NCBI GenBank assembly: GCA_900618425.1
Contig: UZAN01039886.1
Span: 38,269 to 102,268, forward strand
Origin: Echinostoma caproni
Taxonomy: Eukaryota > Platyhelminthes > Trematoda > Plagiorchiida > Echinostomatidae
Direction: 5' to 3'
Length of the DNA: 64,000 nucleotides
In this document: positions 1 to 64,000 of the stretch, one piece after another
Layout: the number at the start of each line of letters is the position of its first letter
Numbering within the stretch: position 1 is the first letter of the stretch
Translations under genes and position numbers: made by a program
Notes under the pieces: generated by a model
Seen by the model: only the letters and a program-made list of their open reading frames with translations
Database searches by the model: none
Told to the model about the DNA's origin: nothing

Positions 1-1590
1 GTGTGCATTCACTTATTTGTCACATCAGCAGCAGCAGCAGTAGCATCACTTCTGTGTTGCCTGTATGTACCTGCAATTGTACTGTTACAGAGAACCATAT
101 CCTGAGTACCTGATTAATTTTTTAAACTGACCTTCAGACGTAAGATTTCACCCTTGGAATTCCACTAAACTCAAGCTGAACCAGGTGCACAACTGGGACA
201 ACGTGAACACCGGTTAACAACTGAGGATAGACAGACAAAGACTGATCACTTCCCTGAAAACACTATTACTTGGGGTTATTCCAACATTGAATGCTATTTC
301 TTGGCGTCCGTGCTTACATAATGTTGTGCAGTTACGTAACACAGACTGGTCTCCTTGTACAATGAGTGTGCCACGTACATTCAAACTGCGACCGATTATG
401 ATTGCGCATGCTGGAATGTGAACGGACTAGGTTGGCAACCAAATGTGCGCATACCACGCAGAATCAATGGCTGACTTGCTACAGTGGTTTATTATTTGTC
501 AGATTGCATCATCAGTGTCTTTCTTTCGATTTAAGGTGTCATTTGGTCATCACAATAATCCGAATGTCCGAGATGACCCCAAGTGCGAGACTTTGTTTGT
601 AATACATTGATTGAGAGGCACAACGAGTTTGTGTGTGTGGCATGTTCAGTCTTTCCCGCACCAACATACACACATTGGCTACGGAACAATTGCATTATTG
701 CACTGACGTGCGCAATGCTACAGCGACGAAGCCGGTCGTGATTACACAACACCACTGGCATCATAGATTTATCGATTATGCACACAGTGCAATCGAATGA
801 AATCATATGAAGTGTGCGCGTGCGTATTGGCATATGCACGCGCGCAGGCACTCACGACGAGCGAGGCTAACCAAGCGATCTGGCTGGTTACACAACAACC
901 TCTATGTGGTCTATGCGGGTGACGGTGACGTCACAGGTGCGTGTGCGTGTGTGTATGCGTATAAGAGTTTAAGCATACAATTAGATTAACGGGGCGGGTT
1001 CAGTCGAACTTGCGACCAACGAATGCGACTAGGGGTTGGTTGTAATCTAGGGTGAGGCGTGAATGTTTTAGTAGTGTGTGGTAATCGGGTTATGTTAACC
1101 TGCCCCGTTACAAACAGGCATTTACGCAAGCAAGCATTGATCGAGACGAGGGTAAATAGACGCATATTTCTCTGTTTTGTTAGCGTGGATCCATGCTCAA
1201 ACACGCGTTTTTCTGCTTTCAGTTGTTTACAGTGTGTTTGTGTGTTCAACGAACAAGCATAACGGGATGACACCATTTGGTGTTCGCTGTTGCAATTGTT
1301 GTTGTGATGGATTACGTCACACAGGCACAAACACGTGAACGTTCCCCAATGTTATGCAACTTCGTTGGGAATGACTTGAAACATTTACGTCCAGACACTA
1401 GGTTGTCTTGAATGTGGAGCATGTGATGCACGATCGTGGAACGCACCAACAGGTGAATGAATGTTACACAACAATGCACATATTTTAGAGTGTTATGCAT
1501 GGAATGAAGTCTCTTCAAAGATGCGCATGTACGTGGCTATAGCGAAAAAATAACTGGGGAGATACAAGAGAGAACAGTAAAGGATTGGAA
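1..1590. other. No gene recognised; GT/CG-rich intergenic sequence
   Basis: I see no transposon protein or convincing exon here. The stretch near 800-960 is rich in alternating purine/pyrimidine steps (GCGCGTGCG, CACGCGCGC, GTGCGTGTGCGTGTG), which resembles decayed CA/GT microsatellite with many CpGs. Reading frames of 60-114 codons occur on both strands but overlap one another and have no recognisable motif, so I treat them as chance frames. Confidence 0.5.
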
Positions 1591-1817
1591 TGCGTGAGCG
1601 TGTGAAAATAGGGAGTCTGACCGTTGCCATTCCTGGCCCTGAACTCTCTGTCTCTGTTAGAAACCTTCAAATAAGAAAAACATTAGTCGTAAAATTGACT
1701 ATTTCCATTTCTTTTTCCTATTTTAATGTCTGCTTTTATAAAATTCAAATTCACACTTTTTTCACACCAAAAAGAGCTCATTTCGCAACACCAACTATGC
1801 TCTCTCCTGATTGGTAG

Positions 1818-1844
1818 ATTTCCCCAAGAGTTTGGACTCTCAAA
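1818..1844 (+). other. Possible 27-nt micro-exon (weak)
   Basis: A pyrimidine-rich acceptor (CTCTCTCCTGATTGGTAG) is followed by 27 bases that can be read as nine codons and then by a consensus donor GTAAGT. Flukes are known for micro-exon genes, which makes the pattern worth noting. A GTAAGT is nevertheless expected several times by chance in 64 kb, and no neighbouring exon was found, so this is only a candidate. Confidence 0.12.
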
Positions 1845-2419
1845 GTAAGTTACAAGGTCACTAACAGCCGACCGTCACAATGTATTTAAGCAGACGAGCT
1901 GTTCACACAAATCGCCTGTGATGAAACGAAATAAACAAATTCACCCGAAGGTTTGTCTTTCCTCTATCTGATCAGTTGGGGCGCGAGATCGTACTTCTGT
2001 AGGTCATTCCGACTTGACTGGGTTGGGCTGGATAACGCTGACTCGCTGGTACACACTCGTTCGGGACGTGGATTGGGGCTAGTGTCCAATCGCTCGTTCG
2101 TTCATGGTCCTTGCCCGTCCGGTAGATACTATCATATGCAGGTAAAAAAACACGTCGTCATCTGCGAACGACAGCAACAACAACAACAACTACCGTGGAG
2201 GAGGAACTACGATCTCTGAGATTTAATTAACGAATCGTTTAGTTGAGCAGTAATCGGCGATCAGCTGTTCAGAAAGCGATTCACCATAAATCCTATCAGT
2301 GCGCAACACCACAGAAAAGCCATAGGAGGCACTACTATGCAGCTAATTGCACTCGGCCTGTTTGTAGAGGAATCTGGCTTGCAACTGCTCAAATCCGGAT
2401 GCATGCATGGTTGTAAACT

Positions 2420-2432
2420 CCCCCCCCCCCCC
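2420..2432. repeat. Poly-C run (13 C)
   Basis: An uninterrupted homopolymer of 13 C. Its length is likely to be variable or unreliable in the assembly. Confidence 0.9.
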
Positions 2433-2547
2433 GCAAGATTATCAAAGGGGTGCTCGAGGTCAACTCTGGGGATTGTTTTCAAGTCAGAACGTCATGATTT
2501 AGCTTTCGCCCATCTCCTCCATCGGATATTGCGTAGTCGTCACTTAC

Positions 2548-2711
2548 TCAGAGATCAAATCCTTTGGGTACGCATTCTCGATGGTGGCTCGATCTATCCC
2601 CAAATGAGAACACTGGATACGCATCAACGGTTGAATGATGTAATAAGTAGTTGCAACCAAACAATGTAGCCAGTCCGAGTAGAAGGGCGATACATTTTTG
2701 GACATACAGCC
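2548..2711 (-). CDS. Candidate coding exon, product unrecognised
   Basis: On the minus strand a frame is open from just after TAG at 2712-2714 (usable as an acceptor AG) to a perfect donor GAGTAAGT, whose GTAAGT complement lies at 2542-2547. It has an in-frame ATG at 2703-2705 and reads about 52 residues, including DWLHCLVATTYYIIQ and GIDRATIENAYPKDLIS. The acceptor side has only a weak pyrimidine tract. A second frame on the same strand is also open but runs into TGA at the donor. I recognise no domain. Frames of this length occur by chance, so the call rests mainly on the donor. Confidence 0.22.
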
Positions 2712-2833
2712 CTACACATCCCAGATTGATCAATCCCTAACCCAATGTATATGTATACATTGATGACGATTTTTAACAAGAAAAAGACAATTTTACTGTG
2801 CTTTTCAAACTAAAAAAACTGATTATTATTCAG

Positions 2834-2864
2834 TGCGTGTGTGTGTGTGTGCATGTGTGCGTGC
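2834..2864. repeat. GT-rich microsatellite
   Basis: A (GT)n tract with GC interruptions, next to sequence leading to the degenerate hammerhead at 3.05 kb. Confidence 0.75.
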
Positions 2865-3052
2865 GTTCGTACGAGTCCTCGATTGTTCAATGGTTGAGTA
2901 AAACAAAAAGAGCAATTTGAGTATACATGTACATGATAATCGATTTTCGGTGCTCAGATTCAACCAATCACACACGCAATAGCGGAAGATACTATATGGT
3001 AATTTAAAAGGTTTCCGATCGAGACTATCTCGAGAAATAATAATAATAGAAG

Positions 3053-3104
3053 AACATCCCGATGAGTCCTGATTAGGACGAAACAGCCAAAAGGGTGCTT
3101 CTCG
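3053..3104 (+). ncRNA. Degenerate hammerhead ribozyme of SINE origin
   Basis: The sequence has a near-core CCGATGA, then a perfect helix II (GTCC / TGATTA / GGAC at 3066-3079), then GAAA at 3080-3083. A short arm follows, and then GGGTG, which can pair with CATCC in front of the core. The trailing TGCTTC matches the TGCTTCC that follows the intact copies elsewhere in this window. The core U is changed or lost and the NUH cleavage triplet is missing (AAA in its place), so this copy should not cleave. No clear tRNA-like head is visible upstream. Confidence 0.6.
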
Positions 3105-3109
3105 GTTTG

Positions 3110-5720
3110 TCTTCAAAAAACATTCTTTAAACTTTCCACTCAGTTGGCGAGCGTGCAATTAGGGTAAACGATCAAACTAATCACGAGTGCATAGGATGCA
3201 AAGTGATTACGCAATAAGATGCCTAAAGCCATACCAAAAGCAGTGAGACTGTCATCTCGCTTGGTGGTGCAATGTTTACTGACAAAATACCCTGCTCGAT
3301 GAAGATGGAATTAAATAATTTCTAATACGTAGGTAGATCAGACCGAAAGAGGATGTCTGATATATTTAAACTCGCATCACATGAGGTATGAGAAAGAAAT
3401 TGTGAGATAAGCTTTTCTCATCCAACGACGTGAAAAGCTATCATTAGTAATTCACACTGAGCACTATCGTTTGGACTAAATTGCCAGCCAACATGAGGTA
3501 CTGTCAGGGAACATATACTTCACTTGGTTGAAGCTGAGCCAGGAACCTGGTAACAATAGAGGATTATCTACTTGAGTAGGGGGGAGGCGTATCAACAAAG
3601 CATAATGTGTGTTTCCACTAGAACCCGAACTGCAAACCATCAGGCTGAGAATAGAGGTTTTTATCATCGAATCATGTGGTTAATGACCTCTCGCTGCTAT
3701 TGATCTTTCATTTTCTTCCAATTCTAGTGTTCACCAAACAGCTCAACTCAGTTCATTCGTTAACGCAGGTCATACGAAGAAAACGCAGTATGGTAGCTTC
3801 GAAAATGCGTACGGGCTGGAGTTAATCAAGGGTTGAAAGAGAAGAGAATATGTAATGAAAGGTTGATGAACAAATCAGTTTGGAAATACGCAAAATATGG
3901 AATTGAGGTTCTGTCTTCCGTGTTCAAATGTGACAAAGTAGCATCGGAATCACAATGCCAATTATAACTCAACTGATTTTACTACGTTCCAGAAAGGTCG
4001 GTTGGGTGAGAAATAGACTAACATACAAATTCTAATTCGAGTGATATCCTACAGAGAAATAATTCCTGTGGGGCTCTACCCAACAGAACGCCTCGAATGC
4101 AGCGTATCACTTGTCAATTGCACAAATTGCGCTGCAACATTTTGAACTTACTGCCCTCTGCGCTTGATCTTTTGATGCAGCCCCAGGCGAGGTGGGAACT
4201 GCCCTAACAACGGGACTATTCGACAACCATGGGTCCCCAGGGTAGAAATCAACATCTCGAAGAGCATATGATGGTTCATCCATCAGCTTGTTACCAATCG
4301 TTTGATTGCGATCAATTTTAGCAATTCATTGGTGGCAATAGACGGACTACGCGACACCAACCTCTAAAACCACGGAGATGAAAGATCCAAACTGTTTGGT
4401 AAAACAACTTGAAAAGTGATTATATAACACAGATAGTTGTCTAAGATGGCGGTGGTTCTTTGTGTTCTTGATGTGCAGGTGATTGATTTAGGAACATTTT
4501 CTATTGGGGGAGTTCATGGTGTTAGTTGGAGCAACCATTCGTTCCCTGATCCGATGGGTTTTGTGTGATGGTAGTCTAGTTATGGTGATTTTGTCTGACA
4601 GTACCCCAATCCCTCTCTGTCTCATATGATCAATTTTCACAGTCTGGAGGGGGGTGTTGAAAATCTCAGAAGAATTACATTATGAAAGTCAACACGACTG
4701 CAAGAATCGGCAAGAAAGTCAACTGAAAAAGCAGGGAAACATATTCAGAGAAGGTTTACGCTGTTTTTTGTGTGACCAAGTAGAGAACACACTAAACTGA
4801 CAGTTGGTTCCAAATTCAAGGCAGTGAACGCCAAATAATCTGTTGACACTTTATGTGGGATAAGAATCCAATAAAGGTAGCTTAGAGATAAATGCAAACG
4901 AGACCATTCCAGCTCTTAAAGGCATCTACAACGTACAACCATAAACACGCTTCCCAGGTAACTGGAACGAGAGGCTGAAAGTATTGCCAATGAAGACTCA
5001 GTATGTACGTTGATACAAATCAATTGACCAATTTTACACATTTTGCAACTAACCGAATATAGATGTTGTTGCTGAAGGGGATGAATTGTATTAGAATAAA
5101 GTGAAAAACCTTTTCAAATGAAAAAAATCGTTGCTAGCGAAGAATGTTATTGTTGTGTCATCCCTGTCATAATTCACGGAATATTTGTATTCCTATTTAG
5201 ACTTCTGAAAGTTAAGCGACTTGACATCAGTAGAAAAGTGCACCGTACAAAAATCATTAACGGTCTTACGGGAATGTGTTCAGCAATATACCGACAGAAG
5301 GAAACAAAAATAAAAGTAACTTCTAGCCCCTAAGGCTTTTAGGAAACCAATCTGCGATTCTCAACTTGCTAGCAAAACACGAGCTAAAATGGCACTGGAG
5401 AATTATGGTGAACTTTCACGTAAAACCAAATAACTTGCCTAGTATTCAAATCACGTTGATAGATGGGAGTCACATGAAGATAATGTATTTATGGAGTCCG
5501 TGAAAATGTTACTTGTTTACTTTTCACTTGTTAAGATAAGGTGATCAAATAATAAAGTTGGAGTAAGATATCAACACAGATACGAGAGAAAGAGAGAGAA
5601 ATGACTCAGGACAGCTAAGTTAGAGTGTAGCATGTGGAAGTCTGCTTGAGCGAACCAGGATTTGAGCCGTAAAGTAAAACAGGTAGAACACACACACAAA
5701 CTAGAGCTCCAAACGAAATA
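3110..5720. other. No gene recognised
   Basis: Unique-looking, A+T-rich sequence without transposon motifs. The longest frames are 60-70 codons and carry no recognisable domain. A short GA-rich tract lies near 5588-5602. Confidence 0.5.
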
Positions 5721-5721
5721 A

Positions 5722-6010
5722 TCACGGACTGTTTAAATCAAGTGTCCTAGGTTGCACATTCCAAGACTGTTGTTGGAGTTGCAAAATTTGTTTCAATATA
5801 TCATCCACGTGCCGGCCACCTTTTCTAACTTTCTTCAAATGTGTTGTACAATCGTGAACACGTTGACGCAGGAAAGTACGTTCGGCAAATCTAGCAGCGC
5901 GCTTTGAGCGATCAGAAGAATTCTGTGGTCGAACACGTAGGCCCCATGGGGTTACATTGGTTACCAAACAATGAAGGTTGAAGATGCGATGGTTAATCCA
6001 ACTCACCTCG
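5722..6010 (-). pseudogene. Probable N-terminal fragment of a Penelope-like element ORF
   Basis: A minus-strand frame of 94 codons reads through WINHRIFNLHC, PWGLRVRPQNSS, KRAARFAERTFLRQRVHD and THLKKVRKG. The order INHRIFN, then LRVRP, then a basic RAARFAERxFLRxR helix resembles the conserved N-terminal part of fluke and cnidarian PLE proteins (from memory of the family, not a search). A stop after the leucine/glutamine-rich tail cuts it off before the reverse transcriptase. About 160 bases upstream on the same strand lies a hammerhead-like fold (6171-6210), which is where PLEs carry theirs. It could instead be an unrelated basic-helix exon. Confidence 0.45.
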
Positions 6011-6170
6011 AGCTTGATGAGATAAATCCGATGATTGATAATGTTAATTACGCGAGATCCATGGGTGGAACGGATTTCACTGAAAAACTAGGGCGTCGTG
6101 CCCATGATTATTGAGGAAATTAGCTTGTCTTAGCCACGACGAACGAAAAACCAAATCACAAGGCGTTAGT

Positions 6171-6210
6171 GACAATGTTTCGACCCTCTTGGAAGGCCTT
6201 TCTCAAGTCG
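6171..6210 (-). ncRNA. Hammerhead-like fold upstream of PLE ORF, core degenerate
   Basis: On the minus strand the order is CTTGAGAAA, then a fully paired 7-bp hairpin (GGCCTTC / CAA / GAGGGTC with two G-U pairs), then GAAA, then CATTGTC. Helix II, GAAA and a GTC triplet are all in hammerhead order. The CUGAUGA box is altered at three positions (CUUGAGA) and helix I is not evident. I read it as a decayed PLE-type hammerhead. A chance fold is possible. Confidence 0.4.
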
Positions 6211-6229
6211 TTTAATCGGTTAATCTCAC

Positions 6230-9200
6230 GTTACAAAGCGATGGAATGATGAAATCGTATAGAACTCAGATGTGATTCGAGTATGCGTGTATATGCATGT
6301 GCATGTGTGTGTTGGAGTTTTTAAGGCAGCCCTGAACGTGGGAAGATCAACTGAAACCTGCACTTATTGTGATACATTCGCACATTCGGCAGACAGCACT
6401 CTTTTCAGATGAAGACAGAGTTCAGCATTGGAGAAATATCTGGATTCTGGGATCTGGAGAGGGCCAAACTGAGGTGACCAACCATGAATACTATGAACAA
6501 TCTGAGGAATGTAAATATTCCTGTTGATTGTACACCACATGACAGAGCATCAGTTTCATTTACATACCTAGAGGGTTTGGCCAAAGGATCGGCGGTTAAA
6601 TCACTGATGTGCCAAAAGGTGAGGAGAGAAACTGAAGAATGCCAGTGTTGTTCCCAATGGATTTTGAGAACCGTTTACTAACCTAACGTTGAGTTTGGGG
6701 TTAGAAAAGCAGTCGTTGAGTCATATAAACAGGGTCAGGAGACAACGGAAAGATTCTAGTTTTCGAAATAGTAGAGATTGAGGCACCGAGTCACAACAGG
6801 AGAATTACTGAAGAGAAAAACACAGCTAACAGTTCTCGCAGAGCTGTCTGAAGATCTAGAAACTGAATGGAAAACAGTGGTAATCACGTCCGGGGTACAT
6901 TTATTTGACTTGTATGCCAATAGATGATCGTACGTGGCTAAGTAAGGATAACTTGTTCCGCTAGGTTGAGTTTGGTGGAGATCGCAGTCGAAAACGCTAT
7001 GACAGCACATTGATGAAAAGGTTATTGGAAATGGGAAAAACTGTTACGGGTTACCAATATGCGAACTAAAGACATGGGAAACTAAGCGTACCCAACGGCG
7101 AATATAGGTAGAGGGGGAAGCATTATAATCAACAAATTGTGGCATTGGTCAATTTCACACGAAAACAAAATCAGTCTGTGCTCCAATGCTGGCAGTTCAT
7201 TTGCTTCGAAAAGGAACAGTGAAATTCAATAAAAATGTGCGTCTTGCACAACGTATTCAACTTAAATTTGCATCTTTTCCGTTCAATACTGGAAACCAAA
7301 TTTGTGTGTGCAGCATGCTGGAGCGGACATTCTTTTAGTCAACCGATCGGTGTTTTGATGCTTACACCATCACACTCCTTCAGATTATTGCAAAATATTT
7401 AAACTAATTACTGACGTAACTGTAAATTGGTTGAAGTGATTTCTATTTGTCTTCGCTGGTAGGCTGGTATGTAAAGGCGGATTCTCTACGACTATAAAAT
7501 TGATCAAGCCCAATGTGTGGTTTTGTCACGGCCTTACCGGGCTTGTTGTGAACAGGAGTAGTATAAATAAGATTTCAGGACCGGATTATTTTGTGTGGTA
7601 TTTTTCTAGTTGCCAATCACGTATCCGTGAGTGAAACCGCATAGTTACTTTGTTGATGCTATACTAATCGGTGGTTTTACGCACTCTCTTTCTCTACCTC
7701 TGCCGGTTGAAAAATAAGCTATTTACGAGGTACAGTAATGTTCACCGAAGTTGATAACAGAAAAATAACTAAAGTACAATAAAGATGGGAAAATTGAGAA
7801 CATCAATGCGAGAATACTACTCTTTCTCACACGACCAGGTCACTCGAGGTCTGTAACTGGGAGCGCTTGGTTAATCCCATATCGATACCTCACCACATGG
7901 GCTCAGTTCAGTACGGTCACAAACCTCATCCTGGCCACAGATCATTAGAAAGCACAGTCCGCGAAGAAGGAAGGGCTTACATTTAGCGATCCGATCTTGA
8001 AAACGCAAAGCGATTTACGTTGAACTTCATCAATGTAAATGCGATTACCCCACCAAATTACTTCAGTATCACGTAATCATCGGTGCTGCCTAAGGAACAA
8101 CAGCCTTTAGATTTCTCCGTTAAACTTGACGACTGTCTCAGCATTTTACTAGTCGAACTGAAACAGCACACATTCACCACCTATCATATAAACGGATGTC
8201 ATATCGACGTCACAAACGAATCAAATTCACAAACTGTAAACGAGCTTTTCATATTCATGAAAAAAGATTATCCAATGCCAATGACAACGACGAGGACGAT
8301 GAACAAAATAGGCTACATTTTTGTGACCCTGCACGTAATATATGCTTTGAAAAAACTGAACAATACTCAGATAGTTTTTAGATAGTGTGATCCATCGTTA
8401 TATGGTTCTGTCAAGCGAGTAATGCTGTTTCACAATAATTAAAGTCTTAAACACAAATATTAATCTTAGTAACAGTAATAGTAGTAGTAGTAGTAGTAGT
8501 ATTCTCCGTAGTTATAATAATAAATATATTAGCAGAAAGAAATATTAGAGTAATCAGGGAGTTTTGTATCACATACTGCGTTAACTGATTATGAAAAATT
8601 AAGTACTGACAGTGAATTGTTTCAACTGATTATCCTCTGTGTCCCCAGATTTATTCATACTCGACGGCGATAAAGTTTACATCCATAAAACGTTAAGCCA
8701 TTTGCACATATTGCTAATCAGCTTACGTGACACAGCCATGGGATGCAAACACAAAATGGTAACGTGTTCAAAGGTTTTAAAACATAAAAGCCATGGAAAT
8801 ATGGTTCGATTTTTCACATAGAAAAGAACACCAGTCGTGCCTGTCAGTCCGATTCTCCTAGCCAAGATTAGATTAGAACAAAACTCTCCCTGATAACTAT
8901 AATTAAGTGGTAAATTTTAACCGAATAGATGCTTCAATTCAACAAATTGGAATTCAAATGCAATTATTTTTATCAATCAACAGCCTAAAACACTTTGGAT
9001 TGATAATCTCTTAATGTATTGGTTTAACTTAGCCCAAAAGATGCACAAGTGTAACATGCACACCCCGTCATTATGCACCAATTTGGAACTTTCTCCCCGG
9101 GTGCTTCTATTGAACAAACACATGGTCCTTTGTATTTCTTAGGCATTTCATTTGAATTTAGAATTGTTCATTGTTCCCATCACATGGGTTTTGACTAGAT

Positions 9201-9640
9201 GTGAATGTTTAAAGAAATCATATCAACCATGCTCTGCCGAGTTCACAGTGGCCGCCGTGGGCAGACACATCTACAACTTCACTTTCCGATCTGATATCAA
9301 ACATGTTGAACGCCTCGGTCATGGAGCAGGGCAAATAAACGGCTTTTTTCCAATACCTTGATGGGAGATGGAGTTTTCAGTGAATGGCATGGTCAAAACA
9401 TCTATCTATGAGGTTCCCTGTTTTCTAGAATCAACCCAAGCAACAACTCTTTAGTAGTGCCAAGGTTATTGTTTGATTACCTCCTAAAGTAGTATAGTTC
9501 AGTGTTTATAGCAATGATCATAACGAGTTATCGTTTCTGAAGCATAAAGATGTTTAAAAAGGTGTCAAGGAATGACAACAATTTGAAATGCTGCTTGTTT
9601 CAAAATATCTTGTTTTAGTCAAGAACCCTATGTACCTCTT
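6230..9640. other. No gene recognised; one weak exon candidate
   Basis: No transposon motif was found. At 8077-8385 a plus frame reads QPLDFSVK near its start, a form of the PxDLS-type CtBP-binding motif of some transcription factors. A second frame downstream reads a basic stretch and then an acidic NDNDEDDEQN tract before a stop at 8379-8381. A frameshift would be needed to join them, so I do not call a gene. Confidence 0.4.
8475..8501. repeat. (AGT)n microsatellite
   Basis: About seven consecutive AGT units, directly after two imperfect ones. Confidence 0.9.
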
Positions 9641-9729
9641 ATACCATCAGTCACCAAGGTCGCCAATCTACTGGAAACGCTTTTACAGCTCGTTTCAGAT
9701 ACACGGGAGATTTGCCCATGTCAGTTGAA

Positions 9730-9830
9730 TGAGTGGCGTTCCTCGACCAGTAAAACCAGTCAACCCTCACCATCTCGTCATACGTGTGTTCGAACCCAGC
9801 AACCACCCGACTTTCCAAATACTAGATGGC
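9730..9830 (-). repeat. Possible tRNA-derived SINE fragment
   Basis: On the minus strand there is a B-box-like GGGTTCGAACACA preceded by GTCGGGTGGTTGCT. The A box is unclear and no hammerhead follows. It could be a chance match. Confidence 0.3.
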
Positions 9831-10071
9831 AGTCTTTGACTGACCTCGGCCAACTTCCTTAAATTTTTAGATAAACGGAAGAAAAATTCAGTTATTTCCT
9901 CATCTTACAAACTTACTGTGCTTCGATTGGAGTTCCGTAGTTCCAAGTCACCTCATACATTTGTGGCAATCCAAATTTTATCAAGTTGTATTAATTGCAT
10001 ACGTTGTATCTGTAGCTCAATTATTCATTTGTACTTCCACGTATCAAAGTGGCTTACCCAACAGCAGCTAC

Positions 10072-10115
10072 CACTACTACTACTACTACTACTAATAATA
10101 ATAATAATAATAATA
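10072..10115. repeat. (ACT)n(AAT)n compound microsatellite
   Basis: Seven ACT units run directly into about seven AAT units. Confidence 0.9.
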
Positions 10116-10361
10116 GAAAAAGGTACAAAATCAAGAATAATGAATCAGAAAATCCGAAGATTCCGACATTTTATCATTTTTTATTCTAAAAAAGACGAAT
10201 TTTTAAACAAAGTGGCATGTAAAAAAGTCTCTTACTCAACCCGGGATGAAGCCCCATGATCACCAGCACCATGCTTACTGCTTGAACTACTACAGGCAAG
10301 GGTTTTAAAACAACAAAGCCTATCATTCATACTCCTAGATATTCATACTGTGTTGGCAAAT

Positions 10362-10598
10362 CTAATCGGTAGTGCGAGGTGCTCGTGCTTCAAGTTCCAT
10401 CATACGAATAAAATGACCAAACAGCGGATTTCGTTTCCAGACACCACACTCATGAAAAATCAATCCGTGAACAAATGCATCACTTTCAGAGGCGGGAAAA
10501 TTCTGATCGAAATATGAGTGAAGGAATAAGGATGTTAAAATCATGTGCAACGATCTGCTATCTCCATGCTCCAACAATCGATTAATCAGTAGATCGAA
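10362..10598 (-). CDS. Candidate terminal exon, product unrecognised
   Basis: A minus-strand frame opens after an acceptor-like GACTGTTAG (AG complement at 10599-10600) and runs 78 codons to TAG. It reads FDLLINRLLEHGDSRSLH, LFLHSYFDQNFPASE and WKRNPLFGHFIRMM. The residue mix looks like a soluble helical protein, but I recognise no family. No AATAAA signal is obvious within 50 bases after the stop. Chance frames of this size are expected in a window this long, so the call stays weak. Confidence 0.2.
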   Translation of the reverse strand, partial: FDLLINRLLEHGDSRSLHMILTSLFLHSYFDQNFPASESDAFVHGLIFHECGVWKRNPLFGHFIRMMELEARAPRTTD

Positions 10599-11012
10599 CT
10601 AACAGTCTTCTATATAAGGATTTAAATAGCCACATTTTGATCACTATTCACAACACAGAATGCAGGAATTATTAGGGCATGCATAGTTGTACAATTATGA
10701 ACAATTTTTTTCGGTTCAATTCCCTAAGTTATCCCATTCTGTGGTCAAATTAAGTGAATAGTTTAGTCCATCGCTATTCAAACGTGGAGAGCAAATGCCT
10801 GTAATGTGAGATGATGTTTGTTAGTAAACGCCGTACTGTTCCTAACAGCTGAAGGGACTGACTCCATAATCACGACGGCCTACTGCTCAGTTATGCTAAC
10901 TGGTGACTATACGCAAGGCCTAATGGGATAGGACAGCTTGGTGTCATAAAAAATCGGACATTTATTCGAACCCCGCAACCGCCACTCAACTTTTCCCTCT
11001 CTGTATGTCCCC

Positions 11013-11534
11013 NNNNNNNNNNNNNNNNNNNNNNNNNNNNNNNNNNNNNNNNNNNNNNNNNNNNNNNNNNNNNNNNNNNNNNNNNNNNNNNNNNNNNNNN
11101 NNNNNNNNNNNNNNNNNNNNNNNNNNNNNNNNNNNNNNNNNNNNNNNNNNNNNNNNNNNNNNNNNNNNNNNNNNNNNNNNNNNNNNNNNNNNNNNNNNNN
11201 NNNNNNNNNNNNNNNNNNNNNNNNNNNNNNNNNNNNNNNNNNNNNNNNNNNNNNNNNNNNNNNNNNNNNNNNNNNNNNNNNNNNNNNNNNNNNNNNNNNN
11301 NNNNNNNNNNNNNNNNNNNNNNNNNNNNNNNNNNNNNNNNNNNNNNNNNNNNNNNNNNNNNNNNNNNNNNNNNNNNNNNNNNNNNNNNNNNNNNNNNNNN
11401 NNNNNNNNNNNNNNNNNNNNNNNNNNNNNNNNNNNNNNNNNNNNNNNNNNNNNNNNNNNNNNNNNNNNNNNNNNNNNNNNNNNNNNNNNNNNNNNNNNNN
11501 NNNNNNNNNNNNNNNNNNNNNNNNNNNNNNNNNN
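11013..11534. other. Assembly gap (522 N) flanked by identical 26-bp ends
   Basis: The 26 bases before the Ns (10987-11012) are identical to the 26 bases after them (11535-11560). That is the signature of two contig ends that overlap but were joined with a padded gap, so the true gap may be absent. A tandem duplication is the alternative. Reading frames that run across the Ns have no meaning. Confidence 0.9.
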
Positions 11535-12006
11535 CAACTTTTCCCTCTCTGTATGTCCCCAGATACCGCTTAAATGGCTGTGTCCCACCCCTTTCCTTAA
11601 AGTTATTTGAGTATCGATATATTCAAAAACAGCAAGTAAAGGTATCATTATTTCGCATCAACTCTGCCGTTTACGTTTTGATAGTTCCTCTGCATCCCAT
11701 CCCAAATCAGCCGTAATCGATTATGATATATTTCGACATTTCACAAAACAAAGATAATACTTAACTTAGAGGATCTATTGCACAACAAAAGCAAGCCAAA
11801 ATCTGTAAGAACGCGACGAGAAAAAACAGCATAAAAGCAGATTTTACGGTAATATAAAAGCAGAGGTTTTGATAATTTCGACGAGCATCAAAGAATATTG
11901 GCTCTATTGAAACTTAACATCCCACTTTCAATAACCCTGCTTTTTACAGTCAAGGCGGCGCGCACATTTTATGGATTAATGGTCCCCGATTGGGATGCTG
12001 TCCTGG

Positions 12007-12041
12007 CACACACACACACACACATAGAAAGAGAGAGAGAA
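12007..12041. repeat. (CA)n(GA)n compound microsatellite
   Basis: Nine CA units, a short ATAGAA spacer, then about six GA units. Confidence 0.85.
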
Positions 12042-12514
12042 ATTGTCATCAACAATCAGGATCGAAACCGGCTTATCCTCCCCCAGGAGCCAGCCGCCGT
12101 AAAGTAAGTAATCAGGATCGTAGGGAAATTCGTGGGCCCTGTTTGGACCGTCATTTGTTAGAAAGTAACTGGGAGACAAATACCCTTTTGAGTGAACCAA
12201 TCCGTGGGAGGGGGGGTGTTTAAATTAAATATTGTTGATCTTCTCTGACAATAAGCAGATCATGACACAAAGTGTCTTCTTCGTGTTGTTTTCTTGTTAT
12301 TCAAAACGTTTTACTGAGGATAAGAGACAGAAGTAGGCTGTCATAGAGAAAAGGTGCAGTCAACTGGCCGCAATACCAAGGCTGTTTAAATGTGAACGCA
12401 TCACAGTGTTTAACCCTCGAAAGTTTGTCAACTGACATTTTTGCCGACTGACCATCGTAAACCAATTGATTAAACGAAAAATCGAAGGTGAGGAGAACAG
12501 TCGAACCCTTGAAG

Positions 12515-12575
12515 ATTCGGTTTGTTTTGCACATAGTCTGGATTCAGCAATGTGTGAAATATAATAGAGAAGACC
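12515..12575 (+). repeat. 3' end of dispersed repeat family R1
   Basis: The pieces TTTGTTTTGCACA, AGTCTGGATTCAG and GTGAAATATAAT recur, with changes, at 21148-21180, 47180-47215 and 54930-54985. In the other copies the same block ends in an A/T-rich simple repeat. The body of the repeat is absent here, so this looks like a 5'-truncated insertion. Confidence 0.5.
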
Positions 12576-13032
12576 CGGTCAAGGGAGTATGGATAAGTTT
12601 TAACTAAGAAAAGATTTAGGACCTGTTTCCGATTCTGATAATCCTCGATACATTTCAATGAAAACAGGTGATAAACATCACGAGAAAATACTACGAGGAT
12701 GTACTCAAAAAATACCTGACCATATCGCTATGAAATGTGGACCGCCCAATGAACTCACTTGAACTTGAAGTCAGACAAATGGCTGCACATTGTTAGGGAT
12801 GTGGCCACAAGACTATTGAACCGCACAATTTTTTATACAGAAACAGAAGATGACCGATATGGCTTCGGTCTGGCAGAATGTTCCCCAAACGTTTACGAAG
12901 ATTCCACCTTATCCCCCTTCAGATGACCTTTAATTGCGTTTCTATGTTGTATACATTCATCAATTCATTTTCTTCAAAGGTTCACATATATTTCACAAAC
13001 TATATCAATTAATCCGTGGAGTTCTAATTTAC

Positions 13033-13379
13033 GTCTTATCGTCTAATGTTCGATCATCTGATTCTGATAAATTTTCCTTCAACTTTCGAAATACAAAAAG
13101 CGTCTGCGTTGCCAAGTTCATATAGAGTTTCCAAAGTTTATATAGGCATTTTCTTAGTATGCAGACAGGTACATGGATAGAATCCATCAAATGAAGTCTA
13201 CGGATCTGGTACATAGAAGCATAAAACAACAAACGCAAATATCGCGTGGGGGAGGCACTTTCATTTGGGGTAAGACGCGAAATGACAGGCGCGCCATCCA
13301 CCAAAGCATATAACCCCATCGGGCAAGCAAACGCAATAGCGTGAGTTGAACCTTTAAATGACGAGTTGTTGTTATTAAC
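13033..13379 (-). CDS. Candidate internal exon, product unrecognised
   Basis: On the minus strand a frame of 115 codons runs from an acceptor-like CAGAGTTTAG to a donor GTAAAT (complement at 13027-13032). It reads FACPMGLYALVDGAPVISRL, YLRLLFYASMYQIRRLHLMD and VFRKLKENLSESDD. A companion frame just downstream (12315-12507) also has usable sites but does not match in phase. No domain is recognised. Random sequence of this composition gives several frames this long in 64 kb, so this is only a lead. Confidence 0.2.
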
Positions 13380-14579
13380 CTAAACTCTGAGATGGCAGAC
13401 ACACACACGGCTGAGTTCACCGACCAGTCTTCGCGTCACAATGATGAAACCCCTTGGGCTAATCAATCGCAATTAAAGGACGCGTGTAAGAACGAGTTTC
13501 AGATTTTTACGAAACGATTCGGGGATCCAAGCACTCGACTACGATACCTTCGCAACTGAACGAACTATCCCCAAAGAACACTTTTCTTGTAACAAAAAAT
13601 CACGTGTATAAACAGATTAAAATAATCACAAAAATGAAAAAAACAGACATCAAAATTAGTTTTAAGACCTAGTAGACTATTTTCGTCCGGGGTGACATGA
13701 AGCTTGTTACAAAACGAGTGTCAAGTCGCTTATGTATTTGATTTCTTCGACAGTACAAATGACACTTTCAGAATGATTTGATATCCCATACCCTCCTTAC
13801 AAAATTACCCATATACACATGCGTACACACGTGATGTATTTTTTTCTGTTTCTGTGACTTATGTTATAGTGCGATGGCTAGTAACGGATGCACCGAAAAA
13901 GAGCTTGTTTGCTAAGTTGACTTCCTTATTTTCACTACGTCTACCACTAAATTGGCGACTACTGTTTACCTGTAAAATAAGAAATAGCAGGTCATCTGAT
14001 CCTTGAATCAGATCAGATCAGGATCCAAGACACATTTTCTCGCCAACTGAACCCAGTTTATGGAAGACGATTATCTATAGACAACCCATGAGCTCTTGAA
14101 TGAAATACCAGTGAAGTGATAAAACTCGATGATCCACGTCGGAAGTAAGGGAGAGTCACAGAGAGAGAACCAATTGGGGCTTGATTTTGTTCGGGAATAG
14201 CAAATCCAAATCCCTCTGATTGCAAAAAAGATAGATTTTTTCAGCGAGAATCCAGAATAGAACAGAACAGAACACTGAAAAGAGACAATAGTTACTAAAT
14301 ATAGTGAGATACCGATGGAGAAAAATGTAAAACACGAAAGAACTCTGTCCGCGTGGTGCTGTCACGAGTAGATACCACATAGGTATGAACTAAAAATATA
14401 TCTATCGTAGGCGCTTATGTAGATTTTTTCGCACCAGTTTCATGTATCTTTTTTATCCCGTGATCATGGATCATAACTTGTGACCAGTTGCCAATGGTCA
14501 ATAGAGATACACGAATCCATTGTGCACATCATTAGTGCGTTGATGTATAGAAGAGAACAACAATTCCTGAGTGAAGTCG

Positions 14580-14582
<3 letters not shown>

Positions 14583-14620
<38 letters not shown>
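14583..14620. repeat. (CA)n microsatellite
   Basis: About 19 perfect CA units. Frames that cross it code only for His-Thr or Cys-Val repeats. Confidence 0.95.
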
Positions 14621-14621
<1 letters not shown>

Positions 14622-16828
14622 TGTCAGTTTGGTCAAACTGTTCGACCTCTTCATGGTACAACTAAACTGAAGTTGAATCACATGTTTGCAACTGGGTGGG
14701 AGAGTTGCAGACCCCATTAGCACTGCAAATAATGAAAATTTATCAAGCATGATAACTATTCAAATTTTCAATATCCAAGACGGATGTCATTGTCATATCG
14801 CGTTCAAGTGGTGGATGGGCCCTGAATTGGTAGCATGTTCACAAACAACTAACTGCTCAGAACACCCACCGCATCGCGATTTGTGAATAATGCTGCGAAA
14901 CGTGTGCCCTTTGACATATCTACTGTTCTTCCTACAGAAAGAGGTGTTTGTTATCTCCCCCATCCGAATCCGATTTTTTCTGTTTTGTCCCTGTTCTATT
15001 CTTTCAATCCATGATGACTTTGAAGCTGTGTCTGTAAAGATTGATGCAAATACACATTCTGGTGTTGAAGAACACTGATGCTCAAGTGTAATAGTGGTGT
15101 ATTTGCCGCGGATTATGACCCAGAGGAGAGCGAGCGAGCGAATCCGTTTATGAGCTCACCTGGAAACACTTTCCGGTCAGTTCACCAAACGGTCAAATCA
15201 AGGAGTTATCGAATGATAAGCTATTTAACCAATAAAGACTATATAATTCATTTAATGGTAATTTTTCATGGGAGACTCATATAATGCAGGAAAGAGGAAA
15301 AACCTTAGTCCAAATGCTTTTCTTAAGCACATATGTTTACCAGTGGGAGTCAGAGATAAAGTAATCAGTCCCGGAGCAAGCCGTGGTTTCTTAAACATTG
15401 CTAACTGTGAGAATAACCCCGCGCCAGATGGATATGATACAGACGCATGAACAAGACACAACTATATCCATGCACGGTCCTTTCACGCTTTATTATATTT
15501 GATAAAGACACATCGACTAATACACTTAATCGGAGGACACTGGTTTTCCTGCACTAACTCACTGTTTAATGTTCCTAAATTCTAGAACACAAGGAATACA
15601 GGCATATCCTCACGCGTTAATAACTGAAAACTTCCAAATTTTTTTCTAAATGAGGGACTCCGTATGGCGGTACTAACTTTACGAGTTGGCAATGATTGAA
15701 TGTTCACTCGATGAAAAATGAAAGAAAACGACCACAGAATACGGTGCGAACCGCGTTCAATTAACTGTTCCCAGTGGACTGTGGTTCGTTTGACACACTT
15801 CCGAGTGGTTTTATGGGTCAAGCTTGGGTTAGTGAAAGAACTGGGCCGCGAAAATCCCAGGGAATGAACTTCTTCGGTTTGGGCAAACAATCAGTAGCCC
15901 GATCTAACGCAAACCACTCGTTAATTTGTTCGTTTCAAAGACCTTTGTATGTAAAGGTGTTGATCAAGCTCGTGCAACATCACTCGCATTTTGGAAATAC
16001 ATCTCAGTCTCCAACATCATATTTATTTATTGATGGCTATGGGTAAAGTGTATATACTCCTGATTTTATCTCCCACATCTATGTTCTTAGTTCTCTCCTA
16101 CCACCGTTTGCAGTTGTATGACTTTGAGCGTTGCAATAAAATTTGTAGTAGTTCGAAACTTACAGCTAAGATTTATAAAACATTTTACGCAAAGCAGCAT
16201 GGGAATTCATTCTTTATAATAAATAATTCCTACTCCATGAGAGTGTGTATTAAGTTGAGCAAATGTAGTTTAAATTGCCCATCTCGTTTCATTCAGTGAA
16301 CAGTAAATAAGCAGCAGCTGGAGTTTTAATTTAATCGAAAACTTTTCCCTGTCGCAGAAACAGGGATAAGTTAGCTACCTCGACATTGGTTGTCAGTGGT
16401 AAGGGTGTGCAGTGTATTAGAGGAAACTTGCAAATTCTGTTTGGCAGTCAACTTGATGGACTCCATGCTAAAACGATTGCTTACAATGCTCAAAAATGAA
16501 GGAGAAATGGAACATGGACGAGATGAAAGTAAACACCTATGAGTCATTTTAATAAATAAATTCTAGTTACGTTTTCTACAGTGACTTTGTTTTGCAACTG
16601 ATGCAACAGCAACCACTGTCAAGATCGCGAAATCGTACATTTTAATGGCATGTGGCTGATAGAAGCAAAGACATAAGTGAATAATATATCAGATATATAG
16701 CGTCTGATGTGGGGCGATGTGATGTTCGATCCCGTGAATGAGGCTGGAAAAACGAAGCATTGAGAGGAACAAATGTGATGAAAACCAGGATGCTGCACGA
16801 GTTTGGTCAATACCTGTATATACATGGT

Positions 16829-16852
16829 GTATATATATATATATATATATAT
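16829..16852. repeat. (TA)n microsatellite
   Basis: About 12 perfect TA units. Confidence 0.95.
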
Positions 16853-17199
16853 CATCTCATTGGTCTAAGTTTATGATTTTTCCAAACCACAATATAACAT
16901 GTGCAAATAGAGAACCAGTTCATCTAAAACGAATTATCGTGGTGATACGTCTCACGTGACCAACTGGGAAAATTCTCCTGGTGTATCTCTGTCAGAACCC
17001 GCACTCTACCCGTATTTGTCAAGTCCGTGAAAAATGTTTTTCATTATGTCAGTAAAACCTTTCTCCTGGTTGACATTTACTCGAATTCGAGTTTCAGTTC
17101 ATCATATGCAACCCAAATTTTCAGCAACTGTTACAGAAACCGAATTCAAGTATGGATTCGAGGTCTTTGGATCAGCTTCACCTGAAAAATATCAAGATA

Positions 17200-19232
17200 A
17201 ACTTTGAATTGTCTGACGCTGATAGTTCGTTTTTTACAACCACGGATCAGAAGAGCACTTGTCAGTCTATCGTTCCTTGTTGTGCGCTTGTGAGACCAGT
17301 GCGTGTGTGCGAACAACTTGAACCATCTGTTTGCATGCGCTCCTTCCCAAGAGGGACCGGAAACGATACTCGAAGGCGATTGCAGATAGCATGGTGGCTG
17401 CAACCGTCGTAGCGGACTTAGGAAACCTGTTTTGTCTAATGCGTATCGCAGTAGGAAGGAGATAGACATCGGAGCCAATGTTGCGCAACACCACGGGCCA
17501 ACTTATTCAGGGAAATGAACAGAAAATGTAAAGGTGGACCGAACAATTCGACGGGCTGCTCAACACTCCCCTCCCCCATCAAACCAACCCGGCTGTCCAC
17601 AGGTGATAAACAGTTCGGAGACCTACGATGTTAATTATGATCCACCTAATAGAACATAAATTGCTAATGCAGTTACTTCTCTGAAAAGCAGGAAGATCCC
17701 TGTAGCGGACGAGGTACCACCAAAGCTATTCAAAGCTTGTCTACCAACCTTCACTCTCTTTTCCATTCCATTTGTGAAAGAGAAGCTTTTCAAAAAGATT
17801 GGGTAAATTCAGTTTTATTTCCTGTTCCAAAAAGGGTGGCAAATCAAAATGTGAAAGTCAAAGAGGTATCAACTTCATTGATACTGCGGCCAAATTGTTT
17901 GCAGTTATACTGCTCAACCGCTTTGCAGTCATCAAGATTACTTGCACTCGCCCGAATCAAGGGGGTTTAGACGGGCAAGTGGCTGTGTTAAAGAACTCTT
18001 TACTCTCCGTAGGATTTTGAGACACCGCTACAAATTCCAACAATCTACCACAGCATATTTCATCGACTTCCGCACTGCCTTCAAATCTGTTGATAGAGAA
18101 TTATTATGGTGCATATTGCGGTCTGACGGGATGCCTGGGAATTTCATCGGGTTTTTTAAGTAGTAGTAGTACTACTCAGGGACCCGGGCACGCGTCCGTA
18201 TATATGGAGAAGAATCAGCTGACTTTACACGCAGCTTTGGAGTAAGGCAAGATTTCTCCCTATCGCCGGTGTTATTCAATTACACAGTAGATTGAATAAT
18301 GTGACAAGCACTCGCCGACAACCCCGGCGTGCAGTTTGGCTCAGGTAGATGGATTGTAGACTTAGAGTTTGCGGATGATGTCCTCTTACTTGGGGACAGC
18401 ATGTTCAACCTCTAGCCTGTTGTCAGTCGCATTGATTAACTTGCCCAGACCATTGGGCTAGAGATTAACATGTTGAAAAGCAAAATATTTTCGACCAAAA
18501 CTGCCAAGACACAAGCCCTCATGATTAACGTGGAGGAGCTTGTTGAATCAACTCAATTTTTCAAGTATCTTGGCTCTACAATAAGACCAAACGGTCAGGC
18601 TAAGAATGAAATCCAATTTCTTGTAGATGGAGCTAGAAGTTTCCCTGCAACTCCTCAGAACTTAGTGGAACCGATGAGAAATAAGCTTAAATACTAAGCT
18701 TCAGGTTTATAAGGCTTCCATTTGACTCATGCTCATTTACGGTTGTGAAACATGGTCACAAAGAGTGCAAGATACAAGGAAGCGCGACTTCTTTGATTCT
18801 TGATGTTTACAACACATGTTGAAAAAAAATTGAAGAGATCGGGTTTCCAATGATGATGTTTGACGACGCTGTTTGAATATTGACAAGCTTTCGAAGATGC
18901 TGCGACGCGGGCGCCTTCAGTGGTTTGGCCACGTGTTTCGAAGGCTCGATACTCAACTTTTGCGGCAGGCTATAGCCCTTGCACCGTGCCGTGGATGACG
19001 TTGCCGACTCAGTCGTCAACTGAAGACATGGAGCAATACGACCATGGCGGATTTAGAATTACTGGGCCTCTAAACCGTATATAGAATTTGTGAGTGGAAC
19101 CAGAACTGGGCCTCACACTGCACCAACCTCGCCGCCGATCCTCACGCGCGCGGGCTGTCATCATTAGAGACATCCAAGAAGCCGACTCATCCTCCTGCAA
19201 GAGTTAGTTGCTCAAAATTAAAAAGTAAGTAA
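17200..19232 (+). mobile_element. RTE-type non-LTR retrotransposon copy 1, inactive, 5' truncated
   Basis: Frame-broken protein similarity runs in the RTE order. It begins with the linker before the reverse transcriptase (RDRKRYSKAIAD, GQLIQGNEQKM near 17.35-17.53 kb). The 'KIPVADEVPPKLFKAC' segment follows at about 17.70 kb, then FIDFRTAFKSVDRELLWCIL (18.06 kb), SPVLFNY (18.26 kb) and the catalytic box as FADD at 18368-18379. The C-terminal block around RLDTQLL...AL follows (18.9 kb), and then IRDIQEADSSSCKS near 19.17 kb. At least six frameshifts or stops separate the pieces, so it cannot make protein. The element ends in AAAAAGTAAGTAAG at about 19.23 kb, a short tandem tail typical of RTE elements. 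The apurinic endonuclease domain is missing or too decayed to see. Confidence 0.85.
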
Positions 19233-19792
19233 GCATACGATCCTTTCCGTTTTGGGGCCACAGAGCATAGAAACGATTTTTTTCATCCAAGCGGAACTTG
19301 CTCGGTTCAATGAAAATTAGAGTTAGAGCAACGATACCAGGTGCAAACTGAGAAATTCCCGCATAGACAGATGTGACATCTACCGTGTTTGGGTCGGTAA
19401 TTTACAAACTGATAGTGAGCCGGATTGGGCCAAACGACCCCTCACGCACTACACTCACCGATAGGCCTTAAGGCTGCTCTGATAACTGTATCATCTTGTA
19501 GACCAAAGTCGTTTGGCTGCCATAAAACATCCAACGTAGAGCGTCAACCCACGGTGTTCTCTTCTCACCGAGGGGACATGGTGTAGGATTTTATGTACTT
19601 CGAGCACAACGAAAAAAGTGGAAAATTTCCTCACCTGCATTCTTGAGAGCGGTTATTTTGTGTCATGACCGCACAGGTGAATTGAATGTAATATTAACTG
19701 AGAGATGAGGGTTCTTCTTTTGCAGGTAATATATCGATGGAAAACTTCATGAGTCTCAGAGAAGGGACAGGGTGCTAACTTTTGTTTATATT

Positions 19793-19990
19793 TTGAATTT
19801 CGTTGTGTAAAGAACAAACGAAAAGTGAACTGAAAAGCCAGGAAGCACCGGATAGCTGTTTCAACTTGGTTGGATCTCACCAGCAATCTGAATCCATCGA
19901 CCCGACCGGGGATCGAACCCGGAACCTCACGGGCAGAACGCAAGCGTACTATTCACTGGGCCATCGGGCAGCTAACCGGACTGTTTCTTT
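19793..19990 (-). mobile_element. tRNA-derived SINE, head type A, with decayed hammerhead
   Basis: Read on the minus strand it starts with a tRNA-like head of about 75 bases. The A box is GATGGCCCAGTGAATAGT and the B box is GGTTCGATCCC. A hammerhead-derived module follows, then the family tail CTTCCTGGCTTTTCAGTTCAC. The same head and tail occur at 35.8 and 36.2 kb. RNA polymerase III would be the expected transcriptase, and mobility would depend on another element's reverse transcriptase. Confidence 0.85.
19845..19889 (-). ncRNA. Hammerhead ribozyme module, inactive copy
   Basis: The module has the 45-base length shared with the intact copies. The core box reads CTGGTGA instead of CTGATGA, helix II is weakened (GATC...GTT) and helix I has a mismatch. 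GAAA and the ATC triplet are in place. Self-cleavage is not expected. Confidence 0.7.
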
Positions 19991-20687
19991 TTAAATTATC
20001 TTTATACACTATGTACTTGCTTTTGCTTTGTGGAGAGAAGGTTATTCTACCGTACAAAATGAGAGCACGTATTCTCAACCCAATCAATAAAGGGCACATC
20101 ACTGACTGAAAACAGCGAACTGTGCAAAGTCTTCCGTTGATGCAAACGATGCTGTTTTTCCTTAATCTTAATTGGCCTGTGTGTTTTTGGACAAGTCATA
20201 TAACGAAACTGATATAATAAGCGGAGTGACGGGCACGATCGATCGATAGTTGAAAGGAGTGAAGAGGCGGGAAATGAACCGGCGTTCATCTCACATTTTC
20301 ACGCGAGGAAAAAAACCGCAACATGAATTGTCATTGACTGTCTAACTTAACTACATATATGATTTTAATGTTCACCTAATGATTTGATTATCTGGTAGGG
20401 TAAAAGATAACAAAATGACCACTTAGGTCTTTGGTCACAATTTCGTCATATTACCAGTTACCTTGTGCATGTTTTACAAGATAAAGAAGAAAGTTGCGAT
20501 ACAATCTACCACTGAAGAATTTTCCAGTTGGNACTATTGGATTAACATAGGAGCAAATAATTCAGCAGAAATTGTGAAATAATTAATAACCACATGCAAA
20601 CGATCCCAGTCGAAATAGCTTATAACACGCAGTAGCCAGTCTTGATTGATGAAAAAGACATTTACATACTTTTGAACAAAAATTCAG

Positions 20688-20844
20688 GTCAGACAATAAC
20701 GTGCAGCTTCGATACGATTCTGACAGCCAAAAGAACTCTCGTGCTCACCTGTGGGGACCTACAGATATTTATGATGCATGGGCCATTTCTTGCATCCGGG
20801 GAAATGAATGTCAACAGGAGGGAAGGTGAGAAAAATAAACATTT
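20688..20844 (+). CDS. Candidate exon, product unrecognised
   Basis: A plus frame of 52 codons lies between an acceptor ATTCAG and a perfect donor GTAAGT at 20845. A second usable donor, GTGAGA, lies inside at 20826. It reads QTITCSFDTILTAKRTLVL and FMMHGPFLASGEMNVNRR. The pyrimidine tract is weak and no second exon was found. Unrecognised. Confidence 0.18.
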
Positions 20845-21147
20845 GTAAGTCAACAAGGAATAAGCCACTGCAAATGCCAACTTGAAAAGAGTTGATCAGA
20901 AAGAAAGAAGCCCGAAACCATATCAAAACATACCAACAGGCATTAACCAGGAATAGTTTCGAACCAGTGCGACAAAACTGAAGGCCTCAATGAACCTGAA
21001 AATCTCTGCTAGGAAGACCCAACACATTCTTCAGTGCACACCACAACTTCAGTGCTGGAAGCTGGTAATGTCCTCACGATTGGCATCACCTGATATGCAC
21101 GAGAGAATCAGATGTTTCATAATGATTATCATACTGTGATTTGTTTG

Positions 21148-21194
21148 GCACACAGTCTGGACTCAGGTGTTTGTGAAATATATATATATATAAG

Positions 21195-21244
<50 letters not shown>
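21148..21244 (+). repeat. R1 repeat 3' end followed by (AT)n(GT)n
   Basis: TTTGTTTGGCACA, CAGTCTGGACTCAG and TTTGTGAAATATATA match the R1 3' end. The terminal A/T-rich unit has grown into about 35 bases of AT and then about 32 bases of GT repeat. It lies just upstream of the Tc1/mariner remnant. Confidence 0.6.
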
Positions 21245-21245
<1 letters not shown>

Positions 21246-21334
21246 ATCACTAGGACTGACCCACGGAATACATTAGTCTTCAGCGATTACTTAGGACCTT
21301 CCGAAGGGCTGTTCATACCACAATAAATACATAA

Positions 21335-21815
21335 CTGAAAAATCTCAGTTCGGTGGTAGTTCAGTTATGATGTGGGCTGCGTTTTCATAGCAAGGAAAGA
21401 CAACTGGTAGTTCTGGACGGTACGCAAAACTCTGTACATTGGATAAACACTTCAGAACTTCTCACTGTCTGTCGTATCAAAATTCATGTGTAATTCTGCG
21501 CTTTCAACAAGAAAACGTCACCGTACATATATCGTCTGCAACGACATCATGGATTTTATAACGCAATAACAAATTAGTGAGTCGGTGTGAGCACAGTCCA
21601 GATTTAAACTCAAGGGAGAACCTTGAAGTTGCTGTTGCAAGAGGACTGTGTGAGAAGGAACGTTCGTTTTAGACAGTGGTAAAGTCAAACGAAGTTTCAC
21701 TACATGTTTGAAGTGATAAAAAAGAACGAGCTCAAATCTCATTTGAGCAGCATGCATGCATCAATGATATGAATTTGTGCTAGAACGGGAAAGAGTTTAC
21801 CAGACACTTCACGGA
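21335..21815 (+). mobile_element. Tc1/mariner transposase remnant
   Basis: In broken frames the catalytic half of a Tc1-type DDE transposase can be followed: SSVMMWAAFS (21.36 kb), a degenerate second catalytic region QQENVTVHISSATTSW (about 21.505 kb), SPDLNSREN (21595-21621), and a C-terminal DKKERAQISFEQ...CINDMN stretch near 21.72-21.77 kb. In the family the second catalytic aspartate lies in a DNA-proline-histidine type motif, and here it is changed to E. No helix-turn-helix or terminal inverted repeats are visible. The copy is dead. Confidence 0.8.
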
Positions 21816-22388
21816 GACGCATTTATAAGTGACCATTAATTATTTCTCACCACTTTGATGGTTCTTAAACCATAGTTTGTTTTATTGAATTAAAAAAATA
21901 AGAACGTCAGTAATTATATGCATAACTGTCTCATTCAAAAACCTCCCAAAGGAGACAGCGTTGTGAGACTTTGCAAACAAAACGTACCAAAGAATCCAAG
22001 TGGTCTTTCTATTACTTCACACACTGCAGGTTACTTTGAGTAAAGTTAGCCAAAATTACAGCTCGAAACGTTTGAAAATAAAATGGGCACTTCAATTTTT
22101 TGTGGTGTTGCTGCACTATGGTTAGTGTGACATCTAAATCAACGTCATTGCATAACTAAGAGATATAATCCACAGGAAAACGGGCAGGGATCAAACAAGA
22201 CTATAGAATATTTTCGAAAATCGCGCTAATGTTTGCTTTCAATAAGAAAACTGTTCTCATTCATTTTTACAGCCTTTGTGGTTATAATAATTATTTGTCT
22301 TGGCAACTTTAAATACCATGAATAGGTAGTTCAGTGAACCTCTGTTTAAATTTAAAACCCTCTCTGATTTACTCATGACGGACAATAA

Positions 22389-22390
<2 letters not shown>
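21815..22390. other. No gene recognised
   Basis: A+T-rich sequence with no motif that I can identify. Confidence 0.45.

Positions 22391-22428
<38 letters not shown>
22389..22428. repeat. (TA)n microsatellite
   Basis: About 18 TA units at the 3' end of the RTE fragment. Frames crossing it code for Tyr-Ile repeats only. Confidence 0.95.
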
Positions 22429-22429
<1 letters not shown>

Positions 22430-22975
22430 CCGGATTGCGAACAAGCATGACACCAAAGCAACAAGAATAACAATGCACGGAGGGATTGGGATATAAAACA
22501 GAGTGAGATGGGGGTCAAACGGTTACAGAGGGGAACAAGAATATCAATTTGTTTGTTTGTTGCACCGTACATTGGCAGTTTTGGGTGTGTTAGTTTATCG
22601 TTTTTTAAGGGACCACGGGATTTCAACAGTTAAACCACACAGCATTCGCGCCACTGATACACCCCTTAGCATCTCTTACCAACAAAAATCCTCATCCCCT
22701 GGGCCACAACCTGGAACGTGGGCTGTAACAACCAAAGCCAAAGATGAAGCTAAATTCTTCATACCTCTACTCCAGGTCATGGTCTGATCGCCGCGGCGCT
22801 TCCCCCAGGCTTGTCCATCATGTGCAAAGAGAGCATAGAAAGGTAGACGATGGGCAAAACGTGACCAAGCCAGCGGAGGTGGGGCACAGAGATTACTCCT
22901 TGTAGAGAGTGACTGTCCGCAGTGAACACATGACGATGAACCTCGTTATTGCTCCCCGACGTTCCCATCAGACAC
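22390..22975 (-). mobile_element. RTE-type retrotransposon 3' end
   Basis: On the minus strand, LRWLGHVLPIVY (about 22.88 kb) and then, after a frame change, MTWSRGMK and the block around RVPGCGPGDEDFCW match the C-terminal region of RTE polyproteins (compare LRWLGHVLRM and MTWRREMKN in the copy at 29.9-30.1 kb). An A/T-rich 3' untranslated part then leads into a TA microsatellite at 22389-22428, which may be the expanded tail. It is strongly 5' truncated. Confidence 0.75.
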
Positions 22976-22979
22976 GAGC

Positions 22980-25900
22980 AATGCTTCGGAGATATTAGTG
23001 ATCGAATACAGAAAGTTGATTAGCATCCTTAACGCGGAGTGGTTAGGTTTCGCAATGGTAAAACAGAACACTATTAAAAGCATCATATCTTCTGGAGCTC
23101 GATGCAATTAAGGCTCTATTTCTTGAACCAGCCGGTCCGTTTCAGAATTTCGATGCACCTTTGGGGCATACTTTCTAAGAGAGTCCGGAACGCATCCTTG
23201 TCTGTAGACAGTCATTCTGATGTGTATGCAGGGCTCCAATTGATAAACCGCTTTGGTTTACAACCTCATTCTCTCACAATTATTGACTTCATATAGCATC
23301 TTCGTTAATGGTTCGCGAACTTCGAAGCCGCGGTGTGCATGCGATCGAGACAGTTCAAATTTAAACGTTTACACTTTCCTTATGTCAGCTTTATGTCAGA
23401 GGCTTACTCATGCATTCAGGGTCTGATGCAGAAGGACCGCTCCGCAAGTGTCCAGAAAGTGTGTCAAGGGTCCGCTGCGGAAAGATTGCACCACGTGATA
23501 AAACCTTGACTCATTTAAATCGAACCCGAGGGGAGCGTGATACTTTTGTCGCAGTCATGTTTTACATTTTCTATCATGTTTTATTTTGAATGAAAGCTAA
23601 GAGCTTGAAATTTCGTATTTAGAGTTTCTACTTTACTATCGCAATAATACTCGAAATGGTTATTGCGATTCACTCAGAAATGGAGGGGCTGCGAATCAAC
23701 CATCATGGTCAGTCGTCGGCAGAGTTGCAACTCTAAACGTAGATTAGTTCATGTTTGTGGTTTAAAAAATCGATTACTTTATGAAGATACTTGTCCTAAG
23801 CGTAAACTGAAGCTAGTGAAATGCGGCAATTCTTCACTGATGGTTAGCATGAATCGGATAGATGAATTTTCATATTACGGTGTCCTACGGCACATGCTCA
23901 TCTTTGGTAGTCATGCCCTTTTAAGACCCAGAAAGCTTCCTACAAAAAACAAGCCGGTGATGTGCTGATTTATCATCTGTGACGGAGACGGAGCAATTCA
24001 GGCCGTCAAAAATTGCGATCACAAGCTAAGCTTTGCTAAGCTTTTACTCATTTTATCCGGTTGGACTGCATTTCTGACGTTCAGATTGATGCAGAATTGA
24101 TTAAGTAGATTTGAATATAGCTTACGGAATTTTCGAGCAAACATTCACTGCATACAATGTGTGGCAGGACAAACGTGTTAGTGGACAAACCATGAGGGTT
24201 GGAGATATTATCCTACCCGAAGAAAACCAATGCATTGTTGATCCGATGATCATTCACTCCACACAAACGCACATTTGTATTACTAAACAGAATATGATAG
24301 TCAATATTTCGCTAGTTAGCCTAATTTCATGAACCTATTCATCTGTATAGCCCCCGTAGCATTACATGTTCCCAGATTTTTTTCTAGACCACATCCCTGA
24401 AACACTCAGCCAGATTGCGGTTGGGATGCGTGTCAAGCCACGGCAAAATATGATTAACAATGAATAATTTAATGGGATAATAATTTAACTCGCACGGGAA
24501 GTAATACGTTACGGTTCTGAAAACCGTATCTGGATTTTTTTCAAGCAACCGTTTGGGCTGTTCATTCAAAACGTTTAGGCGATATAACCAGCAAAAATAA
24601 AATCGCCTTCTTCTGTCTCTTTAAGAAGCCCCAAATCTGGATTGGAGTTGTGGAACTTGGGGTAACGTCCACGAAAGTGGTGATGTTGGTATCTCTCCCG
24701 GTTCGGGATACACTGGCATTCAACTTGGGATTCCACTCAATATTCACCTGAATGCACAGTATACACCGAGGCGGGTGGGGCAGGTGGACACATCCTTAGT
24801 TATTTTATCTGAACGTATTTTCCGTACTTTTCAATTATCTTACAACACCCACCCGGGATTCCTATGTTAAATGGATGTCTCAAACATTTTCTGTGCGTAA
24901 AACAGATTCATCCCGGTTTCTTAACGGAGCCAATCAAAATGATTTTGTTTGCCCTACAATACACTGTATGAGGTCAACCATCTCTATGAGTCATACAAAC
25001 ACAAACCTCGTAATTAGCCAAACAAAAATGATTGATCCTACCGGATCAATGCCGTATCGATTTGTACGATTCCATGTATTGTTCTCTCGACTGAACGTGT
25101 ATTTAATAGTATAAGCAGAAAGCATCGGAAATTGGTGAATCTTTCAAATCACAATATTTACGCCATATGTTGGGCAACTATTAAAGATATCATTTGTTAT
25201 GATGTGAAAATCACCTCCGACTAGAGTCATGGAATGGAAATCAAAAAGACAACCATTTTGTCACTAAATTATTAATAAATATATACTGGAGCTGGACAGA
25301 ACAAAATGAAAACAACGATAAGAAATGCGATAAAATAAATAATCGTATTGTAGTTTCATAGTCTACGTGAATAATTGTTACGTACTAAACAATCGGTTAC
25401 CCCCGGTGACCAGAAACGCATCTAAAGTTTGCAAGCAGTCGGAGATCATCGAACCTTCTGCTTGCGAGGAACATGCAAGATCCACAACCCTGATTTGAAC
25501 TCCAATTAGTACAGAAGGTTGTGTGAGTGTTTCTAACACGGCATGAGATCGATGACTTTTCAACAACTACTGGAATATTGATTGCGCAATTTAATTCCTT
25601 AACGAATTCAATCTTCAAAGAGGAATTTTTGCAATATATTGCAGATTTTCATGATGACTTTCACTCGGAAATCGATGAAAGTTGCTTAAACAGCGAGGTA
25701 TAAAAAGTTATGTGATGATTCAGACCGGCCATCAAACCACACCCAGCATAGTCATCGGGTAAGTTCAGACGGGTGAGTAAACGGTATGGTCAAGTCAACT
25801 GAAAATTTCACGATTTCTCCTGCCAAAGTTAATCCGCATTCATTGTTTTATTCTTTGTGGTCGAAATTCATAATTCTTTATCTATATGAAGTAGGAATTT

Positions 25901-26900
25901 TGCAATACATGCATAATGTTTCCGATCGGTACTTTTCGGTGTTTTGACAATCTTACCTGTCACACCATACATTGTGACCGGTTTCAACAGTGAATGAAGG
26001 CACAGAGAATGGCGTAGCGGAGGAAAACAATGAAGTGCACTTGAAATCGAGCAGAAAAAAGAAAGATTTGTTCAACATGATCAACATCTTCGTACAGCGA
26101 AATGTGGTATAACTCTTCGATTTTCCTTCTCCCTCGCCCTTTCATTTTTATTGTTCATATGTTGTAACCATGCTAGTACTAAAACCGATTTGTGATGTAT
26201 ATATGGACAGATTTGCTCATGCATTGCGCTGTCAACCTACCGCACGGTATCAACACTACCCCGTCCCTCTTCATTCACAGAATAGGAAAAATGGGAAAAT
26301 AGTTGGCAATCCTCTACACACGCAATGCATTCACGTGATGGAAGAGATCACGTAGTGTTTGACAAACGTAGTTCCCCAGGAAGACCAGATTACTGTATGG
26401 CGCTCTTGTTTCTTAAATAAACTCAATCATGTAACTGTGATAGTTTTTGGCATAACAATAACAAAAAAAATAACTGAAAAAACAATAAATTGTTTTTTCA
26501 GTTTCTTCAGAACACTTACGTGGAAAAAAACAATTAACTGCTTAATCGAAATCATTGTATACACTTCTGGAAAATGGTCTGGCTCAAATGAAATTTTCGG
26601 TAGTACGCATAAACCAATAACTAATGTGAGTTAATAATCTGTGTGACGAAAGAGAATTTGAACCAAATGGCGCTCCCTACGTTTATTACGGGACTACTCC
26701 AAATTGTGAACAGAAAACAAGCAACACAACGTAATGACGAATCCACTTACCGAGGCATTGGACTGTCCATCCATGATGGAGCAATGTAGATGATGGTTAC
26801 ACGTGATTTGGCCTCGATAATCCACTGTTGTTTGTACTACACGAAATATTCCATGATGGAGCAATGTCTCAGCCGTGGCTAGGACACGAGATTACGTTTT
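22980..26900. other. No gene recognised; weak exon-like frames on both strands
   Basis: Frames at 23663-23968 (+), 24384-24570 (-) and 25390-25575 (-) have ordinary residue mixes and usable splice-like edges, but no recognisable domain and no phase-matched partner. The 17-base unit CCATGATGGAGCAATGT occurs twice (26771 and 26851), 80 bases apart. Confidence 0.4.
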
Positions 26901-27500
26901 ACTCGAGTTACACACGCTCTATGGCACAAAAGGAAAGCAGGTGAGCGAACGAACTAACGACCGAGCAGGGGCAGTGTATGTGTTGCCTTGACTTCGAGAA
27001 GCCGCCTGCGGCAATCACGAATGACGCAACGTGTGGCGTGTGTGCGCTGATGTGTCGACTGTGTGCAAGTGCCTGTGCGCGCGTATCCACACGACTCCGA
27101 CGTCATGGGGCGGGGCGGTCGTGCGCACACGCTACAGCACTGACACACACACTTACAAGCGAGCAAGTATGCGTCTCTGTGTGTGTATGTATCTGTAGCG
27201 TGAGCGCTCCTGCGCACACAATAATATTGTGTTATGCTGTGTTACTCTACCCTGCGCGTACGCCTTGGATACGTGTGCATTTGTCCCACTATCGAACGTA
27301 AGCACGTGGGGACGTAAGCATGCACACACACACACACATGCGCATTGGAATCACAGTGCACGTACCTTTGCTCACATTTGCACATACACACACACAAGTG
27401 CACACGTGCACATTCGCATAGCCCCATATTACGTCTGTTTGTTTATCGATCACTTACGACCCGGATTGGCTGTTAGTTTTTGGTGACCTCACCGACACAC
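26900..27500. repeat. Alternating purine/pyrimidine tract (decayed CA/GT array with many CpGs)
   Basis: For some 500 bases the sequence is dominated by short CACACA, GTGTGTG and GCGC blocks separated by non-repeat bases, with many CpGs (for example GTGCGCACACGC and GCGCGTATCC). Such DNA can adopt Z form. The overlapping frames on both strands are low-complexity artefacts. Confidence 0.7.
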
Positions 27501-28350
27501 ACGGCCGCGTACGCTATGCCAATTCATTGGGCCGGTACAGTCGTCCCCAGTGCCGCCGTAGGGAAGGCCTTGCTCGGCTTCTTACTGGTCCCACTAGCTG
27601 TCCGCTCGTCACCTCGTCAGCGTTACCGACTCTGACGTGGCCACAACCAGTCATGTGATCCACGTGCGCACAGTCAGCCGCTAAACAAACAGTAGTGCGC
27701 TTGACACACTGGACTGCAACCGCACCACGCACACCATGCATTCGAGTCATGCGGTTTGTTCCCATGTGGCCGTGTGAGGCTGGGTGATTTGTCAACCGAA
27801 CGTGTCTACATGACTTTGTGATTTAATTTGTTAAATTCAACTTTAATTGAGAGGGGAATTTGGAATTATGGATGTGAGGTCAGTCTGCGGATTGAACTTG
27901 ACGTATTAAATGTTTTTATTTGCGACTGAGCTCGTAGTCAGCTTTTGATCAGTACTCGTTTCAGAGACCGACATTGTCAGTTATCGATATGATTTGCCTT
28001 TAAAATATCGCTGATATGAACACAGGCAATACACAGTAAAACTATAACGATAGTCAAAAGTTGCAATTATTTCAATATCGTGCACCCGATACATCTATTG
28101 AGATGCGGAAACAGACATAAGGAGTCACCCGAGTGAGTGATTCATTTACGCATTGTTTTCAATGCGCTGTAACAATGAGGGCATTCACATCTTGGAAAAA
28201 ATCGACATAAGTACAAAAAATATATTCTGGCTTGAGTTGTCAGAACCCAGTCTGAACACAATGTTGAGTCCGGGGTGGTGGTTGTCCGCAATAAGCCTAC
28301 CAAATCGGGGTTGTGTTGTTGAGTTGAGGCAGAATAAAACGATCGAATCA
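27500..28350. other. No gene recognised; GC-richer flank of the tract
   Basis: 27.5-27.8 kb is richer in G+C and CpG than its surroundings, but no motif is recognised. After 27.8 kb the sequence returns to an A+T-rich background. Confidence 0.4.
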
Positions 28351-28352
28351 TC

Positions 28353-28440
28353 CATTGGGTAGGTAGTACTCTCGCGTTCAGTGTTTAAGAACCCGGGTTC
28401 GATTCTCAGGGAGATGATGGATTCGCATAGCTGCGAATAG
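28353..28440 (+). repeat. tRNA-derived SINE head without ribozyme
   Basis: GGGTAGGTAGTACTC followed by GGGTTCGATTC gives an A and a B box in tRNA spacing. The next bases, ATGATGGATTCGCA, match the joint between head and hammerhead in the type A SINEs. The hammerhead that should follow is missing and unrelated sequence takes over. Confidence 0.6.
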
Positions 28441-28659
28441 TAAATAAAGCCCGATAGTTTCGATTTTAGCCCAGGGATAAGAGCACTTTCTAGTTTAAGC
28501 AATACATGTTTTGATCTTGCGGATAGCAGCTTTTGAATTGGTCGTAGTCCACTTCCCGAAAACTGAACGTACATGTGAAAAGCTTGTACGGAGATCATTA
28601 TGATTGTCGTAAAGTGAACTTCGTCGTGTGCAGAGCAAATTAAAAAACAACTGAAAAGC

Positions 28660-30215
28660 CAGTGTACAGTTGCATTCAAGCTCTGAAGCGAGGAAAAGCA
28701 GCAGAACCGGATGAGCTCCCTCCCACTCTTTTCAAGATGGGGGCGATAACTTCGTAAGCTCCATTACTACCCTACTGCGCAACATTCGGACGCAACAACA
28801 CATTCCTTCATCTTGGGGCGAATCACTGATCGTTCCCATTTTCAAGAAAGGATCTCGCAACGATTGCGAAAACCGCCGCGGAATAAGTTTGATCCCAATC
28901 GCCACCAAAGTGCTAGCTTCAGTTATACTTCGACGTCTGATACCTTTAAGAGAGACCAAGATCCGTGAACAGCAATCCGGATTCCGGCCAGTCCGTGGAT
29001 GTATTGATCACATTTTTACGTTGTGTCAGATCCTTGAGCTGCGTCACAGCTACGGCCAACGATCGCAGTGTTCCTTGACCTAAAAGGAGTCTTCGACTTA
29101 GTTGACCGCGAAGCTCTGATGGACTGCCTTCTTCGAAAAGGAATGCCCCAGAAGTACGTCAACCTAATGAGGTCACTGTACTCACAGACCTCCGGTCGTG
29201 TAAGGGTTTACGACAATCTAAGAAGGCTGTTCGTCACCAGCAGTGGCGTCCGTCAATGATGCCCTCTTTCGCCGTTCCTGTTCAATTTTGTCGTAGACGA
29301 AATACTGGAGAGCGCACTAAGTGGACTCCAAAACGTAGGTATTGAATGGGCAGCTGGAGAAAAGCTGTGCGATTTAGAGTACGCTGATGATATCGCCTGT
29401 CCGTTCGAATGTATGGAAGACGCGCAAAGCGCACTTGACAGATTAACAAGTGCAGTAGCCACATTCGATATGTGCTTTGCATTGAAAAGTGATGATGTAG
29501 GACTGGGTTTCGTCTACTCCCGCTCTGAAACTAAATGGCCAAGATTTAGTTGTGGTGGATTATTTTTCCTACTCAGGTAGTTGCGTGACCAATGCCGGCA
29601 GTGCAGCAAAGGAGATAACCGCCCGCATTTCCAAGGCTCGAGCAGCACACACAGGACTGAAACACCTTTGGCGTAGACGCGACGTTTCACTGAAGTTGAA
29701 AGGTCGTGTATATTGTGCTAGCGTTCGTTCGGTCCTGCGTTATGGTTGTGAGATCCAGAATTTTTGAGTAGAAGATATCCGTCGACTAGAAGTTTTCGAT
29801 TATCGATGTTTACGTAGTTTAGCCCAAATTGAATAGAGCGAACGGGTTAGTACCGTGGAGGTAATCCGTCATGTGTTTGGGAGTCTATCAGGTATAAACT
29901 TATTAGCACACCGAATTCAGATTACTAGACTTCGCTGGCTGGGGCACGTATTGCGTATGCCCAGCTGTCGTCTGCCGCACCGCGCCTTACTCGCTGTAGC
30001 TAATCCGGGCTGGAGGAAACCGCCTGGAGGTCAACAGATGACGTGGAGACGAGAAATGAAGAATTGCACAGAGCCATTAGGTAGAATAGGTGTCTCTCAC
30101 CTTCCAGGTTGGGATCCGAAAGACTCCACAACTGGTTGATCGGAGACATTGAAGGATATAGCGGCAAACCGACAGTAGTGGCGTTCTTGTTGTTGTTTCT
30201 TATCAGGTCAGAGTG
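28660..30215 (+). mobile_element. RTE-type non-LTR retrotransposon copy 2, inactive, 5' truncated
   Basis: The similarity starts in the region before the reverse transcriptase (ELPPTLFKMG, 28.71 kb). It continues with SLIVPIFKKGSRNDCENRRG (about 28.83 kb), EQQSGFRPVRGCIDHIF (28.97 kb), FLDLKGVFDLVDREAL (29.07 kb) and FNFVVDEILESALSGLQN (29.28 kb), and then the catalytic YADD at 29380-29391. The thumb and C-terminal region follow (YSGSCVTNAG, ISKARAAHTGLKHLWRRRD, LRWLGHVLRMPSCRLPHRAL, MTWRREMKN) and end near WLETLKDIAANRQ (30.14 kb). Several frameshifts and an in-frame TGA and TAG break it. It is better preserved than the 17-19 kb copy and belongs to a related but distinct family. A SINE-tail fragment abuts its 5' end at 28.62-28.66 kb. 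Confidence 0.88.
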
Positions 30216-30339
30216 CTTGAAACGATATGTATGCAGAGTTCGATTGCGTACTCTGTGTGTTGACCATGGAGGTTCACCTTCTTCCCCCTCCCTCAAAACA
30301 GGTCCAATCCCTGTCTACCTTAAATTTTACCACTAACCT

Positions 30340-33030
30340 TGTGTGCATTGCGAGTTTGGCAGCGATCAGTGAAGTTCGCTTCACTGTATTTCGCTGTACC
30401 ATTACGACGATAATGATTGTGCTAGTATTAACCTTCAAGATACTGGAAGTTTACCGACAAGAATCTTCTTTGGAAATCAAATATAAAACGGTCTGAGAAA
30501 CCAACGTCAGATCACTAAATTGACATGCCAAGAACACAGGTTTGCACAATGTATCCTGGATCATTTCGCTGCATTTGTACAGGTGCATAATGCAGTCTAT
30601 GTGATCAATAGTATAGGGTCAGTAAATAACAGAATCGTAGGTGGAGAAAGTTTGCAGTCAAAATTACTCACTAAGGCAACGCAAGAGTAATAAGCCATTT
30701 ACCCTGTTTACACATTTTGCGACAGCAATTTTGAATGGCTAGTTCTTCGTGTTGTAGAGGATTTTGAAGGCGTCGCGCAGCATGACACAGTGTGTTGTGT
30801 GAACAGAGTTTCCTACGGGGCATTGGTGATCTCATACTTCCGAAGTTCCCAACCATTGTTCTCTAAAACCAGACCGAGATGTGCTCGGTTACTCGGTGAT
30901 GCAGTTGTCTCTCCGTTCTGCCGATGTCGATGGGCGAGCATCCACACCATATTATGATCACATAGACTGCAGTATGCACCTGTACAGATGCAGCGATGTT
31001 TGCAATTCACGAAATAGTATCATGAATGGGCTTCGATGGGCACGATCTTGCGCCTCAGATTACCTACAATTAGATAAGCAACTGTCTTGGGTGGTCGCCG
31101 GTGTCAATATCCTACAGTTCAGTGTTCTGCGGAAGGACTCTATCGCTAAGCTTAGCATGTTGAGGTGATTTAATTCGTTTTAAATAAAAGAAGCGGTTTG
31201 TTGTCCACCATTCATTCTTAATATTTTGCAAGATTAAAAGTGAACTGATGCTAAGCTGGACCAGGGCTTGACGAAAGCAGTAAAAGTTGATCATGACAGA
31301 GGAAGGTGATAAATGGAACCCTTTGGAGCACGTAAGTCCACATTGGTTTTGACCTCGCCGTTGCTTGTTCACAGTTCCATGCATTAGCTAATGTCTCTTT
31401 TCGGATTGTTTTCATAATCGTTTTCACTGTCCATTGACGATATGAGAACTGCAAATATAATCTGTAGTGCACCAGTTGAAAAAGTAGGCCTCCTATGATT
31501 TATTGCCAGCCGCACAGTAGGATGATTAGGCCAATCTGACAGCGAGGCTAACGCACGTGGGTAAAAGTGAGCTTTACCATGAACACCAGTAAAAGTTGGT
31601 GCTGCCGCAATATTTTACCATTTCGCAAATTTAGTGGAAATACAAAAGGGAGAGATTACATACTGAATTTTGTCTTAAACGGAGCAAATGACGCGTGAAC
31701 TGGGCAGCTGCTCTGTACACCGCCAAGTTCGTTAAATAATCTAAAGTAAGCAGCTGATTAACTTAAAACTCTTCATTGGTGAAGTTTTGAGTGCCACATA
31801 GCTGTCTAGTTGAGCTTCCCACTGCTTTTGGTCAATTCTGTTTTTTAAATTTGTGCAGCCCCGTTCAATGGCAGCTTAACCTGAAAATGGTAGTGAATAT
31901 CTATTCCAAAATGATTCGAGTCTATTCTGTGGGTTAATCACATCTTGGCAGCATTTACATTTATTCATAATTTGTTTTTGAGTACAATACCACAAGCTTT
32001 TCCGGGTTGGTGCGAACGATTCAAAGGGATTCGTATCCAGAGCGTTCGGTTAACCAGAACGAGGCAGTGGGTGAAGTCTACGGCTCAATGAAAGGGTTGT
32101 TGTCCATTCAAATAGGATATTATGCAGTAAAGATACAATTCACATACCCAAAATGAAAATTTACCCGAATGTCTGATCGATTTTTCTAACCTAAACGTCC
32201 CTGAATTGGTTTGTTAGAGAATTAAAAAAAACCAAGATTTTCGCTTCAGTGAAAAGCATCTCTACCATGAGACGGTAGTGATTACAGCTTCCATTGCAGA
32301 AATTATAAGAGACTCACCCCTCGGAAAAGAATTTTCTTTGGAGTGCAGCTTTTTCTGTTATTTTTTTAAGGGGGGGGGCAGGGACGATTGAAATCTTCAA
32401 GAGTTGGTTACTTTCTTCAAGAAAGGATGCTGCATTTGACGATCAGATATTCAGTGTTTATTGTATTGCAATTTATTAAAGTATGTGGAGAGTTGACTAC
32501 AGCAGAAATGGGATAAATTCGAGGTCCCCGAAAGTGCTATCCACAAATGTAAGAACGTTTGCTGTCCAACCTCGGACCTCACCAGAGAGCTATCTCAATG
32601 AAGTAACAAGATCGGAGATTTTCATGTGCCTAACGTATTATCAAAATTCCTCAGTGTGTCACAATTATGAACAAACCTGTTCTGTTTTCACCGTCGCTAG
32701 GATTGTTCTCACAGGCTAGACACAAACAGCCCTTATTTCTTCAACCGCTCTGTGATCTCCACGGATTTGATTCCTTGTTATTTGCCAGTCATTTTATTCA
32801 TATTAATGTTTATGCTATGGCCTCAGATGTGAGAACAGTGAATTGAGGATATAAGGGGAGGATAACACTTTACAAATGTCGTTTATTAATTATTATTTAA
32901 AGTAACCTGCGAACTACGCAGTCGTGCCTCGAACGCGATTCATGGTGAATCTTATCAATTCAGTATTCGTTTATCCCTGTATACTGGGCTAACCGCATAG
33001 CCAGTTTAGATGTTTTGTTAACTGACAGTT
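30340..33030. other. No gene recognised
   Basis: Frames of 60-95 codons at 30.8-31.4 kb and 32.48 kb carry no motif. A 9-G run lies near 32371. Confidence 0.45.
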
Positions 33031-33035
33031 CGAAA

Positions 33036-34020
33036 GAGCACTGGTCCCACGCTTGCTATCAGCGTTCGTTCGGCTACACGCGGAGTACGCTGTTCAAGTA
33101 TGGAATTCATGGTTGAACCGCGAACGTGTACTCGCCAAGCGATTCCGAGAACACCTCCTTCCGAACAATCTTCTATGCCAGGAGCAGCATGGGTTCCGTC
33201 CGCAGCGATCTTGCTTCTCGAATTTGTTACTTGCTTGGGAGCAGTGGGCGTCCGCCAAGGTCGCTGGCCACGAAACGGACGTCATCTTCATTGACTTCAG
33301 CAAGGCTTTCGACAAGGTGCCACACGGACAGTTGTTGGAGAAGCTTAAGGCTCACGGTGTTGCAGACCCACTACAACCCTGGATCGAGGATTTCCTCGTC
33401 AAAAAGCTTTTCGCCTCCCATGTTAGCCCTCGGCTTGAAAACGGTGGACCCGCTGTATACCCCTGCACGCTTTCCGAAATGGGCAACTTGGAACGGGTAC
33501 AACGCTACGTCACTCGTCTAGTCGCGGGACTTCGTGGGATCAGCTATTAAGATCGGCTTCAGGCTTTTGAACTTTATCCGGTTGGCTGCAGGAGACTCCG
33601 CGGGGATTGGATCTATCTGTGGAAGGTTCTTCGTGGTGATCTGGGACCGGAACTACATGCTATGTTTCCACTGCATGACTGCAACCGGACGCGGGGCCAC
33701 AGGCTCACCCTCCGGAAGCTGGAGTCGACGGGGCTTCCTTTGGTTTATCGCCCTTCGCGGAGGGCGACTTCTCCCTGGAATTCACTCCCGTCGGATATGG
33801 TGGAGGAGCAGAAGGAGGCACGATTCAAACGACGTCTCGACGAGCATTTAGTGAGACGCTGGCAACGTGCAGAATACTGAGCGGGTTGCTATCGGTACCG
33901 GCGGTGACGAGGCTCATACAGGGCGTGGCTCCTCTGCCTTCGACATATGAAGAAGAACATCCGCAAAGGCCGACAAAAAGTTGGTAAAAGATCTGTATAA
34001 CAATAAATACTACGAAAGAC
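33036..34020 (+). mobile_element. CR1-type non-LTR retrotransposon, internally deleted and rearranged
   Basis: One frame of 165 codons (33053-33550) has CR1-type reverse transcriptase motifs: EHLLPNNLLCQEQHGFRPQR and FIDFSKAFDKVPHGQLLEKL. It stops at WIEDFLV, before the YADD box. The sequence then jumps to the C-terminal domain: MGNLERVQRYVTRLVAGLRG, and after a stop and a frameshift RGHRLTLRKLESTGLPLVYR, SPWNSLPSDMVEEQ and FKRRLDEHLVRR, ending at 33880. The segment SAFVRLHAEYAVQVWNSWL, which normally lies just before ERVQR, sits instead in front of the whole reverse transcriptase (33053-33115). The catalytic box is gone. Confidence 0.88.
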
Positions 34021-34062
34021 TGCAAATATTGGCACTCTATTAATCTCAGTACCGCCGATTTC

Positions 34063-34079
34063 GGGGGGGGGGGGGGGGG
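34063..34079. repeat. Poly-G run (17 G)
   Basis: Seventeen consecutive G just downstream of the CR1-type element. Length errors are likely. Such runs can form quadruplexes. Confidence 0.9.
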
Positions 34080-34309
34080 CTAATCTTGGCATCAACCCAA
34101 ACACCCTTGCCGTTCTATGATAACTTTATCTCAGAATGATCCCCTCAGCAGACATCCACTAAAGTTGAAGACTCAGAACAGCCACCTTGATTGCCGGCAT
34201 CACTCGGCTGCAGTCAGAGTGTGCGGCGTATGAAATTCTCCTCCATCCGATGAAGTGTGTGCTCCTAAAGTCGCAACTGGATAAAGCATCGAAACACTTA
34301 AAATTTCGA

Positions 34310-34442
34310 CATCCGTGAATGATCATGCAAATTATTATTATCATTATTTTCTCTTTGTGAAGTTATTCAAAATATTCTGTAAAAATCCTATGGGGCTTGA
34401 TAAGCTTTAGCTTTGTTAAATCACGCATAATAAAACTTTGAC
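34310..34442 (+). repeat. Possible non-LTR element 3' end
   Basis: An A/T-rich segment ends in ACGCATAATAAAACTTTGACTTTGAC, that is, an AATAAA-like signal followed by a short tandem of CTTTGA. This is the usual shape of a CR1-type 3' terminus. No coding part is attached. Confidence 0.35.
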
Positions 34443-34444
34443 TT

Positions 34445-35740
34445 TGACGCATGTAACACGAATACTGTGAGATTTTACGCTCATTCTTTTCAATCACTTA
34501 CATAAAACAACGTGCTATCTGGGCAATATTGTCTTAGCAACCGTATTAAACAAACATAAAGGTGAAGGGAGTTCGTTCAACACAACTTCAAGGTCATGGT
34601 GGACGAAGTAATAAATTCGTTGCACACAGAACCGGCGGAGTTGTGAAATCTGATTAGCACTGTTTTGCCTTTGGATTGCGATTACATAACAATGGGTTCA
34701 AACATAAAATCAGGTCAACTGGTTGCGATCACTTGTCCAGTAGTTGCTAATACTGGAATTGTTTCACGGTAGCTGATGGGTGTATTATGTAACATCAACT
34801 TTGTAAGTCAGCCACTTATATTCTGACATATTCTGACATTCATTGCGATAAAATCATCGAGTTATTATGTCAATCTAATTATGAATCTGACTCGAGATGA
34901 ATTGATATGTCACAGGAAAAAAGAACAGGATCGATAACTGCGTTTTCCAGGGACCTAGAGTAATACTTCTGGTTGGATGGGAAACTGCGCTACTGGGAAG
35001 GCTCGGTATACCGCCAAACTGAATATAAGATCCACTTGTTTGGTTATACGGTCCCTTTAGAAGGCCAATTCAATGTGGACAACTTTTCTTGGTTTTATGG
35101 GAATGGGGTAACCGTTGGGTTTCTGTCCCCTATGAACACCGATTAACATTTCATATGAGTATATGGTGAATAATACGTTATTCCTTTAGGAGAACAGTCA
35201 TTAATTTGGGGGAGAGTCAAGTTGAGTTTTCACTAATCCTTATTTGTATGACACCACTGGATTTACAGATGGCAAAATGCACCTATTGAACACTCTAGAT
35301 TGTCTTCGCATGGATGGAGAATTGATTGGTCCCCTCTGATCGTTCAATGAGGTCGAAGTCTAAAACAATCAAAACAGTTATTTTTCTCCTCCTTATACGA
35401 AACAGAATGATACGGACGGATATAAGACATTAGCCATCATTAAAGAACGCAAAGTTACCGAAGATTAAAACATCATTTACAGATAGTTCGTGTAAAATCC
35501 CTCTGATCTTGTCGAAATATATTTAAAACATCCTCCAATCATCCTGCATTCATGTTATACGGTGAGTTTTATCTGCACTTGATAGGTCGTCTTTCTGGTG
35601 CATCAGTTTCGTCCAACGTTAGTGATCCTTACACTCCATGATGCTTTCATCCCGATTGTTTGAGTTGTGTGTGTGTATGAGTGTGAAAAACATCAACCAT
35701 TTTCGCCCAAACACAAACAGGTATTGTAAAATGAAATAGA
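34445..35740. other. No gene recognised
   Basis: A+T-rich sequence without identifiable motifs. Confidence 0.45.
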
Positions 35741-35746
35741 TATGAG

Positions 35747-36000
35747 GTTTCAAGTGAGTAATGGAGGATTTGGTTCAATTTCAACGGTGAATTCGTCATG
35801 TATATAGCAAATGAAGCGTGAAATGAAAAGCTAGGAAGCACTGGACAGCTGTTTCGACCTAGCTGGGTCTCATCAGCAGTGCGAATCCATCGATCCAACT
35901 GGGGATCGAACCGGGGACCTCACAGGTAGAACGTATGCTACCCACTTGACCACGGGGCAGCCGATCAGACCGTTTTTCATTTTCTATTTACATGATATAG
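35747..36000 (-). mobile_element. tRNA-derived SINE, type A, with intact hammerhead
   Basis: Minus-strand order: 5' lead-in ATGAAAAACGGTCTGAT, then the tRNA-like head (35890-35965; A box GTGGTCAAGTGGGTAG, B box GGTTCGATCCC), the hammerhead (35838-35882), the tail CTTCCTAGCTTTTCATTTCACGC, TATATACATGACGAATTC, and an end near CCAAATCCTCCATTACTCAC. It forms the left arm of a large inverted repeat with the copy at 36153-36365. No coding capacity is visible. Confidence 0.9.
35838..35882 (-). ncRNA. Type I hammerhead ribozyme, intact core
   Basis: Minus-strand modules, 45 bases in all: helix I GCACTG, core CTGATGA, helix II GACC / CAGCTA / GGTC, GAAA, the short helix III CAGCTG with the GTC triplet overlapping its last G, then helix I' CAGTGC. 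All invariant core bases of the family are present. The predicted cut lies after GTC, between 35844 and 35843. The very short palindromic helix III is the form seen in animal SINE and PLE hammerheads, which often work best as dimers. Confidence 0.88.
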
Positions 36001-36107
36001 CACAACCCATCTTTGCGAGCTTGTTGCGGGTCACAGATCCTGCTCATCTCAGCACTAACCTCCGGATTATGACTCGGATGGAAACATTCACAACCTGACT
36101 ACTTATT

Positions 36108-36372
36108 TCAAGTGAGTAATGGAGGATTTGGTTTAGTTTTAAAGGTTGCGCCATATTGTGTAAATAAAAAATGAAAAACGATCTGACCAGCTGTCCCGTG
36201 GCCAAGTGGGTAGCATACGTTCTACCTGTGAGGTCCCGGGTTCGATCCCCGGTTGGGTCAATGGATTCGCACTGCTAATGAGACCCAACTAGGTCGAAAC
36301 AGCTGTCCAGTGCTTCCTAGCTTTTCAGTTCACGCTTCATTTGCTATATACATGACGAATTCACCTTTGAGA
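36108..36372 (+). mobile_element. tRNA-derived SINE, type A, preceded by an opposite-strand tail fragment
   Basis: 36108-36165 repeats the end of the minus-strand SINE family (GTGAGTAATGGAGGATTTGG). From about 36165 a plus-strand copy follows: lead-in ATGAAAAACGATCTGACC, A box GTGGCCAAGTGGGTAG, B box GGTTCGATCCCC, hammerhead module, and the family tail to 36365. The copy is roughly 90% identical to its inverted partner. Confidence 0.88.
36269..36313 (+). ncRNA. Hammerhead ribozyme module, one core change
   Basis: The module has the same 45-base layout as the copy at 35838-35882, with helix I GCACTG/CAGTGC and helix II GACC/GGTC fully paired. The core reads CTAATGA in place of CTGATGA. That changes the invariant G5, so this copy should be inactive. 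Confidence 0.8.
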
Positions 36373-36379
36373 TATGAGG

Positions 36380-36900
36380 TTCTTTAGTAAAGAGTTTAGC
36401 ATTTTGCACTGGACTCAGCTTGATCACCTGCACTTATGCACTACTTTATTCCCGGTCTTTAGTCTCACACAGGCATAACGGTCCTGGAGTATTTGGTGGT
36501 CAACGCCTCCACCTCAGTCTATCCTCAGTTAATTTGATAACACTGATTGTAGGGTAAATCAGCTGCATTACAACTGACCATCTTTCGTCGCAGAATACTG
36601 ACGGTAAAGGATAATTAGATTTGGTCAATTCATTCCAGCCGAGTCTGTGTAAACCAAGTCCTTTTTGTTTGGTTTTAACAAAACTGCTATAGAGATCACC
36701 TGGGTACTTTTTTGTCTGTGATAGCATCGCGCACACCTTTATTTTCCAAATATATATGTTCAGTCACTTTGTTTTTCTACCTCTGGTTAGCAAAAGTCGC
36801 CCATCCTGAATGGGGATTGATTGTCTAATTTCAAACTAATCAGCAGTCAAGATGTGGGTATCCGTCAGCTGATTGCTTAAACATCTCGTGTACGCATGTG
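36380..36900. other. No gene recognised
   Basis: A minus-strand frame at 36500-36736 has splice-like edges but no recognised domain. Confidence 0.4.
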
Positions 36901-36904
36901 ATTG

Positions 36905-37290
36905 ATGGGAGGTGTTAGAGCAAATTAGATGCGAACGTCATTTGAATGCATGTGGAAAGTTTGCGCATAAGATTCTCATCGACTCCACACATCCGCTACA
37001 CGCTGACCTAACTTCCCGTTGTTCCCATCCCTCAACTAGATCACAATATCGTTGTGTTCCCTCTAGAATAAACATTTATCGTAACTCCACAGTATCCTCA
37101 TTAGCACGTATTCTTGTTAACAAAGAACAGGTTTTCACAGAATCTGTTAGCAGTTTTGGAACTTAAAACTCCTTTTTTCATTGTTATTTCCATTTTCTCT
37201 CTTGCTCCAAACTGTATATTTTTTAACTGAAGTGTGGGATTCATGCTTGCAGAAGTTATTACAATACAATACAATACAATACAATACAAG
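36905..37290 (+). mobile_element. Jockey-like non-LTR retrotransposon, 3' end with pentanucleotide tail
   Basis: A plus frame ending in TAA at 37164-37166 reads CERHLNACGKFAHKILID, then CSHPSTRSQYRCVPSRINIY, RNSTVSSLARILVN. This is the C-terminus shared with the elements at 43.6 and 53.7 kb (HPSTRS...PSR...YRN...LxRxLTD). About 90 bases of untranslated sequence (TTAACTGAAGTGTGGG, CATGCTTGCAGAAG) lead to a tail of about six ACAAT units at 37258-37289. The copy is 5' truncated. Confidence 0.85.
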
Positions 37291-37299
37291 AAATAAAAC

Positions 37300-40090
37300 T
37301 ACCACGGGAAACTCTTGTGCCCGCTAAATCATCTGAAAAATGTGTCAACTCAGCTGATTGTAAGAAATACACTACTGTCCCTTCCCAAAATATGTTAAAA
37401 GAAGATGATATATGACGTGCAGGTTGCTAGCGCCGAACGAAGTTCTTTGTTACTATATTCTCGAAAATGAACTAGCTCATTTGAAACTTCTGGTAGTTAG
37501 ATCTCTTGAATGGGACCTACTGTCTTGCTGTTCCAAATAGCCATATTTTGTCCTGTACCAAGGTTACTTTAGAGGGTTTAGTCAGCTTTCGAGCTGTTAA
37601 AACGTTCGTTTGTTTTCCGGGTTTCGAAATCGGACAACAAACGTTTTATCGCTGGTCGCAACAAAACCTTCACTGCGGTTGCTTGTAAGGTGCCATCATA
37701 GAACTTCATTGAACACTTACTTTCGTCTGGTGGTGGTATTCTATTAGTGAGACATGTCAATCAATCGAACACCGAACCATAACACCTATGTGCAGCACCA
37801 AGACAAAAGGCCTAGGGTTGTCATGTCATTCACTGCATGGAACTGTGGACCAAATAAGGTGGAAATAGACAGACTTCAAGCAGAAAGTTTTGTTCCGACA
37901 TGCTCAGTTTCACTTTCAACCAGACAAAAGTTTCTTCCTCGTCTTGTATTCCACCTTCGGGGTCATAACACTCACTCTTTCGCACCAATATTTCTGTGTT
38001 GGGTTGAATTGCATTCTTTTTTCAAGTTTCGTGAGATGGGATAAACTTAATTTGTCCTTTTTATTCGGTATCATGAATTTCTAGCTGGTTAAATACTGAT
38101 AAGCATACTAATCCCCTAGTCCTCGTTCCGTAATACCCAGTGATTTTCTGATCCCACGTATCGTACATTCTTAAATCTACCACGGACTCGATCCCGCATT
38201 TCTTTTGCTATAGATGTAAATCTCTAGGAGGTGATACTTGAATCTTCGTTCAAAGACTGTGTTCATTGCAAAGAGTCAACTGTTCACTGCCTTACGGCTG
38301 TTTCACTCAATAAATCCACTGGGGTTCTAACCCGGGTACGACAGTGGTTGTATCCACTTCCAGACTACTTGGGAGATTCTAGCGACCCCCTCATCTGTTT
38401 ACATCATGTCAACACTGCATGATGTAGCTCTCCTTTGCCTCTGTCGTTGAACCCCTATAAACTTTTCTGATAGCAATCGATTCTCTGATCCATGATTCTT
38501 CACTAGGGTCCTATTCCAACTAGGCGCGAGGTCCTCACGTATTGAGCACGGATTAGTTAAATACTCAAGAATAATCAATGAGGCCAAGTTATTTCTTTTT
38601 GTGCTTCAAAGGTCATCGGTTATTTTTCCGGTCCAATAACCCTTGTAGTAAGGGAATTTGAATTTATCTATGGTCCCATATACTCCACACATTTGTTGAT
38701 CGATATCACTGATCGATCAGTCATCTAGCACCAATTCCATCGTTTCAAGTGCGGCCTGCGTCGCTACCAACTTATGATCCAACTGTACACATGCATAGCA
38801 AAATTTTTCATCACCTGAACCGATGATATCACCCAGGTGGATGACGCAACGCTTGCAATCAACAAACTTGTTTGAAAGTGTGATCCAAGCAATAGGAAGA
38901 CACGTTTCGGTTATATGGAGAAGCCGCATGAGTGATTTTAGAGCAACCACCTAATAAACGACTGAGACCGTGCTACGCACAGTTAACATTCAGAGAATCA
39001 TGGTGGTGCGAAATTCCGCATTGCCACTCAAGTAATACCCAGATGAGAAAAAAGATGTAGGTGGAAGTGGTGAGCGACAGAGTGTACAAAGCTGAAACAA
39101 TCTGAGGATCAAAAAGGCAATCCAGACAGATGTACAAATACCAGTTTGTCAAGTGGTCATGTAAAGTAAAACGGACATCGGCTGACCGACTTAAAAAAGA
39201 AGCCTTCCGTAGCTCGGCAATGATGATCATAGATGCCTATATCCCCGTTTGTATATTTTATATAATCTCAATCGGAAATTACCACTGTGCTGAGGTGTTA
39301 CTCAAATCTTTGATTCCATGGGAATAAACAACCAAACAGTGGGCCAGTCTAAGCAGTCTTTATCGAATTTATGAAAAATTCGACTCAGTAGTGCATCTAT
39401 GTGGTTATCCTGCATCAAGATCCGAGGGTATTACCCACGCACATCGATAGAGCGTTCAGGTAGCGAGCCAGGATGCGGAAATCCCAACCAATCTGATGAT
39501 CTCAAGCACATTCGATCGCTTTGGTTGAACGTCGGAAGGCTAACGTACAAAACCAATTGATCGCGATTAGACAGCCAGGAATTAAAGAATCACTGATCTT
39601 GACTTGTTATATTTCTTTATATGCATATTCGGATAAAACTAATCGTATCCTCAAACAGCTACGGTAATGTCTGGATTTCCGCTTTTCAGTCGGTCTTCGG
39701 TTCGAATTCTGGTTCGTGTTATCTGAAAGTGAACGTTCACACAATTACCATTACCTATAAGTAATCTCATGCTAACGATGTAATTAGAATTTCAATGAAT
39801 AATCAAGCAAGATATTACTAGGGATTCCAGGTTTAATTGATGAAATAATTGTAATTACTATTACTTATTTGTGTGGTCTTCCCTTTCATGTTCAAAATAT
39901 TTGACTGCATATTTTATCGATTCCATAATAACGGTTCCGAAAACTTTGACCAGGATGTCATTTTCTCACGGCCACTTCCTGTTATCTAGGTGTTAATGTT
40001 AAATAAAAATAAATAATTTTTTTCTTTTTTCGCTTGTTAGTTGTAGAAATGTACAATAAACTTTCTGGAAGGGGTTACGACCATACAAAG
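37300..40090. other. No gene recognised; one weak exon candidate
   Basis: The minus strand at 38717-38950 has an open frame from acceptor-like GTTTATTAG, reading LMRLLHITETCLPIAWI, CVIHLGDIIGSGDEKF and ALETMELVLDD. HLGDII recalls calcineurin-like phosphoesterases, but the following metal-binding residue is absent. I do not call a gene. A tRNA-like B box (GGTTCGAATTC) lies near 39710. Confidence 0.35.
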
Positions 40091-40094
40091 GCTA

Positions 40095-40208
40095 CCTGGG
40101 GAAATACTGAAAGTGGAAAAATGGATGGCGGTGGCGAGGTTTGAACTAGTGACCTCCAGGTGATTAAGTGATCGAAATATTGCCAAATCTGGCCAACTGT
40201 ACCAGAGA
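40095..40208 (-). repeat. tRNA-derived SINE, type D
   Basis: On the minus strand TGGTACAGTTGGCCAGA leads to GGTCACTAGTTCAAACCTCG and CCACCGCC. The same order occurs at 44285-44372 and 57330-57412. No hammerhead follows the head. Confidence 0.6.
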
Positions 40209-40718
40209 AGAAGCAAAAAGTAAAACATACGAGAGACTAGCTTTCAAATGTGTGTTTGTGGTCAATCGAATTGCCCGATTACTTAGTGTCGATTCTGTGT
40301 TCTCCTGATCTCTACTCTGAAGCTGAATCGAAAAGCTTAATGGATAATGCTAAATCTAGGGTTTGATTCATTGTATTTTTCTGGACTAAAAATGTTGTTT
40401 CGACAAAAAATATTTATCACACGGCTGCTTTTACGGAGGACTCCGGATTTCGATGAAATGTTAACTTTACATTGCAGTGCTGTATCGATGAAATATCCCA
40501 TTTTGTATGTTGTTGTTTTGATTGAATGTATGGTTTATGCACATAACTAGCAGACTTTTGTGAAATATTTGAGATTAAGCACTACCGCTCGTGTGTTGAT
40601 AACGCGAACCTGTAACTCAATCACGATTGACGTATTTGATTCCTCGTTGTGGAATTTCAAGAGTTTGAACGAACTGTCGTACTCCTGACCTACGCGATGA
40701 CGCAAACTACGGGCGACA

Positions 40719-41097
40719 TGTAACAGTCTCAGGACAACTGTGATGAGTCAAGTTTCCCAGATGATACCTGAAAAGCACCTACTCGTTACAGTTTCTGGAC
40801 AATGAACCACAGGCCGATTGTGCCGACCAATCAGAAGCCGTGCGGTTCAGACAGAAGCTGTACGACGCCAACAATACAAACACGCTCTTAGTAGATACCT
40901 GAATAACCAATAAACCTCTTTTGTACATGTTAACCCCCTTGATATCTTCCAATAAACGAACCGCAAATTCCGTGGCTTTTTCCTTGCGTATCGGTTACGT
41001 GGGATACCGTCGTGCAAGTGCCAGTGTGATTCAGTGCTTCCGTGGAGTTCGTGATTCCTAATACGTAATTCGTAATCCGTGATCTGTGTGTACTTCA
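40719..41097 (+). mobile_element. LTR-like repeat, probably a solo LTR
   Basis: It starts TGTAACAGTCTCAGGACAAC and ends near GTGTGTACTTCA, giving about 379 bases with TG...CA ends. It contains CCAATCAGAAG, an A/T-rich stretch and a CAATAAACGAAC polyadenylation-like signal followed by CGTGGC, GTTACGTGGGATA and GTGATTC/GTAATTC units. A second copy lies on the minus strand at 51985-52752. No gag or pol sequence adjoins either one, and I could not find a clean target duplication. A different non-coding transposon is possible. Confidence 0.55.
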
Positions 41098-41415
41098 ACC
41101 AATAAACGAACTCTGGATTAACCTTGAAACATATCGATCTGATGAAATCATTCTACACCGGGAGATGCATATGAGCATAAAACTATATATAAGTGTATCA
41201 CACTTCATTTTGATACCGTTTTCCATTTGATTACTCAAGGGTGAGTAATGGCACCAGCCAGGAAGATGTCCTATTGCTTTTCTGATATCCAATCGAAGAT
41301 TGATAATCAAGATCAGAGAGATGAGTCACTTATGGATACTAACTTTGATTGAATAGTCCAGTGGAAACTAATCAACTTTTATTATTCACATTATTTATTG
41401 CGCTTTCTTTCTTTC

Positions 41416-41438
41416 AATATATATATATATATATATAT
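41416..41438. repeat. (AT)n microsatellite
   Basis: About 11 AT units. Confidence 0.95.
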
Positions 41439-41859
41439 TTATGGGGTATCCTGTCCATTGAACTAAACAATTAGACCGGTGACCAGCTTGACCAGAATGT
41501 TCCGAAGCCACTAAATACAGTTCTTCTTGCTGTGAATGACTTTTCTTGATAGGTGAACAGAGATTTAAACAGAAATCGATAGGCATTTTCCGTACATTTT
41601 GAATGCGGTAGAGCCCTGGTTCGATTCAATGAGAGATTATGTAGTATATGAAAAATCGAGATACCGATAATACACAGTTATTGCGTTAGAACAAACTAGG
41701 CTTATGAAATATTATTCCGGCAACATTTTAGTAAATTAGCTTCAAAGTAGTTTCACTATGGACCATTGTAAATCTGTCATAGAGATGTCATTTATGGTAC
41801 GGAGTGTTTTGTCCTTTTGAAGGTTTAAAATCGCGTCCCTTGAAAGGCTGTACTGATAT

Positions 41860-44060
41860 CTGAAATGTATTGACCCTTTTGCTCACTACGCGTGCTTTAT
41901 CCATATATGTGAAAGAATTCGTGTTAAAAATGAAGGGTTTCGTAAACCAAAATCACGCTGTGTTGTTTGGAGTGTCAGTCACTAGTCAACCATACAAATA
42001 CTGCAAACGCGGAAAACAAATTCGTGCCGGTTGGCAAACCGCTCTCGGTCGCACTAATATCAGCAAGGTGACTGTGCTTACAGCTTTGAGTAACAATTTG
42101 CGCTCTTTGTTTGATCAGCTTTCAGATCACTCACATGATTCGTTGGTTCGACTGGGTGATTTCATCTGCTTCAGACACAATGGATAGCGGTACAAGAAGA
42201 AATTCGGTGGTGTAATTATCTCCATTAACTTCAAGTGGTTCGGTAAGTCCGAAGTACTTTTAAGGTATTCACAAAATGGCATTGATTACTTGACTGTCAA
42301 TTGTCACCCCAAATTTTCCCTCTTTCCTTTTGTCGCGATCACCCATTAAGACACTGCACCCCTGTGTAAGTTGTCAGATATCGACACTGTTTATGATCGT
42401 TTCCTAGCGGTTATTGCCCCATCACTTGCATACGGCTTGCACCTAATAGTTGGTGACTTTATTCATGCCCCCCTCTGTATCCTTTACTCCGCTCTTTAGG
42501 CAGTGATCTCATTATGGAACCCACTAGAGGATCCTCTCTTCCAGGTCTCATACTCCCTAAATATGTCGACCCATTTTCCACCAAACATACTCTTCTCAAA
42601 CACGGTGCAGAACGACTTTCTAACAGCTTTTCTTTCACTGGAATTCCAAACCATTCTAGATTGCTAGGAGTTACACCCATCCCCAAAGGAACAACACAGG
42701 CTCCAATCGTGGAACTTTCAAGGCCAATTACTCTCATTTACACTATTTTTATATTGATGGAGTGGTTGGTTCTACATCCCGTTCAGTTATCCCTCGCCCA
42801 CCTCCAATGAAATTTATCAGTTTTCAAACAAGCATAAACGCTCCACACTGGATACCTAGATCACTATGTTTGCAAGTCTCTAAACGACAAAGCCAAATAT
42901 GTGCACTGTGCATTTCTTCGCTATTCTTCAGCTTTTGATTCTTCACTTTTCACAGCGATAGCATTATGTTAACTTAAGAATAAGACAGTCAACAGCGTCA
43001 TTCAATATTTCGGGAATAGTTCAAGGTGTTGTTTTATTCTCATATCCTTTTTACGACTTACATCGGTGACTTGTCTGTCAGACAATTTAAATATACTGAG
43101 AATATCGCCATTTCTGTTCCCATATTTAATCATTTGGAACTAGCGGCATACAATGCAAAATTATCCCGCCTCGTTACTAATTCCACGTTATCCGGTCTTA
43201 CTCTTTATCCTGAAAAATATCTTGAATTCTTGCTTTGAACCGTTCCTGATCTCCCTCTAACACTGTACCGATTCAGTGAAAGCCGATGCGCAGGGTCGGT
43301 CATGAGAGATACAAACGTGTCTCTCTTGAAAGCAGCATTCGCTGATCTCGACATACCCAAATTGTTGCTCGCAAACTGAAAGGTCTCCCCCTTGCAGATA
43401 AGAAGATTGCATCGTTTCTGTTCTGATCAGTCGGTGATAGAAGCTTTTGCTCCCCAATTTGTTCTCCCTACACCCCTTTACTGCCCCCCCATGTGATTTC
43501 CCCTGGTTTGTTGAAAGCTAACTTCAAGCTGCTGAGGCGTTGCCTCGCAATGATCAGCCTTATTTTCTACGTTACACTATCTGTTCTGATAAACAACAGA
43601 TATGAAGGTCACGCTCATACGTGCCTGAAGTTTGATGACAATGTTTTATCTGATTGCTCCCCACCTATACACAAGAACCTGTGTGCATGTAAATCCCCCA
43701 TCCACCCATTCCAAATACAGATTCATCCCATCTCGTATATTTGCCTACAGAAACGGCTTCTACCCTATCTTTCCCGGACACTGACTGACAAGAAGACAGT
43801 TTGTTCTGAAATTTGTAGTATATTAAGCAGTTATTCATGCTTTGCACGCTCACTGTCCAGCTTTTTTAATCCTTTTCACCAGTATTGTAAAGGTGATCTC
43901 TTTGCGGATCTGAAAGCTTTTATGCAACTTGCTACAGCTTCAATTCACGTACAAGTTTCACAGTTCTCATTTAAAATATGTGAATACTTGATCTCTTTAT
44001 CCTTTTCGAGAGGTAACAGCTCATCCGTTCAAAGTCAAACCTTTAAGCATAATCATTAGG
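41860..44060 (+). mobile_element. Jockey-like non-LTR retrotransposon with endonuclease and reverse transcriptase, inactive
   Basis: This is the most complete element in the window. An upstream basic part (41.87-42.05 kb) leads to the apurinic-type endonuclease: VTVLTALSNNLRSLFDQLSD, DFICF, NGIDYLTVNCHP and the catalytic segment LIVGDF (42440-42460). Reverse transcriptase pieces follow: FLRYSSAFD (42.91 kb), a SGIVQGVVLF block (43.01 kb) and the catalytic box as YTEN at 43092-43103 in place of YADD. Then come NAKLSRLVTNSTLSGLTLYP and the C-terminal CACKSPIHPFQ...YLSRTLTD block to about 43.82 kb. More than ten frameshifts and stops separate them. It is related to the 36.9 and 52.9 kb copies but not identical in family. 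Confidence 0.85.
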
Positions 44061-44069
44061 TTCTCTTGT

Positions 44070-45540
44070 TTTTGCATTAACGATAGTAAACCCTTTTTAT
44101 TCTTCGAAAAGCAGTTGCACTTTTAACTACACATTCCTATCACCACCTCAGACCTCTACCTTTCCATCATTCACTCTAAGAATGATAATAGGCAACCTTT
44201 ACTTCCTATTCTTTGAGTAAACAAATTGTATGGTCACTTTTCAGAAAGATAACTGAAGTTGATCAAACGATCACTGGGTATAAACGAAAATAGGGATAAT
44301 GACCGGTGGTGGCAGGACTGGAATACATGACCTTCGGCAGCTATTTTGATGTCACTAACCACCACCGCCGCTCTAGAACGAGAGCACGCAGAAACCAAAT
44401 ACCCAGTTAATTTCACTTCAATCTGAATGCCCACGAGGAACGAAACGTGTTGTTTACGAGTGACTTTGAAAAAGAAAATCAATCTGATTTCTTTTCAATT
44501 ATTTTAAAAGAATTGTCCACAGGTCACCAGGAACATATCGATTGTTGAAGATAATTACCACATGGTGTGCTCCCATGTATATCTACCCTTTTATTGACCG
44601 GTATAAGTTGACCGCACTGTGCGGAAGAGAATCACACGTGATAGGATGATTGAATGATATGTGAAAAACCGGGCATGTTGAAGCATTGGTCTGCAGCAGG
44701 TACGTTGGTCGATTACCGAGACAAACATCATGCAGAATAAGTTCAGTTCCTTTCTTCTAGACTGTGTTCGTTTTATATCAAGTTGAGCCAAAGTCCTGCC
44801 TTCATCAGGAGACTGTTGTTCACGGTATTCTTGAACTAGATCGAGGAATATAGGATCTCAATTCTGGCATGGCAAACAGTATCGTAAAAAACTAAAGCAA
44901 TAATGCGCGAAACGTTTTGTTTACTCTGAATAATCCCAAAATAAAACATTTAGAGATTATTCTTTCAGACATTTTTTTGAACGGGGGGTGGGGTGAAATT
45001 AAACTCTTTGTGGACTTTCCTCCCATTCATAACCGGAGACTTAAAAGTTAGTTCGTTGTGATGATGATGGTGATGCTGAGGATGATGTGAACCGTTTGAA
45101 CGTCGACAGTATTCTTGACAATCTACACCAATTTTGGTGCATTGCAAAGTAAAACCCTAGCCGCTTCGTCTTTTTTCTGCGTTTGTAAGCGGTACTTTCA
45201 TTGCAGTTGCCACCTTTATTTTCTGGACCATTGATGAAATTTTTGATGTTTGCCAGTCACAAATCAGTATCACTAAATATTAACTGTATTAGGTTGGTCC
45301 AGATTCATGGGTCCATTTGAAGATGCTCAAAACTGAGGTGAACTGTGATTCATAATTAACCGGATGTCTCACAGGCATTTTGATCGACAGAGGTAAAGCA
45401 AAGATTTAGATGAATGTCAACGTGCCTCGGACTATAAGCCTGCAACCCTTTTTCGTTCCTCTCAGTTTACACGGACCAGTAATGATCAAATATTTACTCC
45501 GATGTTATTCATCGATTCCCCTTTTTACACAACGGGCGCG
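44070..45540. other. No gene recognised apart from a SINE
   Basis: The minus strand at 44965-45147 has a His-rich low-complexity frame (CATCAT units). It could be an exon, but it does not match the phase of the candidates at 45.5-46.4 kb. Confidence 0.4.
44285..44372 (-). repeat. tRNA-derived SINE, type D
   Basis: On the minus strand GGTGGTTAGTGACATC, GGTCATGTATTCCAG and CCTGCCACCACCGG follow the same order as the copy at 40095-40208. The piece after the head (CATTATCCCTATTTTCG) also resembles that copy. Confidence 0.55.
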
Positions 45541-45546
45541 ATTTAC

Positions 45547-46386
45547 AGTAATAAATAGGCAAGCATCATAATTCTAACGGTCATGGGGAAATACTCATCC
45601 AAAACACAACTCGTCAATTTTGCACTGGAAAGGTTATAAGTGAGAGAAAAAAACTGGGGATTGAACGCCACCGTTCGATAGGTTTGTAGAGTTACTCGGT
45701 AGAGGTCGTTTGCAGTGTGTGATTGGGTTTCACAAATCAAATTTGGGGAACGTACCAAATCAGCAAGCTCTGCAGAGCACATTCCGTGCTACTAACGCTA
45801 AACGTAGGATAGAGAGATGATCCCACGGTGATAGGTAAGTGTTAAAGGGTGAATTTTAGGGATGGAGAAGCGACAAGACTCTGCACTCACCAGTATTTGA
45901 AACTGTTAGAGAATAAGCGGGACCTTAGTTCATACGTAACAGTAGCAATATTTCACAGAGGGGAAGAATTTGGCCATTGTAAAGCATTCGAAGTTGAGAA
46001 GGATTTTTCTATAATCTCATGCCTAAGGGTCGACAACTCCCGCTGTACAGTCTTTTCAAACTTGTTAGGACTCATTAGCGGTGTCTGCATGGGGATAACC
46101 CAAGCACATGCATGATTGAAGCACTTGTTTATTCTTCTAGACACCGAAATGATCTTCATCGTGATCAAAGGAAGTCTTCCTTAACTCGTACAGCGCGATT
46201 TCGTATCAGTATTCCCTTCCGATTTTAACAGACGTTTCTGCTTTACACATGCCAGTTTCTCGCAAATTTTTTTTACTGAACCCAGGCGGATCCTTTGCTG
46301 AAATTCCTAGGTGATTTAGCACTCCCCCTTGAACTACAAGTGTTGTCCGTGCCATATTTGGCATCCATGACAGAATCTCAAAACGG
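45547..46386 (-). CDS. Candidate group of coding exons, product unrecognised
   Basis: Three minus-strand exons are suggested. At 46277-46386 (or longer) a strong acceptor TTCTTAATTGCTCCAG opens RFEILSWMPNMARTTLVVQG. At 45957-46084 acceptor GGTTATCCCCATGCAG opens TPLMSPNKFEKTVQREL and the exon ends on two bases before GTGAAA. At 45547-45624 a long pyrimidine tract and CAG open a 78-base exon (AKLTSCVLDEYFPM, VRIMMLAYLL) that starts with exactly the one base needed and ends before GTAAAT. The phase match between the last two is the main support. The first junction is ambiguous. A tRNA-like B box lies in the 332-base intron near 45665. I recognise no family. Confidence 0.28.
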
Positions 46387-46564
46387 CTGGAGCAATTAAG
46401 AAGTAATGTTTCGACCCCCACTGATCTCCAGCGCTGTGTTACTCAATATTGAAGTTGTGGGACCACGGACCAAGGATCCAAATACATAAATGTCAATTTG
46501 CCCCCAGGTTATTATGAAAGCACTATACTGATTGAAACCAGTGCACTCAGTAGCACAACTATCG

Positions 46565-47235
46565 CTTACTGCGCCTCCGAAAGCCTCAGTATGGTCAGGG
46601 GTGGGTGTCTAGGGTTGCGCCTGGTCACCATTCCCTTGCACCTCGCGAAATGCTCCCATACGACCAAGCGTCTCAAACAGCCTCTGATGAGGAAGCCCTA
46701 CTCACTGCCTTCTCGCGGAGGAGGTGTTTTCCCACCAACGTGAGACGACGAAAAGCCGATATCCGGGGCTATAACCGGGTTGGTGGACCACTGGTAGTTC
46801 ACCTTGGGGGAGTTGGCTCAAAACCCTGATTCCAAACCAACCAAAAAGGAGGCATACGAACCACACCCACATCTTTTCGGCTGTGGCAATGGTCACCGGC
46901 TCGATTGGGCATTGAAGTGTATTGGGCACCTTGGACATCTGACCCCGTCCAAAGTGCGTATGATCCAATGAACTGGACACCGGCTCCCAATAGACTGCGG
47001 TTCTCACACACCGCCTCGCTGCCTTGCGAGTCAGGCTCTGGCTAGCCGAAAGCTCCGGTTGTGGATTTCTTAAGAAAATTCATCTGCCTTGGTCTGAGCA
47101 ACCTGGCAGTATTCAGCCCACAAGCCAATTTTGGAACATTTTCTTTTTTATAAAGATTATTGTACCATGATGTTCTTGGGCTACAGTCTGTCCCCAGACA
47201 AATGTGAAATATAATATTATAATAATAATTACTAC
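46565..47235 (+). repeat. Dispersed repeat R1, copy 1
   Basis: Blocks GAAAGCCTCAGTATGGTCAG, CGTCTCAAACAGCCT, ATAACCGGGTTGGTG, CCACACCCACATCTTT, CCGAAAGCTCCGGTTG and CAACCTGGCAGTAT recur in the same order and strand at 54412-55005. It ends in GTGAAATATAAT plus TAATAA units. No frame shows a known domain. It is unclassified and could be the 3' part of a non-LTR element or a non-autonomous element. Confidence 0.75.
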
Positions 47236-47322
47236 GCTCAAATTCAATCGGGGAGGGGCAGGGACGTTTCACTTTAAATGGTCTGTGATCTCGCTTCCGA
47301 TATGAGGCATTTTCAAATCTAC

Positions 47323-47371
47323 CTGTTTGTCCATCTATTGTCCAGACACACATCCACGTTACATTTGCTTC
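47323..47371 (-). CDS. Candidate 49-bp exon (weak)
   Basis: On the minus strand TTGTTTGTGTATGCATTTATCAG is followed by 49 open bases (EANVTWMCVWTIDGQT) and then donor GTAGAT preceded by ACAG. The splice edges are good, but the phase does not obviously join the exon candidates at 46.3 kb. Confidence 0.15.
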
Positions 47372-47429
47372 CTGATAAATGCATACACAAACAAGTACAT
47401 AGGTGTAACTAAACGAAAGCGACATGTTT

Positions 47430-49985
47430 CAATGATTCAACCAAGTGAGAACAGTGTTGTTAGAACATAACAACTACGGAAGATAACATTTGTTGGGATG
47501 AAAAATAGCTATCTGACGTTTGTGACCACGTATTACTTTTTCTTTTATCTTTTCATTTTTACTTCTTTTTATTGAATACACAATGATACAAATTTCAGGA
47601 AAGAGGAAGCAGACAATCAAAGGGCTGCCATAACACACAATAACACGCAAATACTATGACGGGATTTGCCGGTACGCACAGATATTTACTCTTTGTTTGG
47701 CAAATCCATTACCAGCTCGTGAAATTAAGTGAGGTAAGATGTTAAATATTTTGAGAATGCACGACTTTGTGTGTTGGGCGGGCGGGAGGATGAGAGGTGA
47801 TAACTGGTTTGGAAATGGCAGTGAGTGATACGGAGCTCTGATTTTCGTTTGATGTTCTGATTACTACGGGTAACGGTGTAAAGCTGACCAGGTCGGTTTC
47901 TTTGCGGCATATAGATTACAAATAAAAACATACGTGGTGAACCAGTTTCCAAGCAATTTTCCCAGGAATGGCAAGTTCCCGTTTTTCCGACCACCAGTGC
48001 GTCCAAATGGCATTGACTTATCCATACCCGAAAGCATTGATACGCGTTAACAATGTTCTCTCATTTGGCAAGTGGTTGTGTGGCAGTTTGCATTTCCATT
48101 GTTTTGCGCAGAAGTTCCGCGGTCGATTTCTGGTTACGTAATAACTTTCAACACTCTGCATAGACAATGGATCAATTCAGTTGGGTATACAGAAAGAAGG
48201 AAATTGACCAGGTTTTTTCATTAATGACTGACTTTTTTTTGTGGCAAGTTACTGGTGTGCAGAGTGACTTCAAAATTAATTGAAAGAAAAAACAACGCGG
48301 GCTGTCGAACGTGTCTGGATTAACAAACTACCGAAATTTGGCGAACTGAAATTTTGCTGATAATATCCACACGATTTGGTTCAACCGAAATTTTCTTACT
48401 AGTTCATATAGCCTCATTGGTACATTATATTCTGGAGCTTTACAATATTTTACCAGGAAAATTTAAGAAAATTTTGACTTCACTTGGTCGAAATGTACGA
48501 ATCCCCTTGAACTAAGAAGGTTAGATCATCCATTCTACGGTGACTGTACGCAGCTTCCTATTGAGGAATATGCTTATTTTAAATTAATTATGATTTTTTG
48601 TTTTCACAAAAACAAACAATACAATATTTTGTCCAAACACATCACGTCAAGTCATGCCTGAATTGTAAATGGTTATCCAATCATCTACTCACATCTCACA
48701 CCTCCGTCATGATGTTTACCTTATTGTGTATTGCGAACTCGTCAGGGGTGAGAAATAGCTATCCATTAGGACATTATGACCCCACCACGCCCAAAATCGA
48801 TGTACAGGCATGGGCACGGACGCACGCACACACGCTCCACGACGTTGCGTTCCAGGTTAACGGATTAACCGGTGATTGGGGCGGGCATTTCATTGATCCC
48901 GACCGTCCTCAATGAGGTAACAAGCTACAACAGATACACTGGTTATCTATTATATACATTGCCTGTGCAAACTTGTATGAGTATATCGCCCGATGGTTGA
49001 GGACAGATGACCTAAAACATGGTGTCCCTTAACGGCGCTATTCTCTCATGTCCCATCCCGCTCCCTCGACAGGGAATCGACAGCGCATTGACAGAAAACG
49101 TTTCTCATTGTTCTGCTCTACCTCTCCTCCCGTCCTCACATTCGACCTGCGAATTACAGGCATCCAAACCGGACTGACCTCTATATCTGCTGGTTTTGAC
49201 CGTAGTGACTGAAGTCTTGGGGACAAAACCAATGAGTCAGCGATTGCGGATGGATTACATAAACAGTCCGATTACCCTGAGGGATGTGCTCGCGTGCCGG
49301 ATGCAATGTGTGTGTGTCAAGCCAGCCACATCACAGCCTTTATTGGATTGATTTGCCTCTATAGTCTCGCAATCCCCGTGACCTAAACCACATTGGAGCT
49401 TAGGCATCATTTTCTATCCCTCCCTCCTCGGCAGCAATACCGAATTCAAAACGATTGCGAACACGGTTTGTTTTGTATGTACGCTGAACTGGACACAATT
49501 TTTCTTGCAACTAGAAAGCTTTTCACACTCCCAGACGGTTTCCGTCGGTTTGTACTACGCCTGGGGGAACCATGAAGTTCCACAGGAAGACGAAAAACAA
49601 GGGGCTACTGAATAAACGATGGCGATTGAAGTAGTCACGCATCCATGAGACAACGGACTTGTCTCATCGCGTCAACAAGTCATTCACTCATCACTGAAAC
49701 TCTGAAGCTATTGCATTTCGCTCGTGTATATTCCAAAGAAGTCAGATCGGAACCGGGTGAGCCGACGGGCTAAACAGTTGGAGCAATGACTGATTGACCC
49801 TAGAGATAAAAAAATTTTGACCACATCCTAGCTTGCATGAAAGAGAACCGCAATTTGCTATTCATACCGTATATGATATCAATTCAGACAATCTTTAACG
49901 GTTTCGGCTCCGAACACGGATAATGCATAACTGATTTTTATTGAATAGATAACAGCACAGTCAATTCGTATGAAGACTAGCTCAC
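47430..49985. other. No gene recognised
   Basis: Frames at 47.73-48.0 kb (-), 48.60-48.92 kb (+) and 49.39-49.58 kb (+) show no domain. No repeat family is recognised. Confidence 0.4.
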
Positions 49986-49987
49986 AA

Positions 49988-50080
49988 TGTTGAGGTTCGA
50001 ACACAGGACCACGATGATCCACAGCGCCGGACCAGCCCCATGTAGCAGATGTGTTAACAGACCGCTGAGCACTCTATGTC
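49988..50080 (-). repeat. Possible tRNA-derived SINE head
   Basis: On the minus strand CTCAGCGGTCTGTTAACAC and GTGTTCGAACCTC give A- and B-box-like elements with a long spacer. There is no hammerhead and no known tail. Confidence 0.4.
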
Positions 50081-50559
50081 GTTAAATTTCTCAAAACATC
50101 GAATATTTGTTTACCTACAGTATTGGCCGATTATGATGCACTAAAATAGTTTCTTTCTGATCAGACTGAGTTTCATTATATATATATCACTTATATTAAT
50201 ACTTTAGGTATGGACAATAATTTATCTATTGTCTACTTAGATCTACGTAGTTTCTAGGCTGCATGATTGTCAATTAAACGTGTCTGACCTTGGTCGCGAA
50301 GATAAAATAATCTCAACTTGAAAATCGCAAACTTTATCAATTATGAAAACGCAATATATTCTAATAGGAGTGACTCAAGAATTATCCCAAATTATTTTCG
50401 TAAACATTGCCATTTCGGTTATTTGTTATGAAACATTATTTTATCTGATATATAATCCATTATAGCAACACTATTGAAAAACCAAATGAAATTCTTTTAC
50501 ACAGCGGAGAAATAGCATAAATAAGGTTTCATAATAATGATTTATTTTTCATAGCTAAC

Positions 50560-50721
50560 TCACTGAATTCGAGAAATACCATCTTCATCAATGTCAACCT
50601 TGAAATCAAGGTCATTTTTGTACATAGCTTTGAACGTTCCCAATGTTATCACCATAATGAAGCAAACAGCGCTCGTTATCTCAATGAAGAGGACAGAAAT
50701 AGAATTGCACGAGCACACAAT
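50560..50721 (-). CDS. Candidate terminal exon of a membrane protein
   Basis: A minus frame ends in TGA at 50560-50562 and reads SISVLFIEITSAVCFIMVIT, LGTFKAMY, then NDLDFKVDIDEDGISRIQ. That is one strongly hydrophobic helix of about 22 residues with an acidic 19-residue tail. An AATAAA lies about 20 bases after the stop, which fits a 3' terminal exon. The 5' edge is uncertain: CCAG at 50722-50725 (complement) is one choice, and the frame remains open to about 50.75 kb. No family is recognised. Confidence 0.35.
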   Translation of the reverse strand: MVCSCNSISVLFIEITSAVCFIMVITLGTFKAMYKNDLDFKVDIDEDGISRIQ

Positions 50722-51384
50722 CTGGAATTTTCCATATCGAATCTTGCCAATGCTTTAACGTTAACAAAAGCACGATTTACAGGATAATCCATGGAAAAAC
50801 AACAACCAGAACAGCTTGTGGGTCCGAAAACCAAGTACATCCAAACAAGAGGACAACCTAGTTCGTATTACTTAAAAATGTCAAGCCAGCATTGAGCGCG
50901 CAGCAAAGTATTGATTTTGCCCGAGACTTGAAATCTCGACTTGCGTCATTTTGGCGATCGGTGTTTTTGGCCGACGAGTATGAAGAGATGTCGACTACGA
51001 CCGAACGTGACGCGCTTCAGAACGGGAACCCCGAGCTCGCAACACAGCCAAGTTACAGCTGGTTAAACCAGAAGACTTGTGGGTGTAGACGTTTATTGAG
51101 GCATCGAGGCATGGAGAAAGTACCGGTACCGGCTGACGAACGTTTGCGTTAAAGCACGGAGGCGAGAGAACCAACGAGCGCGATGACGAGCAAAACGGAG
51201 CGAGAGCGAAAAGTGAAATTTCCCTTCGCGGAAGGATACAGCAGTTTCCAATCGTATAAAACAAACGTCACATGGCGTTGTTACTGAAGTGGAAATGTGA
51301 ACGTACATTTAGACTGTAGATAAAAAGTGGTGTCCGGCAAATGTCTGCTATTGTCCGGCCTTCGCCGTACAATCGGCCACGCCA

Positions 51385-51720
51385 CAGGTGCAGAGTGTGC
51401 GACGAGCCTTGGAAGGCTCACAAAAAGTCATTTGTGGTGAGAATTTCCCAAAAGGAATTATTCCACCAAATGAAAGCGTTTCTCACCCGTCGAGATTATT
51501 CATCCGGGCAGAGAACAAACGTGGTCAGTCTTGTCGATGGACATCAGTCAAAGACACCATGAGTAGTGGGAAATTCGTATCAGTAATGACGAAAATGTTT
51601 ACAGAATTTCATGAAAAATATAGTCTGGAAAATTTTTTTTCAGGATAACGCTCCGTGTTATGTTTCACGAGAGGTTAGTAAATTTATTTCAGGAGTCTGG
51701 TTCACTCACCGATCTTCACG
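51385..51720 (+). mobile_element. Tc1/mariner transposase remnant 2
   Basis: In one frame TMSSGKFVSVMTKMFTEFHE leads to a run of eight T. After a one-step frame change the second catalytic motif FQDNAPCYVSREVSKFIS (51636-51690) is read, matching the FQQDNAPCHxSR block of the family. The third catalytic SPDLN segment is not found. The copy is short and frame-broken. It is less decayed at this motif than the remnant at 21.5 kb, so it represents a different family or age. Confidence 0.75.
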
Positions 51721-52339
51721 TCCCCTATTAATAGAACTAAGCACATATGTTTAAGCCCGCAGTCCTGGAGACCTTTCAACACTAACGCCATTCTTAAATT
51801 TTCCTCGTCTAATACTCAATCCGAACGCTCTCGTCCCACAGTTCAGTTCCTCTGCGCTTGAACTAACAGAGTGCGCTGGTCCGACTGGTTTGTAATCTAT
51901 AGTATTAGTGTTTTAGGCGAACCTCTTCAATTTATGAATAGATTAAAAGATGTACGTTGGACGTTTTCCCTTTGTAGTAATTGTAGTAATAGTAGTAGTA
52001 GTACGCAATAAACGCGGAATACGAATCACGCAATACGAATCACTGATTAGTAGTCACGGGCGTCACGTAAGCACTGGATCACCCTGGTACTTTCACGCAC
52101 TATCCCACGTAACCAAGACGCGAGGAAAAGGCCACAGGACTATTAGTTCGTTTATTGAAAGAAATTAGAGGGATTTAATAATATGTACAAAACAATTTAG
52201 GGCATACAGCTCGGATTAGCCTATTCAATCGTTCAGAGGCATCAGGCACCCTTGATGTTCTTGGATGTGGGTTTCACTCCGTGGGGGATCGTTAATTCCC
52301 CACAATTTCATGCATTTACATTCGATAGAATTGTTTGTG

Positions 52340-52510
52340 ATAACCAACAAAGAGCACTGGACAGCTGTTTCGTCCTGTTTGGGACTCGTCAGCAGTGCGT
52401 ACTTTTTGTGTCCCTGTCAGGACCCGAACTGCGAACATTCGGGTTGGGACTTCAAACCCAGCCCCCGAGATACACGGTCGACGGTTATCACTTAGTGCGA
52501 ATGGCTTAAT
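52340..52510 (-). mobile_element. tRNA-derived SINE, head type B, with intact hammerhead
   Basis: The head differs from type A: CACTAAGTGATAACCG as A-box region and CTGGGTTTGAAGTCCC as B box. It ends in the same hammerhead architecture (52354-52398) and the AGTGCT joint. The classic tail is cut short after about ten bases. Confidence 0.75.
52354..52398 (-). ncRNA. Type I hammerhead ribozyme, intact core
   Basis: Minus-strand modules: GCACTG, CTGACGA, GTCC / CAAACA / GGAC, GAAA, CAGCTG, GTC and CAGTGC (the G of GTC is shared with helix III). Position 7 (C here, T elsewhere) is the one variable base of the core. Helix II with its CAAAYA loop closely resembles the schistosome hammerhead as I remember it. 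The predicted cut lies between 52360 and 52359. Confidence 0.88.
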
Positions 52511-52829
52511 CAATTTAGAGTATCTAGCTTGGATTGGCCCATTCGATCGTTCAGATCTCATTGGTCATCCAGGCCTCTGCCAATCCCGTGCTAGTATTTC
52601 TTGCGTTGCTCAGCTTCTGTCTGGGCCGAACGGTTTCTGATTGGCTGGTGCAATTGACCTATGGTAGGTAGTCCAGAAGCTAAGACGCGCACGCACTTTG
52701 CTGACGTCACCCGGGAAGCTGGATTGCTCACAGTTGTCCGAAAACTGTAACGTGCCACTCCAGGGTATAAGTCGTCTCGTGGGCCAGGATCACCACACCC
52801 TTCACTGATGCACACTATTTGGGAATCTT

Positions 52830-53960
52830 AGTATTGTATTGTATTGCTTATAATTTTGCAAGCACTGGAGCACACCTTTCAGTTAGACGACTCCAAAAAT
52901 GTATTAGTTGCATCTTCCTCGACTATTTCCCCAATTCCGCTTTTGGTTCCGAAAGTTGCAGTCATTAATTTGTCCCATCACTTGATTGCTATGGTTAAAA
53001 GACTTTTTCTCAAGAATTCAAAGAGCAAATGCTATCGGAACTGTGGTGAAACCTTTAGTGAATAATTCCGGAGCCCTTCAGGGTGTTGTGCTTTCACCAT
53101 AATGTTTCTCAACGTTCATCGACAAATTACCATTTGTCCTTCTAGCAAAGATCTTTCAATATGCTGATCATATTGATGCTATACCAAGCCATCTCAAACC
53201 AGTCTGATGTGACAGCATTTTCTGACAGCTTAACACAAGTGAAAATATTCTCTAAACAATCTGGTTTACATTCGAATGCTCCAAATGCATTTTTAGCTTT
53301 TTGTGATCTAATTATCTACTGTAACCCTCAACGATCCACTCTGTACCTAATGACAAAACACACCAACAAATACGTAGGAGTCTCCATAAGGAGCAATCTA
53401 CTAAGGTGATCGTACCGGGGCAGAAGCGTCTAGGTAAACTGTGCCCAGTGTTCTTCCAAATAAGCAAGCTAGAACAATTTAGAGCAAAGCATTCCAACAT
53501 ATGTTCCTTCGTTTATCAATGCACTGTTTCCTATAATAAGTTACTGCTTCGCCGTGATTATCGTTGACTTACTAATAATAGATTTCTTTACTCTTCGTCG
53601 ACTGCTGGAAATTCTCTTTTTCCAATAAAAACTCAAATCACAAAATTGTGTCATCCTCATACAATCTTATGTGGGAATCTCATCTATAGGACTATTCGAT
53701 ACCACAGTTATTCGCTCAGTCCAAATCTGTTTGTTTGCCGTTCCCTTATCGAAACTCAATCCGTTTTTCACTGCTTAGCATGCCATATAATCATTTATTG
53801 CAATCCTACAGTGCCCCAATTTGTCTCACATTCCTACTGCAGGGGAGAACGTTCAACAGAAACTCATTACACGCCTTCAAAGATAACCGTTTTACGATTG
53901 GTATATATGACAAATTCATCCTGTTTGACCGGAATATATTTTTGATAGAAACGTAGACGC
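52830..53960 (+). mobile_element. Jockey-like retrotransposon copy with inverted 5' part
   Basis: 52832-52885 is a reversed 3' end: TATTGTATTG and TTTTGCAAGCA are the complement of the tail and untranslated end seen at 37230-37290. From about 52910 the element reads on the plus strand: IFLDYF, a SGALQGVVLS-like block (53.07 kb), the catalytic box as YADH (53.16 kb), FSDSLTQVKIFSKQSGLHSN, then KYVGVS, and the C-terminal RSLIETQSVFHCLA region to about 53.9 kb, with many frameshifts. The copy is inactive. Confidence 0.8.
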
Positions 53961-53964
53961 AGTT

Positions 53965-54410
53965 CTTTACACGAGTAATTATAATACAATTATAGGCCTT
54001 CTATGATCATTCGCGATGATACATCAGTTGCACATATCCATATATAGGCCACATGCCTGTCCTCTGTTCCACCCGATAAGGTCTCCGATGTTATCCGCGT
54101 GATATGACGTCATTTTCGGATTGTTTGACACTAGTGAGAACAATTTCCGATCAATGTGCATCTGAACGCTTCCGAATGTTGCAAATACGTTTATATTTTT
54201 TGCGATTCCCCTGCTTGGCGGAAACTCCAATTATTGACTCTTTATTATACTAAATAATAAATAATAGATAAATGGCATGGACTGCTATCTTCTCATGCAC
54301 AATGTAGAATGATCATCGACTCAAGATCTCACTCAGATGAGTGTGATAATAAGCCAGGTAGAAGAAAATCTGTCTACCATTAAAAGCACCATTGTACGTA
54401 TATAGGTTCC
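53965..54410. other. No gene recognised
   Basis: A minus frame at 54024-54230 has no known domain. The rest is A+T-rich. Confidence 0.4.
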
Positions 54411-54411
54411 T

Positions 54412-55005
54412 TCGAAAGCCTCAGTATAGCCAGAGGGGTGCCTTGGATTCTGACTGATTGCTTCCCGAGAAATCCTTGTACGACGTCTCAAACAGCCTTT
54501 ACTGAAGGAACCTCTCTTACTACTTTCACGCGGCCGAGGTTTTCCCCCACCCAATTGCTAACATCCGGGAATATAACTGGGTTGGTGAATCACTGAAACT
54601 TCACCTAGGCCATTTGGCTAAAAACCTTAACTTCAAACTTACAAACAGGAGGCCTATAAGCCACACTCACATCTTTCTGGTCACCGGTTTGATCAGATGT
54701 TGAGTTATGTTGGATGCATGAGACGGTTAACCCCAACCAAAAGGTGTATGATTTGAGGAACTAAACAACGGTCTTCACACACTGCTCCGCTACCCTGTAG
54801 GCCAGGCTTTGACCAGCCGAAGGCTCCGGTTGTAGATCTCCCAATGAATCAACTTCTTACCCTCGGCAACCTGGCAGTATCCCGGCCACGAGCAAATCTT
54901 GGATCTATTTCCTTGTTATGAAGACTTTTGTGCGGTAATTTGTTTGTCACATATTTCGGACTCCGATCCGTATGAAATGTAACATTAATAATAGTGAATA
55001 ATTAT
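54412..55005 (+). repeat. Dispersed repeat R1, copy 2
   Basis: The blocks match copy 1 at 46.6-47.2 kb in order and orientation: GAAAGCCTCAGTATAGCCAG, CGTCTCAAACAGCCT, ATAACTGGGTTGGTG, CCACACTCACATCTTTC, CCGAAGGCTCCGGTTG and GGCA ACCTGGCAGTATC. It ends in ATGAAATGTAACATTAATAATAG. It is clearly diverged from copy 1, with several indels. Confidence 0.75.
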
Positions 55006-55009
55006 GGGC

Positions 55010-57325
55010 TTATTTAGTACTCGCAATAAGCAGTTGCGGAACCTCGTTATCCTGAGGCGCATAAAAAGCACAAATGGAGCATTCATTGGTTCACTGGAAA
55101 AACGAAATGGAATGAATATGATGACTATTCAATGCTTATTGGCGTAAATGGATCGCCTACTCAGAATTGATGCCCATGCAAGTATGGTATTCTTGGTCGC
55201 TATTGATAGTCACAAGGTTGAATCGTACGACACTATTTCGCCATACCGGATGATCATCATGGATTTTGCGACTCTGTTGTGCACTGAAAGCATCGAACGT
55301 AGTCCCCGAAACATGGCCTGCTGCAATTCACCTTTTTGCAAAGATTTCTAACCATTTTGCCTCCCTATTTATCCGTGCCCATGTAGGAGCACCTGATATT
55401 TAAAATTTTGGTTTATTTTTTGTGACTAAAACAATTGATATATACACACATGATGAAGCTATTCAAAACCTTTGTTCGTGTTCACGATCTACTTGCGAAA
55501 TTCATCTAACATTTCAGCCTAACTCTTTTTTCCGAAAGAATCCATTTAGGCGACCTCGTAAAGTAAAATGGCCGTTCAAAGAAAGTGTGTATTCGTGGGA
55601 GACTTTTGCTCATCACAGGCTGATCGAACACATGGGACCGAATCGAGCTGACAGGCCCAAAATGCAATTCATCGGTTGTTATTAGTCAATGCAATTAACT
55701 GATCGTGACTATATTTCCAGAAAGACTGATAACGGGACAACTAGTTCATGAGGATGAATAGTTGTTGATGAGGTCCGGATCAATCAATCAATCAATTGAG
55801 GACTCAAGTGATTACGCCTATCCATTCAGCTAATCTAATGTCACGAGAGGTTGAGCTACGGGATCAACTGTTCGTGGGAGAGGGGGATCTAATTCGGTAA
55901 TCGGTATTCCATGTGTCCACGATGGTCCGTGGTTGTACCAGTGGATAATGCACTTGAGCATTAATCACATCGATTTCGAGTGTCACCCGATGCAAAATGT
56001 TTCTTCGCTCTCTCTCCCTCTCTCTCTCTCAGGTGTTTGCTCGTCGTCCGTTAAACGTTCCGCACATTTGATCTAAGTCAGCTGATTAACAAACCGCATC
56101 CATTACGAACAAACCGACTTCTATCAGAAGGGGTTGGTTATAACGGCCGGTGTCGAACAGCCAATCTTAAGACAAATGAAGTAAACTGATCACATGTAAA
56201 CAAATCCGGATGATAGTTTAGCAGGGAAACATCATGAATAAAAAAGAATTTTGCATCAGCAGTGTTATGCATCTATATTAGTCAAGCATAAAAAGCAGAT
56301 ACGATGGTGGTGGTGGTGGTGGTGGTGAAAATATGTACACAGGACTGCATTGTTACAGAAACTTTTGTGAACTGTTCCTTAAAACACGGTCCAGCATGTG
56401 CGACGCATGGAGATGTAGAATAACAATCATTATGCACTGTCTATGTTGCGTTTCAAAGTGTATGCAAGAACGGAGAGAGTGATACCAAAGTGGGAACTGC
56501 AGTAATGAATACTTTTCACATGGTAAAATTACTTATCATGTTCACTGCTAGACTGTTCCGGTCTTTTCGGTTTTCAGACGAGGTCCCTGTTTCCGCTGTT
56601 TCATGCTCCTGGCACTTGTACTTGCGGAGCAGTATGCATTGATTACAAGAGAACAGATCGGGAGCACTATCGAGACCTGAAAAAACACTGATGAAACCAA
56701 ATCCATTACAGGTACGATGACGGGGGTTATTGGGTGTCATCAAAGGTACAATCAGATGCGCCCATAGGGTTTCACATAATTGCCATCTTTGCTAGTCAAG
56801 ATTCATACATCTCTTTACTGGTATAGTTTTGGGCATTTTGACACGGAAAATCTCGGAAGTCATTCTTCTCTTCCTCACCGAGCAGAAGTGGACGTTGATA
56901 ACCCTTCACTTTTCTAATTAGACGGAATACAAACATGCAAGAGGTTTTCGCCACAACAAGAAAACGACTCGGTTTTTAACGCCCTAAACAGTGTTGGTAA
57001 CCATGGGTTAAATTTGTGTGAAGCACAGACAACCGATCATGAGCGAGGTGCAAGATGCACGGGAAGTGTTACAGTAGATAAATGGCAAGACTGGGAGAAC
57101 TACGTCAATTTGCATCATCAGTTTGAGCATGGACAGGACAGAGTTTCCGAAAAAAAGAAAATTATTATTACGTGATGAACAGCAGACAAGTTTGACCCTG
57201 TAGTCGAGAAGATCGACTGTGATGGAAACCAGCAACCTACCCCCTCCCGGACTTGGAGTTATGAAGCTATGCTAGAGGAGGCGTGATATTGAACTGAACG
57301 GTAGCAAAGATGCTTACCACCAAAG
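55010..57325. other. No gene recognised; CT and GGT microsatellites
   Basis: Frames at 55148-55351 and 55422-55685 (+) have ordinary residue mixes (for example KNPFRRPRKVKWPFKESVYS) but no recognised domain and no clear splice partners. (CT)n lies at 56007-56030, (GGT)n at 56304-56327, and (ATCA)n near 55783-55798. Confidence 0.4.
56304..56327. repeat. (GGT)n microsatellite
   Basis: Eight perfect GGT units. Confidence 0.95.
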
Positions 57326-57329
57326 TTAC

Positions 57330-57412
57330 GTCGCGGTGGCAGGGTTCGGACCCCGGACCATAGAGTTCAAAGCAAGTCGGAGACAGTGACTAAACCACTG
57401 TACCACCACCAC
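57330..57412 (-). repeat. tRNA-derived SINE, type D
   Basis: On the minus strand GGTACAGTGGTTTAGTCACT, then CTATGGTCCGGGGTCCGAAC and CCTGCCACCGCG. A and B boxes are well kept. It is the clearest of the three type D heads. No ribozyme follows. Confidence 0.65.
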
Positions 57413-57419
57413 CACCAAT

Positions 57420-59760
57420 GAGGCGAGGAACGAGACCGGGGAAAACCAATAAAACTTATGAAACAACCGAGATTCTTGGGAATGACCTTAAACTGAATCC
57501 ATGAAAGCAAATTGAGATTGATTGGTCCGCAAGAAAAATTCATATCCAAGTATCACAACAAGATGAGGGGCCTAACTGGGATAGTTCCACCATCAGCTCA
57601 TTATGTCATCCCCGATCAGTTTGAAAATATCGACTGAGATCCACCTTTATGATCAATGGCGAAGGACCAAATGTGATTTGTATGATAAGTCACCTATGAA
57701 CCTACACCACTGGAACCCGTATTGGCGCTTGTTCCGAAGTACATTGTGGTTCATGTAGCATCTATGCTGTATCGCAGTCACAAGCTTTATAACCTAGAAG
57801 GCCAAGGTGAAGAAAATGGAGCAGTAATTATTTGGATTGCGGGAGGCATTTTGTCCAGCAGTAGGAAGGTTTTTCCAACAACTGTGAAACATGCCATGGA
57901 AAAGACAGATAAAAATGAGGACAAGAGAAGGAAAGCTCTGGGTGTTATCGATGAGATTTCGTTCGAAATGAGTCTCTTTGTTGTCTTGCGAACCAGTCCT
58001 CGTTCGGGGAAAGAACGAAGGAGTAAAAATGATGGGAAACTGCTTTGGCATGGGACCCGAACGTGAGGCAGTGACTTCAAGGATAATCGGAGAGTTTTTC
58101 AGCCTTTCAACGAGCAAATTCGCTCTTTGCTTTCTCGATGATTGTCAAACCTTTGTGCCGTGAGATTTCAAATCCGGCTGCAAAACAGTCACGTAACTGA
58201 CACCAGTCCACTCTGATCGGACGGCACGTGACTAGTCCGATGTTTTATCGACTTCCCCAGTATACCTCGACCTCAATGTTTCATCTAGCCGCATTTACCT
58301 TGTTTGTTTCGTAAATCTTTTCGCTAGAAATACAATCATCACATTCTAGTTGCGTGGGTGGATGTTTGCTTTGGTCGGGACAATCAAACCAGGAGGTTTT
58401 AGGATATAACAATTTGTTCCGAACTTGCAATTGGCAGTGAAAAGTAGGGGATAAATGCCACGGATGAAAAGCTTTTTGTAGTTCACTCCGACCATGTGGA
58501 AATGCTATCTAGAACGGGACATCATTTTACTCAAAAGTGGTAGCTTAGGTTTTTACTTGGTCAACAGTTTACGAAATTAAAACCGGAATATTTTCATCTC
58601 AGTTCCAGTGACTATGGATCACAGTGAAACGGTACTTTTCTTTTGTTTTACTATGCCACAGATATACTCTAGAGTTATTCTAATAAACAATTTTCGAAAA
58701 TGTAAAAGTAAACTGATCTAGAGATCCTTGTTTAGAAATGGGTATCAAGTGCCGATAAATATCACTTGTACAGGCGTATTACCAAACAAACCATGTAAAA
58801 TTGGCGATATTTAATGCAGAAGTGTCATAGGATTCGTGAAAAGGCCTCATTTCAGGTCATACCTTTTAAATGGCTGCGTTGTCTGAAACAGAAAGATGGT
58901 GTTGACGAACATCGACGAACTGAATGCTCTCCACCTGAATCATAGCTCTCAGTTGTATGGCCGAATCGATTCTGAAACGAAGAATGGTTTCAGGACTCGA
59001 TAGCGCCATTGATGATGTGGTCTGACCCCTAGGGACTGGTCCGAACGTCACCCAATTGCATCGACCAAATTTTTCTTTTAGGTCGATGCAGATAACGATA
59101 TGGAGTGGGTGTGTGGATGAAACAGGTCAAGTGTGCATTAGTTCGCGAATCGCGAATAGCAACTATGGGACTAGCGTTCGCGATGACCTGATTAGGTGAG
59201 TACGTGGATTAGTCCGTGGGCTTGGGAACGCTGACATTCGTTATCGATCAAACGATCGTGGGATTGGATATCCCAACAGACTAGGCGGGGTCAATTTGCC
59301 GTTTTCGGTTGACGTAGCGGTCGATACACATACGCATGCGGGAGTGGGTCTATCTAATTCATCGTGTGTATGACTCAGTCCCAGTCGAATCAGGTCGCTC
59401 CTGAGCCACGTCACACGTTGGCAAGAAACTGGGACATGGGAAGACGTGCGGAGAGAACGGGAGGGGGAGCGGTACCAGAGCGAGATTGACGACGGTCAAC
59501 CACTCCTCGTGTAGACCACTGTCCCCGACCCCGTTTCCGAAAAAGAGGAGAGACAGCACGTTTGGGGATATGTGGACGACAGATGAGAAATCCCAGTCTA
59601 TACATCCGCTTTGGGACAGTCCAATCAAACACTCTAAATGGTTTTAGGTAAGGAACTGGCTGTTAGTTATTGACCTGCTTTCGAACCTCAGATACACACA
59701 GGCACATCAGTCGAAAGCTCGCTCATCACTGCACGCGCGGACATAACACAATTGCCTGTC
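57420..59760. other. No gene recognised
   Basis: A plus frame at 57722-58066 (114 codons) and overlapping minus frames have no recognised domain. 59.1-59.6 kb is GC-richer than its surroundings. No repeat family is identified. Confidence 0.4.
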
Positions 59761-59763
59761 CAG

Positions 59764-59916
59764 ACATCCGCGGTCATGCGCTTGAAACGGATAGTTCTGG
59801 GGGCATGGAAAAGAACGTTACGGGAAACACCGGTTGAACCAGTCCATTGCGCAACGACTAACATAGGGAGTCTGAATTGGATTGAGACAATAATCAACGG
59901 GAAAACAGTTAGTGGA
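59764..59916 (+). CDS. Candidate internal exon, product unrecognised
   Basis: An acceptor CAATTGCCTGTCCAG and a perfect donor GGAGTAAGT bound exactly 51 codons in one frame (phase 0 on both sides). It reads TSAVMRLKRIVLGAWKRTLR, ETPVEP, then NIGSLNWIETIINGKTVSG. It is among the best splice-bounded frames in the window. It has no recognised domain and no partner exon, so it stays a candidate. Confidence 0.3.
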
Positions 59917-59919
59917 GTA

Positions 59920-60480
59920 AGTAAATTCCTTTTCCACATTGATCAATATGCTTCCACTTGACGGTATGCAGACACGTGTTCTACAGTCTGACTGATTGTC
60001 GTCACACGACTCAGTGAATTCGTGCCATTGGCTTACATAAACCATATGAAACCAAAGACATCCGGGTTGACTGACCTGATGGGTGGTTGCGTATCCGGAA
60101 AGATAAGTACTTCCCAGTCACTGCATGATGGCTAATGTTACACGAGATGCGGTAAGAAGCACACACAAAAGCTCAGGAATGTATGAAATCGATTATACTA
60201 TAATCGGGTCCTATTGATTCAAGATATACACGTCTGTCGGGATCGATCGCTTAGTAGCAATCTCATTTGCACATTTGACCACTCCGTGACACTGAGAATA
60301 GCGAAATAAGATTGAAATGATTTTTTGTGCGCAATGAATTTTAGAATGGATTATAAAAATATCAGCAGTCTCGCTAGGTCTAGAAACCACGCACGGACGA
60401 CAACTACGAATATTTTGCAGTGCAATTCCTATCGACTGAGTCTTCAGATTATACAAACAAGTCAGATCCAAATGTGATAA
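59920..60480. other. No gene recognised
   Basis: A minus-strand frame at 60211-60471 has no recognised domain. Confidence 0.4.
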
Positions 60481-60489
60481 AATCAGTGC

Positions 60490-61146
60490 AGTCAGTGTGT
60501 TGTCTTTGCATTATCTGCAAAACAAAATGATGAGGAAATATTTTAGCTTAATTTGGTTACTGTTCCGTGCGATCGTTGATAAACAGCTATCTCCAGATAC
60601 AGTACAAAAAGAAGAGGATTTCCTGAGGAGAACACTGCTAAACAACGATTATCCAGAATGGTTTATGGCCATTCGTAATGGACCATTCCCAAGAAGTAAC
60701 CCGGCCCAAAACGTTGACAAGCAGGTTTCAGAGGTGACTACATTTACAATGATGTACTCTAAAAGTTGGAGAGAACTCCACACCGTACACTCCCAGCTAC
60801 TCAACTCAGATTTACACCTCTACTCATGCAATTGATCTGGACAAACGTTAACATGCCTGGCATACCGGTTCTGTCTCACACTCTGTATACCAGTTCACCT
60901 GCAGTTGCAGTGACGCAAGCATGGACAGAACAAGCTGTCAGCTATCACACAGACGGTCGAAAACATTCCAAAGTAATTGGTGAAATCAATGACTCAATCG
61001 ATGATAAGGCGATCACAAGAAATACTATGTCGTCTGATACAAAACGTCTCATGGTTGGAGGCTTCCGATTGGAGTTAAGAGATAGTCAATTGTCTCCCTT
61101 CGTTGCTGTCGGGCCAAAACTGACTATCACTGAAGACGAAACCTGA
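60490..61146 (+). mobile_element. Penelope-like element, 3' part with GIY-YIG domain, inactive
   Basis: The frame from 60497 reads LSPDTVQKEED, FLRRTLLNNDYPEWF, which is the helical connector after the reverse transcriptase of PLEs. After frame changes, YQFTCSCSDASMDRT starts at 60888, corresponding to the YxFTCSCGDxYIGRT core of the PLE GIY-YIG endonuclease. QLSHRRSKTF follows, then ITRNTM and a basic stretch. Two catalytic-region residues are changed (Y/I and G to S/M and D), and frameshifts separate the blocks, so it is dead. In the family this single-strand endonuclease starts target-primed reverse transcription. Ribozyme-bearing repeats begin only 10-40 bases downstream. Confidence 0.8.
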
Positions 61147-61154
61147 ACATATGA

Positions 61155-61345
61155 ATTCATTGTGTAAATGAGGCGTGAGCTGAAAAGCACTGGACAGTTG
61201 TTTCAACCTTGTTGGATCTCATCAGCAGTGTGAATCAATCGAACCAGGCCGAAACAACTGTCCACTGCTTCCCAGCCCACGCCTCATTTACACGACGAAT
61301 TCCTTATATGAACAAATCAAATCCTCCATTGATCTCACAAAACAT
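61155..61345. mobile_element. Palindromic pair of SINE 3' halves
   Basis: 61155-61240 is the tail half of the SINE family on the minus strand, including a hammerhead. 61245-61345 is the tail half on the plus strand, starting inside the hammerhead at GGCCGAAACAACTGTC and running to AAATCCTCCATTGATCTCAC. The arms 61161-61208 and 61247-61294 can pair into a long hairpin. Neither half keeps a tRNA-like head. Confidence 0.8.
61187..61231 (-). ncRNA. Hammerhead ribozyme module, core intact, weak helix II
   Basis: Minus-strand modules: helix I ACACTG/CAGTGC (five pairs), core CTGATGA, helix II GATC...GGTT with two G-U pairs, GAAA, CAACTG and GTC. All core bases are present, but helices II and III are weak, so activity is doubtful. 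Confidence 0.7.
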
Positions 61346-61369
61346 GAATTAGTAATTCGCTTGTCCTGG

Positions 61370-61560
61370 TATGAGCTGGTTGGCACAATGGTAACACGTG
61401 CCTTCCATGCGATGGGTTCGGAGTTCAAAGCCAGGACGGGAAGGTGATAATGCACTACTGACGAGCTCTAATAAGAGCGAAACTCGAGTCTAGTGCTTCC
61501 GAGCGTACGGTTGGCCGGGTGAACTGAATATTGTGTGTGAAGTATTGTATTTGTAACTTG
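61370..61560 (+). mobile_element. tRNA-derived SINE, head type C, with intact hammerhead
   Basis: The head reads AGCTGGTTGGCACAATGGTA (A box), then CCTTCCATGCGATGGG, then GTTCGGAGTTCAAAGCC (B box, decayed). The hammerhead at 61452-61496 follows, then CTTCCGAGCG and a tail unlike types A and B (TGTGTGTGAAGTATTGTATT). Confidence 0.75.
61452..61496 (+). ncRNA. Type I hammerhead ribozyme, intact core with fully different stems
   Basis: Modules: helix I GCACTA (61452-61457), core CTGACGA, helix II GCTC / TAATAA / GAGC (61465-61478), GAAA (61479-61482), CTCGAG and GTC ending at 61490, helix I' TAGTGC (61491-61496). Every helix differs from the type A copies, yet every pair is kept, including the terminal A-T of helix I. 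The predicted cut lies after 61490. Confidence 0.9.
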
Positions 61561-62265
61561 TGTAAGCATATATGCTCACATTTCAGTTAAAAGAACGTGA
61601 AGGTGAAGTTCGGAGGATAGTCAGTTCAAGTTATTTACTGAAGTGTTGCTAATTCGATTACATCATCCGACTTTATGTGTACAAACGTTTTTCATATAAT
61701 CAATCCACCTATCGTGATGTTGACTTTCTATTTCCCTATGCAGTAATTCTTTGGTTGCGTGTACACGTCTATTCACTGCTATTGATCAACCCAATCTGCT
61801 ATTTATGTTTGTTTGTTTTACATCAGCGATTGAGGATATGAAACAAAATGTTAATATCTAGCGATATTTGTTTTTTTTTCGGTATTGATGAAATATCTGA
61901 TGTTTGTTAAAACGTGCCAACATCATCCCTAACGGAACCAGAACCAAAACATTCTCGATTGTTTGGTTCCCCTTTGACCGGTTCATAGAAAAATAGAGAA
62001 CTTTCAATTAATCAACACACCCTAGTGTAGGTTGTGAATGTAGAGGAAAGATGAATATTTGATTAGCGCAGTATGCCGCTTAACGTCACCCCCGGGAGTC
62101 GGTAAAAAAATTTTCTTTTACAAACAGTTTCCCGCAAAGGCTTTCTCCATGGGCAATTTCAACCGTGGGAATCTTGATAAAAACGCGACTGCCCTTCCAT
62201 ATAAAAATCCGCTCAAACAACTGACTGGCATTCACTGAGCAACTACATGAAGGAGATCACTAGTT
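61560..62265. other. No gene recognised
   Basis: A+T-rich sequence with no motif. Frames are short. Confidence 0.45.
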
Positions 62266-62269
62266 TTGT

Positions 62270-62725
62270 ATATATGCAGTCATCATCTATCCTGGATTCG
62301 GTGTTGTCAAACGAGGAGCTGCCGGTAGAATCCATCGACATCCTGTGGCCACAACGTGATCGCAGTATGCTGGGACAACCACAATGAATGGCCACCAAGA
62401 TAATCAACGGATTTTATTCCCATATCTATGCTAACAGATTTCGATCATCAAGGTTCTACTCCGCTGTGACATTCGGAGAGAAGTGATTTTGGTGTATCAA
62501 ATATACTCCAGAACCCAAGACATCCTTTATCGTCTCTTGCTGACATTTTCACCATCTGCCCAATTTAGCGGACATCCATTCAAATTGGTGGTCCGAAAAT
62601 GCTGGTGTCAAGCCTTTGCTGTCAGCGTGCCCGACATGGAGCGCTCTCCCATCCCACGTCGTTTGTTCACCAATCGCTACATATCTCAAGCTGAAAGGCC
62701 TCACTTTTTACATTGGTGAAACCAC
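62270..62725 (+). mobile_element. CR1-type retrotransposon, C-terminal fragment
   Basis: The frame at 62483-62719 reads ILVYQIYSRTQDILYRLLLT, FSPSAQFSGHPFKLVVRK. After a frame change, WSALPSHVVCSPIATYLKLK follows. This is the RRGDxIxxYKxLxG...RGHxxKL...WNxLPxxVVxAPSxxxFKxxL ending shared by CR1-type proteins (compare RGHRLTL...WNSLPSDMVEE in the 33 kb element). It is 5' truncated, and no 3' tail is recognised. Confidence 0.75.
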
Positions 62726-62729
62726 TTAC

Positions 62730-64000
62730 AAGGTTACATCATGTAATATATTCTATACCCGGAACTGTACATTCCATTTCTTATTTTGACCATGAAACGA
62801 TCCAAATGAGGAAATATCCCACGGGAAGGGAGGAGCGTCCCATATTAAAAGTTCTACTTTGATAGCTGTCCAGCGAGGTTGGAAGTTCTGATACAGTGAG
62901 AAAGATCTACCTAACTGATTTGATGCTGTATGACTTTAATCCATCGAGCTATTACGCATGGAACTTACGTCTTGCTGCTTCTTTCGAGTGGAACCAGTCC
63001 TAACCCCGAGAACAGCATCGGAAGACTAGCACCCAAGTCATCCGGAAGTGTGTGTCCGTTCATAGCGGCTTCCATGAGGTTAGCTGTATCTGAGTGCGGT
63101 TCGAATTATCATTTCCAGATCAAGGCAATCTTGAACGGATCAACGCCAGCAGTAACCAGTAACGAAGTGATCAATTTACACTCAGGATTTATGATGATGA
63201 TGAGTGTCTGTTATGCAATGCGATATATGATGGTATGATGATTCGGAAGAACAAATAGTGGTTTGCACGAAGACAGTCGTTATTGTTCGAAGGGTGGATG
63301 GTATTGCATACAGTCCATCCAGGAGCTTCTATGATATGCTCAGGAATACCATGCAATTGTGTGAATTACACTTGATGGATCGTGTATTCCCACATGGTTC
63401 TTGCCTTCGGATAAAACTGAAGATAGTGTTGCCATAGGTTTGTGGTAGTTCAACTGAAATTTCAATTTGCATGTTTCTCATTCCCCAAAAGTATGGTTTG
63501 CCTGAACATTTGGAATATACGCAGATTGTAAAATTCCTATAAGAAACAACCGCAGTAAGTCGATCTGGCAGGCTGTGATAATATAGCTCAATAACTAGTA
63601 AATCGATGTTGGGTTTTGTGCTTCTGTTCAACGAGGTGTCCTGCGATTTTATGCGTCAGTTTACCTCCAGGTACGATTGTATTTAGTAATCATGGAATTG
63701 TGACTTTTATTACCGGGTAAAACCGTTTCTGTTAAGAGTATATACCACTCGTGAGTTAACTACCGAGATTTTGGTCAGACGGGCCACAAATCGAAAAAGA
63801 CCAAATCATAAAATATACATAAATTATAATCAAAAAATATAAGAAATGATGGAAACATCGGAAAAGATGATCCTTCATAGGAAAATTTTAGAAATCACTG
63901 CTCAATTCAATCAGATGGAACAGTTGAAGAGGAGGAACGGCAAAACGAACCAGCAGACCGGATTCGTCGGCTGAATTCTCATCCGTGTTTCTTTGAAGTC
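62730..64000. other. No gene recognised
   Basis: Frames at 62930-63238 (+) and 63329-63631 (-) carry no domain that I recognise. The last 160 bases hold an open frame (EMMETSEKMILHRKIL) that might be an exon cut by the window edge, without support. Confidence 0.4.

Follow-up and report, generated by a model that had tools for sequence, protein, structure and literature searches.

What mobilizes the ribozyme-bearing SINEs of a fluke genome, and why do their copies so often stand in inverted pairs, is the question raised by a stretch of 64,000 nucleotides of Echinostoma caproni DNA (contig UZAN01039886.1), which is hereafter called the window. Hammerhead ribozymes in the SINEs of flukes have been known for a long time, and those of the window are ordinary representatives of this class. 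The more unusual part of the locus, absent from a preliminary description of the same DNA, is the arrangement of the copies as head-to-head twins in which one tail is extended, and this arrangement is the main finding of the present analysis.

Hammerhead motifs of the window

Three hammerheads with intact cores had been reported at 35838 and 52354 of the minus strand and at 61452 of the plus strand. All three are present with the sequences reported, including those quoted for helices I, II and III, and their cores, pairing and Rfam scores agree. Specifically, each of them retains CUGANGA, GAAA and GUC and has 14 of 14 Watson-Crick pairs; on the basis of the core, the open stem I and the curated score, they are type I hammerhead motifs. 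The gathering score of the Rfam family RF00163 is 34 bits, and among the window matches those at 52354, 35838, 36269 and 61452 lie above it. The number of sites given in the preliminary description, seven, has to be lowered to six when at least 10 pairs (G-U counted) and at most two core mismatches are demanded:

61452..61496, plus strand: hammerhead of family C; helix II GCTC/GAGC, helix III ACTCGAGT; RF00163, 35.3 bits, E 4.1e-5
52354..52398, minus strand: hammerhead of family B; helix II GTCC/GGAC, helix III ACAGCTGT; RF00163, 58.1 bits, E 1.2e-12
35838..35882, minus strand: hammerhead of the minus arm of a twin, family A; helix II GACC/GGTC, helix III ACAGCTGT; RF00163, 47.8 bits
36269..36313, plus strand: hammerhead of the plus arm of the same twin; mutated core, CUAAUGA; RF00163, 43.7 bits
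61187..61231: family A hammerhead inside the minus arm of the 61-kb twin; RF00163, 30.0 bits, below the gathering score
19845..19889: degraded hammerhead, the sixth site, within a single family A SINE

In the copy at 61452-61496 the predicted cleavage point falls after position 61490. Family C is the poorest fit to the Rfam models: three of its copies outside the window were scored as Hammerhead_HH9 with 31.7-35.8 bits, under the gathering score of 52 of that model.

A loose pattern of the core finds 7 matches in the window where 2.29 are expected, a weak excess, as 3 of 100 shuffles also reach 7. In the whole assembly around the window (426.5 Mb, 12,689 contigs), the same pattern matches 26,995 times and its reversed counterpart 7,583 times; for the CTGATGA form with exact spacing the numbers are 2,822 and, in the control, 5. 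An origin of the motifs by chance is ruled out by the Rfam scores together with this last genome-wide comparison.

Three SINE families with different heads

The view that the hammerheads lie within SINE-like repeats bearing tRNA-like heads is borne out. In 267,560 bases (stretches L001-L030 plus the window), copies with three different heads are found, here called families A, B and C, and a consensus was built for each of them from 23, 10 and 8 copies, respectively. Sequences resembling the A and B boxes of tRNA genes are recognized by eye in all three consensus heads; ARAGORN calls two family A heads as tRNA and finds no tRNA in 17 other loci. The window contains the following elements besides the twins:

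19794..20013, minus strand: single family A SINE with a degraded hammerhead; head called as tRNA-Gln by ARAGORN
52190..52555, minus strand: family B SINE; 48-nt direct repeats at its two ends
61091..61629, plus strand: family C SINE (tRNA-like head, hammerhead, tail) by BLAST to the family C consensus, outer limits approximate

The two repeat copies of the family B element (52508-52555 and 52190-52237) are 81% identical, with a period of 318. The family C element is interrupted by a family A twin, so that its matched parts are 61091-61149 and 61340-61629. Just 3' of it, at 61645-61895, stands a palindromic repeat that is also found at C14. As a separate observation, in L051 and other family A copies the 3' end of the head, GTTGGGTC, is exactly complementary to GACCCAAC, the helix II strand with its loop, which follows after a few bases; the two could possibly pair in a fold that hides the hammerhead core.

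Covariation between and within families

The three families differ in all three helices. Helix II is GACC/GGTC in family A, GTCC/GGAC in family B and GCTC/GAGC in family C; helix III is CAGCTG in families A and B and CTCGAG in family C; the helix I pair adjacent to the core is G-C in families A and B and A-T in family C. Every one of these between-family differences is paired, that is, compensated. Within families, double changes at paired positions number 8 versus 14.2 expected (65 copies, 319 kb), with observed and expected values of 5 and 7.8 in family A, 1 and 3.3 in family B, and 2 and 3.1 in family C.

The covariation claimed in the preliminary description therefore holds for the comparison between families and fails inside them, and the conclusion that covariation among the copies demonstrates selection is not supported, since double changes are no commoner than independent mutation gives. 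In other words, the covariation is real between the founders of the three families, constraint is visible only there, and copies decay once inserted. Conservation of the core is of no use as evidence in this sample, because the loci were picked by an exact core match. Moreover, the hammerheads at 35838 and 36269 are arms of one insertion and therefore not independent; close-set hammerhead copies can be a single insertion, and should not be counted as independent covariation. Covariation as the main point of the locus, with selection on cleavage in every copy, is a highly improbable reading: it can appeal to the paired changes in helices I, II and III between families, but it is opposed by the lack of an excess of double changes inside them and by the position of the copy starts, as only 1 of 107 lies within 6 nt of the cleavage site.

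Head-to-head twin insertions

Two twins of family A are found in the window. The first is a single insertion of 620 bp, bounded by an exact target-site duplication, and the second lies inside the family C element described above:

35738..35749, plus strand: left target-site duplication, AGATATGAGGTT, 12 bp
35750..36369, no single strand: family A head-to-head twin, one 620-bp insertion; 616-column inverted alignment, 79.5%
35750..35781, minus strand: 32-nt 3' extension of the minus arm only; arm ends compared by eye
36370..36381, plus strand: right target-site duplication, AGATATGAGGTT, 12 bp, exact
61152..61330, no single strand: family A head-to-head twin inside the family C element; minus arm 61152-61246, plus arm 61242-61330

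The 61-kb twin is bracketed by a 7-nt direct repeat, ATGAATT, which is weak support on its own, and a twin at C36 has a flanking duplication of 13 bp. In general, a flanking repeat of at least 7 nt accompanies 8 of 37 twins, compared with 5.9% in shuffled flanks; most twins have no clear duplication, as expected for old copies.

The prevalence of this arrangement was surveyed in 41 non-overlapping stretches (319,271 bases), all of which except the window were chosen by motif hits. These contain 107 SINE copies (55 of family A, 25 of family B and 27 of family C). Neighbors of the same family less than 300 nt apart are head-to-head in 37 cases, tail-to-tail in 1 and on the same strand in 7 (binomial P 2.8e-10); four of the 37 are alternative pairings of composites already counted, and their removal leaves 33 versus 1. 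Head-to-head pairs, with both tails outward, take up 70 of the 107 copies. In addition, 100 listed places of the 2,822 CTGATGA matches were read by eye and gave 6 pairs less than 300 nt apart, all of them head-to-head and five of them on contigs outside the 41 stretches.

The divergence of the two arms of a pair is correlated (Pearson r 0.48, p 0.003), and the junction points vary from pair to pair, with few exceptions. Accordingly, the arms of a twin were inserted together, and most twins arose de novo. This bears on the possibility that the twins are inherited from a small number of foldback master elements, which had the inverted-repeat structure beforehand and were multiplied intact. A recurrent family A spacer (15 hits) and a recurrent, partly self-complementary 5' region of family C would fit such masters, but nearly every twin has a junction of its own and single full-length copies exist, which makes this explanation rather improbable.

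A comparably doubtful alternative is self-priming, in which hairpins of the first cDNA make it fold back and prime its own copying. Some junctions do fall in self-complementary stretches, where the arms overlap by 30 nt at L006, 49 nt at L007 and 31 nt at L013, and for Penelope elements self-priming has been inferred from palindromes at inverted junctions, as discussed in PMC3846280. A copy made in this way is however difficult to reconcile with arms that are unlike in their 3' ends and have few private changes in common. Private differences are shared by the arms of a pair, and by unpaired copies, at frequencies of 0.024 and 0.018 in family A, 0.041 and 0.017 in family B, and 0.042 and 0.023 in family C; we count this slight excess against mobilization by Penelope, although sharing is still rare (2-4% versus about 2% of positions). 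In the window twin, the inverted homology ends with the shorter arm and does not continue into the flank, and no snap-back into the flank was seen in that twin.

Of 30 inverted pairs found in the sampled DNA, nine belong to none of the families A, B and C, and six of these nine are palindromic. Consequently, twinning needs no hammerhead of this kind and may be a property of the machinery, a point that we count against the link of the ribozyme SINEs to Penelope proposed below. A different repeat, with a tRNA-like stretch recognized by eye, forms a palindromic pair at 57171-57412 of the window and at L002 7264-7820, and it has matches on both strands in 7 of the 41 stretches. Elsewhere in the fetched DNA, a 620-aa open frame on the minus strand (L016 3141-5000) resembles by eye a rhodopsin-type receptor; its sole match, among the 7,995 scored candidates sharing most words with it, is an unnamed protein at 57%.

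One long tail and one short tail

Arms were scored as long or short according to their reach into the tail, with limits set by eye for each family. Twelve of the 37 pairs were excluded (9 with arms ending short of the tail or at the edge of the locus, 3 nested alternatives), and among the 25 that remained there are 21 with exactly one long arm, 1 in which both arms are long and 3 in which neither is (within-family permutation P 0.002). The difference in length between the arms is 32 nt in the window twin of family A, about 40 nt in most pairs of family C and about 70-120 nt in family B, as measured from BLAST ends.

The asymmetry has to be weighed against the ordinary explanation, namely that LINEs mobilize these hammerhead SINEs and, through some side route of the LINE reaction, for instance twin priming or template switching, also produce the twins. 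SINEs with tRNA-like heads are mostly moved by LINEs, and frames that resemble by eye a LINE reverse transcriptase occur in the window and in the fetched DNA; both facts speak for this explanation. One such open frame occupies 33053-33550 of the window. Twin priming inverts the 5' part of one RNA, so that the outer end of the inverted arm is not a tail and the arms do not overlap, whereas many of the arms described here overlap and both reach the tail. Moreover, to our knowledge the one-long, one-short pattern of tails seen in 21 of 25 pairs has no counterpart among LINEs. In the human genome, finally, close inverted pairs of Alu are rarer than direct ones, according to PMC3215922. On balance, we regard mobilization by LINEs as possible but unlikely.

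The structure of the copies also gives indications about the template. A direct copy of the tail precedes 4 of 15 family A spacer hits, several of which begin inside the spacer and are uninformative, and in family B the tail runs directly into the head in 2 of 8 cases; the unit period is about 363 in family A and 318 in family B (window 52555-52190). Since some copies begin with a second direct tail, the template probably comprised more than one unit, which suggests a tandem or circular RNA as proposed for retrozymes. A cleaved RNA as template, with copies starting at the cleavage site, was rejected, given the single start within 6 nt among the 107 copies. Cleavage, it seems, does not set the ends of the inserted DNA, and the Penelope reaction is described as proceeding in vitro without it (PMC11167929).

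A probable link to Penelope-like elements

PMC3846280 reports Penelope copies in an inverted, head-to-head arrangement, in which junctions are palindromic, duplications are present and one of the inverted copies may carry a tail. A Penelope protein characterized in PMC11167929 cleaves the two DNA strands and extends each of them, and it has two adjacent internal start sites, which account for the optional tail of 30-40 bp. Two of these hallmarks recur in the SINEs, that is, the head-to-head copies (33 versus 1) and the 3' extension of one arm (21 of 25). Penelopes have already been suggested as movers of animal retrozymes (PMC7761336, PMC8969392). Taken together, the twins and their single extended tails point to mobilization or integration of these hammerhead SINEs by a Penelope-type machinery, a reading to which we assign a probability of roughly 0.6. 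The extension in family B, longer than the 30-40 bp quoted for Penelope, counts against it.

As to the machinery, L061 contains a Penelope frame with a GIY-YIG domain, the nearest named flatworm relatives of which are proteins of Trichobilharzia regenti (41%) and T. szidati (34%). At least 144 matches to this frame, some of them pieces of one copy, are found in the genome, a lower bound obtained by scoring 142 of 3,844 candidates. The predicted L061 protein and its matches point to a putative autonomous Penelope in this genome.

Inverted arms, one of them with a 24-nt extension, and 12-bp duplications are also seen in a young insertion at C2:1893-2271. A frame with a GIY-YIG-like stretch lies at C39, and the insertion matches, at 99% identity over 295 nt, the sequence from the end of this frame into its 3' flank. 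The C39 frame is Penelope-like by a weak match to L061 (27% over 128 aa, E 5e-9), which we count against the link, and it had no Pfam hit. Judged from its sequence, the C2 insertion, derived from what appears to be a second Penelope-like family, has the same geometry as the SINE twin of the window. Comparison of L061 and L062 with the consensus sequences of families A, B and C for a shared tail gave one 22-nt match (E 0.63), and the C2/C39 3' region had no match to any copy of the three families; in the few Penelope-like 3' regions compared, no tail shared with the SINEs was thus found, and this counts against the link.

On both strands, positions 30505-30996 of the window have matches to the Penelope-like 3' region of the young insertion at C2, so that this segment is probably a Penelope twin that has decayed. 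A fourth hammerhead-like motif, with a helix II like GCGG/CCGC and an odd spacing of helix III, occurs at L002 3130-3174 (minus strand) and at L014 9551 (plus strand), where it adjoins an inverted repeat. It was considered as a Penelope ribozyme and set aside, as no such frame was recognized by eye near the two copies.

Palindromic helix III and a possible dimeric form

In all three families, helix III is formed by an 8-nt palindrome that has no loop; a third palindrome, CGCGCG, stands at this place in the Rfam RF00163 consensus. Within one molecule, helices I and II pair and helix III allows at most 2 of 4 pairs. Since helix III is palindromic and has no loop, the active form may be a dimer. 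For the family A consensus and the family B 45-mer, the best predicted fold of the monomer is not a hammerhead (about -15 versus -9 kcal/mol), and the best predicted fold of the dimer is exactly the double hammerhead (-34.3 kcal/mol). The 45-mer of family C is predicted to form a double hammerhead with one additional helix II pair. The window copy at 35838 is an exception, for which a non-hammerhead dimer fold is predicted as better, and it is counted against the dimeric form. A study by Lunse in 2017 reportedly deals with dimeric hammerheads as well. Palindromic stems III and dimers occur in other systems, as mentioned in PMC3088659, PMC6155905 and PMC7229834; for dimeric hammerheads, see Forster 1988 as cited in PMC6155905 and the legend to Fig. 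S8 of PMC3088659.

Each family combines a head of its own with a compensated helix II and a helix III palindrome, and twins account for most of the sampled copies. A mechanism that could connect these features with Penelope-type integration would begin with transcription of the SINE by RNA polymerase III. Two hammerheads would then pair through the 8-nt palindrome to give the active double hammerhead. A Penelope-like protein would cut the two strands of the target and prime on both, and would thereby integrate the RNA with one tail on each strand; reverse transcription would begin at either of two internal sites, and the two cDNAs would join at their 5'-truncated ends. Such a course of events would yield head-to-head arms, an extension on one arm only and a target-site duplication around the pair.

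A more speculative extension, which we hold to be quite unlikely, is that the palindromic hammerhead acts as a device for pairing templates, with dimerization, no less than cleavage, as the reason for which the ribozyme is kept. The partners joined as a double hammerhead, either a pair of SINE RNAs or two units within a single tandem RNA, would be loaded in this paired state on the Penelope-type protein, which would cut and prime both target strands, so that the two cDNAs meet head-to-head. If true, template pairing would explain why a palindromic helix III is kept in three differently headed families while the copies examined have no footprint of cleavage.

Significance and comparison with known systems

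The twin structure bears on what moves ribozyme-bearing SINEs and retrozymes in animals. Reviews propose Penelope-like elements as candidate movers on the basis of shared hammerheads and co-occurrence (PMC7761336, PMC8969392), and no description of head-to-head hammerhead SINEs, or of structural evidence for their mobilization by Penelope, was found in the literature searched. The two hallmarks allow the link to be tested, both through counts in the genome of any fluke and through a single in vitro reaction. In addition, inverted twins are natural sources of hairpins; of 16 hammerhead-like small-RNA clusters in Schistosoma haematobium, 9 were assigned a hairpin origin (PMC5993326).

The nearest comparable elements are the SMalpha and Sjalpha hammerhead SINEs of schistosomes (Ferbeyre 1998 and Laha 2000, cited in PMC2770079 and PMC8490949). 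They have in common with the present SINEs a tRNA-derived head, a minimal hammerhead of type I in which stem III is very short, and a high copy number, with about 38,500 blastn candidates given for S. mansoni in PMC2770079 and about 19,400 genome matches of the hammerhead pattern above the reversed control here. Unlike them, three heads and sets of helices are found here in one genome, together with head-to-head twins with one long tail, of which the literature searched gave no such description.

The metazoan non-LTR retrozymes treated in PMC7229834 and PMC7761336 likewise possess a type I hammerhead, units of about 300 nt and copies of more than one unit. They are seemingly promoterless, as stated in PMC7761336, whereas the SINEs described here have heads like those of RNA polymerase III genes, and their copies are dispersed and often twinned rather than arranged in long tandem arrays.

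Penelope-like elements, as presented in PMC3846280, PMC11167929 and PMC8969392, share with the SINEs the inverted head-to-head copies, the optional tail on one arm, the duplication, the partial direct repeat and a hammerhead. In contrast to them, the SINEs have no protein-coding frame, a longer hammerhead and a tRNA-like head, and no sequence is common to the SINEs and the Penelope-like copies examined. With dimeric hammerheads, finally, the SINEs share a palindromic stem III that is fully paired only in the dimer, and they differ from them in that two different palindromes occur among the SINE families of one genome.
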